The position numbers and the translations under genes are program-made. A model generated the notes under the pieces. The model searched no databases, was not told the DNA's origin, and worked only from the letters and a program-made list of their open reading frames with translations. This document shows, piece by piece, positions 1 through 45,209 of a DNA stretch of 45,209 nucleotides. Origin of the DNA: Eubacteriales bacterium (GTDB lineage Bacteria; Bacillota; Clostridia; Acetivibrionales; JANLFN01); contig JANLFN010000019.1 of the NCBI GenBank assembly GCA_024655885.1, forward strand, positions 1-45,209, read 5' to 3'. Each line of letters opens with the position of its first letter. Positions within the stretch are counted from its first letter, which is position 1.

Positions 1-68
1 GCCTTTACTTCCTCCAGCACCGCGTCTTCATTGAGGTCTGCCATTGCATCTACCAATTTTTTACTCAT
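1..68 (-). CDS. Corrinoid (B12-binding) methyltransferase subunit, N-terminal fragment
   Basis: Only the first 22 codons lie in the window; the gene runs off the left edge. The reading begins MSKKLVDAMADLNEDAVLEE, closely matching the start of the broken corrinoid gene at 2638-2945. This is the N-terminal helical cap of MtbC/MttC/MtaC-type corrinoid proteins, which carry a methyl group between a substrate-specific methyltransferase and an acceptor-side enzyme. The ATG is preceded by an AGGAGGT-type ribosome site (complement of 76-82). It lies downstream of two MFS genes on the same strand, so the locus is probably a methyl-compound demethylation operon. The substrate cannot be told from here. 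Confidence 0.75.
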   Translation of the reverse strand, partial: MSKKLVDAMADLNEDAVLEEVK

Positions 69-134
69 AATAAATAACCTCCTTTATTTGTATATATGCT
101 AAAAAAATTAATGTTTGTACTGCTCGGACATAAT

Positions 135-1337
135 TTATTGGCTTACTTGGCTTACTACAGAAGGAACCACTTCTTTGGGCTTGACAAAAGCAACAAAGAG
201 TATAATCACAACAGCTGCAACCACAAGTCCGGGGCCGGCTGTCATCCAGGAAGCCCTGTTGCCCGTCAGCCCCAGTGCCTTGTTGATGGCGATATAGAGG
301 ATGGGGGAGAGGAATTGGGCGAAGGACTGTGCAACGATATACAAACTGACAGCGCGTGTTGTGGCCTGTTTATCCACACTTGCGATTACTTTAAGAGTAA
401 CGCACGGGTTATATAGTCCGAAGCCTAAACCGAATATGAAGCCGCCTACCATGAACAAGCCTATGGAGTTCACAAACAGCAGCATTACCAGTGAAGCCCC
501 TACAAGTCCTACGGCAATAGCAACGGTGTACCTCTTGAATATCTGTTCTATCTTTGCAAAAGCCAGACCTGCCAGGAAGGCTCCTACAGTGAACAGCGTA
601 GATACAATTCCGGCCTGGGCCACATCTCCGACCTTGTCCACCACAACCACAATAGACAAATTCGTGGTAAAGGAGACCATCAAAAGGTTATAGCCGATGT
701 TCAACAATATGATAATATATGTCCAGGGCTTTAATTTTGCTTTCGCCGTATTTCCCGAAGCAGAGGAAACAGGCTTTCTTTCAGGCTCCGGCAGTTTGAA
801 GAGAACGATAATAAATACTACGGCTATGGACAACATGAGCAGAAATGCGTATTTCCATCTAATGACGGCCAGGTATCCGGCAGCAAGGGAGAACACAATT
901 CCTGCAGCGGTTCCGACAGCGCCTCTTAAGCCCATCATCTGCTGCCTTTCGCTTCCTTCAAACAGTTCTCCGATGAGACTGGAAGCCAGCGGGAATACAA
1001 TGCCCAGACCGATGCCATAAATCATCCTAAAAATCAAAATAACAGTGATGTTGTTAAAAAAGACCGGACCTATACCGCCGATGAAGGTAAATGCGCAGGC
1101 GGCGAATACAAGAGTTCTCCTGCTTAAAACCCTCTCGACCGCTCCGAGAATCAATGCGACGGCCATCATTGTGAAATTAGGGATCGTTAAAATTTGTTTA
1201 AGCAACTCAGGGTTCACATCTGGGAATTCCTTAACCATAGCGCCAATTACAGGCATTGCTATTTGGGTGGTATACATAACTACCGGTAAAGACAATACAG
1301 CAATTTTCGCGGCAATTCCGTATTTCCTTTCACTCAT
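135..1337 (-). CDS. MFS transporter, paralogue B
   Basis: A 400-residue major facilitator with about 12 hydrophobic segments and a central charged loop (LPEPERKP). The loop after TM2 holds a motif-A-like stretch near residues 65-74 (GAVERVLSRR). The block GELFEGSERQQMMGLRGAVG is almost the same in the neighbour at 1413-2603, so the two are tandem duplicates. The start chosen is the ATG at 1337 (MSERKYG), which has AGAGGTG at good spacing; an upstream in-frame extension to 1376 has no better site. Substrate unknown. Its place between two corrinoid genes suggests uptake of a methylated compound or export of the demethylated product. Inner membrane location follows from the family. Confidence 0.85.
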   Translation of the reverse strand: MSERKYGIAAKIAVLSLPVVMYTTQIAMPVIGAMVKEFPDVNPELLKQILTIPNFTMMAVALILGAVERVLSRRTLVFAACAFTFIGGIGPVFFNNITVILIFRMIYGIGLGIVFPLASSLIGELFEGSERQQMMGLRGAVGTAAGIVFSLAAGYLAVIRWKYAFLLMLSIAVVFIIVLFKLPEPERKPVSSASGNTAKAKLKPWTYIIILLNIGYNLLMVSFTTNLSIVVVVDKVGDVAQAGIVSTLFTVGAFLAGLAFAKIEQIFKRYTVAIAVGLVGASLVMLLFVNSIGLFMVGGFIFGLGFGLYNPCVTLKVIASVDKQATTRAVSLYIVAQSFAQFLSPILYIAINKALGLTGNRASWMTAGPGLVVAAVVIILFVAFVKPKEVVPSVVSQVSQ

Positions 1338-1412
1338 TGAATCTACACCTCTCTTCTTTGTATAATTACACCTCATATATTTTTTTGAGTATTTAGCTTA
1401 TCTGGAAATATT

Positions 1413-2603
1413 TTATTGGCTCACGGTAGTCGCTGCCGCTGTTTTGGGCTTTGTAAAAGTGACAAAAAGTATAATCGCAGCAGTTGCTATCAGAAGTGTT
1501 GGTGCAGCTATCATCCAGGCAGCTTTGACGCTTGTCATGCCTAGGCTCCTAGTGATGAACATAAATATGATGGGCGATAAAAACTGTGCCCCGGCTTGAG
1601 AGACAATATATAGGCTGACGGCACGGGTTGTGGCCTGTTTATCCACACTTCCTATGACTTTAAGAGTAACGCATGGGTTGTACAAGCCAAAGCCGAAACC
1701 TAATATAAAGGCTCCTGCAAAAAACAGAGTGATGGAATTTGCTAGCAGAAGTATGAGCAATCCTCCCCCTACAAGCCCTACGGCCAGGGCTACAGTATAC
1801 CTCTTTATGGCCTGTTCTATTTTGGCAAAGGAAAGACCTGCCAGGAAAGCGGCTATCGTATAAAAGGAAGATACGATGCCAGCTTGAGCCACAGTTCCGA
1901 TTTTGCCCACAACCACCACAACCGACATATTTACAGAATAAGTGAGCAACAATATGTTATAACCAATGTTCAGCAGTATGATAATATATGCCCATTTCGA
2001 TAATCTAATTTTCTCTGCAGGCCCATTTCCTGAGCTCTTTTTTCTTTCAGGCTCCGGCAGCTTGAAAAAAGTGACGAAGAACACTAATACAGCAGTCAGC
2101 ATCAGCAGGAATGCATGCCTCCAGCCATTGACAGCCAAAAATCCGGCACCCAGCGAAAATAGAAATCCTGCGGCGGTTCCGACGGCACCCCTTAAGCCCA
2201 TCATCTGTTGCCTTTCAGCCCCTTCGAATAATTCTCCGATAATACCGGAGGCCAAGGGGAATGCGATGCCCAGGCCCACGCCGAAAACAGCTCTGGCCAC
2301 CAATATCTGGATGATACTATTTAAAAACATCGGAGCTATACCGCCAATAGTCAAAAATCCACAGGCCGTGAACACAAGAGTTCTTCTTTTTATGCGGCTC
2401 TCAATGGCTCCGATTAGCAACGCGACAATCATGGTGGAAAATTGGGGCATTGTCTGAATCAATTTAACCAGGTCAGGATTTTCATTGGGAAATGCTTTGA
2501 CAATAGACCCGATAATAGGGGTTGTAATACTTGATAAATACAAGGTTACGGCTATGGATAATACAGCAACTTTTGCACCAATTCCATATTTTTTTTCACT
2601 CAT
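1413..2603 (-). CDS. MFS transporter, paralogue A
   Basis: A 396-residue 12-TM major facilitator, paralogous along its whole length to the next gene downstream; both begin MSE(K/R)KYGI and share long identical blocks in TM4-TM5 and TM9-TM10 (FGFGLYNPCVTLKVIGSVDK here). The ATG at 2603 is favoured, with AAAGGGTG upstream; an in-frame TTG lies at 2624. Only 34 bases separate it from the remains of a corrinoid gene, and 75 bases separate it from paralogue B, so the three probably formed one transcript. Keeping two near-duplicate carriers may mean two related substrates or import/export partners. Neither can be decided from sequence. Confidence 0.85.
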   Translation of the reverse strand: MSEKKYGIGAKVAVLSIAVTLYLSSITTPIIGSIVKAFPNENPDLVKLIQTMPQFSTMIVALLIGAIESRIKRRTLVFTACGFLTIGGIAPMFLNSIIQILVARAVFGVGLGIAFPLASGIIGELFEGAERQQMMGLRGAVGTAAGFLFSLGAGFLAVNGWRHAFLLMLTAVLVFFVTFFKLPEPERKKSSGNGPAEKIRLSKWAYIIILLNIGYNILLLTYSVNMSVVVVVGKIGTVAQAGIVSSFYTIAAFLAGLSFAKIEQAIKRYTVALAVGLVGGGLLILLLANSITLFFAGAFILGFGFGLYNPCVTLKVIGSVDKQATTRAVSLYIVSQAGAQFLSPIIFMFITRSLGMTSVKAAWMIAAPTLLIATAAIILFVTFTKPKTAAATTVSQ

Positions 2604-2637
2604 TGAATCTACACACCCTTTCAATAAAGATTTCTAA

Positions 2638-2945
2638 TCATGATAAATCCTTCATTTTGCCGATGTCGTGGATGTGGTCATAGATGGTGCCATATTTGGA
2701 TGCGGTATCGGCATCCCTGTTTCCCCCAGCAGATGGGAGACCTCATAGAATATTTCCGCCGACGTCATGAGCTGGGACAGGGAGTATTCCTTTTCCTCAA
2801 ATCTCTTTCCCACAATGCCCATGCCCTCCTGAAGGGATGCGATGATGTCCAGGACAGGTGCATTCAGGGTTTTTAACGCCTTTACTTCCTCCATCACCAG
2901 GTCTTCATCCAGTTCCGCCATTGCTTCAACCAGTTTTTTGTTCAT
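2638..2945 (-). pseudogene. Corrinoid protein, frameshifted and truncated
   Basis: From the ATG at 2945 (strong G-rich ribosome site) the reading MNKKLVEAMAELDEDLVMEE and onward is the roughly 80-residue helical cap of corrinoid proteins. It then departs from the family and stops at 2652. In another frame the same DNA reads YGTIYDHIHDIGKMKDLS, which contains the DxHxxG cobalamin-ligand motif (D-H-I-H-D-I-G), and stops at 2638-2640. So a frameshift lies just before the motif, and the rest of the B12-binding Rossmann domain is gone, replaced by the MFS promoter region. A 97-residue cap-only protein could still be made, but it could not bind cobalamin in the usual way. Confidence 0.75.
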
Positions 2946-3074
2946 ATTACCCCCCCTTCTTTTATTGTTATTATTAAAGTTATTATTAAAACCTCCACAT
3001 GCGCCTTTGGGCACACGGTGTTTTAATTCAACTTAGTCCCTCCGTCTTTGCAGCGGAGGGGAAACTTGTCTTTT

Positions 3075-3311
3075 TTAACAGGCCTTCTTCTCAACTTGAC
3101 GGGCTTTGTAGTTTACGATTGCTTCCAGGGTTAAGCCCACAGCGGTACATATTGCTGCGGCTTCATCACTGTAAACCCTGCGGCGTGTGTTCAGTAGCTT
3201 TGAAAAAACGCCTTTAGGGATTCCCGCTTTGTCCGCAAGTCCAGTCTGATCAATAGAGTTATCTTCGATGTAGCTTTTTAAGCCTTGCTTGAATCTCTCT
3301 TCAAATGACAT
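3075..3311 (-). CDS. Small XRE-like HTH protein
   Basis: A 78-residue protein made almost entirely of a helix-turn-helix-like fold (LADKAGIPKGVFSKLLNTRR, residues about 26-45), ending in a basic tail. The ATG at 3311 is chosen because AGAGGTG lies eight bases before it; a GTG three codons earlier overlaps that site. It is transcribed divergently from the XRE regulator at 3460 and has its own TTGACA/TATTAT promoter. It probably binds DNA, but could be a small antirepressor-like partner. Target genes are not known; the neighbouring corrinoid/MFS locus lies downstream on the same strand. Confidence 0.6.
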   Translation of the reverse strand: MSFEERFKQGLKSYIEDNSIDQTGLADKAGIPKGVFSKLLNTRRRVYSDEAAAICTAVGLTLEAIVNYKARQVEKKAC

Positions 3312-3351
3312 AATATGCACCTCTTTTCTTTATTTTGTAGAATATAGTAAC

Positions 3352-3380
3352 ATAATACTCTTGATTTTGTTGTATGTCAA
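3352..3380 (-). promoter_or_regulatory. Sigma-A promoter for the minus-strand HTH gene
   Basis: On the minus strand TTGACA (3380-3375) is followed after 17 bases by TATTAT (3357-3352), about 40 bases before the start at 3311. Seen directly; strength inferred. Confidence 0.7.
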
Positions 3381-3382
3381 TG

Positions 3383-3399
3383 CAATATTCTTTGTATTG
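3383..3399. promoter_or_regulatory. Candidate operator between divergent XRE genes
   Basis: CAATA, seven bases, TATTG: a short perfect inverted repeat placed between the two outward-facing -35 boxes. It is a plausible binding site for one of the two flanking HTH proteins. The arms are only 5 bp, so this is weak by itself. Confidence 0.35.
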
Positions 3400-3410
3400 T
3401 TGAGCCGTTA

Positions 3411-3438
3411 TTGACAATTCTTAATTATGCATTAAAAT
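3411..3438 (+). promoter_or_regulatory. Sigma-A promoter for the plus-strand XRE gene
   Basis: TTGACA at 3411-3416, 16-base spacer, TAAAAT at 3433-3438, with the GTG start 21 bases further on. The short leader leaves just enough room for AGAGGTGG. Confidence 0.7.
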
Positions 3439-3459
3439 ATTAAGTAAGAGGTGGGTTTG

Positions 3460-3828
3460 GTGTTCAAAAAAGAAATAGGGAACCGATTGAGAATGGCGAG
3501 GGAAAACGCCAATCTTACACAGGGCGATGTAGCTAAAATGATCAACTCAACATTTCAGAAAATAAGCAGTTTTGAGACCGGGCGGACGAGAGTGGACCTC
3601 GAAACCCTTGTCAAATTATGTAGCATTTATGACGTAGAACCTGACTATGTGCTGGGCACCAAGAAGAATGAATCGGGCCACATCGCCGTGAAGCCCGAAG
3701 AGGCCGATATCCTCAGGAAATACCGTCAGCTGCCTGACCCTGTCAAGGAAGATATCCGGGATTACATCGATATGAAGTATGCCAAAGTCACAACGGCAAC
3801 GCAGAAACAGGAAAATTTCCTTAAATAA
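3460..3828 (+). CDS. XRE-family transcriptional regulator
   Basis: A 122-residue regulator. Residues about 5-60 form a Cro/CI-type helix-turn-helix (NLTQGDVAKMINSTFQKISS then ETGRTRVDLETLVKL). A short C-terminal region (LRKYRQLPDPVKEDIRDYID) is typical of clostridial XRE repressors. Three in-frame starts exist (GTG 3451, TTG 3457, GTG 3460); the GTG at 3460 best fits AGAGGTGG at 3447-3454. It faces away from the small HTH gene, with the two promoters sharing a 30-base core, so mutual or auto-regulation is likely. Effector unknown. Confidence 0.85.
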   Translation: MFKKEIGNRLRMARENANLTQGDVAKMINSTFQKISSFETGRTRVDLETLVKLCSIYDVEPDYVLGTKKNESGHIAVKPEEADILRKYRQLPDPVKEDIRDYIDMKYAKVTTATQKQENFLK

Positions 3829-4264
3829 TCGTATGCATTTTCACCAGACGTCCACCACTATTGCTTCAGTTTTCAAGGACCATATAAAAATATGCCAAAC
3901 CGTCGGCAGTTTAAGACAGCGCTCTATATGAAAATACTGGATTTCAGCATCCTGTTGTGAAAGATAACGCACTTTAGACCTTGCAATAGCTAAATAATAA
4001 TCTCTTTTCAATATATTTACAGCAATTTCTCCATTGCAAATGCCGTGAGCCTAAACACTGGAGCCGTTGAAACAGCCGGGAGATTCTATTCTAAAGTATG
4101 ACATCTGTAATCCAAAATATGATATAAACGTCTAGTCAAGTACTTTATTTGACTACATTTTTATTATAGAGCCAAGAGAAAGAAATGTCTTTGTGGTGAG
4201 AATTGAAATAAAAGCTCCACACTTGTGCTTTTTTACAATAATCATGTTATAGGGGGCATGGCTA
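3829..4264. other. 436-base intergenic region with an unassigned open frame
   Basis: No recognised gene. The minus strand is open from 4050 to the TGA at 3841-3843 (69 codons), reading AVNILKRDYYLAIARSKV and later IERCLKLPTVWHIFIWSLK. It has no convincing ribosome site or ATG and looks like a fragment of some older gene that I do not recognise. At 4134-4154 AGTCAA and TTGACT form a 6-bp inverted repeat with a 9-base spacer, upstream of the PucR gene; it may be a regulator site. Confidence 0.3.
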
Positions 4265-5827
4265 ATGGGTTTGAGCATTATGGAATTGTGTGAAAAACTC
4301 AAGCACTACAGCGCTGAGACATATGTGGGCAGAAATGAAACTGCATGGGTGAAAAGCGTAAAATTCCTATCCCAAAAACGGTCTTCCTTTGAATCCGACA
4401 CCCTTTATATCTGTTCGTCACCCGACCTCCTCCGTTTGATTCCGCCGGACCAATGCATAAATCTCATGTGTGTAAATAACAACCACCCCGGCGCGTACAG
4501 GGAACAGCACAGCTCTTTGAATTTTTTAATCCTCCATAAGGCGGTGGACCTGTATGAGATTTACGAAGAAACACAGGATTTGCTGTCCAAAAGCAACAGG
4601 GTTGACAACAATTCAAGAAAGTTTCTGGATGCCCTCATCAGCAACAAAGGCCTGCAGCATATTGTGGATGTGGCTTATGAGGTGCTGGGCAATCCCTGTG
4701 CGGTGAGTGATGTAAATTTCAACCTCCTGGCCTATTCAAAGGGAACCGAAATTAATGACCCGGTGCTGAACGAAGTGATCCGATGCGGGTATTGGCCCTA
4801 CCATCTGTTGAGATATCCTTCTCCTTACAGGAGGAGCTATAGGGAGTACGACGAAGGCAATAAACCCATGATATTAGAGCTTGGCGAGTCCAAATGCAGA
4901 AGGCTGTTCGGGAAGATAAAAATAAATTACAATCAGGTGGGCGTTTTCGCAGTATATGAAGGGATCAAGCCCTTTGAAGAAACAGACATCCAGCTGGTGG
5001 AGATCTTGTGCGGCGTTGTCTCCTGTGAAATGCAGAAAAACAGCCTGTATAATGACCTGACGGAGATCAACTACAAGAAGTTTTTTATTGACATGCTGGA
5101 GGGGAGAATAGTGGAGGAGAATGCCATACAGAACAATTTAAAAATTCTGGGCATGAAATTGGGGAAAAAACTGTGTATCCTCTCAGTGGATTCGAGGTTT
5201 GGCAAAAGGTTCCCAAAGCCCTATATAAGGACCATGCTGGAGCAATTGATACCCAACTGCAAGGCTGTTGTCTATGGGGAGTACATTGTGGCTTTCATTC
5301 TGGATGCCACCGAGAATTTCTATGGTGAATTTTATTTTAACGAATTGGTGAAATTCCTTAAGGAAAATAAGCTGTATGCCGGCATCAGCCGGTGCTTCTG
5401 CAGGCTGACCGACGTCAGAAAATATTTCCTTCAGTCCATAAAATCCATCGACCTTGGGATGAAGATGAAAATTCAAAACAATTTTTACGACTATGAAGAA
5501 TATATGATATACAACCTGGTAGACACGATTACGGTTCGGGAGGCAAAAGAGCTGTGCCATCCGCTGGTGACAAAAATACTCAAATATGACTTTGCCAACA
5601 ACACCTTTTATGCCCAGACCCTCTATACCTATCTATCCAGAGGCAAAAATCATATTTCCACCGCGGATTGCCTCCACATTCACCGGAACACCCTTCAGTA
5701 CCGCATCGGAAGGATAGAAGAACTGTTCGGCATCGATTGGGATAACGGCAATTTGCTCCTGCAGATCCACCTCTCCTTTAAAATATTGGAGTATATTGGT
5801 GAGACATGGCCCACCGCCGCAAATTAG
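4265..5827 (+). CDS. PucR-family transcriptional regulator
   Basis: A 520-residue one-component regulator. The last 60 residues hold the PucR C-terminal HTH (HISTADCLHIHRNTLQYRIG, then RIEELFGIDW). Residues about 130-250 resemble a GAF-like sensory region and 265-400 the central GGDEF-related domain of CdaR/PucR proteins. The ATG at 4265 follows AGGGGG at proper spacing. Family members usually activate catabolic genes for a small molecule. The nearest candidates here are the corrinoid/MFS genes on the opposite strand about 1.3 kb upstream. No terminator-like hairpin is obvious before the convergent splB gene, which ends 29 bases away. Confidence 0.85.
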   Translation: MGLSIMELCEKLKHYSAETYVGRNETAWVKSVKFLSQKRSSFESDTLYICSSPDLLRLIPPDQCINLMCVNNNHPGAYREQHSSLNFLILHKAVDLYEIYEETQDLLSKSNRVDNNSRKFLDALISNKGLQHIVDVAYEVLGNPCAVSDVNFNLLAYSKGTEINDPVLNEVIRCGYWPYHLLRYPSPYRRSYREYDEGNKPMILELGESKCRRLFGKIKINYNQVGVFAVYEGIKPFEETDIQLVEILCGVVSCEMQKNSLYNDLTEINYKKFFIDMLEGRIVEENAIQNNLKILGMKLGKKLCILSVDSRFGKRFPKPYIRTMLEQLIPNCKAVVYGEYIVAFILDATENFYGEFYFNELVKFLKENKLYAGISRCFCRLTDVRKYFLQSIKSIDLGMKMKIQNNFYDYEEYMIYNLVDTITVREAKELCHPLVTKILKYDFANNTFYAQTLYTYLSRGKNHISTADCLHIHRNTLQYRIGRIEELFGIDWDNGNLLLQIHLSFKILEYIGETWPTAAN

Positions 5828-5856
5828 AAACACAAGAAAGGGGGCCTCCCTGCGTT

Positions 5857-6885
5857 TTATGTGAAATACTCTATAACCGCTCCGGGAAATCTTTCTGAAA
5901 TCAGCGTTTGGATGTATTCCTTGATGTGTGAGGCTGTTTCCGCCGGATAGACATATTTAAACCTTCCGAACTTTCCCCACTTTAAAACCCGGCGGCTTTC
6001 TTCCATGTCCAGCTTTGTATTTGGAAACCTTTCCAGGATAAACTTTTTGGCGGCAGGGGTAAACCTGTGCTGTATCAGCTCAAAGGTGACGGGTTCTCCG
6101 GATTTGCCCGTATTTATCTGCCGTTTCAGCCTGTCAAAGAGCTCCAGGTATTCTTTTTCCCAGCGGTCGTACACCATGATGGGCGCTACAATAAAGCCGA
6201 TAGGATAGCCTGCGTCGGCAATTTTGGAAGCGGCGTCTATACGTTCGTCAAAGCCGGCCGTAGTGTGCTCGAAGCTGTCGATCACATATCTTGAATTGAT
6301 GCTCACCCTGAAACGGGTATGGCCGTTGTGCCTGAGGGTCAAGAGGGGGTCCACGTTATCGAACTTTGTGACTACCCTTAAGCGGGCGTTTTCAAGCTCC
6401 CCGAAAAATTCCACTGTTTTTGAGAGGCTTCCGGTAATATGCTCTATGGCCAGCGGGTCGCCTGCACTGGCGACTTCAAAGGTGGTCAAACGGTTTCCGT
6501 TCTTGACGATATGCTCCCGGATGGAAGTGAAAATCTCCTCAAGATTTACGTATGTCCTCAGATACAGTTTGCTGCTTTGAGTTGTATACAGATAACAGTA
6601 CTCACAGTTCCCGGGACAGCCCGTCACCAGGGAGAATTCAAAGTCGGCGGAAGGCCTGCAGACATCAAGCTTCAAGCTTTTTTTTACGGTTACGGCAAGG
6701 GTCTTCTTTGAGCTTGCGTATTTGGCGCCCGCCGTTGTGCCGGGTATGAAGCCGGCCACCTTTTGAAGAGGAGCCTTTATGACTTCCACATCTTTGTCCT
6801 GAAAGTAGCCGTATATCTTCTCCCCAAGGGGATAGCGGAGAGAGGGGGGGTCAAAAACAACCCTGTCGGGCATGAATAATTTCAT
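5857..6885 (-). CDS. splB: Spore photoproduct lyase, Cys-to-Ser variant
   Basis: A 342-residue radical-SAM enzyme that in its family reverses the 5-thyminyl-dihydrothymine spore photoproduct during germination. It aligns end to end with Bacillus SplB as I remember it, finishing in the same IEYFT. The cluster motif is C90-x3-C94-x2-C97 (TGCPGNCEYCYL), and the two catalytic-site tyrosines Y96 and Y98 are kept. The conserved cysteine that donates hydrogen in Bacillus (FEASCTSD) is a serine here: FEVASAGD, residue 140. Another cysteine, C76 (LDVCRPSAD), lies shortly before the cluster and could substitute. The start used is MKLFMPD at 6885, with AAGGTG upstream; an in-frame start at 6945 is possible. 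It marks the host as a spore former. Confidence 0.9.
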   Translation of the reverse strand: MKLFMPDRVVFDPPSLRYPLGEKIYGYFQDKDVEVIKAPLQKVAGFIPGTTAGAKYASSKKTLAVTVKKSLKLDVCRPSADFEFSLVTGCPGNCEYCYLYTTQSSKLYLRTYVNLEEIFTSIREHIVKNGNRLTTFEVASAGDPLAIEHITGSLSKTVEFFGELENARLRVVTKFDNVDPLLTLRHNGHTRFRVSINSRYVIDSFEHTTAGFDERIDAASKIADAGYPIGFIVAPIMVYDRWEKEYLELFDRLKRQINTGKSGEPVTFELIQHRFTPAAKKFILERFPNTKLDMEESRRVLKWGKFGRFKYVYPAETASHIKEYIQTLISERFPGAVIEYFT

Positions 6886-7135
6886 AAAGATTACTGCACC
6901 TTCCCGTTGTTTTTTGTTAATGGTTGCAGGCAATTTGCCGGTCAAACATTAAACTTATTATCCACTCTTTTCTTGATTTTATAATACATATTTTTTCCCT
7001 GTCCGGGGGTTATCCGCATCTCCCGCTTTTTTCCCATAGCCTTAAAAAATTGTAATGACAAAGAAGGATTTTTGCCGTTAATCTAGAATAGATATTCTTA
7101 TGCTGTTCATAAACTGAGATAAGGTAGGGGTTTGC

Positions 7136-7600
7136 ATGAATGTGGAATATATAAATCCGTTTATAGAAGCCAGTCAGACTGTGCTCAGACAGATTGCAGG
7201 GATTGAAGCGAAACTGGGAAAGGTTTATATTAAGAACTCACCCTATAAAAGCGACAGCATTATGGTAGTGGTGGGACTGACAGGAAAAATACGGGGCCAG
7301 GTCATATTTTCCATGGCGAGAGAGACGGGAATGAATATTGCGTCATGCATGATGGGAGGTATGCCTGTACCTGAGCTGGATGAAATTGCAAAGAGCGCAA
7401 TTTCGGAGCTTACAAACATGATTCTGGGTAACACTGCTACTTTGCTTTATAACAAGGGCGTTGGAGTGGAAATAACCCCCCCTTCGTTTTTAATGGGAGA
7501 AAATATAGAAATATCTCCTACAAAGATGAAAACCGTATGCATACCGTTATCTCTCAATGGAAAGTTTACCATAGAAATAGACATATCCGTTATGGAATAA
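7136..7600 (+). CDS. cheX: Chemotaxis phosphatase CheX
   Basis: A 154-residue CheC/CheX/FliY-family protein that dephosphorylates CheY-P. The single active-site helix is seen at residues about 84-101 (AISELTNMILGNT) with the paired Glu and Asn (E-x2-N) of the family. One such motif and a length near 155 fit CheX rather than CheC (two motifs) or FliY (longer, with a SpoA domain). It is monocistronic, with a strong terminator directly after it. No other chemotaxis genes are in the window. A short palindrome, AGAATAgaTATTCT, lies upstream near 7084-7098. Confidence 0.85.
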   Translation: MNVEYINPFIEASQTVLRQIAGIEAKLGKVYIKNSPYKSDSIMVVVGLTGKIRGQVIFSMARETGMNIASCMMGGMPVPELDEIAKSAISELTNMILGNTATLLYNKGVGVEITPPSFLMGENIEISPTKMKTVCIPLSLNGKFTIEIDISVME

Positions 7601-7621
7601 TTCCATGCGTAAGTCAAAAAG

Positions 7622-7670
7622 ACGGCGGTGAAGAATCCCCGGCGCCGAGGATTTTCCACCGCCGCCTTTT
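7622..7670 (+). terminator. Rho-independent terminator after cheX
   Basis: GGCGGTG...AATCC pairs with GGATT...CACCGCC around a GC-rich loop, followed by CTTTT. The stem is long, with small internal mismatches. Confidence 0.85.
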
Positions 7671-7790
7671 GATCTATAAGGGTCAAAATGTATGCAACGG
7701 TCATAAACAACTTTAACAGAGTTTATATTAAAAAAATTTTTTTATGGTATGATATATATAGATGATAAATTTTAACAGGAGGGCGTGCTT

Positions 7791-8288
7791 TTGACTGTCA
7801 ATGTAGTGCTTGTAGAGCCTGAAATCCCCCAGAATACGGGAAATATTGTAAGGACCTGCGCGGCGGTGGGGGCCAAGCTGCACCTGGTGAAACCACTGGG
7901 CTTTTCGGTGGAAAACAGGTATTTAAAACGTGCCGGACTGGACTATTGGGACAAGGCGGATATAAAATACTACGAAAACTTTACGGAATTCAGAGAACTG
8001 CACAGGGGAAAAGCGCTCTATTATGCGACCACAAAAGCCGTCAATACCTATGCGGATATCCGGTACCCCGAAGAGGTATTCCTGGTTTTCGGGAAGGAAA
8101 CGGCGGGCTTGCCGGAGGAGCTCTTAAAGGAAAACAAGGAGCGGTGCATCCGGATTCCCATGAGAGAGACCATACGGTCACTGAACCTGGCGAATTCGGT
8201 GGCCGTGATTCTATACGAGGTTATGAGGCAGCACGGATTTGACGGGCTCATGGAAAAAGGAAGACTGACAAAATACAATTGGGAGTAA
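7791..8288 (+). CDS. trmL: tRNA (cytidine/uridine-34-2'-O)-methyltransferase TrmL
   Basis: A 165-residue SPOUT-class methyltransferase that in its family methylates the wobble base of tRNA-Leu. The N-terminal VLVEPEIPQNTGNIVRTC, the middle VFGKETAGLP and the C-terminal RSLNLANSVAVILYE are the three conserved SPOUT blocks that form the trefoil knot and bind SAM. A TTG start at 7791 is chosen because AGGAGGG (7777-7783) is seven bases before it; the GTG at 7785 is too close. Length matches the stand-alone TrmL group. The peptidase gene follows 35 bases later and may share the transcript. Confidence 0.92.
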   Translation: MTVNVVLVEPEIPQNTGNIVRTCAAVGAKLHLVKPLGFSVENRYLKRAGLDYWDKADIKYYENFTEFRELHRGKALYYATTKAVNTYADIRYPEEVFLVFGKETAGLPEELLKENKERCIRIPMRETIRSLNLANSVAVILYEVMRQHGFDGLMEKGRLTKYNWE

Positions 8289-8323
8289 AATAGGGTTTTG
8301 AATATAAATCAGGGGTGGTATAT

Positions 8324-9433
8324 ATGGTAAATAGAGAAAGAATGGTCGGAGAATTCATGGAACTTGTAAAAATCGACAGCCTTACAAGATGCGAGAGGAA
8401 AATGGCGGACACATTGAAGTCCAAGCTGGAGGGCATGGGACTGACGGTGTTTGAAGATGACGCGGGGGCGAGGATCGGCGGGAATGCGGGAAATCTGATA
8501 TGCACCGTTAAAGGGAGCAGGGATACCGACCCCATCCTGCTGATGGCGCATATGGACACGGCGGTGCCGGGAACAGGAAAAAATCCTGTCATACAGGGAA
8601 ACTATATCCGGAGCGACGGCACCACAATCCTGGGGGGAGATGATTTGGCCGGTGTGGAATGCATACTGGAAGCCCTCAGGGTTTTAAAGGAGGATGGGAT
8701 AGAGCACGGGGACATTCAGGCGGTTTTCACCATTGCGGAGGAAGGCGGGCTTTTTGGAGCGAAGAATATGGATTACAGCAAAATTTATGCCAAATACGGA
8801 TTTGTCATGGACAGCGGAGGGAGTATCGGGACTGTTGCCGTAAGGGCCCCTGCCCAAAATAAAATTGACGTGGTGGTAAAGGGAAAAGCGGCCCATGCCG
8901 GGATTGAGCCTGAAAGAGGAGTGAGCGCCGTTCAGATTATGTCGGAAGCGGTAGCCAACATGAGGCTTGGCAGGGTAGATGAGGAAACAACGGCCAATAT
9001 CGGGGTCATCAGCGGAGGACAGGCCACCAACATTATATGCGACAGGGTTGAGGTCAAAGCGGAAGCCAGAAGCAGGGACAGGGCCAAACTGGACCGGCAA
9101 ACGGAGCATATGAAGCAGTGCTTTGAAAAGGCGGCGGAGAAATATGGGGGAGCTGTGGAGTTTGAATCCGAGCTGTGTTACCCTGAATTTAATATCCGTG
9201 AAGAGGATGAGATTGTTTCCATCCTCAAAAGGGCTGCACAGGACGCGGGTGTGGAATTGGTACTGGAAGCCACCGGCGGGGGAAGCGATACGAATATTAT
9301 CAACGGCAGGGGAATACAGGCGGTGGACCTCAGCATAGGCATGGACAAGGTGCACACCGTTGAAGAACAGATCAACATAGACGATTTGACCAAATCCGCC
9401 GAGTTTTTAGTGGCAATTATAAAGGCGGTTTAA
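8324..9433 (+). CDS. M20-family metallopeptidase, PepT-like
   Basis: A 369-residue dinuclear zinc peptidase of the PepT-like branch. Expected metal ligands are visible: the His and Asp of LLMAHMDTAV, the Asp of GGDDLAGV, the Glu pair of AEEGGLFG, the Asp of VMDSGG and the His of MDKVHTVEE. The inserted dimerisation domain runs from about residue 180 to 285 (GKAAHAGIEPERGVSA). The start is the ATG at 8324, preceded by AGGGGTGG; a GTG at 8315 overlaps that site. It probably trims cytoplasmic peptides. It cannot be equated with true tripeptidase T by sequence alone. Confidence 0.85.
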   Translation: MVNRERMVGEFMELVKIDSLTRCERKMADTLKSKLEGMGLTVFEDDAGARIGGNAGNLICTVKGSRDTDPILLMAHMDTAVPGTGKNPVIQGNYIRSDGTTILGGDDLAGVECILEALRVLKEDGIEHGDIQAVFTIAEEGGLFGAKNMDYSKIYAKYGFVMDSGGSIGTVAVRAPAQNKIDVVVKGKAAHAGIEPERGVSAVQIMSEAVANMRLGRVDEETTANIGVISGGQATNIICDRVEVKAEARSRDRAKLDRQTEHMKQCFEKAAEKYGGAVEFESELCYPEFNIREEDEIVSILKRAAQDAGVELVLEATGGGSDTNIINGRGIQAVDLSIGMDKVHTVEEQINIDDLTKSAEFLVAIIKAV

Positions 9434-9568
9434 CCTTCAGGATTTAAGCGGTTCCACGAAAAGCATAAAATCAGGCTGCAAGATTTAAATTGAGTAAACG
9501 GATTAAATTATTGCCGGAGGAATACTATACCTATAGATGCTAAACGGTTTTTTTAGGAGGCAGATCGG

Positions 9569-10654
9569 ATGATCAAACGCATAGGTGTTTTAACCGGAGG
9601 AGGAGACTGTCCCGGTTTGAATGCGGTTTTAAGGGCTGTAGTAAAAACAGCCATGGTTAAATATGGTTACGAAGTCATAGGCTTCAGGGATGGGTACAGG
9701 GGGCTGGTGATGAATGACTATATGAAATTCAAGCCGGGGGATGTGTCCGGGATACTGGACAAGGGGGGCACCATCCTGGGGACGTCAAACAGGGACAATC
9801 CCTTCAGCTTCAGGATAGAAAAAGACGGGAAGGTGGAATACAAGGATCTGTCCGAAAGGGTAATGGACAACGTCAGCATGTTGGAAATCGACGGCATGAT
9901 TTTAATCGGCGGCGACGGAACCCTTACCAGCGCCAGGGATTTTTTCAGCAAGGGATTAAAGGTGGTTGGTGTGCCAAAGACAATAGACAACGACCTTTGT
10001 TCAACCCAGGTGACTTTTGGGTTTATGACCGCGGTGGAAACCGCCACCGAGGCCATAGACAAGCTTCATTCAACCGCCGAATCCCACCACCGGGTGATGA
10101 TCCTGGAGGTTATGGGAAGGTATGCCGGATGGATCGCTCTGGAGGCGGGGATTGCCGGAGGCGCGGATGTGATTCTAATACCTGAAATCCCCTATGACAT
10201 AGATAAGGTGGCAAAAAAAATTATTGAGAGAAAAAATGCCGGTAAAGGCTTCAGCATAGTGGTTGTGGCTGAAGGCGCCAAATCTCTGGATGGTCAGGTG
10301 GTTGTGCGCAAGGTGGTGAGTGACAGCCCCGACCCGGTGAGACTGGGAGGTGTGGGCAACAAGATAGCGGATGAGATAGAAAAAATCACAGGCATAGAAA
10401 CAAGGGTTACTGTTCTGGGCCATCTTCAGAGGGGAGGGAGGCCTACGCCCTATGACCGGATCCTTTCTACCCGCTACGGCGTTGCGGCGGTGGAAATGCT
10501 CCATGAGGAAAGATTCGGCGTCATGGTAAGCCTGCAGGGGGATGAGATCACCTGCGTTTCCCTGGAAGATGCCGTGGGGAGGCTGAAAACGGTGGCACCC
10601 GACGGTGAACTTGTGAGAATTGCAAAAAGTGTTGGGGTAGGGTTTGGAGATTAA
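9569..10654 (+). CDS. pfkA: 6-phosphofructokinase (mixed-substrate group)
   Basis: A 361-residue PfkA-family enzyme converting fructose 6-phosphate to fructose 1,6-bisphosphate. The phosphoryl-donor motif is GGDGT (residues 114-118) and the catalytic motif is PKTIDND (136-142). The Gly in GGDGT argues for ATP. The Lys in PKTIDND, where E. coli PfkA has Gly, is the state of the mixed-substrate group that also holds PPi-dependent enzymes. The GHLQRGGRPTPYD block near the C terminus is standard. The start has AGGAGG eight bases upstream. It opens the glycolytic cluster; a 249-base gap with its own promoters separates it from gap. Confidence 0.92.
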   Translation: MIKRIGVLTGGGDCPGLNAVLRAVVKTAMVKYGYEVIGFRDGYRGLVMNDYMKFKPGDVSGILDKGGTILGTSNRDNPFSFRIEKDGKVEYKDLSERVMDNVSMLEIDGMILIGGDGTLTSARDFFSKGLKVVGVPKTIDNDLCSTQVTFGFMTAVETATEAIDKLHSTAESHHRVMILEVMGRYAGWIALEAGIAGGADVILIPEIPYDIDKVAKKIIERKNAGKGFSIVVVAEGAKSLDGQVVVRKVVSDSPDPVRLGGVGNKIADEIEKITGIETRVTVLGHLQRGGRPTPYDRILSTRYGVAAVEMLHEERFGVMVSLQGDEITCVSLEDAVGRLKTVAPDGELVRIAKSVGVGFGD

Positions 10655-10668
10655 AAAATTCAAAGAGA

Positions 10669-10697
10669 TTGACAGTTACACCGTCATTGTCTATTAA
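10669..10697 (+). promoter_or_regulatory. Distal promoter before gap
   Basis: TTGACA at 10669-10674, 17-base spacer, TATTAA at 10692-10697, starting just after the pfkA stop codon. It is about 210 bases upstream of gap. Confidence 0.5.
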
Positions 10698-10768
10698 AGC
10701 ATAGGATTCGTCATTTTAGCTCATAATAAACTTAATTGCGGAATAAAGATTGTTAACTATTTAATTAC

Positions 10769-10786
10769 TTTTCAAACGGTTGAAAA
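10769..10786. promoter_or_regulatory. Inverted repeat overlapping the proximal gap promoter
   Basis: TTTTCAA, four bases, TTGAAAA. The right arm coincides with the -35 box of the promoter at 10780, so a protein bound here would block polymerase. Candidate site for a glycolytic or redox regulator; none is encoded nearby. Confidence 0.4.
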
Positions 10787-10808
10787 ACAAGGGAGAATAA
10801 GATAAAAT
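10780..10808 (+). promoter_or_regulatory. Proximal sigma-A promoter for gap
   Basis: TTGAAA at 10780-10785, 17-base spacer, TAAAAT at 10803-10808, leaving a leader of about 90 bases before the gap start at 10904. Confidence 0.65.
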
Positions 10809-10882
10809 ATTTTTGGCTTAAGTAAATATCTTCTAAATGAATAAAAATGCAAGGGATTTTTGGTGAAATATAGATACCATAA

Positions 10883-11914
<1,032 letters not shown>

Positions 11915-12071
11915 TTTCACACCGGAATAAAACGGAACAGGGTGGGGAGCATGAAATGCGCCGCTGCGGTCATGGAAACAACCGGGGAAGAATTGTAGGA
12001 CCGAGCGCATTATAATAAATGTCCGGTGCAGGTTATGGACATGAACAGCAGGTTCTTTCATTCATGAAATC

Positions 12072-12127
12072 AAAGGTCTACCCTGAAACCGACCGGCAGG
12101 GAATGGTTTCGGGCGGACCTTTTTATT
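12072..12127 (+). terminator. Strong terminator between gap and pgk/tpi
   Basis: AAGGTC..CCCTGAAACC pairs with GGTTTCGGG..GACCTT over about 16 bp with small internal bulges, followed by TTTTTATTT. It lies only about 50 bases before the fusion gene, so it may act as an attenuator setting the ratio of GAPDH to the later enzymes. Confidence 0.85.
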
Positions 12128-12178
12128 TGACGGGCAATTGGGCACGCAGGTAAGGTAATCAATACAGGAGGTATCAAT

Positions 12179-14125
12179 ATGGGCATGTTGAATAAAAAAA
12201 CGGTTGAGGATATTGACGTCAAAGGGAAAAAAGTCATGGTGAGAGTTGATTTCAATGTCCCTCTGGATGAGAATAAAAACATAACCGATGATAAAAGGAT
12301 TGTGGGTGCGGTTCCCACCATAAAGTATTTGATGGACCGGGGGGCGAAAACCATACTGGTTTCACACCTTGGCAGGCCTAAAGGAGGGTTTGAGGACAAA
12401 TACAGCATGAAGCCCACGGCCGCAAGACTGGGTCAACTGATTGGGAAGAAAGTGATCATGGCCCAGGATGTGATAGGGGATGATGCGAGAGCAAAGGCGG
12501 CGGCCCTGAAAGAGGGGGAAGTATTGATGCTGGAAAATGTCAGGTTCCATAAGGAAGAGGAAAAAAACGACCCTGCTTTTGCAAAGGAACTGGCAAGCCT
12601 TGCCGAAATTTATGTAAACGACGCTTTCGGCACCGCCCACAGGGCCCATGCTTCCACGGCAGGACTGGCCAAATACCTCCCCGCTGTTTGCGGGTTCCTT
12701 ATTAAAAAGGAAATAGAGGTTATGGGCAAAGCCCTTGCAAATCCGGCAAGACCGTTTGTTGCCATACTTGGCGGAGCAAAGGTATCCGATAAGATCGGGG
12801 TTATTGAAAACCTGCTGGACAAGGTGGACTCTCTGATCATCGGGGGAGGGATGGCCTATACCTTTCTCAAGGCAAAAGGCTACCAGATCGGAAACTCCAT
12901 TTGTGAAAATGATAAGCTGGACCTGGCAAGGGACCTGATGGAAAAGGCGGAAGAGAAAGGCGTAAACCTCATGCTGCCCATAGGCAGTATTGTGGCGAAG
13001 GAATTCAAAAACGACACCGAGTACCAGTATGTTCCGTCGGACAACATGCCTGACGGCTGGATGGGCATGGATATTGGCTCATTGACCATTGAGCAGTTCT
13101 CAAAGGAGATCAAAAAAGCCAGAACCATCGTATGGAACGGCCCTATGGGAGTATTCGAATTCCCCAACTTCGCCACAGGGACAAGGGAAATTGCCAAGGC
13201 GGTTGCGGAGTCGGGAGCGGTTTCCATCGTGGGTGGAGGAGATTCGGCGGCTGCCGTTGAGCAGCTGGGTTTTGCCGATAAGATTACCCATATATCCACG
13301 GGGGGCGGAGCGTCACTGGAGTTCCTGGAAGGGAAAGTATTACCCGGAATTGCCGTATTGATGGATAAAAACCCCAGGAGGAAAATTATTGCCGGAAATT
13401 GGAAGATGAATAAGACCCCGCGGGAAGCGGCAGAATTTGTTGAAGCGCTGAAGCCCAGGATCACAGGCGTTGATGCGGAAATCGCCGTAGGAGTTCCCTT
13501 TGTATGTATACCCGGGGTGAAGAAAGCCGCAGAGGGCTCAAGTATAAAGGTGGCAGCCCAGAACATGCACTGGGAGGAGAAAGGCGCATTCACAGGAGAG
13601 GTGTCCGGTGCCATGCTTTCGGACCTGGAGGTGGATTATGTGATTATAGGGCATTCGGAGAGAAGGCAGTATTTCGCGGAGACGGACGAGACGGTGAATA
13701 AAAAGGTCCATGCCGCGTTTAAATACGGATTGACCCCAATAGTCTGCGTGGGCGAATCGCTGGCTCAAAGGGAGCAGGGGGTTACGGCGGACATAGTAAG
13801 ATACCAGGTCAAGATAGCCCTCCACGGGTTAAGTGTGGAACAGGTAAAAAAGCTGGTGATAGCCTATGAGCCCATATGGGCCATAGGGACCGGAAAGACC
13901 GCCACCAGCGGGCAGGCAAACGAGGTGTGCGGCATTATAAGGGAAACCGTAAAGGAACTTTACGGGGATGATGCGGCCCAGGCCGTGAGGATCCAGTACG
14001 GCGGAAGCGTCACGGCGGAAAACGCCGGCGAGCTGTTTAACATGGCGGATATCGACGGCGGGCTTGTAGGCGGTGCAAGCTTGAAACTGGACGACTTCGA
14101 GAAGATTGCCAAATATAACGGGTGA
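12179..14125 (+). CDS. pgk-tpiA: Bifunctional phosphoglycerate kinase / triosephosphate isomerase fusion
   Basis: A single 648-residue frame. Residues 1-397 are a complete PGK ([38 protein letters not shown], and [13 protein letters not shown] near the end). Residues 400-648 are a complete TIM with the catalytic Lys in AGNWKMNK, the His in IIGHSERRQ and the Glu in [14 protein letters not shown]. Only Asn-Pro (398-399) separates the two; stand-alone TIMs usually start [13 protein letters not shown], so the isomerase has lost just its initiator. The two arginine codons at the junction are AGG AGG, a perfect internal ribosome site, so separate TIM synthesis from a non-ATG start cannot be excluded. 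A PGK-TIM fusion is known in Thermotoga maritima. AGGAGGT precedes the ATG at 12179. Confidence 0.95.
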
Positions 14126-14131
14126 ATCAAT

Positions 14132-15682
14132 ATGAAAAAGAACAAACTGCTTGCACTAATCATTTTGGACGGCTTCGGCGTTAATCCCAGAGAAGAGGGA
14201 AACGCCATAAAAGCGGCATATAAGCCAACCCTCGACAGGCTGCTGGCCCAATGCCCCAATACGGTGATCCATACCAGCGGCCTGGATGTGGGATTGCCCA
14301 GGGGGCAGATGGGGAATTCGGAGGTAGGACATACCAACATCGGCGCAGGAAGGATCGTCTACCAGGAATTGACCCGGATAACCAAGTCCATTGAGGATGG
14401 AGACTTCTTTAATAAAAAAGAATTTTTGGACGCGGTGGAAAACTGCAAGGCTCACAACTCAAAACTGCATTTGTTCGGCCTCCTTTCGGACGGAGGGGTT
14501 CACAGCCACAACACCCACCTCTATGCACTGATAGAACTGGCAAAAAGAAAGGGCCTGAAGGAAGTCTTCGTACACTGCTTCTTTGACGGGAGGGATGTCC
14601 CTCCCGACAGTGCAAAGGGCTACATGGAGGAACTGGAGGAGAAGCTGAGGACGGTGGGAGTAGGAAGGATTGCCTCGGTGATGGGCCGGTATTACGCCAT
14701 GGACAGGGATAAGCGCTGGGACAGGGTCAGGCTGGCCTACGAGGCCATGGTCCTGGGCAGGGGGCTGGAAGCGGCCACCGCAGGACAGGCCGTGGCTCAA
14801 TCCTATGCAAGAGGGGAATTGGACGAATTCGTAAAACCCACGGTGATAGTGGAAAACGGTAAACCGATGGCCACCATTGGGAACAATGATTCCATAATTT
14901 TTTTCAATTTCAGGCCGGACAGGGCGAGAGAGATCACCAGGGCCTTTACGGATGCGAATTTTTCAGGATTCGAAAGGGAAAAGGGCTATTTCCCCATTTT
15001 CTTCGTATGCATGACCCAGTATGACAGCACCATAGAAAACGCTGCCGTAGCTTTTAAGCCGGAAAATCTCCGGAACACCTTCGGGGAATATATAAGCCGG
15101 CTGGGTTACAGGCAGCTGAGAATCGCCGAAACCGAAAAATACGCCCATGTTACTTTTTTCTTCAATGGCGGCGTAGAGGCGGTGTACGAGGGAGAGGACA
15201 GGGTGCTGATCCCTTCTCCCAAGGTGGCGACCTATGACCTGAAGCCTGAAATGAGTGCCTATGAAGTGACGGACGAAGTACTGAAAAGAATAGCTTCAAA
15301 GCAGTATGACGTCATCATTTTAAACTTTGCAAATTCCGACATGGTTGGGCACACCGGGGTGTTTAACGCGGCGAAATCAGCCGTTGAAGCCATTGACCGG
15401 TGCCTTGGAAGGATCATTCCCGCCATACTTGAACAGGGAGGCGTCGCTTTAATCACGGCAGACCACGGAAATGCGGAGCAGATGGTGGATTATGAAACAG
15501 GAAGGCCCTTTACAGCCCATACCACCAATGTGGTGCCTTTAATCGGCATTGGCCTGGGCAACGCCAGGCTGAAAGAAGGAAGGCTTGCCGACCTGGCGCC
15601 TACCATGCTGGAAATCATGGGGCTGGAAAAACCGGAGGAAATGACGGGACAGTCCCTGCTGGTGCGCAGAACGGGATTATAA
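14132..15682 (+). CDS. gpmI: 2,3-bisphosphoglycerate-independent phosphoglycerate mutase
   Basis: A 516-residue cofactor-independent mutase of the alkaline phosphatase superfamily, interconverting 3- and 2-phosphoglycerate. The metal-binding [18 protein letters not shown] opens the protein, the active-site serine sits in [17 protein letters not shown] (residue about 60), and the second metal site is seen in [12 protein letters not shown] and [10 protein letters not shown]. Length is standard. It starts six bases after the fusion gene with only a weak GGGTG site, so translation is probably coupled to TIM. It is followed by a long hairpin and then by pseudogene sequence. Confidence 0.96.
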
Positions 15683-15703
15683 AGGCTGTTGAAATACATG
15701 GGG

Positions 15704-15757
15704 AGAACAAGGTTAAGATCGGAGCATTCCGCTGCGAACCAATCTTAACCTTGTTCT
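15704..15757. repeat. 16-bp perfect inverted repeat after gpmI
   Basis: AGAACAAGGTTAAGAT (15704-15719) and its exact complement (15742-15757) enclose 22 bases. There is no T-run after it, so it is more likely an mRNA 3' stabiliser or processing hairpin than a simple terminator. Confidence 0.7.
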
Positions 15758-15831
15758 GCTGAGGAGTGAAACTATTTTTGGTAAAGGAAAACATATCTAA
15801 TCGTTTTCCAATCAAACAAAGTAGTATTAGG

Positions 15832-16090
15832 CTATCCGTGCAAGAGCTCTTCCCCCGGTTCCCAGTCGACGGGGCACAGGCCTCCGGTCTGTGGCGCCTG
15901 GAGAACTCTGAGGGTCTCTTTGACGCTTCTTCCTATATTGCGGTCATGCATGACCGAATACCTTATCACGCCCTCGGGGTCTGATAAAAAGCCCCCTTAA
16001 GGCGATCCCTTCCTCTTCTATCAAGGTCCCGTAGCTGCGGGCTACCGCCTTGGTTATGTCCGAAGCCAGCGGGAAAGTGATTTTTCCCAT
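15832..16090 (-). pseudogene. Peroxiredoxin (AhpC/Prx family) C-terminal remnant
   Basis: Reading the minus strand from 16090 gives MGKITFPLASDITKAVARSY and then GTLIEEEGIALRGLFI. After a small frameshift near 15985 it continues DPEGVIRYSVMHDRNIGRSV, ETLRVLQAPQTGGLCPVDWE and PGEELLHG to a TAG at 15832-15834. This is the second half of a 2-Cys peroxiredoxin, including the resolving-cysteine region (GGLCP). The N-terminal half with the peroxidatic cysteine is missing, and the sequence beyond 16090 shows no relation. It lies in the 589-base gap between gpmI and eno, antisense to the glycolytic genes. It is dead or dying, not a functional enzyme. Confidence 0.8.
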
Positions 16091-16166
16091 TATTTTAATT
16101 GAGGCGTTTTTATGTTTTTTTTAGATAAAAATGGTTAAAATATAAACGGCTGCGCACAAAATATTA

Positions 16167-16195
16167 TTTACAATTGGTATGATATAGGATATTCT
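16167..16195 (+). promoter_or_regulatory. Candidate promoter for eno
   Basis: TTTACA at 16167-16172, 17-base spacer, TATTCT at 16190-16195, about 75 bases before the eno start; an overlapping TGGTATGAT could act as an extended -10. Confidence 0.45.
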
Positions 16196-16271
16196 ATAAT
16201 GGGCAAGGCCGCAAGAGGCCAATCATGTAATTAAAGATAAACGGTAAAAACAAGTACATGGAGGGATTTGA

Positions 16272-17573
<1,302 letters not shown>

Positions 17574-17617
17574 ATTTTTTAGCGCATTCAGCACCGGTTA
17601 ACTTTTCATTTTACAGC

Positions 17618-17646
17618 TTGTGTTTTTATGTGAGTTGTGTTAGAAT
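17618..17646 (+). promoter_or_regulatory. Promoter for secG
   Basis: TTGTGT at 17618-17623, exactly 17 bases, TAGAAT at 17641-17646, about 32 bases before the TTG start. Confidence 0.55.
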
Positions 17647-17677
17647 AGAACTTGTCGATTTTTTGGAGGTGTTTTTT

Positions 17678-17923
17678 TTGAGTGCGGTAAAAATTATAAT
17701 AAATATTTTGCATATTTTGTTTGCGATTTCAATCATAGTTTTCGTATTGCTGCAGTCCGGAAAATCCGCGGGGCTGTCGGGGTCCATCGCAGGAGGGGCG
17801 GAAACCTTCTTCGGCAAGAACAAAGGCAGGACCATTGATGCCATGCTGAGCAAGTATACGGCATTTGCAGCCATAGCTTTCCTTATTACATCCATTGTGC
17901 TGTATATGTTACTGGCAGCGTAA
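17678..17923 (+). CDS. secG: Preprotein translocase subunit SecG
   Basis: An 81-residue membrane protein with two hydrophobic segments (residues about 4-23 and 58-79) joined by the conserved cytoplasmic loop VLLQSGKSAGLSGSIAGGAE and FFGKNKGR. It is the accessory subunit of the SecYEG channel. The TTG at 17678 is chosen because GGAGGT ends seven bases upstream; the longer in-frame reading from 17618 would overlap the promoter. Being next to eno and rnr is a common Firmicute arrangement. Confidence 0.93.
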   Translation: MSAVKIIINILHILFAISIIVFVLLQSGKSAGLSGSIAGGAETFFGKNKGRTIDAMLSKYTAFAAIAFLITSIVLYMLLAA

Positions 17924-17946
17924 GCTGCATTGAATGAGAGAATGGC

Positions 17947-17984
17947 AAGAGGACTGTGTGGTAGATGCATGGTCCTCTTTTTGA
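17947..17984 (+). terminator. Terminator after secG
   Basis: AAGAGGAC pairs with GTCCTCTT around a 17-base loop, followed by TTTTGATT. Confidence 0.75.
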
Positions 17985-18036
17985 TTATATTTTTTGATTG
18001 ATTTCTGCAAACTACAAATAATAAAAAAATAAACAG

Positions 18037-18074
18037 GTGCCCCGTAATAGCATTGGGTTTTAGCGGCGGGGCAC
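18037..18074. repeat. GC-rich hairpin before rnr
   Basis: GTGCCCCG (18037-18044) and CGGGGCAC (18067-18074) are exact complements around 22 bases. No T-run follows. Role unknown. Confidence 0.5.
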
Positions 18075-18086
18075 AACAATCATAGA

Positions 18087-18140
18087 AGTGCTTTTTAACA
18101 TTTTGAATGCATTACGAAATTTGTTATATTAAAAAGCACT
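18087..18140. repeat. 12-bp inverted repeat upstream of rnr
   Basis: AGTGCTTTTTAA (18087-18098) and TTAAAAAGCACT (18129-18140) enclose 30 AT-rich bases that could hold the rnr promoter. The right arm ends 47 bases before the start. It could be a regulator site or an RNase R autocontrol hairpin; only the repeat itself is seen. Confidence 0.5.
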
Positions 18141-18187
18141 GAGAGGAAAATAGCAGGAAAAAAGATAAGCTGTTGAGAGGATAGGAT

Positions 18188-20494
18188 ATGGAAGAAAGAA
18201 AAGAACGGATTCTTGCATTTATGCGGGAGGCTGCCTACAAACCCCTCCTTTTAAAAGAACTGGCCGCTGTTCTTGACGTGCCAAAGGAGGATATGGGGCT
18301 GTTCAGGAGTGTAATGGAGGAGCTGGAGGCAGAGGGGAAGATATTTAGAACCCACAGGGACAGGTACGGGGTCCCTGAAAGGATGAGCTTGATCGTGGGG
18401 CGGCTGCAGGGCAATGAAAGGGGGTACGGCTTTGTTATTCCCGACGACCCGGACACGAAGGATGTGTTTATCGGAGCCGATGGGCTGAACGGGGCCATGC
18501 ATAACGACAGGGTGATTGCCCGGATCAATAAAAAGTTGAGCGAGGGAAAACGGGCGGAAGGAGAGGTCATACGGGTAATCCAAAGGGCCAACACAACGGT
18601 GGTGGGCACCTTTGAAAGCAGCCGCTACTTCGGATTTGTGGTGCCCGATGATAAGAGAATTTCCGGGGATATTTTCATTCCCAGGGATGAGTTCAACCAT
18701 GCGAAGCCGGGATACAAAGTGGTTGCGGAGATTGTCAAGTGGCCTGAAAAAAGGCGGAATGCGGAAGGCAGGATTATAGAGGTCATAGGCGATAAGAATA
18801 AGGCGGGCAACGACATTCTGTCCATTATCAAGTCCTATAACCTGAAGGAGGATTTCCCCGAGGAGGTTGAAAGGCAGGCGGAAGCCATCGGGGATACCGT
18901 CACTGAGGACATGCTCAAGGAAAGGCGGGATTTGAGGAGCCTCCGGATGGTTACCATCGATGGGGAAGATGCCAGGGACCTGGACGACGCCGTCTCGGTG
19001 GAAAGGCTGCCGGACGGCAATTACAGGCTGGGAGTTCACATCGCGGACGTGACTTACTATGTACGGGAAGGCACTCCCCTGGACAGGGAGGCCTTAAAGC
19101 GCGCCACCAGCGTTTATCTGGTGGACAGGGTTATTCCCATGCTCCCCAGGAAGCTTTCCAACGGTATTTGCAGCTTGAATCCCAGGGTTGACCGGCTGGC
19201 GTTTACGGTGATGATGGACATCAACCCTTCGGGAAAAGTGGTGAACCATGAAATTTTCGAAAGCGTAATCAATATTGATGAGCGAATGACCTACACCAAT
19301 GTCTATAAAATCCTGGTGGAGCAGGATGAGGCGCTGGAGAAAAGATATAGCTACCTTAGAGGCCATTTTGAAACCATGCGGGAGCTTGCGCTGATCCTGC
19401 GCAAAAAGCGTATGGAAAGAGGGGCTATAGACTTTGATTTCGAAGAGGCCAAAATCATTCTTGATGAAAACGGAAAGCCCGTTGAAATCAAGAGATATGA
19501 AATGACCATTGCCAATCAGATCATAGAGGAATTCATGCTGGTGTGCAATGAGACGGTGGCGGAACACTTTTTCTGGACCAATACCCCTTTCGTCTACAGG
19601 ATCCATGAAGACCCGGACACGGATAAAATGGAGTCCTTTGGTGAATTTGTCCACAACCTGGGCTACTCCCTCAAGGGTATCAAAAAGATTCATCCCAAGG
19701 CCTTGCAGGAGCTTCTGGAAAAGGCGAAGGGCACCAAGGAAGAACGGATTATCAGCACAGTCATGCTGCGTTCCCTCCAAAAAGCCAGATACAGCCATCA
19801 AAACTACGGCCACTTCGGACTGGCCGCCAGGTACTACTGCCATTTTACCTCACCCATCCGGAGATACCCGGATTTAATCATCCACAGGCTCATGAAGGAA
19901 TACCTGAAAGGGCAGATAAACCCGGGCAGGGAAGAACAGTTGAAGGAGATGCTGCCTGAAATAGCAAAGCACTGTTCTGATAGGGAAAGGGCTGCAGATG
20001 AGGCGGAGCGGGAGACGGAGGACCTGAAAAAAGTGGAGTTCATGAAGGAGCATGAAGGGGAAGTCTTTGAAGGAATCATTTCCAATGTGACCTCCTTCGG
20101 CATGTTTATTGAGCTGGACAACACCATTGAGGGTTTGGTCAGGATGAGCAGCATGGAGGACGACTATTATATATTCAATGAAAAGCAGTACTGCCTTATG
20201 GGGGAGAAAACAAGAAAAATCTACCGCATCGGCGATGCCGTAAAGGTCAAATTGACCAGGGCTGATGTGGCTGCCAGGCAGATAGACTTTATCCTGCATG
20301 GAGATTCAGAAGGTGAGGATGACGGCAAAGGGAAGGGAATCAGCGAACCGTCGGCGGAGAAGAAAAACAGAGGCCGGAGAAGGCCTGTGGATGAAAGGGT
20401 ATGGAAAAACATCGCCGGGAAATCAAAGAAAAAAAGGAGGAAAAATGAGAAAGGCTGCATTTTATACGCTGGGGTGCAAGGTAAACCAGTATGA
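18188..20494 (+). CDS. rnr: Ribonuclease R
   Basis: A 768-residue 3'-5' exoribonuclease of the RNB family that degrades structured RNA and, in other bacteria, helps tmRNA quality control. Domain order: winged-helix region (1-60), two cold-shock domains (about 65-215), the catalytic RNB domain with the Asp cluster VTIDGEDARDLDDAVSVE (near residue 260), an S1 domain (EGIISNVTSFGMFIELDN, about 625-700) and a lysine/arginine-rich tail. The last 50 bases overlap the mtaB start in another frame, so the two are probably translationally linked. No SmpB or tmRNA gene follows, unlike in many Firmicutes. Confidence 0.95.
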   Translation: MEERKERILAFMREAAYKPLLLKELAAVLDVPKEDMGLFRSVMEELEAEGKIFRTHRDRYGVPERMSLIVGRLQGNERGYGFVIPDDPDTKDVFIGADGLNGAMHNDRVIARINKKLSEGKRAEGEVIRVIQRANTTVVGTFESSRYFGFVVPDDKRISGDIFIPRDEFNHAKPGYKVVAEIVKWPEKRRNAEGRIIEVIGDKNKAGNDILSIIKSYNLKEDFPEEVERQAEAIGDTVTEDMLKERRDLRSLRMVTIDGEDARDLDDAVSVERLPDGNYRLGVHIADVTYYVREGTPLDREALKRATSVYLVDRVIPMLPRKLSNGICSLNPRVDRLAFTVMMDINPSGKVVNHEIFESVINIDERMTYTNVYKILVEQDEALEKRYSYLRGHFETMRELALILRKKRMERGAIDFDFEEAKIILDENGKPVEIKRYEMTIANQIIEEFMLVCNETVAEHFFWTNTPFVYRIHEDPDTDKMESFGEFVHNLGYSLKGIKKIHPKALQELLEKAKGTKEERIISTVMLRSLQKARYSHQNYGHFGLAARYYCHFTSPIRRYPDLIIHRLMKEYLKGQINPGREEQLKEMLPEIAKHCSDRERAADEAERETEDLKKVEFMKEHEGEVFEGIISNVTSFGMFIELDNTIEGLVRMSSMEDDYYIFNEKQYCLMGEKTRKIYRIGDAVKVKLTRADVAARQIDFILHGDSEGEDDGKGKGISEPSAEKKNRGRRRPVDERVWKNIAGKSKKKRRKNEKGCILYAGVQGKPV

Positions 20495-21749
20495 AACGGA
20501 AGCGATTTCCGGGATTTTTCAAAGGGCAGGCTATCAAGTGGTGGATTTTGAGGAAGTTGCGGATGTGTACGTGATCAATACCTGTACGGTCACAAGCCTG
20601 AGCGACAGAAAATCCCGCCAGATGATCCGGCGGGCCAGGAACAACAACAAAGACGCCATTGTTGCCGTGGTGGGGTGTTATGCGCAGACCGCTCCGGAGG
20701 AAGTAAAAAAAATTCCCGGGGTTAACCTTGTCATCGGGACCAGGGACAGGGGCAGGATTATTGACTATATCAATGAGCTCCGGCAGCATGGAGGACAGCA
20801 GATTACCGCGGTGGACAATATTATGGCGGCAAAATCCTTCGAGGAACTGGCCGTCACCACCTATAAAGGCCGTACCAGGGCTTTCCTGAAAATACAGGAG
20901 GGCTGCAGCCAGTTCTGCTCTTATTGTATTATTCCTTATGCCAGAGGCCCAATCCGGAGCAGGAGGCCGGAAGACATTGTGCATGAGGTGGAAAGGCTGG
21001 CAAACGGCGGTTTTAAGGAAATTGTGCTCACCGGGATCCATGTGGCTTCCTATGGCAGGGATTTGGGGACCACGTCCCTTCTAGACATAGTCAGGCGGGT
21101 CCATGAGGTGCAGGGAATTGAGAGGATACGCCTGGGCTCTGTGGAGCCCACAGTAGTGGATAAGGAATTTGTGGACACGGCGGCGGGATTGAAAAAGTTG
21201 TGCCCCCATTATCATATATCCCTTCAAAGCGGCTGCGACGAGACTTTAAAAAGAATGAATAGAAAATACAATACGGAACAATATAAAAGGGTGGTGGATA
21301 TGCTGCGCTGCCGTATAGAGGATGTGGCCGTGACCACCGATGTGATGGTGGGATTTCCGGGGGAAACCGACCGGGAGTTTGAGACCACTTATAATTTCCT
21401 GACGGAGATGGCCTTTGCCAAAATGCACATATTCAAGTACTCTGCGAGGAAAGGAACCCCGGCGGCGGCTTTTAAAGACCAGGTGCCCCCGGAGCTGAAG
21501 GAGGAAAGAAGCCGCCGGTTGAATGAACTGTCCCAAAAGTGCACTTTCCGATTCAATGCCGGGTATAGGGGGCGCCGCATGCCTGTATTGTATGAGCAGG
21601 AAGCCGGCGGTAAAGAGGGGTATATGGAAGGCCTTACCCCAAACTACATAAGGGTCCTGAGTCCGGGAAATATGGACCTTAAAGGGGAAATTAAAGATAC
21701 CAGGCTGGAGGAAGCCGTTTCGGACTATATGACCGGAGAGGTGGTTTAA
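20445..21749 (+). CDS. mtaB: tRNA t6A37 methylthiotransferase MtaB
   Basis: A 434-residue methylthiotransferase forming ms2t6A at position 37 of tRNAs reading ANN codons. The N-terminal UPF0004 domain contributes three cysteines (TLGCKVNQYE, VINTCTVTSLS, VVGCYAQ). The radical-SAM cluster is C-x3-C-x2-C in QEGCSQFCSYCIIPYARG, and the C-terminal 60 residues form the TRAM domain. The ATG at 20445 has AAGGAGG just upstream, inside the end of rnr. An upstream in-frame extension to 20298 would lie wholly within rnr and is rejected. Confidence 0.94.
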   Translation: MRKAAFYTLGCKVNQYETEAISGIFQRAGYQVVDFEEVADVYVINTCTVTSLSDRKSRQMIRRARNNNKDAIVAVVGCYAQTAPEEVKKIPGVNLVIGTRDRGRIIDYINELRQHGGQQITAVDNIMAAKSFEELAVTTYKGRTRAFLKIQEGCSQFCSYCIIPYARGPIRSRRPEDIVHEVERLANGGFKEIVLTGIHVASYGRDLGTTSLLDIVRRVHEVQGIERIRLGSVEPTVVDKEFVDTAAGLKKLCPHYHISLQSGCDETLKRMNRKYNTEQYKRVVDMLRCRIEDVAVTTDVMVGFPGETDREFETTYNFLTEMAFAKMHIFKYSARKGTPAAAFKDQVPPELKEERSRRLNELSQKCTFRFNAGYRGRRMPVLYEQEAGGKEGYMEGLTPNYIRVLSPGNMDLKGEIKDTRLEEAVSDYMTGEVV

Positions 21750-21836
21750 AAGGCCTATGAGGACCGGGAGACCCCGCGGAATTGTTGCCGATAATATTAT
21801 TTAACCGCTTGCATAAAATTTTCTGTTGTATTACTA

Positions 21837-21867
21837 TATAAGTATAATGCGCGGCATTGTACTTATA
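21837..21867. promoter_or_regulatory. 13-bp inverted repeat overlapping the ireB promoter region
   Basis: TATAAGTATAATG (21837-21849) and CATTGTACTTATA (21855-21867) pair with one mismatch around a 5-base loop. The left arm contains TATAAT, a likely -10 box. A related TATAATG ... CATTGTACTTA pair recurs before ruvX at 23260-23290. Confidence 0.5.
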
Positions 21868-21887
21868 CTTCCGGCGGAGTGATTTTT

Positions 21888-22142
21888 ATGGAAAATAACG
21901 AAACAATGATGTTCAATGTAGACAAGGAAAAAATGAATGAGGCCAGAGAACTGCTCTTTTCTGTGTACCAGGCCTTAAAGGAGAAGGGTTATAACCCCAT
22001 CAACCAGCTTGTCGGATATATTCTTTCAGGGGACCCTACATACATCACCAGCCACAAGAATGCGAGGAGCATTATAAGAAGACTGGAACGGGATGAACTG
22101 CTTGAAGAAATTTTAAGATTTTACCTGGAAGAGAAGAAATAA
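21888..22142 (+). CDS. ireB: IreB-family regulatory phosphoprotein
   Basis: An 84-residue cytoplasmic protein of the former DUF965 family. In Enterococcus, IreB is phosphorylated by the Ser/Thr kinase IreK and affects cephalosporin resistance. Recognisable blocks are [40 protein letters not shown] and [18 protein letters not shown]. Two threonines near the N terminus are the phosphorylated type of site in the family; only one (T5) is obvious here. The ATG at 21888 is used; an in-frame GTG at 21879 overlaps the ribosome site. It is followed by a hairpin, then an aldo/keto reductase gene before ruvX. Confidence 0.92.
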
Positions 22143-22146
22143 CGTG

Positions 22147-22171
22147 AAGCCCTGTGGAATACACAGGGCTT
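22147..22171 (+). terminator. Hairpin after ireB
   Basis: AAGCCCTGTG, loop GAATA, CACAGGGCTT: a perfect 10-bp stem. The T-run is poor (ATAAGTT), so it may be a weak terminator or a 3' end protector. Confidence 0.6.
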
Positions 22172-22299
22172 ATAAGTTACCTGCTGGATATTCCGTGTAT
22201 TTGCAGATGTCCAGCAAAAGGACGGGTTCAATGGAATGGTTCCTTTAGTATTGGCCCGGCATTAACCTCAGCCTTAATCTGCAATTTATGGGGGTAGAT

Positions 22300-23247
22300 A
22301 TGCAGTACGTAAAACTGGGAAATAGCGGTATTGAAGTTTCCAGATTGTGTTTTGGAGGACTTGTCATTGGCCCTCTCCAGTCGGGCCTTTCTACAGCCCG
22401 GGGAGCAGAGGTGATTGTTAAAGCCTTCCAGATGGGAGTTAATTTTATAGATACGGCAGAATTGTACGGTACCTATGCACATATCCGTGAAGCCATACGT
22501 CGATTTGGAGAGAAGCCTGTGATTGCCACCAAATCCTATGCCTACGATGAAAAAGGGGCGAAAGCCAGCCTGGAAAAAGCCAGAAAAGAGCTGGATGTAG
22601 ACGTGATTGATATATTCCTGCTTCACGAGCAGGAAAGCAGGTATACTCTCAAAGGACACAGAGAGGCATTGGAGTATTACATTGGCGCCAAGGAAAAGGG
22701 CGTTGTCAGAGCCGTAGGCGTGTCCACCCACAACATCCAGGTGGTGGAGGCATGTGCCGACATGCCTGAAATCGATGTTATCCATCCTCTCGTCAATAAG
22801 AGGGGCCTCGGCATCGGCGACGGAAGTATCGATGAAATGCTGGAAGCCGTCCGGCACGCATATGCCAACGGGAAGGGGATTTACAGCATGAAGCCCCTGG
22901 GAGGGGGCAACCTGCTCAGGTCTTTTGATGAAAGCATGGAGTTTGTTTTAAACATCCCCTATATCCATTCCATCGCCGTGGGCATGCAGTCCGAGGAAGA
23001 GGTTGAAATGAATGTATGCCTGTTTAACGGGCAAAAGGTGGATAAAAAGGTCAGAGAGGCTCTTGCTCAAAAAACTAGAAGGCTTCACATTGATTACTGG
23101 TGCGAATCCTGCGGCAAATGCGTGGAAAGGTGCAGGCAGGGAGCTCTTGAAATGGTTGAAGGCAAGCTGTCGGTGAAAAGGGACAGGTGCGTTTTATGCG
23201 GCTATTGTTCCAGCGTATGCCCCCAGTTTGCCATTAAAATATGTTGA
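22300..23247 (+). CDS. Aldo/keto reductase with C-terminal 2x[4Fe-4S] ferredoxin domain
   Basis: A 315-residue fusion. Residues 1-255 form an AKR barrel with the catalytic set visible: Asp and Tyr in FIDTAELYG, Lys in VIATKSYA and His in IFLLHEQE. Residues about 265-315 carry two clostridial cluster motifs, CESCGKCVERC and CVLCGYCSSVCP. Such proteins are common in anaerobes and are thought to pair ferredoxin electrons with reduction of an aldehyde or ketone; the substrate is unknown. The ATG at 22300 (MQYVKLGNSG) has GGGGGT before it; the ATG at 22288 is part of that site. It sits between ireB and ruvX, which are usually adjacent, so it looks inserted. Confidence 0.88.
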   Translation: MQYVKLGNSGIEVSRLCFGGLVIGPLQSGLSTARGAEVIVKAFQMGVNFIDTAELYGTYAHIREAIRRFGEKPVIATKSYAYDEKGAKASLEKARKELDVDVIDIFLLHEQESRYTLKGHREALEYYIGAKEKGVVRAVGVSTHNIQVVEACADMPEIDVIHPLVNKRGLGIGDGSIDEMLEAVRHAYANGKGIYSMKPLGGGNLLRSFDESMEFVLNIPYIHSIAVGMQSEEEVEMNVCLFNGQKVDKKVREALAQKTRRLHIDYWCESCGKCVERCRQGALEMVEGKLSVKRDRCVLCGYCSSVCPQFAIKIC

Positions 23248-23347
23248 AAATAATAGGTGTATAATGTGCTGTAGCTGCGCATTGTACTTAGCCTTACTCG
23301 GCACTCAGCGGGCTTATTGCGCGTTATATATATGAGGTGTAATAAAA

Positions 23348-23776
23348 ATGAGGATCATGGGAATTGACTACGGTGACAGCAGAATAGGAATTGCGGTGAG
23401 CGACCCCATGGGATGGACTGCCCAGGGAATTGAGACCATTTGCTGGAAAGGAAGCCTGGACAAGCCTGTTTCAAGAATACGCCGGCTGGTAGGGGAATAT
23501 AATATTGAGAAGATTATCGTAGGCTTTCCAAGAAATATGGACGGCACCGTAGGTTTCCGTGGGGAAAAAACCCTTGAGTTTATAGAAGCGTTGAAAAAAA
23601 AGATTCATGTCGAGATTGTGAAATGGGATGAAAGATTGACTACTGTAGCAGCTCAAAGGACCATGCATGAGATGGGAATAAAAACTTCAAAAAAGAAAAG
23701 CCTTGTGGACCAGATCGCCGCCACTTATATCCTGCAGGGATATTTGGACAGCTCCGGGAAAAGAATGCCTGAATAA
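23348..23776 (+). CDS. ruvX: RuvX/YqgF, RNase H-fold nuclease
   Basis: A 142-residue RNase H-like protein, a putative Holliday junction resolvase or pre-16S rRNA processing nuclease. The active-site acidic residues are seen in GIDYGDSRIGIAVSDP, in KWDERLTT and in KKSLVDQIAATYILQGYL. The GFPRNMDGT block is typical. Length is normal. GAGGTG precedes the ATG at 23348. It belongs to the conserved Firmicute set ireB-ruvX-DUF1292. Confidence 0.93.
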   Translation: MRIMGIDYGDSRIGIAVSDPMGWTAQGIETICWKGSLDKPVSRIRRLVGEYNIEKIIVGFPRNMDGTVGFRGEKTLEFIEALKKKIHVEIVKWDERLTTVAAQRTMHEMGIKTSKKKSLVDQIAATYILQGYLDSSGKRMPE

Positions 23777-23853
23777 AAAGGCTTTCCTGTACAGAACCTA
23801 AAATGAAATGATAAAAAAATTAACCATAGACTGGTGTGAAATTGATGATTTTA

Positions 23854-23862
23854 TGATATAAT
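23854..23862 (+). promoter_or_regulatory. Extended -10 promoter for the DUF1292 gene
   Basis: TGATATAAT, a TGn-type extended -10 box, lies 33 bases before the start at 23896. No good -35 box is present, which fits this promoter class. Confidence 0.5.
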
Positions 23863-23895
23863 AACTCACATTAAAAGTACAAGGAGGTAAGATCG

Positions 23896-24198
23896 ATGTC
23901 TGAAGAAAGGGACGATGTATTGGTATTGATCGATGAAAACGGGGAAGAGTCGGAATTTGAACATCTTGACACCATTGAAATGAACGGAAATGAATATGTG
24001 GTTCTTTTACCTTTGGATGATAGTGAAGAGGATGAAGAAAATCTGGAAGAAGAGGATATTGATGAAGTCATTATCCTGAAAATTGAACATAATAACGGTG
24101 AAGATTCCTTTGTAAACGTAGAAGACGATGAAGAGCTGGAAGCTGTATTTGAAGAATTCAGAGAGCGGATGGAAGAATACGATTCGGATGAAGACTGA
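23896..24198 (+). CDS. DUF1292 acidic protein (YrzB-like)
   Basis: A 100-residue, very acidic protein. The first 65 residues (VLVLIDENGEESEFEHLDTI, then NEYVVLLPLDD) are the DUF1292 fold found next to ruvX and ireB across Firmicutes. The rest is a Glu/Asp-rich tail ending EEYDSDED. The function of the family is not established. AAGGAGG lies eight bases before the ATG. It ends the gene set; the convergent small gene at 24353-24487 shares the hairpin at 24313 on the other side. Confidence 0.9.
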   Translation: MSEERDDVLVLIDENGEESEFEHLDTIEMNGNEYVVLLPLDDSEEDEENLEEEDIDEVIILKIEHNNGEDSFVNVEDDEELEAVFEEFRERMEEYDSDED

Positions 24199-24312
24199 TT
24201 ATCAAGGGGCGGCCCCTATATTTCCAGATATGGCAATTATGAGAGCTGCCTTTGATCTATTACCCCCTGTTCTCCGGCATATTTTTTCTGCTGAGGGTAG
24301 ACATATGGACAA

Positions 24313-24344
24313 AAACCTTCTTTCCACCAGGGGAAAGAAGGTTT
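24313..24344 (-). terminator. 13-bp perfect hairpin terminator between convergent genes
   Basis: AAACCTTCTTTCC, six-base loop, GGAAAGAAGGTTT. Read on the minus strand it is followed by a run of five T, so it mainly serves the small gene at 24353-24487. It may also stop transcripts from DUF1292. Confidence 0.8.
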
Positions 24345-24352
24345 GGAAAAGT

Positions 24353-24487
24353 TTATTTTTCTTTAGAATAGGCGATTAATACGATATCCTGGCCCGTCCT
24401 TTTTGTCAGCTCGTTTTCATACCTGGATATCTCATTGATCAGGTCATCCTGCTTGGCTAAAGATGCAAGCCTGTAATTGTCATTCAT
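24353..24487 (-). CDS. Small conserved-looking protein, 44 residues
   Basis: A gene of 45 codons including the stop. It starts at ATG 24487 with an excellent AAAAAGGAGG site eight bases upstream and ends at TAA 24353, nine bases before a strong terminator on the same strand. The product begins MNDNYRLASLAKQDDLINEI, contains ENELTKRTGQDIVLIAY and ends SKEK. It is predicted to be soluble and mixed helix-strand. Ribosome site, codon structure and terminator together make a real gene very likely. I do not recognise the family with confidence, and no function can be given. Confidence 0.7.
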   Translation of the reverse strand: MNDNYRLASLAKQDDLINEISRYENELTKRTGQDIVLIAYSKEK

Positions 24488-24632
24488 GCTGTTTCCTCCT
24501 TTTTCGATAATCAAATAGGTTCCGGATATATTATCTGCTGTTTGCTATGAATTATCCCGGTTTCTCCGACTCTTTTTCACCCGGGCAATTCAGCTACAAA
24601 TTGCCGCAATCAGAAGAATCAACAAAATCATA

Positions 24633-25523
24633 TTAATCCAGGTATATATCCGAAAATTCAATTGCCACAGCTTGCACCAGCCTGTTGTTCTGTGTGCATT
24701 CCGGGTCTGTTTCCGCCTTTTTTTCCCTTAGCTTTGTCAAAGGAAGGGAAAGAGTAAAAGTACTTCCCTTGCCCACCTCACTGCTTACGGCAATGGTTCC
24801 GCCCAATCCGGAAACCAGCGTCTTCACCAGGGCCAGGCCGATTCCCGTTCCTTCGCCTTCCCTGGACAGGAAGCTGTCCACCTGGCCGAAACGTTCAAAA
24901 ATAAGCTCCAGCTTGTCTTCGGGTATTCCAATCCCTTCATCTTTTACTGTAATTACAGCTTCCCGCTTTTTACAGGATACATTCACATGGATCGATTTGC
25001 CTTTTGGTGTGAATTTTATTGCATTGGACAGAAGGTTTAAAAGGATGCGTTCATATTTTTCTTCATCAATAGCCATCTCCCTGCGTTCAATGTCTGAGGA
25101 AAAAAGCAATTCCACGCCTTTTTCATTGGCGTAAAGCTCCACTGATTCCGTTATGGCACGGGTGAGAAATACTATATCCAGGTTCTTTCTTTGCATTTTG
25201 AAATGTCCTGCATTGAACCGCGTTATATCCAGAAGGTTGTTTACAAGCCGCAACTGTCTAAATGTGTTGGAGCGGATTTTCCGCAAGTATTTCTTTACGT
25301 TGTCCGACATTTGGCTGCCGTAAAGGCTTTCCATTGTTTGAATAGCGGCGTTGATAACGGTTAGCGGCGTTTTAAACTCATGAGCTATGGTTGCCAGGAA
25401 TTCATCTTTCCTTTTCATAGCCATTTCAAGGGCTTCTATTTCTGCCTTTTCCGCTTTGAGAAGATTTTCTTGGCCTTCTATCAAAGCAGAGTTGAAATTG
25501 CGTACATTGCTTTTCCTATTCAC
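24633..25523 (-). CDS. Orphan soluble sensor histidine kinase
   Basis: A 296-residue kinase with no transmembrane segment or PAS/GAF sensor. A short N-terminal coiled coil (about 15-40) leads into HisKA with the phospho-accepting His in ATIAHEFKTPLTVINAAIQT. The ATP-binding domain has the N box (LLNLLSNAIKFTPKG), G1 (VKDEGIGIPED), F box and G2 (GEGTGIGLALVKTL). A GTG start at 25523 is favoured, with AAGGGG upstream; a GTG at 25532 overlaps that site. No response regulator is adjacent. It could be a truncated remnant of a larger hybrid or a kinase fed by a partner protein, as with sporulation phosphorelay kinases. The target is unknown. Confidence 0.85.
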   Translation of the reverse strand: MNRKSNVRNFNSALIEGQENLLKAEKAEIEALEMAMKRKDEFLATIAHEFKTPLTVINAAIQTMESLYGSQMSDNVKKYLRKIRSNTFRQLRLVNNLLDITRFNAGHFKMQRKNLDIVFLTRAITESVELYANEKGVELLFSSDIERREMAIDEEKYERILLNLLSNAIKFTPKGKSIHVNVSCKKREAVITVKDEGIGIPEDKLELIFERFGQVDSFLSREGEGTGIGLALVKTLVSGLGGTIAVSSEVGKGSTFTLSLPLTKLREKKAETDPECTQNNRLVQAVAIEFSDIYLD

Positions 25524-25532
25524 ACAATACAC

Positions 25533-25908
25533 CCCTTACTATGTCTTGAACATCAGCATTTTTATTTGTATATAACGCACAAAAGTGCTTTGTATACACG
25601 AAAATCTATTTTCTTCCTTGTGATACCATTTTCATGATTTATTTAATCAAACAGGAATACCATTACTATTTTATATCCAATTGCAAAAAAACTCCATAGC
25701 TGTGCTGTGAAAAAGGTGTATAATTTTAAATATTTCTCTTTATTCAGAGATATATGTATATACATGATTCCTATACAGTTATATTTTCTCAGGTGTACCG
25801 CTTGTAAAAATGTTAGCAGTATGTCAAATTCATAGAAAGCCAGGACAGGAACAGGGTCAATAGAATCGAAAAGATTTCCAATATGTCGTAGAAAGCACCA
25901 TACCCCAT
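25533..25908. other. 376-base intergenic region
   Basis: AT-rich left half with no recognised gene or RNA. The right part reads as a non-homologous continuation beyond the MFS stop. I see no convincing promoter or hairpin. Confidence 0.4.
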
Positions 25909-27159
25909 TCAGCCGGAGACCTGCAGCCTTTTGCGCAGCAAGAGCAGGTATAAAAATACGGATATGACGACACAGGCCGCCGAGCCCAGATATATATACC
26001 GAAATCCCATGTTTTGCGCTATGAATCCCCACATGATGGAACCCACGCCCATGCCGATATCCATGGAGGAAAAGAAGGTGGCATTGGCGGCTCCCCTGCG
26101 GTCGGGAGGACACAGCTTGACGGTGATGGCGTTTAACACCGGGTTCACGGTGCCCGAGCCGAAGCCGTACAGCACTGCGGCAATGAGGAAGGACGGAAGG
26201 GTGGCGGAAAAGGCGATCATCACCATGGAAATAATCATAAACGCCATGCCGGGCAGGATGATCCTGGTGGCCCCATAGCGGTCGGACAGCTTTCCTGAAA
26301 AAGGCCTGACCACCATTAGTGCGGCGGCGTATACCGTAAAGAATATACCGATGTTGTTTACATTCCGGGATATGGCGTAAGAAGGTATAAAGCTGGTTAT
26401 GCTGGCCATGGCGAGGGCGGCAAACAGCATGACAAAAGAAGGGACAACAGCGGTTTTTTCAAAGAGGACGGCTTTTTGTCCCTCACGGCTTACATCCGAT
26501 GTTTCGCCTTCTTTTAGGGCAGAAGGCTTTTGCCGGAGATCCAGGGAGGTGCCGGATTCCTGCTCGTAATTGATAAAGTAGGCCAGGATCAGGGCCAATA
26601 CCGATATGCCGAAGGTGACCGTATACAGGACTCTATAGCCGGCCACTCCTATGATATATAGCCCCAGAGCCGGTCCGACGGCGGTGGCGAGGACGCCGGA
26701 GAGCCCGAAAAAGCCTATGCCCTCCATGATCCTGGATTTGGGGACGATGTCTGAAACAATGGTGCCCACCGAAGTGGATTGGGCACTGAAGCCGATGCCG
26801 TGTATAAACCTGAAGAGGAGCAGCAGCCAAACCACGTAGGTAAAGTCATAGGATAAAGAGGAAAGTGCAAACAGAACAATTCCTGCAGTCAAAACGATTT
26901 TTCTTCCCCTGCTGTCCAGCAAATTTCCCACCAAGGGCCGGAAAAGAAGAGCCGATATGGAGAAAACCCCTGTCAGCAGGCCCCCCGAAGATCTGTCTCC
27001 ACCGATGTGAATGGCATACAGGGGCAGAGTTGACATATGTATGTTATTGCACATATTCATCAAGAAGCCTACGATCATCGCTTCTATAAAATATTTGGTC
27101 CACAACCTGTCTTTGGCACCAGTTTGTATACTTCCGGTTATTATATTTGCTTCTTCCAT
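25909..27159 (-). CDS. MFS transporter
   Basis: A 416-residue major facilitator with 12 predicted membrane segments. Motif A is seen twice: GNLLDSRGRKIVLTAG (residues about 77-92) and GKLSDRYGATRIIL in the second half. A charged central loop of about 40 residues (LDLRQKPSALKEGETSDV) separates the halves. It resembles drug/metabolite efflux carriers; the substrate is unknown. It is transcribed alone; a short hairpin (ATCCGG/CCGGAT near 27220) lies upstream. It is unrelated in close sequence to the pair at 135-2603. Confidence 0.88.
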   Translation of the reverse strand: MEEANIITGSIQTGAKDRLWTKYFIEAMIVGFLMNMCNNIHMSTLPLYAIHIGGDRSSGGLLTGVFSISALLFRPLVGNLLDSRGRKIVLTAGIVLFALSSLSYDFTYVVWLLLLFRFIHGIGFSAQSTSVGTIVSDIVPKSRIMEGIGFFGLSGVLATAVGPALGLYIIGVAGYRVLYTVTFGISVLALILAYFINYEQESGTSLDLRQKPSALKEGETSDVSREGQKAVLFEKTAVVPSFVMLFAALAMASITSFIPSYAISRNVNNIGIFFTVYAAALMVVRPFSGKLSDRYGATRIILPGMAFMIISMVMIAFSATLPSFLIAAVLYGFGSGTVNPVLNAITVKLCPPDRRGAANATFFSSMDIGMGVGSIMWGFIAQNMGFRYIYLGSAACVVISVFLYLLLLRKRLQVSG

Positions 27160-27406
27160 ATATACTTGCCTCTTTCGCTATTAATCGGTTTTACTAAAAA
27201 ATAGGTATCAAAATAAATCCGGCCTGCACCGGATTAACACCCGACCCCGGGATTGGGCTGCTCCAGGGGCAGACGGGCGATCAAATCCTGCTTGGATTTT
27301 TGATAAGAATTTAAAGAGAAGGGTGGAACCAGCAGCCTCTTCTCAAAATGCTAAAGAGTAAAAACAATTGGTTTGCAGCTCTATGGGATTCCCTTGATTT
27401 TTGCAG

Positions 27407-28786
27407 CTATTCCTCATCCGCCAGCTTCGGTACAAGATTGTTCTCCTGCTTCTGGGTAAGGTTCCGCAGTTCAAAAAACAGCCACACTCCGGTTATGATG
27501 GACGACAACAGGTCTGCTACGGGTCCTGCCACAAGCACTCCCTGCAACTGGAAGAAGCGGGGCAGAATAAGAAGGGCAGGGATCAATATAAGCAGCTGCC
27601 TTGAAAGGCTTAAAATCATTGACTGCTTTGGCTTCCCCACAGCCTGGAAATAGCCTGAACCAATTATTTGAAATCCTATGATGGGGAGGAATATCAAATT
27701 AACCAGTATGGCATGGCTCCCAAAGGCGATCAGTTCCTTATCGCGGCTGTTAAACAGGGCGATGAGCTGCGAGGGGAATAGCCGGGTCACAATAAAACCG
27801 ATGGTGGCAATGGTAGTTGCGGCTAAAACCGCATATTTAAGTGCTTCCTTAACCCTGTCGTACTTTTTGGCGCCGTAGTTGAATCCGATGATGGGCTGCG
27901 CGCCCTGGTTGATCCCGAACATGGGCATCATGATCAGCGTCATCAGGCTCATGATGACTCCCATTCCCGATATGGCGATATCTCCGCCGTAGTACTCAAG
28001 GCTCTGGTTCATTATGGCGCTCAGCAGGCATTGAGCCAGCTGCATCGCAAAAGGCGCTATTCCGATTGCCAAAATTCCCGTTACAATATCCTTTTTCAGC
28101 TTGAAGTTTTGACGGCGGATTTTGAGGGTGCTTTTGCCCCTGACAAAATGCGTTATGATCCATGTGGCTGATACGGCCTGTGAAATCACCGTTGCAAATG
28201 CCGCTCCCCTGATTCCCCAATGGAAGACAAAAATAAACAGCGGGGCCAAACAGGCGTTTAAAATCGTACCTATGAGCATTGTAGCCATGGCAATTTTCGG
28301 CTTGCCTTCGGCCCTTATAAAATTGTTCAATCCAAAGCTGAAGGTCTGGAAAACGCTTCCGCATAAAATGATGCTCATGTAATCCCTTGCATAGGGCAGT
28401 ACTTCGTTGCTCGCGCCGAAAACCCTGAGCAGGGGGTTCAGGAAAGTCAAACCCGCCACCGTGATGACAGCCGTGATGATGGACAGAAGCATAATGGCAT
28501 TTCCCATAATCAGCTCTGCCTCTTCCCTTTTCTGCTGGCCCAGCCTTATTGAGACCAAGGAGGTGGCACCCATTCCGATCAGCCCTCCAAAGGCCATCTG
28601 AATGACCATGATGGGAAACCCTATGGTGATTCCCGCGATTCCGAGGGAACCGGCGCTGTTTCCGATAAATATCCTGTCTATGACGTTATAAAGAGCACTT
28701 ACCAGCATCCCTATAATGGCAGGAATGGAAAAATCCAATAACAGTTTAGAAACTTTTTCTTCACCTATTCTTTGTGTGTTATCCAT
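27407..28786 (-). CDS. MATE-family multidrug efflux protein
   Basis: A 459-residue, 12-TM MATE transporter exporting cationic drugs or metabolites by Na+ or H+ exchange. The N-terminal lobe starts with LLLDFSIPAIIGMLVSALYN and VIDRIFIGN; the second lobe has the matching FGINQGAQPIIGFNYGAKKY. The ATG at 28786 has AGGAG eight bases upstream; a longer in-frame reading to 28810 is not supported. It follows a MarR gene by 99 bases on the same strand and is probably co-transcribed under the palindromic operator at 29415. Confidence 0.92.
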   Translation of the reverse strand: MDNTQRIGEEKVSKLLLDFSIPAIIGMLVSALYNVIDRIFIGNSAGSLGIAGITIGFPIMVIQMAFGGLIGMGATSLVSIRLGQQKREEAELIMGNAIMLLSIITAVITVAGLTFLNPLLRVFGASNEVLPYARDYMSIILCGSVFQTFSFGLNNFIRAEGKPKIAMATMLIGTILNACLAPLFIFVFHWGIRGAAFATVISQAVSATWIITHFVRGKSTLKIRRQNFKLKKDIVTGILAIGIAPFAMQLAQCLLSAIMNQSLEYYGGDIAISGMGVIMSLMTLIMMPMFGINQGAQPIIGFNYGAKKYDRVKEALKYAVLAATTIATIGFIVTRLFPSQLIALFNSRDKELIAFGSHAILVNLIFLPIIGFQIIGSGYFQAVGKPKQSMILSLSRQLLILIPALLILPRFFQLQGVLVAGPVADLLSSIITGVWLFFELRNLTQKQENNLVPKLADEE

Positions 28787-28885
28787 CTCTAATCTCCTAA
28801 CCTGTTTCACTTATTGTTGATTATATAGCTGCAGAAATAACGGAGTACTTTTCTGTTTCCGGTTTTGGCTGAAGTAAGATGTCGC

Positions 28886-29365
28886 TTACCGCTCTTTATC
28901 TGCACACTCTTTCTGCTCGTCAAGGTTGCCGATGATGCGGAGCAAATAATCTTTCAACGCTTTAATTTCAGATTTTTCAAAACCTTCCAGGGATTTATCG
29001 TTTACTTCCTCAAAGAAAATATTCATTTTCTCTATTAATTCCTTTGATTTTTCAGTCAGCGATATGGTCTGTGACCTTCTGTCCGAAGGGTTCACCTCTC
29101 TTAAGACCAGGCCCTGCTTCGCAAGCCTGTCAATAATGCCTGTGATGGTGGGCCTGTCATATCCCAGATGCTCTGCGATAGATGCGGGTGTGAAAATAAA
29201 CGGGTCGCTGCTGTTTCCCTGGCTTTTGAAAAGGTGCTTTATGACCACCAGCTGTGGGAAAGTAAGCCCAATCTCTCCCAGTTTTTGGTTAACCCTCCAT
29301 TTGGACAAGCGTGAGGCCTTATTCAAAAGATAACCCAGGTCGTCATTACACTGTCCCAACATCAT
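28886..29365 (-). CDS. MarR-family regulator of the MATE exporter
   Basis: A 159-residue winged-helix repressor. The recognition region is seen at residues about 60-90 (ASIAHLGYDRPTITG-like core, with IAEHLGYDRPTITGIIDRL) and the wing in REVNPSDRRSQTISLTEK. The start has GAAGGAG before the ATG at 29365. A perfect 32-bp palindrome covers its own promoter spacer and -10 box, so autorepression is strongly implied, with the MATE gene downstream as cargo. The ligand would be a drug-like or phenolic compound by analogy with the family; this is inference. Confidence 0.9.
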   Translation of the reverse strand: MMLGQCNDDLGYLLNKASRLSKWRVNQKLGEIGLTFPQLVVIKHLFKSQGNSSDPFIFTPASIAEHLGYDRPTITGIIDRLAKQGLVLREVNPSDRRSQTISLTEKSKELIEKMNIFFEEVNDKSLEGFEKSEIKALKDYLLRIIGNLDEQKECADKER

Positions 29366-29414
29366 CAGCTCCTTCGTTCAAAGGTTAACTATAATTAGTA
29401 CTCAAACTATTTCT

Positions 29415-29446
29415 GCGCATATAGTTAGTATACTAACTATATGCGC
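29415..29446. promoter_or_regulatory. 32-bp perfect palindromic MarR operator
   Basis: GCGCATATAGTTAGTA followed at once by its exact complement, with no spacer. The core TAGTTAGTATACTAACTA has the form of classic MarR/MgrA-type sites. It overlaps the spacer and -10 of the minus-strand promoter at 29427-29455. Confidence 0.85.
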
Positions 29447-29455
29447 GATAGTCAA
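29427..29455 (-). promoter_or_regulatory. Promoter of the MarR-MATE operon
   Basis: Minus strand TTGACT (29455-29450), 17 bases, TATACT (29432-29427). The -10 box is at the centre of the palindrome. Confidence 0.8.
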
Positions 29456-29486
29456 GAGCTATTTTCCTTTTTTTGATTTCATATGA

Positions 29487-29515
29487 TTGACTAATCAACT
29501 ATATTGTGGTATCTT
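29487..29515 (+). promoter_or_regulatory. Promoter and half-palindrome for the second MarR gene
   Basis: TTGACT (29487-29492), 17 bases, TATCTT (29510-29515). The -35 box is part of TTGACTAATCAA, a near-palindrome that could be the operator of this second MarR. Confidence 0.6.
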
Positions 29516-29557
29516 ATCTTATAACCTTATCAAGAAAGGGAAGCGGAGGTGTACTAT

Positions 29558-30013
29558 GTGAAAGACGGGCGGCCATCTCTGATAAGGCTTATAAATATTC
29601 TTTACAGGCGTACGCAGGTTTATACCAACGGGGTGCTGGCAAAATACCAGCTGAGCAGCGGTACATATCCGTTTTTACTCATGCTTAATGGAAAAGAGGG
29701 CATCAACCAGAACCAGCTCAGCAGGGAGCTGAGCCTGGACAAAGCGGCATCGGCCAGAGCCATTAAGCGGCTTATAGATCTGGGATATCTGGTAAAGGAA
29801 GGTAATCGGGAAGACTCAAGAGCGTTTAACCTGTTCCTGACCGAAAAGGCGAAGGCTGTCATTCCGGTGGTTATGGCAGAATTGCATCAATGGATGGATA
29901 TTATAACCGAGGGCTTAAGGGAAGAGGAAAGGGACCTTTTGGCGAATTTGTTGGGAAGAGTTTTGGAGAATGTGAAGAAATATAAGAGTAAACGATGCGG
30001 AAATGAAGGATGA
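29558..30013 (+). CDS. MarR-family regulator of the DHA2 exporter
   Basis: A 151-residue winged-helix protein. The HTH lies at residues about 50-80 (NQNQLSRELSLDKAASARAI) and the wing at KEGNREDSRAFNLFLTEK. GTG at 29558 is the likely start, with GGAGGTG upstream; the GTG at 29549 is inside the ribosome site. It ends three bases before the MFS gene, so the two are one operon. It is divergent from the first MarR gene, with both promoters in the 190-base interval. Probably a substrate-sensing repressor of the exporter. Confidence 0.88.
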   Translation: MKDGRPSLIRLINILYRRTQVYTNGVLAKYQLSSGTYPFLLMLNGKEGINQNQLSRELSLDKAASARAIKRLIDLGYLVKEGNREDSRAFNLFLTEKAKAVIPVVMAELHQWMDIITEGLREEERDLLANLLGRVLENVKKYKSKRCGNEG

Positions 30014-30016
30014 GAT

Positions 30017-31474
30017 ATGGAGCAGATGAAAGATAGTAAAATATATAAAAACAGGATGCTTATTTTGTTAAATGTTGTGCTGATGACCTTTATGGCCTGC
30101 CTGGACAGCAGTATCGTAAATGTTGCCCTGCCGGTCATAGCCAGAAAGCTGTCGGTGACCATGGAATCCGTATCATGGGTGGTAACCAGCTACCTGATTG
30201 TGATAGCCGCGACCATCCTCATATTCGGCAGGCTGGGGGACATAGCGGGAAAAACCAAGATATTTAAGTTCGGGATTGCTTTGTTTACCTTGGGTTCGCT
30301 GTTGTGCGGCATTTCGGACTCGTTTCTTATTCTGGTGGCGGCCAGAATCATACAAGCCGTCGGTGCGGCAGGCACTATGGCCACCAACCAGGGAATTATA
30401 ACCCAGGTGTTTCCGGATAATGAGAGAGGGAGAGCCCTGGGAATTTCAGGCGCTTTTGTGGCCCTGGGGGCTCTCACGGGTCCTCCCCTGGGGGGTTTTA
30501 TCGTCGCCGTGCTGAGCTGGAAATACATCTTTTTAATCAATGTTCCCATAGGAATTTTCACATTCATACTGGGGACAAGAATTCTTCCCCAATCGGATAA
30601 AAACACGGACGAGAAGCTGGATACCCGGGGAGCGGTTTTATTTGTCCTGGCTATAGTGTCCCTGTTCGGCTCCCTGCTTGAAGGCCAGGATATAGGGTAT
30701 TCACGGCCCATCATCATCCTGGGGTTTGCTGTGGCCGCCATATCCCTGACCATATTCATACTTGTGGAAAAAAGGATAGAGGTGCCTCTTTTGCAGCTTA
30801 CGATATTCGAGAACACCCTGTTTTCCCTCAGTATTTTTTGCGGATTTATCTCCTTTGTAGCCATCAGCTGTCCCAACATCATTCAACCCTTCTATTTGCA
30901 GGAAACGCTCAAGCTGTCTCCTGCAACCACAGGGCTGCTTATGATGGCTTCCCCCTTGATCCTGACGGTGGTTGCCCCTGCCAGCGGTTACCTGTCGGAC
31001 AAAATAGGGTCGGAATTCCTCACCCTTCTGGGGCTTATGTGCACCAGCGCCGGCTTGTTCCTCATGTCCACCTTCAATGAGCGTTCAAGCCTGTCAACCA
31101 TTGTAGCGTTCATTGCCGTTATGTCGGTGGGGAACGGAATGTTTCAATCTCCCAACAATTCCTTGATTATGTCTACCGTACCCCGGAACAGGCTTGGCAT
31201 TGCAGGAAGCATCAATGCTTTAATTAGAAACCTGGGGATGGTGTTCGGCATATCTCTATCCACAACGCTCCTGTACAACCGGATGAGTGACAAGCTTGGC
31301 TACCACGTCGTCAATTATGTGCATGGGAGAGAGGATGCCTTTATCTACGGAATGAGGTGTGTCTATATTACGGCGGCGGTTATATGCCTGGCCGGGGCAT
31401 TGTTGACCGGCTACAGGTTATATGGGAAAAAGATGGGAATGAGAGGGACGGAGGAAAAGCTGTACGAGACTTGA
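30017..31474 (+). CDS. DHA2-type MFS drug exporter (EmrB/QacA-like)
   Basis: A 485-residue proton-driven exporter with about 14 membrane segments. Motif D1 (CLDSSIVNVALPVIAR) in TM1, motif A (GRLGDIAGKTKIFKFG), motif B (ARIIQAVGAAG) and motif C (ALGALTGPPLGGFI) identify it as a drug:H+ antiporter of the 14-TM group. The substrate is not predictable. The start ATG at 30017 lies three bases after the MarR stop, implying coupled translation. Confidence 0.92.
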   Translation: MEQMKDSKIYKNRMLILLNVVLMTFMACLDSSIVNVALPVIARKLSVTMESVSWVVTSYLIVIAATILIFGRLGDIAGKTKIFKFGIALFTLGSLLCGISDSFLILVAARIIQAVGAAGTMATNQGIITQVFPDNERGRALGISGAFVALGALTGPPLGGFIVAVLSWKYIFLINVPIGIFTFILGTRILPQSDKNTDEKLDTRGAVLFVLAIVSLFGSLLEGQDIGYSRPIIILGFAVAAISLTIFILVEKRIEVPLLQLTIFENTLFSLSIFCGFISFVAISCPNIIQPFYLQETLKLSPATTGLLMMASPLILTVVAPASGYLSDKIGSEFLTLLGLMCTSAGLFLMSTFNERSSLSTIVAFIAVMSVGNGMFQSPNNSLIMSTVPRNRLGIAGSINALIRNLGMVFGISLSTTLLYNRMSDKLGYHVVNYVHGREDAFIYGMRCVYITAAVICLAGALLTGYRLYGKKMGMRGTEEKLYET

Positions 31475-31868
31475 TGCGGCTTTACTTTGCGGGCCCGGAG
31501 CAAGACCCTTATCACAGGAGATGCCCTGGTTGCCGCAAATATCCTCTTTACACTTAAGCCTGTGATTCCGGACCTTTGGCCCAAAGGGCCACCTTCCATA
31601 TTTTTTGTCTCTCTTAATATCCGGCTTCGCCCTGTCCTGTCCGTTAGCTGCGATAAAAAAACGGGCTTGCCTTTAGCCGTATGCGTATTTCTTCGAAAAA
31701 ATGCCAAAAAATGTGATTTGTTAAGATAACTGATTTTTTTGCATGTAAACGGCAAATACCCGGACTATTGGGACATAAACACATATTTCCCACGGGGTTG
31801 CAATGTAATATTATTTAAATATAGAATATTTTGAAAATAAAAATATTTTTATTTGGAGTGTATTCACT
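31475..31868. other. 394-base intergenic region
   Basis: No gene recognised. The left two thirds has scattered open frames without ribosome sites. GGCCCaaaGGGCC near 31580 is a short palindrome. The last 60 bases are AT-rich and hold the first copy of the 22-bp repeat at 31825. Confidence 0.4.
31825..31846. repeat. 22-bp repeat, copy 1 (candidate MarR operator)
   Basis: AATATTTTGAAAATAAAAATAT, placed 23 bases before the third MarR start. Copy 2 at 32349 differs at one base. An AT-rich, partly palindromic element in front of the regulator gene suggests autoregulation. Confidence 0.6.
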
Positions 31869-32336
31869 ATGGAACAAGCGAATGTAAAGGATGTCCAGCT
31901 TGTGGGAGAGGTTTTTGTAGACCTCATAAACCGGTATAACAGGATGATGAATAAAAAGAACCTTTATAAAGATTTGAAGGATCTCACCCTCATAGAAATA
32001 AACACGATTATTGTGATCGGCCGTGACGAAAGGGTGAAAAGCATGTCTCAAATAGCCAATTTGCTAGGCGTGAGCTTCGGGACACCCACGGTTACCGTTG
32101 ACAGGCTTATCGCCAAGGGCTATGTGGAAAGAATCCGGGATGTAGAGGACAGAAGACAGGTTTTTGTCAAGCTGTCCGAAAAAGGGAATAGCGTATATGA
32201 TTTTATCGCCAGACTGAAAAATGAAGCCATACAAAAAATATTCGGCATACTTGACGAGTCGGAAAGAGAAATTTTAATCAATATTTTATACAAGCTGAGG
32301 GGAAAACTGGAAGAGGTAATCAATGAGAGAAGCTAA
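31869..32336 (+). CDS. MarR-family regulator of the TolC/HlyD/ABC-2 cluster
   Basis: A 155-residue winged-helix regulator. The HTH is at about residues 55-85 (SMSQIANLLGVSFGTPTVTV) and the wing at RIRDVEDRRQVFVKLSEK. GGAGTG lies ahead of the ATG at 31869. It is followed after 150 bases by the export cluster on the same strand. Near-identical 22-bp elements flank it on both sides, so it probably represses itself and the cluster. It is not closely related to the two other MarR proteins nearby. Confidence 0.88.
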   Translation: MEQANVKDVQLVGEVFVDLINRYNRMMNKKNLYKDLKDLTLIEINTIIVIGRDERVKSMSQIANLLGVSFGTPTVTVDRLIAKGYVERIRDVEDRRQVFVKLSEKGNSVYDFIARLKNEAIQKIFGILDESEREILINILYKLRGKLEEVINERS

Positions 32337-32348
32337 ATTTTTTACACA

Positions 32349-32370
32349 AATATTTTGAAAATAGAAATAT
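32349..32370. repeat. 22-bp repeat, copy 2 (candidate MarR operator)
   Basis: AATATTTTGAAAATAGAAATAT, 21 of 22 bases the same as copy 1. A shorter inverted copy, AATTTCAAAATATAT, follows at 32422-32436. Together they precede the TolC-like gene. Confidence 0.6.
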
Positions 32371-32486
32371 CATATAATAGAATAGTTTTATATATAAATA
32401 TAATATATAAACAAATAAATGAATTTCAAAATATATGGCGCAAAAATTGCCGGAACTAAATTCGAATTATGGAGGAAGTGGTCAAC

Positions 32487-34046
32487 ATGAAAAAAAAGGC
32501 GCTGCCGCTTTGTCTTATATTCATGCTTTTATTTTCTTTCAGCGCTGAAAATGTATGGGCGGAAACTGCAAATCCACGGGTTTTGACAATCCAATCCGCC
32601 GTCAGGCTGGGACTTGAAAACAGTATTCTATTGCAGCAGCTTAGAAACAAGATTGCCAACAGTGATCTGAAAAGCAAGGCTGCCAATGAGATGGGGAATG
32701 ACCTGACGGACGGGCAGAACGACGTGGATATGGCGCAAAGTGAAATATATGATGCCGAAACCGAGCTGGATTCCGCCCAATACGCCATCAACAATGCCAA
32801 AATCGACATTGCCAACGGACGGGCGCCTGAGGCGATTACCGTTGCTCCGGGGGTGGTCATCGCCAAGGGAGCGGACATTGAGGACAGCCTGCGGAACATC
32901 CTGCAGTTCCAGGGCCTGTCAGGGGCCGTACTGGAGTCACAGGTTCAGGAGAAGCTTTCCGCTATTGTGGCGGGCATCGATTCACAGATTGCAATCAACC
33001 AGAGGGAGCTGGATGAGAAAAAGACGGAGTATGAGCGGAGCAGGAACGACATGCTCACCGGCACCATGGATTTTAAGATTGCCAAGGCCACCATTACGGC
33101 AGCCCTGGCGGATAAGCTGGATGTCAGCGAACTGGACGACTTGAGCGCAAGGGCCGCCAGTTCCATGCTGGTTAAAATGGCGGACGCCTCCAAAAAAGTG
33201 ATTACGGCCTCCGAGGGCATCTACAGGAACCAGATTGCGCTGCAGATACAAAACAGCTATTATGACGTGCTGAAAGCAAAAAAGATGCTGGAGGTCAAGG
33301 AAAACGCGGTAAAAAGGGGAGAGGCCCAGTACAACTTTGCAAAAGACGGCTATGAATCGGGCTTCAAAGCCAAGGACGACATGCTGCTGGCCAACATCTA
33401 CTACACAGGGGCCCAGCTGGAGCTGCAAAAGGCCCGGAACGACTATAACAATGCGCTGATAGAGCTGAAGAAGAATTTGAACATCCCTTTGACCGAGGAA
33501 GTGGTGCTGGAGGATGTGCTGGTGGATTCAAAGCCGCCGGTGAGCTACAGCAGCGGTCTGGAAAACGGGCTGAACAACCGGCTGGAGATTATCAAGGCAA
33601 AGGAAGAGTGCGATGTGTACCAGATGGACGCGGATCTGGTCAAAACCTATTACGGCGCGGATTCGGACCGGTACCTGGAAGCGCAGAACCTAAAGAAGAA
33701 TATGGACCTGGAGCTCAGCAAGGCGAAGCAGGAGGTGGAAAGCTCCATCAAGGAGTCCTACAACACCATGACCACGCTGGAGCAGATGCTGCAGACCTCC
33801 AGGGACATGGTGAGCCAGGCGGAGGAGTGCCTGGATATTGCCCGGAGCAAGTATGAGGAGGGCTACGACGCCGACAGCAGCCTGCTGAAGCAGTTGGACC
33901 TGGAGTCCACCGCCGGTACGGCCATGGAGGTTATCTCCGCCCAGGAAAATCTCTCCCAGGTGGAGGAGAAGTACGTGGAAATCCTGTACAACTATAACCT
34001 GGCCAAAGCGAAGTACTTAAATGATATTGCCTACCTGACCTATTAA
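32487..34046 (+). CDS. TolC-like efflux protein (OEP family)
   Basis: A 519-residue exported protein. Residues 1-25 are a clear Sec signal (KKKALPLCLIFMLLFSFSAE, cut after VWA). The rest is almost wholly helical with long heptad-rich stretches in two halves (about 30-270 and 270-519). QIQNSYYDVLKAKKMLEVKE, EAQYNFAKDGYESGFKAKDD and ALIELKKNLNIPL are typical TolC-family blocks. The strands that build the outer-membrane barrel are not evident. MKKKAL at 32487 is the start, because the earlier ATG lies in the ribosome site. In a single-membrane cell it may form a periplasm-like or wall-spanning duct or act as an adaptor; this is inference. Confidence 0.8.
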   Translation: MKKKALPLCLIFMLLFSFSAENVWAETANPRVLTIQSAVRLGLENSILLQQLRNKIANSDLKSKAANEMGNDLTDGQNDVDMAQSEIYDAETELDSAQYAINNAKIDIANGRAPEAITVAPGVVIAKGADIEDSLRNILQFQGLSGAVLESQVQEKLSAIVAGIDSQIAINQRELDEKKTEYERSRNDMLTGTMDFKIAKATITAALADKLDVSELDDLSARAASSMLVKMADASKKVITASEGIYRNQIALQIQNSYYDVLKAKKMLEVKENAVKRGEAQYNFAKDGYESGFKAKDDMLLANIYYTGAQLELQKARNDYNNALIELKKNLNIPLTEEVVLEDVLVDSKPPVSYSSGLENGLNNRLEIIKAKEECDVYQMDADLVKTYYGADSDRYLEAQNLKKNMDLELSKAKQEVESSIKESYNTMTTLEQMLQTSRDMVSQAEECLDIARSKYEEGYDADSSLLKQLDLESTAGTAMEVISAQENLSQVEEKYVEILYNYNLAKAKYLNDIAYLTY

Positions 34047-34072
34047 AATGACGATTTGGGGTGAATGGAACG

Positions 34073-35317
34073 ATGAATAAGAGCAGATTCGACTTTTTCA
34101 AAAACTTAGCAAAGAAAAATTCTCCCGGGGAAGACAGCACAGGCGCTTCCCATAAATCCGGAGCGAGTGTTTTTAAGAAAATAATACATAGCAGGTACAG
34201 CTATTATGTGGCCGGGGCGGCGGTAATAGCCCTGGTGGCGGTCACCGGCGCCGGCGCTGTCTCGCCCAAAGGGAATGTCGGCGCTTTTAACGAGAAGGAT
34301 GGGCTCATATCCCAGGGAACCGTGGAGTGCAAGGAAGTGAGCATCAATTCCAAGCTGCCCGGGAGGATCAGGAAGATCTATGTGGAGGAGGGGTCAGAGG
34401 TCAAAGCCGGAGACGTGCTGGTGGAGATTGAGGACGACGACCTGGAGGCAAAGAAGGAGCAGGCGGTAGCACAGCTGGAAGCGGCCAAGGCGGGCTATGA
34501 AGCGGCCCAGAGCGAGTCACAGGCTGCGGAAGCCGCTTATAATGCGGCAAAAGGACAGGTGGAAGCGGCAAGAGCCGCTCTCGAAAAGGCCAACAACGGG
34601 GCCAGAAAACAGGAAATTGCACAGGCTCAGGCCGGGTACGACCTCTGGAAAAAGACCTATGACAGGGTTCAAAAGCTTTTTGATAAAGGGGCGGTTTCGG
34701 CACAGAAGCTGGACGAGGTAAAGACCCAGCTGGAGGTGGCGGCACAGCAGCTGAGTATTGCCCAGGAGGGGGCCAGAAGCGAAGATAAGCTGGGGGCCCA
34801 GGCCCTTTTGACCCAGGCGCTTTCCATGGAGCAGGCGGCGGCGGACAAGGCGGCCCAGGCCCGGGCCGGGGTGAAAGCGGCCAAGGAAAAGGTGGATATG
34901 GCCCAGGGCGCTGTCCAGGAGGTGGAGGCCTACTTGAAGGACACCAAAATCACGGCGCCCATGGATGGGGTGGTGACCGTTGTGAATTCCCATGAGGGGG
35001 AGCTGGTGTCCAGCGGGATGTCCATTGCCACGGTAACCGACCTGAAGTCTCCATGGATTGAGGTAAAGGTCAAAGAGACCGATATTGGAAAGCTTTCGGT
35101 GGGACAATCCGCAAACCTGAGAGTGCCGGGCTTTTCCGACCGGACCTTCCAGGGAAAAATCGTAAGGATCAACGAAAAACCGGATTTTGCTACAAAGAGG
35201 TCTACCAATGACAATGGGGATTTTGATATCCTCTCCTATGGAGTTAAAATTGAGCTTTCCAATAACGACAAAATATTAAGACCGGGGCAGACAGGCTTTG
35301 TACAATTTGTAAAATAG
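34073..35317 (+). CDS. HlyD-family membrane fusion protein
   Basis: A 414-residue periplasmic-adaptor-type protein. A cytoplasmic lead of about 40 residues, one membrane anchor (about 44-62, VAGAAVIALVAVTGAGAV), a biotinyl-lipoyl half-motif (LPGRIRKIYVEEGSEVKAGD), a long alanine-rich coiled coil (about 120-275), the second lipoyl half (ITAPMDGVVTVVNSHEGELV) and a beta-barrel region (IEVKVKETDIGKLSVGQS). The ATG at 34073 is used; a GTG at 34061 is inside the GGGGTG site. It lies 26 bases after the TolC-like gene and 12 before the first permease, so one operon. Confidence 0.88.
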   Translation: MNKSRFDFFKNLAKKNSPGEDSTGASHKSGASVFKKIIHSRYSYYVAGAAVIALVAVTGAGAVSPKGNVGAFNEKDGLISQGTVECKEVSINSKLPGRIRKIYVEEGSEVKAGDVLVEIEDDDLEAKKEQAVAQLEAAKAGYEAAQSESQAAEAAYNAAKGQVEAARAALEKANNGARKQEIAQAQAGYDLWKKTYDRVQKLFDKGAVSAQKLDEVKTQLEVAAQQLSIAQEGARSEDKLGAQALLTQALSMEQAAADKAAQARAGVKAAKEKVDMAQGAVQEVEAYLKDTKITAPMDGVVTVVNSHEGELVSSGMSIATVTDLKSPWIEVKVKETDIGKLSVGQSANLRVPGFSDRTFQGKIVRINEKPDFATKRSTNDNGDFDILSYGVKIELSNNDKILRPGQTGFVQFVK

Positions 35318-35329
35318 GCGGTGGAACCC

Positions 35330-36484
35330 ATGATCAGCAGCTTCTTGAAAAAATGCCGGGCGGCGGGCGTCAATAGGATGGCCTTGATTGTGATCCTCTT
35401 GCTCCCTGCCGCCGTCAATATCCTCCTGGGCCTTGAATTCCTCAACGGACAGATTCGCAGCATACCCATGGCGGTGGTGGACCAGGACAATTCCTCTCTC
35501 AGCAGGATGATTGTACGGCAGTTTGAGGAAAATGAAACTTTCGACGTAAAGTACTATTTAAAAAGCGGAGACGAAGTAAAAGCCCTGCTGGATCGGGGGG
35601 ATGTGAAGGTGGGCATGGTCATACCCAGGGATTTCTCCAAGGATGTGGCGGGCTTCCGCTCCCCCGGCATATTAATGCTGTACGACGGCAGCCATATGTC
35701 GGTGGCCAGCACCGCCAAAACCCGTGCCACTGAAATCCTGATGAGCTTGAAAACAGGAACCGCCATGAAAATGATGTCGGGGAAGCTGAATATGCCGGGG
35801 ACTGTGGCGGAAAAAACGGCACAGACCATAGAATTCAGCAACAGGGTTTTGTATAACCCCACCAAAAGCTTTATGTACTTTTTGAATCCGGGACTGGGGG
35901 TGGCGGTGGTGCAGACCGGAATTGTCCTTATGGGCGTGGTATCTGTGGGCAGGGAAAGCCTGACGGGGAATCTGGCCGCCAGCCTGCGGTATGTATCGCG
36001 CAAAATATTGTCCTATGGCCTCCTGGGAACCCTTTCCCTGATGAGCAGTGTTTTTATCCAGAACAAGCTCTTTGGCATACCCTTCCGGGGAAACTATGGG
36101 TCCGCATGGCTGCTGAGCCTTTGCCTGGCCTTCTCGGTTTCGGTATTTTCAGTCATGCTGTCTGTGTGGATCCCCGACTCCATGATCGCTTCAACGGTGG
36201 GCGCCGTGCTTTTCATCCCCGATGCCGTCCTGGTGGGGTACACCTGGCCTGTGCTGTCCATGCCTGCGGCCTACCGGTTTGCGGCTTCCCTTATTCCTTT
36301 CGGACACTATGCGGATAATCTCAGGGACCTGTATTTGAAAGGGGTTCCCCTCCCGGCCCTGTTTAACGACATCCGGTGGTTCTGCCTGTTTGCCCTGGTA
36401 TCGCTGGCGGCTTTGGGCATGGGCCTGGCAAGGCGCAGCCGGCCGGTCTGCGGGAGGGCTGCGGCCTATGAGAAGGGGGCGTGA
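35330..36484 (+). CDS. ABC-2 type permease, first subunit
   Basis: A 384-residue membrane protein of the ABC2_membrane_3 (YbhR/YbhS) type. TM1 is near residues 17-37, a long extracytoplasmic domain follows (about 38-185, with AVVDQDNSSLSRMIVRQFEE), then five TM segments in the C-terminal half. It is paralogous to the next gene throughout. ATG at 35330 follows GGCGGTGG; an upstream GTG is part of that site. Permeases of this type normally need a cytoplasmic ATPase; none is encoded beside it. Probably a half-transporter forming a heterodimer with the next product. Confidence 0.88.
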   Translation: MISSFLKKCRAAGVNRMALIVILLLPAAVNILLGLEFLNGQIRSIPMAVVDQDNSSLSRMIVRQFEENETFDVKYYLKSGDEVKALLDRGDVKVGMVIPRDFSKDVAGFRSPGILMLYDGSHMSVASTAKTRATEILMSLKTGTAMKMMSGKLNMPGTVAEKTAQTIEFSNRVLYNPTKSFMYFLNPGLGVAVVQTGIVLMGVVSVGRESLTGNLAASLRYVSRKILSYGLLGTLSLMSSVFIQNKLFGIPFRGNYGSAWLLSLCLAFSVSVFSVMLSVWIPDSMIASTVGAVLFIPDAVLVGYTWPVLSMPAAYRFAASLIPFGHYADNLRDLYLKGVPLPALFNDIRWFCLFALVSLAALGMGLARRSRPVCGRAAAYEKGA

Positions 36485-36487
36485 GGG

Positions 36488-37654
36488 ATGGCTTTTTTTA
36501 AGGAATTGAAAACTGAAATCGTAAATACCTTTAAAAACAGGGATGTCATCATCCTGCTCCTGCTGGGGCCTGTGGCCCTGACACTGCTGTTCGGGGGAAT
36601 TTATCTCAACAGCTATGTGGAGGATATTCCCATTGCCGTTTTGGATGAGGACAATTCGAGCACCAGCCGGATGATAGTACAGCAGTTTGATGAAAATGAC
36701 CGGTTTGTGCTGAAATATACCGTGGATTCTCAGGAGGAGCTGAAAAACCTGCTGGACTCAAAAAAAATCCATATGGGAATCTGCATCCCCCCTCATTTCG
36801 AAAGGGATATTAATAAAGGTCAGTCTTCCCAGGTCTTGATCTTGGTGGACGGAACAAATATGGTGGTGGGCAACAACAGCTATGCAGCCGCATCTACCAT
36901 TATACAGACGGTTTCGGCCGGTGCCGAAATCAAAATTCTGGAGGGCGGAGGGATGGTGCCCCGGGACGCTGAAAATGTGGTGAATGCATTTACTTTCACC
37001 GACAGGACACTGTACGACCCCCGGATGACCTACATGAATTATTTGCTCTTAGGCTACATCGCTGTGTTTTTTCAGCAGGTGATGCTGTCCGGGGTAGGAA
37101 TATCCATTATAAAAGACGGCAGCCCTATAGCCCGGGAGGCTACGCTGAGGAAAATTTTCTTAAAAATCCTTTCCTGTGCCTTCTTTGCGCTTGTTTCGGT
37201 CTATGGGGCCATTCTCATTGCCGCCGGGATATTCCGTGTGCCCATCCGGGGAAGCATCCTTTTATCCCTGGCTTTTTGCGGGATATTTGCACCGGCCATC
37301 AGCTGTCCCGCCATTATGATCGCTTCCCTTGCCAAAGACAAGCTGAAATTCGCCCAGATTTCGTTCATGCTTTCCCTTCCCACCTTTGTAAGCTGCGGCT
37401 ATGTGTGGCCCCAGGACCAGATGCCGTGGATTCTGGGGACGTTGATTAAATTGATATGGCCTTTAATCTATTTTGCAAGGCCCCTGGATGAGCTGCTGTT
37501 CAAAGGAAGCCTCCCCGTCCGAAGCGCTCTCGGGCTTGTGCTGTATACCCTGGTATGGATGCCCGCCGCCATTTTCATGTTCAAGCGCAGTTTCAAAGAC
37601 GGGGCCGGGCTGGAAAACCACAATTTTCCCATGTTGCAGGAAAGGCAAATATAG
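36488..37654 (+). CDS. ABC-2 type permease, second subunit
   Basis: A 388-residue protein with the same layout as its neighbour: TM1 near residues 20-40, an extracytoplasmic domain with AVLDEDNSSTSRMIVQQFDE, and five or so C-terminal TM segments. The ATG lies three bases after the previous stop, so translation is coupled. It is the last gene of the set; the next plus-strand gene is a small unrelated membrane protein. No Walker A or ABC signature sequence occurs in any gene from 31.8 to 38.4 kb. Confidence 0.88.
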   Translation: MAFFKELKTEIVNTFKNRDVIILLLLGPVALTLLFGGIYLNSYVEDIPIAVLDEDNSSTSRMIVQQFDENDRFVLKYTVDSQEELKNLLDSKKIHMGICIPPHFERDINKGQSSQVLILVDGTNMVVGNNSYAAASTIIQTVSAGAEIKILEGGGMVPRDAENVVNAFTFTDRTLYDPRMTYMNYLLLGYIAVFFQQVMLSGVGISIIKDGSPIAREATLRKIFLKILSCAFFALVSVYGAILIAAGIFRVPIRGSILLSLAFCGIFAPAISCPAIMIASLAKDKLKFAQISFMLSLPTFVSCGYVWPQDQMPWILGTLIKLIWPLIYFARPLDELLFKGSLPVRSALGLVLYTLVWMPAAIFMFKRSFKDGAGLENHNFPMLQERQI

Positions 37655-37804
37655 GGGATAATGTTGAAATAAAAATCAAAACATGGCATATTTTATACAG
37701 CCCGGTGGATTTTTGGCTCCAGCCGCAAAAACTGTTAACATAAATAAAGCTTAAACCCGCAAAATATGATTGAAGTCTATATTTTGAGAGCAGGGAGGTA
37801 TTTT

Positions 37805-38008
37805 ATGCGAGAAGGACTAATTCCTGTAATTCTTGGTACGGCAGTGACAACGGCAGGTTTGGCCATGAGGGGAATAGATATGAAGCACCACCGCAGGATG
37901 TCGGACAGGGATGTGAAAGTGGCTATCGGCGCAGGTATCCTGGGAGTGGGATTGGCCCATATAGCCTTGGGAGTCATAGACCTTTGCCAAGACAGGAGAG
38001 ACCGCTAG
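37805..38008 (+). CDS. Small membrane protein, 67 residues
   Basis: Starts MREGLIPVILGTAVTTAGLA and has a second hydrophobic stretch (GILGVGLAHIALGVIDL), so two membrane segments separated by a basic loop (KHHRRMSDRD). GGGAGGT is eight bases before the ATG at 37805. I recall similar short proteins in clostridia under uncertain names; no function can be assigned. It is not obviously part of the export operon. Confidence 0.7.
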   Translation: MREGLIPVILGTAVTTAGLAMRGIDMKHHRRMSDRDVKVAIGAGILGVGLAHIALGVIDLCQDRRDR

Positions 38009-38055
38009 TTTTTATTTTTTTCAGGGTATGCAGTGTCTGCCGTCAATGATTTCGC

Positions 38056-38085
38056 TTGCACTGACCGACGGACCATCTGTATTAT
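38056..38085 (+). promoter_or_regulatory. Candidate promoter for the AnfO-like fragment
   Basis: TTGCAC (38056-38061), 18 bases, TATTAT (38080-38085), about 165 bases before the start at 38252. Confidence 0.4.
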
Positions 38086-38251
38086 AATGATATTATTACA
38101 AATCGGATATTTGATTTTTATATACTGGGACGTATATTATAAATTAAGAGCGTCGCAGCCTCTCGCTTCATACTGCTTTGACCGGGCAGTTTGCAGCGGG
38201 GGGCTTTGTTTTTTCAAGGGTTTGGAAATTGTAAAAAGAGGGGTGCTTGAA

Positions 38252-38431
38252 ATGAGCAGAGACATTGCAGTGATTGTGGGTAACGACGGACAAACCGCAT
38301 CATTTTTTGAGCCGGGGATCATCCGGGTCTATAGCAAGAAAAACGGGGAGTGCGAGCAGATAAGGGAAGCGGCCCTGCATATTGAACTACGGCGAAAGGC
38401 TGCGGAGCCATGGCTCCGCAGCCTTTCATAA
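38252..38431 (+). pseudogene. AnfO-like protein, truncated
   Basis: A 59-codon frame from ATG 38252 with GAGGGG upstream. Residues 1-38 (MSRDIAVIVGNDGQTASFFE, then PGIIRVYSKKNGE) look like the start of Fe-only nitrogenase accessory protein AnfO, a family usually several times longer. After that the sequence departs, and the frame ends inside a terminator hairpin. A promoter and a ribosome site remain, so a short peptide may be made. The relation to AnfO is from memory of the family and is moderate only. No nitrogenase genes are present. Confidence 0.5.
38395..38426. terminator. Bidirectional terminator, 32-bp palindrome
   Basis: AAAGGCTGCGGAGCC-AT-GGCTCCGCAGCCTTT. It sits between the convergent AnfO-like fragment and groEL and can act in both directions. 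Confidence 0.8.
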
Positions 38432-38452
38432 ATTGATTCCGCTGCATTGCTT

Positions 38453-40078
<1,626 letters not shown>

Positions 40079-40190
40079 TCACCTTTCCTTTGATCTATTG
40101 CAGCAAGAATGCCTTCCTGCCGTGCAATCAAGTATTTTGCCATCCAGATTCATTTCATTCCGGTATGTTTCCTGCTTTGTCCAGTAGTTG

Positions 40191-40217
40191 TTAGCACTCG
40201 AATATATCGAGTGCTAA
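40191..40217. promoter_or_regulatory. CIRCE operator (HrcA site)
   Basis: TTAGCACTC, nine bases, GAGTGCTAA: a perfect consensus. The symmetry extends outward (GTAGTTG ... CAACTAC) and inward (GA/TC). It lies downstream of the groEL promoter, in the leader. Confidence 0.95.
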
Positions 40218-40225
40218 CAACTACT

Positions 40226-40254
40226 ATTTTAATTATTCCATTTTTTACTGTCAA
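40226..40254 (-). promoter_or_regulatory. Sigma-A promoter of groEL
   Basis: Minus strand TTGACA (40254-40249), 17 bases, TAAAAT (40231-40226), with the CIRCE element immediately downstream. Confidence 0.85.
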
Positions 40255-40480
40255 GAGTTATTTTAAACTAATTCAAAAGGAAATATCCCGGAGGTGCCGC
40301 TATCTTATGTTACAAAATAATTTTTCACCCCATATGAATCCTTTAAACCTTATAATATATAAATTCTTCCGCGTATTCAACCTAAAATTCATAGTTTCTT
40401 AATAATTTTTGTTTATAATAGGATTAAAGGCAATGAACTCGGCCTTAGTAAAATTTATTTGATTGGAAAGGAAAATGGAT

Positions 40481-41203
40481 ATGAAGAATGGATTTAATGA
40501 TTACAATAGATACGATGCGGACGTATACGCCATAAGGCAGAGGGCGGGACTCAGCCGGTATCTTTCGGGAGTTTTCGCATGGATGTTTTTAGGCCTTCTG
40601 GTGACCGCATTCACTGCTTTTTACTGTGCAGGGTCCTATACCCTGATTTCCGCCATGGTCTCAAACCCCTTGCTGCTTATAGGCATGGCGGTTGCTGAGT
40701 TTGCACTGGTTTTATACCTTTCCGCCCGGATAATGAAAATGGGCTATAAGACGGCGGTCTCCTTATTTATCCTGTATTCCGCCTTAAACGGGATTACTTT
40801 ATCCGTGGTTTTACTTGCATTTACCCTGTCCTCGGTGGCCTATGCCTTTGCAATTACATCTGCGACCTTCGGGTTTATGAGTATTTACGGATATATAACC
40901 AGGACTGATTTAACAAAAGCAGGCAATATTTTGTTTATGGGCCTGGTGGGACTGGTAATCCTTTCCTTGGTTAACATGTTCCTGCATATCTCCTCGGTGG
41001 AATGGCTGATTTCAGTGCTGGGATTGTTTGTTTTTCTTGGCTTGGCCGCTTATGACACGCAAAAAATAAAGCGGTACTACTATGAGGCGGCAGGGAATTA
41101 TGAAGCGGTCAGAAAAACGGCCATCATGGGTGCGCTTCAGCTCTATCTTGATTTTATCAATCTGTTCCTGATCCTTTTGAGGTTGGTGGGAAGGAGAAGG
41201 TAG
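40481..41203 (+). CDS. Bax inhibitor-1 (YccA/BI-1) family membrane protein
   Basis: A 240-residue protein with seven membrane segments. The family pattern is seen in the tail: FVFLGLAAYDTQKIKRYYYE (with the conserved AYDTQ) and ALQLYLDFINLFLILLRL. Homologues act as pH-sensitive calcium leak channels in some bacteria; a role here is not shown. ATG at 40481 is preferred by spacing from AAAGGA; an ATG six bases earlier is also possible. It is flanked by groEL and, convergently, by a two-component kinase. Confidence 0.88.
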   Translation: MKNGFNDYNRYDADVYAIRQRAGLSRYLSGVFAWMFLGLLVTAFTAFYCAGSYTLISAMVSNPLLLIGMAVAEFALVLYLSARIMKMGYKTAVSLFILYSALNGITLSVVLLAFTLSSVAYAFAITSATFGFMSIYGYITRTDLTKAGNILFMGLVGLVILSLVNMFLHISSVEWLISVLGLFVFLGLAAYDTQKIKRYYYEAAGNYEAVRKTAIMGALQLYLDFINLFLILLRLVGRRR

Positions 41204-41265
41204 GAAACCAACAGGCCCATAGGAAAACAGCACAGCGGCTGTGGATGGGCTGCGCCGCGCAGGTG

Positions 41266-42810
41266 TCAGCCTGCGGAATCCATTTCAAACCAGAATTCGA
41301 CGCCGTCCTTTGCATTGGATACTCCGTATCCGTTCCCATGGGCTTCCTGGATGGCCCGGACGATGGACAACCCGAGGCCGGTGCCTCCGAAAGCCCTTGT
41401 CCTCGCCTTATCCACTTTATAAAAGCTGGACCAGATTTTATCCAGGGATTCCTCAGGAATAGGCTGCCCTGAATTGTACACCGAGACTCTGATTTTGCTG
41501 CCCCTTGATTTTACAGCCAGTTGAAGGACTTTTTTGTCGTCTACGTGATCCACTGCGTTATTCATAAGGTTGACGATGACCTGCTCCATTCTTACCGGGT
41601 CGGCATCCGCTGTCAATTCTTCCTCCATATCCATACCCACATGAATGCTTTTTTCCTTTAACACCGGTTCATACTTGGAAATGATGTCTTTAATAAGCAA
41701 AGAAATGTTGAAGCTGGTCTTACAGATGGGAAACATTCCCGATTCAATCTGGGAAAGGTCCAGGAGTTCTTTCACGAGAAAATCCATTTTTTCGGTCTCT
41801 TCCATAATAACATCACAGTAAAATTTTCTCTTTTGCTCATCGGCGGCCACATTTGCCTTAAGCCCTTCCGCGTAGCCCTGGATTAAAAAAATAGGCGTCT
41901 TAAGCTCGTGGGAAACATTGGAAACAAATTCACGCCTCATTTTATCCAGCTTGCGTTCATGGTCGATGTCCCGCTCCAATTGTTTGTTTCTGCTGTTTAG
42001 TTCACCGATGGCTTTGTCAAGCTTGTACGACAGGTGGTTTATACTTTGGGACAGCTGGCCGATTTCGTCTTTCCGGTCATTTTTTAAGGTCTGAGAAAAA
42101 TCGAGCTCCGACATTTTTTTTGTAATTCTGCTCATTTCGGTTATGGGACGGGTGAAACGGGCAGAGATGAACAGGGCCCAGATCCCTGTAATGATAATGG
42201 TGACAAGTCCCACAACGGCAGTAAAACTGTTGGAGATGGAGGCATTTTCGGATATTCCGGTCATAGGCACCCATACCAGGAGTACCAAGCCGTTTTCCAA
42301 CTGAGCCTGATACCTTAGAGTCTCCATTTTAAAATTAGGGTCCCGGGTTATGATGAAAAATGAAGTCTGACTGTAGCGTTCCCAGCTTTTTATATCATTC
42401 CAGGGCGGCGGCCCTGAAGGTCTGATGGGATGCATGGGCGCCGAGCCGAATTCCCTGTCCAGCACGTAAAACGGGCTGGCGGCAAAGCCAGGTCTAGGCG
42501 GAGAGCCGTGGCCGTCAGGGAGAGGATAATACAGGGTCCCGTCGATGGTTCCTATGAAAACACTTCCTCCAATGCTTTTTTCAAGTGTATTGATTTCATA
42601 AACCAGGTTTTCATCATTGAAGTCCGAAGCATTTGTTTTCCCGGCCACAAGCTCTGAAAGCTTTTGGCTGGTTTCGATGAGGGTGCTTTTTTTATGGCTG
42701 ATGTAATACTTCTCTGCGAAAAAAGTGTTGGAGCCGTATAAAAGGACTGCAAAAAGCACAATATTTACCGTCATATAAATCAGCAGCTTAAACCGGATGG
42801 ATGAATTCAT
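41266..42810 (-). CDS. Membrane sensor histidine kinase
   Basis: A 514-residue class I kinase. TM1 (about 8-28), an extracytoplasmic sensor of about 150 residues rich in proline (MHPIRPSGPPPWNDIKSWER), TM2 (about 185-207), a HAMP region, HisKA with the His in FVSNVSHELKTPIFLIQGYA, and an ATPase domain with N box (NLMNNAVDHVD) and G2 (GGTGLGLSIVRAI). It begins two bases after the response regulator stop, so expression is coupled. The sensor does not match a family I know; the signal is unknown. Confidence 0.92.
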   Translation of the reverse strand: MNSSIRFKLLIYMTVNIVLFAVLLYGSNTFFAEKYYISHKKSTLIETSQKLSELVAGKTNASDFNDENLVYEINTLEKSIGGSVFIGTIDGTLYYPLPDGHGSPPRPGFAASPFYVLDREFGSAPMHPIRPSGPPPWNDIKSWERYSQTSFFIITRDPNFKMETLRYQAQLENGLVLLVWVPMTGISENASISNSFTAVVGLVTIIITGIWALFISARFTRPITEMSRITKKMSELDFSQTLKNDRKDEIGQLSQSINHLSYKLDKAIGELNSRNKQLERDIDHERKLDKMRREFVSNVSHELKTPIFLIQGYAEGLKANVAADEQKRKFYCDVIMEETEKMDFLVKELLDLSQIESGMFPICKTSFNISLLIKDIISKYEPVLKEKSIHVGMDMEEELTADADPVRMEQVIVNLMNNAVDHVDDKKVLQLAVKSRGSKIRVSVYNSGQPIPEESLDKIWSSFYKVDKARTRAFGGTGLGLSIVRAIQEAHGNGYGVSNAKDGVEFWFEMDSAG

Positions 42811-42812
42811 AA

Positions 42813-43493
42813 CTACCCCTCAAATCTGTAGCCGAAGCCTCGGATGGTTGTAATGGAATCCCCTTTTTTGCCCAATTTGATCCTTAACCTGTTGATATGG
42901 GTATCCACGGTCCTTAATCCTCCGTAGTAGTCATAGCCCCACACCAGGTTGAGCAGTTGCTCACGGGATATGACCTTGCCTTTATTCTCCACCAGGATCA
43001 ATAAAAGGGTGTATTCCTTGGGACTCAATACGATTTCTTCATTGTCCACCTTGACCGTATGGGAGGAATCATCGATTTCAAGGCCGTCGAAGGCGATTAC
43101 TCTACTTTCGGCTTTAACCTTGTCAATTCTCCGGAAAAAAGCGTTGATTCTTGCGATTAATACGGTGGGCTTCACAGGCTTTTTCACATAGTCGTCGGCA
43201 CCGATCTCAAATCCGTGAACCTCATCAAAATCTTCGCTTCTTGCAGACAGCATGATGATGGGCACTTCCGATATTTTCCTGATCTCCCTGCAAACCGTCC
43301 AGCCGTCGTATTCCGGAAGCATTACATCCAGAAGGATCAGGTCGATGCTTTTGCCTCGACAGCGGAACGTTTCAAGGGCATGTTTTCCATCCTGCGACTC
43401 TATAACGGAAAAACCTTCTCTCTCAAGAAAATCCTTTAAGAGTATCCTTATTTTCAATTCATCGTCAACCACTAAAATCGTTTTTTTCTCCAA
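42813..43493 (-). CDS. OmpR-family response regulator
   Basis: A 226-residue regulator: receiver domain with DD at the acidic pocket (VVDDE), the phospho-acceptor Asp in LILLDVMLPEYDGW (about residue 56), Lys in DDYVKKPVKP, then a winged-helix domain (VLSPKEYTLLLILVENKGKV and RTVDTHINRLRIKLG). The start is a TTG at 43493 with AAGGTG before it. The gene pairs with the kinase. A long inverted repeat lies just upstream, and the adjacent EF-hand gene has a phased repeat array that suits this protein family. Confidence 0.93.
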   Translation of the reverse strand: MEKKTILVVDDELKIRILLKDFLEREGFSVIESQDGKHALETFRCRGKSIDLILLDVMLPEYDGWTVCREIRKISEVPIIMLSARSEDFDEVHGFEIGADDYVKKPVKPTVLIARINAFFRRIDKVKAESRVIAFDGLEIDDSSHTVKVDNEEIVLSPKEYTLLLILVENKGKVISREQLLNLVWGYDYYGGLRTVDTHINRLRIKLGKKGDSITTIRGFGYRFEG

Positions 43494-43515
43494 TTGTTAA
43501 CACCTTTACCTTGCC

Positions 43516-43558
43516 AGTGACAAAACTATTTTACTGCACAAAAAATAGTTTCATCACT
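43516..43558. promoter_or_regulatory. Long inverted repeat upstream of the response regulator
   Basis: AGTGA-ca-AAACTATTTT, nine bases, AAAATAGTTT-ca-TCACT. Arms of 17 with only the ca dinucleotide unpaired. It lies 23-65 bases before the TTG start and may be an operator or a leader hairpin. Confidence 0.6.
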
Positions 43559-43730
43559 CTATGCGAAAACTCCATAATATAAAAATTTATTTTTGTAACT
43601 ATTCAGAGTTTAGCACTAGAGATTTTTAATATGACAATTATATCATACTCATAGGGACCTGATGCTTAAAAGTTTTTTACAACATTTTATCCGGTGCAAA
43701 CGGTCAAATTCAAGCAATACTATAAACTGC

Positions 43731-43764
43731 AAAAGGAGGGGGCTTAGGCCCCCCCCCTCCTTTT
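43731..43764 (-). terminator. GC-rich terminator after the EF-hand gene
   Basis: AAAAGGAGGGGG and CCCCCTCCTTTT form the stem; it overlaps the stop codon of the EF-hand gene and separates it from the two-component operon. Confidence 0.8.
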
Positions 43765-44449
43765 ACAGCGTCTGGTTCAAACTGCTTTCTTGCTGCAAAC
43801 CGTACTCGCTGTAATTTGCGCTTTGTTTGTAGGCCTTTAGCGCATTGAGTATCCACATGGTCATTTCACTCTCTGAACTGTCCGCACCGTTTTCGGCTGT
43901 TGACTGGCTGCCCTGCAGCCCTTGGGCCGGCCCGGCTGCGGAAATCCCGGAGGCGTCAGGCGGCGGCCCCATGAGCTTCATGCCCTGCATGCCGCTTTCC
44001 TGGGCTTTTTCCAGGTCCGCGCTGGTGATCTTCCCGTCACCGTTGCTGTCGAAAATGCTGAAGAAATCCTCGGTGCTTAGGGTATTTTCATCATTGGATT
44101 GAGATATGAGGTTCTCATACTCCTCCTTGGTGACGCTGCCGTCCTCATCCGAATCGGCTTGGGAGAGCATGTCCTGCAGCCCCTGGGCTCCTCCGGGCGG
44201 CGGCCCTATGGGCCTCATGCCCTGCATGCCGCCCCGCATCATTTTCATATGTTCTTCAGGCGAGTAGGATTCGCTTTGCCTTTGAGTACCAGTGGATTCA
44301 TCAAGGGCTGCTGTTTCGGTGGTGGTTGTCTCGGCGGCGGTTGTTTCGGTGCCGCTGTCCGCTGTTGAATTCGCCGATGCGGCGTTCCTGGTCCTATAGC
44401 TGGCATAGATGTCCCAATAGTTTTGGCTGTAATCAACCGAACCTATCAT
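43763..44449 (-). CDS. EF-hand protein with repeated MQGM..GPPP modules
   Basis: A 228-residue protein with two calcium-binding loops: D99-S-D101-E-D103-G ... E110, and D134-S-N136-G-D138-G ... D145 (the last ligand Asp instead of Glu). Each loop is linked with a GMQGMRPIGPPP or GMQGMKLMGPPP segment (about 74-85 and 153-164). The N-terminal third is Ser/Thr/Ala/Glu-rich. There is no signal peptide or membrane segment, so it is cytoplasmic or leaves by a non-Sec route. AAGGAGAG precedes the ATG at 44449. It lies upstream of the two-component genes in the same direction. Function unknown; calcium binding is predicted only. Confidence 0.8.
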   Translation of the reverse strand: MIGSVDYSQNYWDIYASYRTRNAASANSTADSGTETTAAETTTTETAALDESTGTQRQSESYSPEEHMKMMRGGMQGMRPIGPPPGGAQGLQDMLSQADSDEDGSVTKEEYENLISQSNDENTLSTEDFFSIFDSNGDGKITSADLEKAQESGMQGMKLMGPPPDASGISAAGPAQGLQGSQSTAENGADSSESEMTMWILNALKAYKQSANYSEYGLQQESSLNQTL

Positions 44450-44502
44450 GTAATTTCTCTCCTTTCCATTTTTTATCTGGCAATCTCTGTATCGGAACCG
44501 AA

Positions 44503-44532
44503 TGTCACAGTTTTGTTACAGAAGTGTGACAG
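44503..44532. promoter_or_regulatory. Three tandem TGTnACAG repeats with 11-bp period
   Basis: TGTCACAG (44503), TGTTACAG (44514), TGTGACAG (44525), separated by three bases each. Read on the minus strand they are CTGTnACA, close in form and phase to the PhoB-type box of OmpR-family regulators. They lie 54-83 bases before the EF-hand start. Confidence 0.65.
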
Positions 44533-44993
44533 ACGTTTAAAAAATACGTTAAGAAATTGATATGAAGATAACGCCAACGCCAGACCCTTTGGCCAATAAC
44601 AGCCTGCAGCCGCTGTCTGATGAGGACAAATTCAGTTTGATGAACATCTTTAGCTTTTTCCTGGGAATGGTGTGGGTTTTCGAAACAGGAGCATTCATTC
44701 AGCCGATACTCTTTGACCCTGGCTCCATAAAAGCCTATTCGCAAATCAACCCGTTTATTTGTATGATTTAAAATTTGTGTAGCAAAAAGGGCACATGCGG
44801 AATAATACAGTAGTATATTTTAATATTTGTGAACATACGGGACATAAGTTTGTTTATAGCCCTGTTTTGCTTTTAGCGGACGGTTGAAAAGCATCCCTTG
44901 CCGTGATATATTATTCAGCAGTGCTCATGAAGACCGGGACGGATGGACAGTCCGCCGCGTTAGGAAAAGCCAAAAAGTGTAAATAAAAAAATG
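44533..44993. other. Intergenic region before the terminal promoter
   Basis: No gene I can support. A 69-codon frame at 44562-44771 lacks a good ribosome site. GGAC/GTCC and GGCGG-like pairings near 44935-44965 could be RNA structure, but no class is recognised. Confidence 0.35.
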
Positions 44994-45022
44994 TTGACAA
45001 GGTTACGGCGGCATGTTAAGAT
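44994..45022 (+). promoter_or_regulatory. Strong sigma-A promoter at the right edge
   Basis: TTGACA (44994-44999), 17 bases, TAAGAT (45017-45022). The transcript would begin near 45028 and run out of the window. Confidence 0.75.
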
Positions 45023-45027
45023 AAAAT

Positions 45028-45180
45028 TCCGCGCTGATGAGACGGCGCTAGGCCACTTCATAGGGGGGCATTCCCCCTGATGACGGATGCAAAAAGAGGC
45101 ATCCTGTCACTCCCTTTGGAAGAAGGGCTGAAGCAGCAAGGCCTTACAGGCCATTGGACTTTGGAAAGTAAACAGTGTGA
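45028..45180 (+). ncRNA. Putative structured leader RNA, class not recognised
   Basis: A GC-rich stretch of about 150 bases downstream of a good promoter, with successive hairpins: TCATAGGGGG/CCCCCTgATGA (about 45058-45082), TGACGGATGC/GCATCCtGTCA (about 45080-45110), CCCTT/AAGGG (about 45112-45127), GCTG/CAGC, GGCC/GGCC (45141-45153) and ACTTT/AAAGT (45158-45170). An AGGCC near 45050 could also pair with GGCCT near 45141 to close the domain. No start codon with a ribosome site is visible in it. It resembles a riboswitch or other cis-acting leader, but I could not match it to a class I know. Confidence 0.45.
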
Positions 45181-45209
45181 AAGAAAAGGAACTCGGAAAT
45201 GAATTTGAG

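Follow-up and report, generated by a model that had tools for sequence, protein, structure and literature searches.

Gene content of the locus

The window considered here is a 45,209-nucleotide stretch of DNA from an Eubacteriales bacterium. Within it, a MarR-family regulator, a TolC-like protein, an HlyD-type adaptor and two ABC-2 permeases (Perm1 and Perm2) are encoded in that order on the same (+) strand, at coordinates that we verified. The intergenic spacing is 14 bp between the TolC-like and HlyD genes, 3 bp between HlyD and Perm1, and 3 bp between Perm1 and Perm2, and the reading frames of all five genes are unbroken. A reading made from the sequence alone had described a one-direction, five-gene cluster with short gaps, and ORF coordinates and Pfam domains agree with that description. 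The five genes constitute one operon, which lacks an ATPase. PADLOC matched no anti-phage system (4 proteins). The features are as follows.

31825..31839, + strand: candidate MarR operator, copy 1, AATATTTTGAAAATA, containing the palindrome TATTTT-G-AAAATA, 29 bp ahead of the MarR start
31869..32336, + strand: MarR-family regulator, FabT-like (PF12802, 9.6e-10; NCBIfam FabT, 1.4e-21)
32349..32363, + strand: candidate MarR operator, copy 2, an exact copy in the MarR/TolC-like intergenic region
32469..34046, + strand: TolC-like protein, listed at 525 aa (two OEP stretches, 2.3e-22)
32814..32921, + strand: TolC-like residues 116-151, predicted beta-hairpin and short helix, tip of the added coiled coil at the site of the first TolC barrel strands (model; alignment with E. 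coli TolC)
33651..33665, + strand: TolC-like residues 395-399, plain turn at the site of the second TolC strand pair (alignment with E. coli TolC; helix-turn-helix in the model)
34061..35317, + strand: HlyD-type membrane-fusion/adaptor protein (HlyD_D23, 1.6e-24; Biotin_lipoyl_2, 3e-11)
35321..36484, + strand: ABC-2 permease 1, Perm1 (ABC2_membrane_3, PF12698, 2.4e-42)
35939..36001, + strand: Perm1 TM2-TM3 cytoplasmic loop, residues 207-227, shortened (loop alignment)
36488..37654, + strand: ABC-2 permease 2, Perm2, a Perm1 paralogue with its own tree group (ABC2_membrane_3, PF12698, 9.3e-36)
37100..37162, + strand: Perm2 TM2-TM3 loop, residues 205-225, shortened (loop alignment)

Regulator and candidate operators

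The FabT score of the MarR protein, 77 bits, lies under the cut-off of 200. Exact copies of the candidate operator occur in the 45 kb at 31825 and 32349 only. When up to two mismatches are permitted, four matches are found, a number that none of 100 shuffles reaches. Fifteen relatives were checked, two of which (L054 and L084) apparently represent one contig. A 13-base site common to the regions preceding MarR and TolC is also present in L053, L054 and L084. Relative L074 has a long MarR-TolC gap, yet shares only 9 bases and has no 13-base site, and in the other 11 the gap, where taken up to the closest TolC ORF, is shorter than 30 bases.

A TolC-like protein without a membrane barrel

Judged by eye, the ATG at 32487, with GGAGG just 5' of it, is a likelier start for the TolC-like protein than that at 32469; it is probably the real start, and would yield a clean signal peptide. 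The AlphaFold2 model of this protein alone, which like that of Perm1 is a single-chain prediction built from 10-12 sequences, has a mean pLDDT of 85.6 and contains the TolC alpha-barrel but no beta-barrel. Foldseek returned 44 matches to it at E<=0.001, by their titles TolC/OprM/CusC-type chains, and a VIA comparison with 1ek9 gave Z 26.7 and rmsd 3.5 with 323 aligned. The protein therefore has the duplicated OEP domain and alpha-barrel fold that mark TolC proteins, and lacks their four barrel strands per protomer; the model has just four strands, of 3-4 residues each (37-39, 123-126, 129-131 and 345-347). At the second barrel site, the alignment leaves 3 residues versus 54 in E. coli TolC. 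This segment spans 3-6 residues in all 40 aligned Firmicutes homologues and 40-61 residues in ten Bacteroidota/Desulfobacterota homologues. Model and alignment thus bear out the earlier impression of a coiled-coil protein without barrel strands. An OEP match on contig C62 belongs to an HlyD/MacA-like protein rather than to a second TolC.

This half of the system is already known. Parts of PMC8809574 (2022) describe TolC-like proteins in tripartite operons of monoderm Firmicutes whose hosts lack BamA, together with barrel omission in a C. difficile TolC-like protein and an S-layer hypothesis.

Host envelope

Omp85, LpxC and LptD had no match in the host genome, which is listed as 100% complete; the same searches were positive in control genomes (Omp85 in 7/14, LpxC in 4/14 and LptD in 2/14, the LptD model being the weakest test). 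The host is a monoderm, as the sequence-only reading had presumed. Because its genome contains 59 SLH repeats, an S-layer is probable. A cryptic diderm host with the TolC-like protein in an outer membrane might be suggested by the TolC homology (OEP domain and Foldseek matches), but is extremely unlikely given a protein without the barrel segment and a genome without a match to any of the three envelope models, even with the LptD model positive in just two controls.

Adaptor and permease folds

The HlyD protein carries the Pfam domains HlyD_D23, HlyD_3 and Biotin_lipoyl_2, and a hydrophobic segment is seen at approximately residues 48-67; it thus has the barrel-sandwich domains, coiled coil and N-terminal membrane anchor of periplasmic adaptors. 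Both permeases have the transmembrane fold of ABC-2 (type V) proteins according to PF12698, and for Perm1 this is also indicated by structural matches. The Perm1 model (pLDDT 78) matches ABCH-9C, ABCG and ABCA chains (against 8z01, Z 19.8, rmsd 5.8, 342 aligned). The ABCH-9C matches cover most of the model, although Perm1 is only about 7-17% identical to these type V exporters, which carry ATPase domains. The RbbA model NF033858 is matched in its C-terminal part only, at 85.8 and 81.6 bits against a cut-off of 1050.

Absence of an ATPase from the locus and its relatives

Pfam identified no ATPase domain in nine proteins (the five cluster genes and four flanking ORFs), and a Walker A pattern that we tried was absent from the 38 window ORFs of at least 100 aa, in accord with the earlier observation that the cluster and its neighbors lack a Walker A gene. 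A hidden ATPase domain inside a cluster gene was likewise rejected after Pfam and NCBIfam searches. The dedicated nucleotide-binding subunit of an ABC-2 exporter, whether fused or in the operon, is therefore missing.

The same layout occurs across many genera. An ATPase lies within five genes of TolC in none of 10 neighborhoods that combine TolC, HlyD and ABC-2 genes, although in L054 the contig runs out after one permease, only a single permease is present in L063, and TolC is on the opposite strand in L062. At least 7 of these 10 are the same contigs as among 64 related named loci, where the operon run includes an ATPase once (L110, Carboxydocella); 19 of the 64 runs extend to the sequence end, and in two rows (L119 and L123) the ORF caller missed the matched permease. 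Twin permeases are found in 42 of the 64, and none of these 42 runs includes an ATPase. At L058, the partner of a related MarR and TolC is instead an RND-like protein of 1021 aa, for which 11 membrane segments are predicted.

A tree of 190 permeases, 185 of them labeled for ATPase linkage, requires three changes in this trait, compared with a shuffled mean of 57.4, and none of 500 shuffles was as low. (The unlabeled permeases are L228, L258, L277, L278 and L141, of which L258 is placed in an ATPase-linked clade.) One clade of 87 is purely ATPase-less, with a support of just 67; the ATPase-less lineage has two small groups of ATPase-linked permeases (8 rows and 2 rows) nested within it; and Perm2 relatives form a separate group. 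In a census covering 73 of 75 matches outside the host's own genome, 59 have an ATPase within three same-strand genes or fused, and 14 do not. Seven of these 14 belong to the ATPase-less lineage on the tree (L230, L269 and L061, twice each, and L248); the ORFs of L247 (590 aa, entered twice in the count) and L266 (545 aa) lie outside the length range of the tree. As judged from the tree, the ATPase-less state is stable across a broad permease lineage.

Shortening of the presumed docking loop

In ABC-2 permeases, the TM2-TM3 cytoplasmic loop is thought to dock the ATPase. This coupling loop is short in both permeases of the window. In the alignment, it measures 23-25 residues in all 73 ATPase-linked permeases (20 or fewer in none), whereas 20 or fewer are present in 36 of 37 members of the Perm1 group and 21 of 34 of the Perm2 group, counts that are not independent because the rows share kinship. 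Seven of the 34 Perm2 relatives keep at least 24, and loop length is mostly kept in ATPase-less permeases of Bacteroidota, Desulfobacterota and Brevibacillus. Operons of the type HlyD-ATPase-Perm-Perm (L226, L232, L241 and L243) have the full loop in both permeases.

A coupling motif was also considered. The loops of E. coli YbhR, YbhS, YhhJ and RbbA keep RE-x-E-x-G[T/S], and the first regular expression matched 18 of 18 ATPase-linked permeases, which are closely related, versus 1 of 109 others (L141, at a contig end, an orthologue of the host's C15 permease). The pattern tried after it missed 41 of the 59 ATPase-linked permeases of the broader census, and the motif was dropped as a test in favor of loop length.

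Proposed mechanism and alternatives

From these features we infer how the system might assemble, what it might export and across which layers, and what might power it. In a monoderm host, MarR would control a tripartite exporter, in which Perm1 and Perm2 would form a heterodimeric ABC-2 unit of the type V exporter fold that lacks the nucleotide-binding subunit by descent and has lost part of the docking loop. A hydrophobic substrate, be it a drug, a fatty acid or a lipid, may enter this unit from the membrane and be moved by means of an ion gradient, most simply of protons, instead of ATP. HlyD would join the permeases to a TolC-like trimer. With a coiled-coil extension replacing the membrane barrel, the alpha-barrel of this trimer could serve as a tube across the thick wall toward the S-layer. 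We assign this reading as a whole a probability of roughly one half.

The membrane domains of MsbA and LmrA, unlike the permeases here, are artificial truncations with the type IV ABC fold, and this precedent for proton coupling thus comes from another fold. Like the proposed pair, they are ABC membrane domains that work without an ATPase: according to parts of PMC4979069, MsbA without its nucleotide-binding domain shows drug transport that depends on the proton gradient, as does the LmrA membrane domain. In addition, parts of PMC8277102 suggest a further role, as a Na+(Li+)/H+ antiporter, for the ATPase-bearing ABC-2 exporter YbhFSR of E. coli.

Rather unlikely is a passive or signaling device, in which the ABC-2 pair would not transport uphill but serve as a lateral gate, a lipid scramblase or a scaffold. 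YhgE/Pip and EsaA are such ABC-2-like membrane proteins without an ATPase, although we know of no HlyD or TolC partners for them. The N-terminal parts of the two permeases weakly resemble YhgE/Pip (TIGR03061, 4.7e-6 and 9.3e-5), but at 26.3 and 22.1 bits they fall far under the cut-off of 96.15. No new invariant membrane acid was found in the alignment of 37 Perm1 and 34 Perm2 relatives, which favors a passive role over an ion-driven one; Perm1 E39, located at the outer end of TM1, comes closest, with E in 27 of the 37 Perm1 relatives. Against such a role, an HlyD adaptor with a TolC-like tube implies directional export, and neighboring efflux genes suggest a pump.

Use by the permeases of an ATPase from another locus, which the sequence-only reading had offered as one option, is quite unlikely. 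Sharing of nucleotide-binding domains is known in other ABC systems. The host genome yields 51 ABC ATPase matches, none of them on C33, the contig of the window, and it includes on C15 an HlyD-ATPase-permease paralogue (L015) whose permease is 26% identical to Perm1. However, an orphan ATPase of the YbhF type did not emerge among the best 30 of the 51, some of which come from one and the same locus: for 29, a protein with at least three predicted membrane segments is encoded nearby, up to about 1.5 kb away and on either strand, and the 30th (L163) adjoins a permease of amino-acid-importer type and a binding protein. Because of this placement of the best 30, the stable absence of an ATPase from the lineage and the short docking loop, another mechanism is likelier than a shared ATPase. 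Of the earlier proposal of an exporter adapted to a monoderm, then, the single membrane, the barrel-less TolC-like protein and the missing ATPase stand and a shared ATPase is disfavored, with export and wall spanning as proposed functions. A decaying operon that has lost its ATPase gene would explain why there is one component fewer than in HlyD-ATPase-Perm-Perm operons, but is most improbable given five intact frames and a layout conserved as a lineage-wide trait in many genera.

Relation to known systems and implications

The system with the ATPase-less, ion-driven permease pair that we propose shares with the monoderm operons in parts of PMC8809574 a TolC-like protein, adaptor and transporter, barrel omission and an S-layer host, but differs in its long coiled-coil insert at the barrel site and its ATPase-less ABC-2 engine; the parts of that report covered here make no mention of a missing ATPase. 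E. coli YbhG-YbhF-YbhS-YbhR and YhiI-RbbA-YhhJ, and the clostridial HlyD-NBD-Perm-Perm operons, similarly combine an adaptor with one or two ABC2_membrane_3-type permeases, whereas here the ATPase is absent and the loop is short. We found no description of ATPase-less HlyD/ABC-2 operons in titles and abstract openings of the papers listed by searches of the open-licence literature, and this engine seems to be undescribed.

It is possible, if short of probable, that a broad natural ABC-2 lineage operates without ATP, as ion-driven pumps on HlyD/TolC conduits. Diderms would have homodimers with a barrel-bearing TolC, monoderms would have heterodimers with a barrel-less, wall-spanning TolC, and the sampled tree would contain two cases of an ATPase gained or kept. 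Use of ATP is what defines ABC exporters. If the proposal is true, the ABC-2 fold would be able to work alone in nature, and the purpose of a TolC tube without an outer membrane would be shown. The ATPase-less lineage might then allow the gain and loss of ATP coupling in ABC transporters to be tested in nature, with matched pairs of HlyD-ATPase-Perm-Perm and HlyD-Perm-Perm operons as the means.

Gene cluster and its regulation

The cluster consists of five intact frames on the plus strand, and an efflux island (25909-31474) lies upstream of it. The 5' side of the cluster is thus lined with efflux-type genes, a setting that speaks for export of drugs or lipids as the putative role.

Genes of the efflux island and the cluster
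25909-27159, minus: MFS-like, named from sequence only
27407-28810, minus: MATE-like, named from sequence only
28886-29365, minus: MarR-like, named from sequence only
29549-30013, plus: MarR, domain scan
30017-31474, plus: EmrB-type MFS, domain scan
31869-32336, plus: MarR, Pfam MarR
32469-34046, plus: TolC-like, Pfam OEP in two stretches (2.3e-22)
34061-35317, plus: HlyD, Pfam HlyD_D23 (1.6e-24)
35321-36484, plus: Perm1, Pfam ABC2_membrane_3 (2.4e-42)
36488-37654, plus: Perm2, Pfam ABC2_membrane_3 (9.3e-36)

Pfam detected no ATPase domain in nine scanned proteins (cluster and flanking ORFs). The listed start of the TolC-like gene is probably six codons too early, and the true start is probably ATG 32487, which GGAGG precedes and at which, by eye, the signal peptide begins. 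A 15-base site with a perfect palindrome occurs in exact copies before the MarR gene and before the TolC-like gene, and nowhere else in the 45 kb; a 13-base site is repeated likewise in 3 of 15 relatives checked, two of the three apparently being one contig.

Beyond Perm2, the C-terminal part of a 132-aa ORF (38033-38431, plus) shows weak similarity to AnfO nitrogenase accessory proteins (PF09582, 30.5 bits versus a cut-off of 30.3). A GroEL-like gene (38453-40072, minus; named from sequence) has a C-terminus unlike the usual GGM-repeat tail, and no GroES-like ORF was noticed next to it.

Host envelope and TolC-like protein

The own genome (3.44 Mb, listed as 100% complete), of which the window is contig C33, gave no match to Omp85, LpxC or LptD, queries that matched in 7, 4 and 2 of 14 control genomes, respectively, and gave 59 SLH matches. 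From these results, we infer that the host is a monoderm, probably with an S-layer. Omp85 gave no match in 21 of 23 tested genomes carrying this TolC or permease lineage, a set in which completeness is unstated for 11 and 80-83% for two; only Propionispira and Flavobacterium were positive.

The AlphaFold2 model of the TolC-like protein (12 sequences, pLDDT 85.6) consists of long helices. An added coiled coil ends in a small hairpin (residues 123-131), two further strands are three residues long each (37-39 and 345-347), and the second barrel site is free of strands. Foldseek returned 44 matches at E<=0.001, which are TolC/OprM/CusC-type chains judging by titles, and VIA comparison with 1ek9 gave Z 26.7 and rmsd 3.5 for 323 residues. 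In a 51-protein alignment referenced to mature residues 245-298 of E. coli TolC (54 aa), the second barrel segment measures 3-6 aa in 40/40 Firmicutes sequences (hosts grouped by phylum) and 40-61 aa in 10/10 from Bacteroidota and Desulfobacterota. Barrel-less TolC in monoderms is the already known part of the finding: PMC8809574 (2022) describes TolC-like proteins in tripartite operons of monoderm Firmicutes, notes that part of the barrel domain is missing from the C. difficile protein, and proposes an S-layer location.

Elsewhere in the own genome (contig C7, locus L013, 7430-9878), a tandem pair of TolC-like genes (439 and 375 aa) lies downstream of SLH/Big_5 proteins, with no recognised transporter or adaptor adjoining. 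Their products may form pump-free tubes in the wall or S-layer.

Absence of an ATPase across relatives

TolC homologues, own genome counted, were found in 47 of 398 genomes of the phylum sample (E<=1e-15) and 5 of 58 of the order sample (E<=1e-10). Ten of 20 TolC neighbourhoods inspected contain ABC-2 permeases, and in none of these ten does an ATPase lie five or fewer genes from TolC. The other ten hold RND-like proteins (5; a label based on size and membrane segments, with no domain scan), a MacAB-type set (1), an adaptor alone (2) or neither (2). At locus L058 (8137-14544), MarR and TolC related to those of the window are paired with HlyD and an RND-like protein of 1021 aa, which suggests that the ABC-2 pair and the RND-like pump are interchangeable engines.

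Among 64 named loci found with Perm1 as query, which include the contigs of at least seven of the ten ABC-2 neighbourhoods, an ATPase occurs in the operon run in one (L110), where 19 of the 64 runs extend to the end of the sequence examined; an ATPase-like gene lies within five genes on either strand in 8/64 rows. Twin permeases are present in 42 loci, none with an ATPase in the run, and HlyD, TolC and twin permeases share a run in 22. Judging by titles, the loci come from Clostridia, Brevibacillus and its relatives, Negativicutes, Bacteroidota, Desulfobacterales and Elusimicrobia. Brevibacillus is a classical monoderm genus; four of its loci (L107, L109, L112, L136) carry TetR, HlyD and a single ABC-2 permease in a run without ATPase or TolC.

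When ABC2_membrane_3 was sampled evenly across 61 genomes, an ATPase lay near 59 of the 73 matches examined, and ATPase-less permeases are therefore a minority overall; at least 7 of the 14 exceptions belong to this lineage. The own genome also has a TetR-HlyD-ATPase-permease set at the start of contig C15. An ATPase adjoins this permease in 11 of 12 close orthologues (order sample, own copy included), and the twelfth, L141, sits at a contig end.

In annotated Bacteroidota genomes, it is common for HlyD and ABC-2 permease genes to stand together with no ATPase gene, and we know of no study of such sets. Targeted searches of open-licence papers did not turn up an ATPase-less ABC-2 lineage with a shortened putative docking loop.

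Permease tree and TM2-TM3 loop

The predicted fold of Perm1 (pLDDT 78, 10 sequences) is an ABC-2/type V exporter transmembrane domain, with ABCH-9C, ABCG and ABCA as top chains in both structure searches. On a tree of 190 permeases built without the loop columns (185 labelled: 112 without and 73 with an ATPase), the ATPase label requires 3 changes (shuffle mean 57.4; 0/500 shuffles as low). Relatives of Perm1 and of Perm2 make up groups of 37 and 34. An ATPase-less clade of 87 unites these with relatives from Bacteroidota and Desulfobacterales, most of them single permeases; its support is only 67 (93 and 96 for wider enclosing clades), and finer branching is less certain owing to long branches and a quick search.

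The TM2-TM3 loop, thought to dock the ATPase in ABC-2 permeases, aligns at 23-25 residues in 73/73 ATPase-linked permeases and at <=20 in 36/37 Perm1 and 21/34 Perm2 relatives, counts that are not independent because the rows are related by descent. Loops of >=24 residues occur in 7/34 Perm2 relatives and in 14/25 permeases that lack an ATPase and fall outside the clade of 87, and the single permeases of Bacteroidota and Desulfobacterales have the loop at full length. E. coli YbhR, YbhS, YhhJ and RbbA keep the RE-x-E-x-G[T/S] motif in this loop.

Possible mechanism

Most likely, on this analysis, Perm1 and Perm2 would form a heterodimer, ion-driven rather than ATP-dependent, that hands a hydrophobic substrate to HlyD and then to the barrel-less TolC tube. 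PMC4979069 describes proton-gradient-dependent ethidium efflux by MsbA without its nucleotide-binding domain, and the LmrA membrane domain in like terms, although these proteins have a fold other than the ABC-2 fold of Perm1; according to PMC8277102, YbhFSR has been suggested to double as a Na+(Li+)/H+ antiporter. An invariant new membrane acid was sought in the permease alignment and not found, which counts against ion drive. We regard a passive or scaffold role for the permease pair as rather unlikely. The own genome has 51 matches to an ABC ATPase query, none of them on the window contig; we consider borrowing of an ATPase encoded elsewhere improbable.

ATPase-linked groups are also nested within the wider lineage, namely Carboxydocella (2 rows) and HlyD-ATPase-Perm-Perm operons (8 rows). 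The latter, at loci L226, L232, L241 and L243, offer natural paired comparisons for how ATP coupling is gained or lost.
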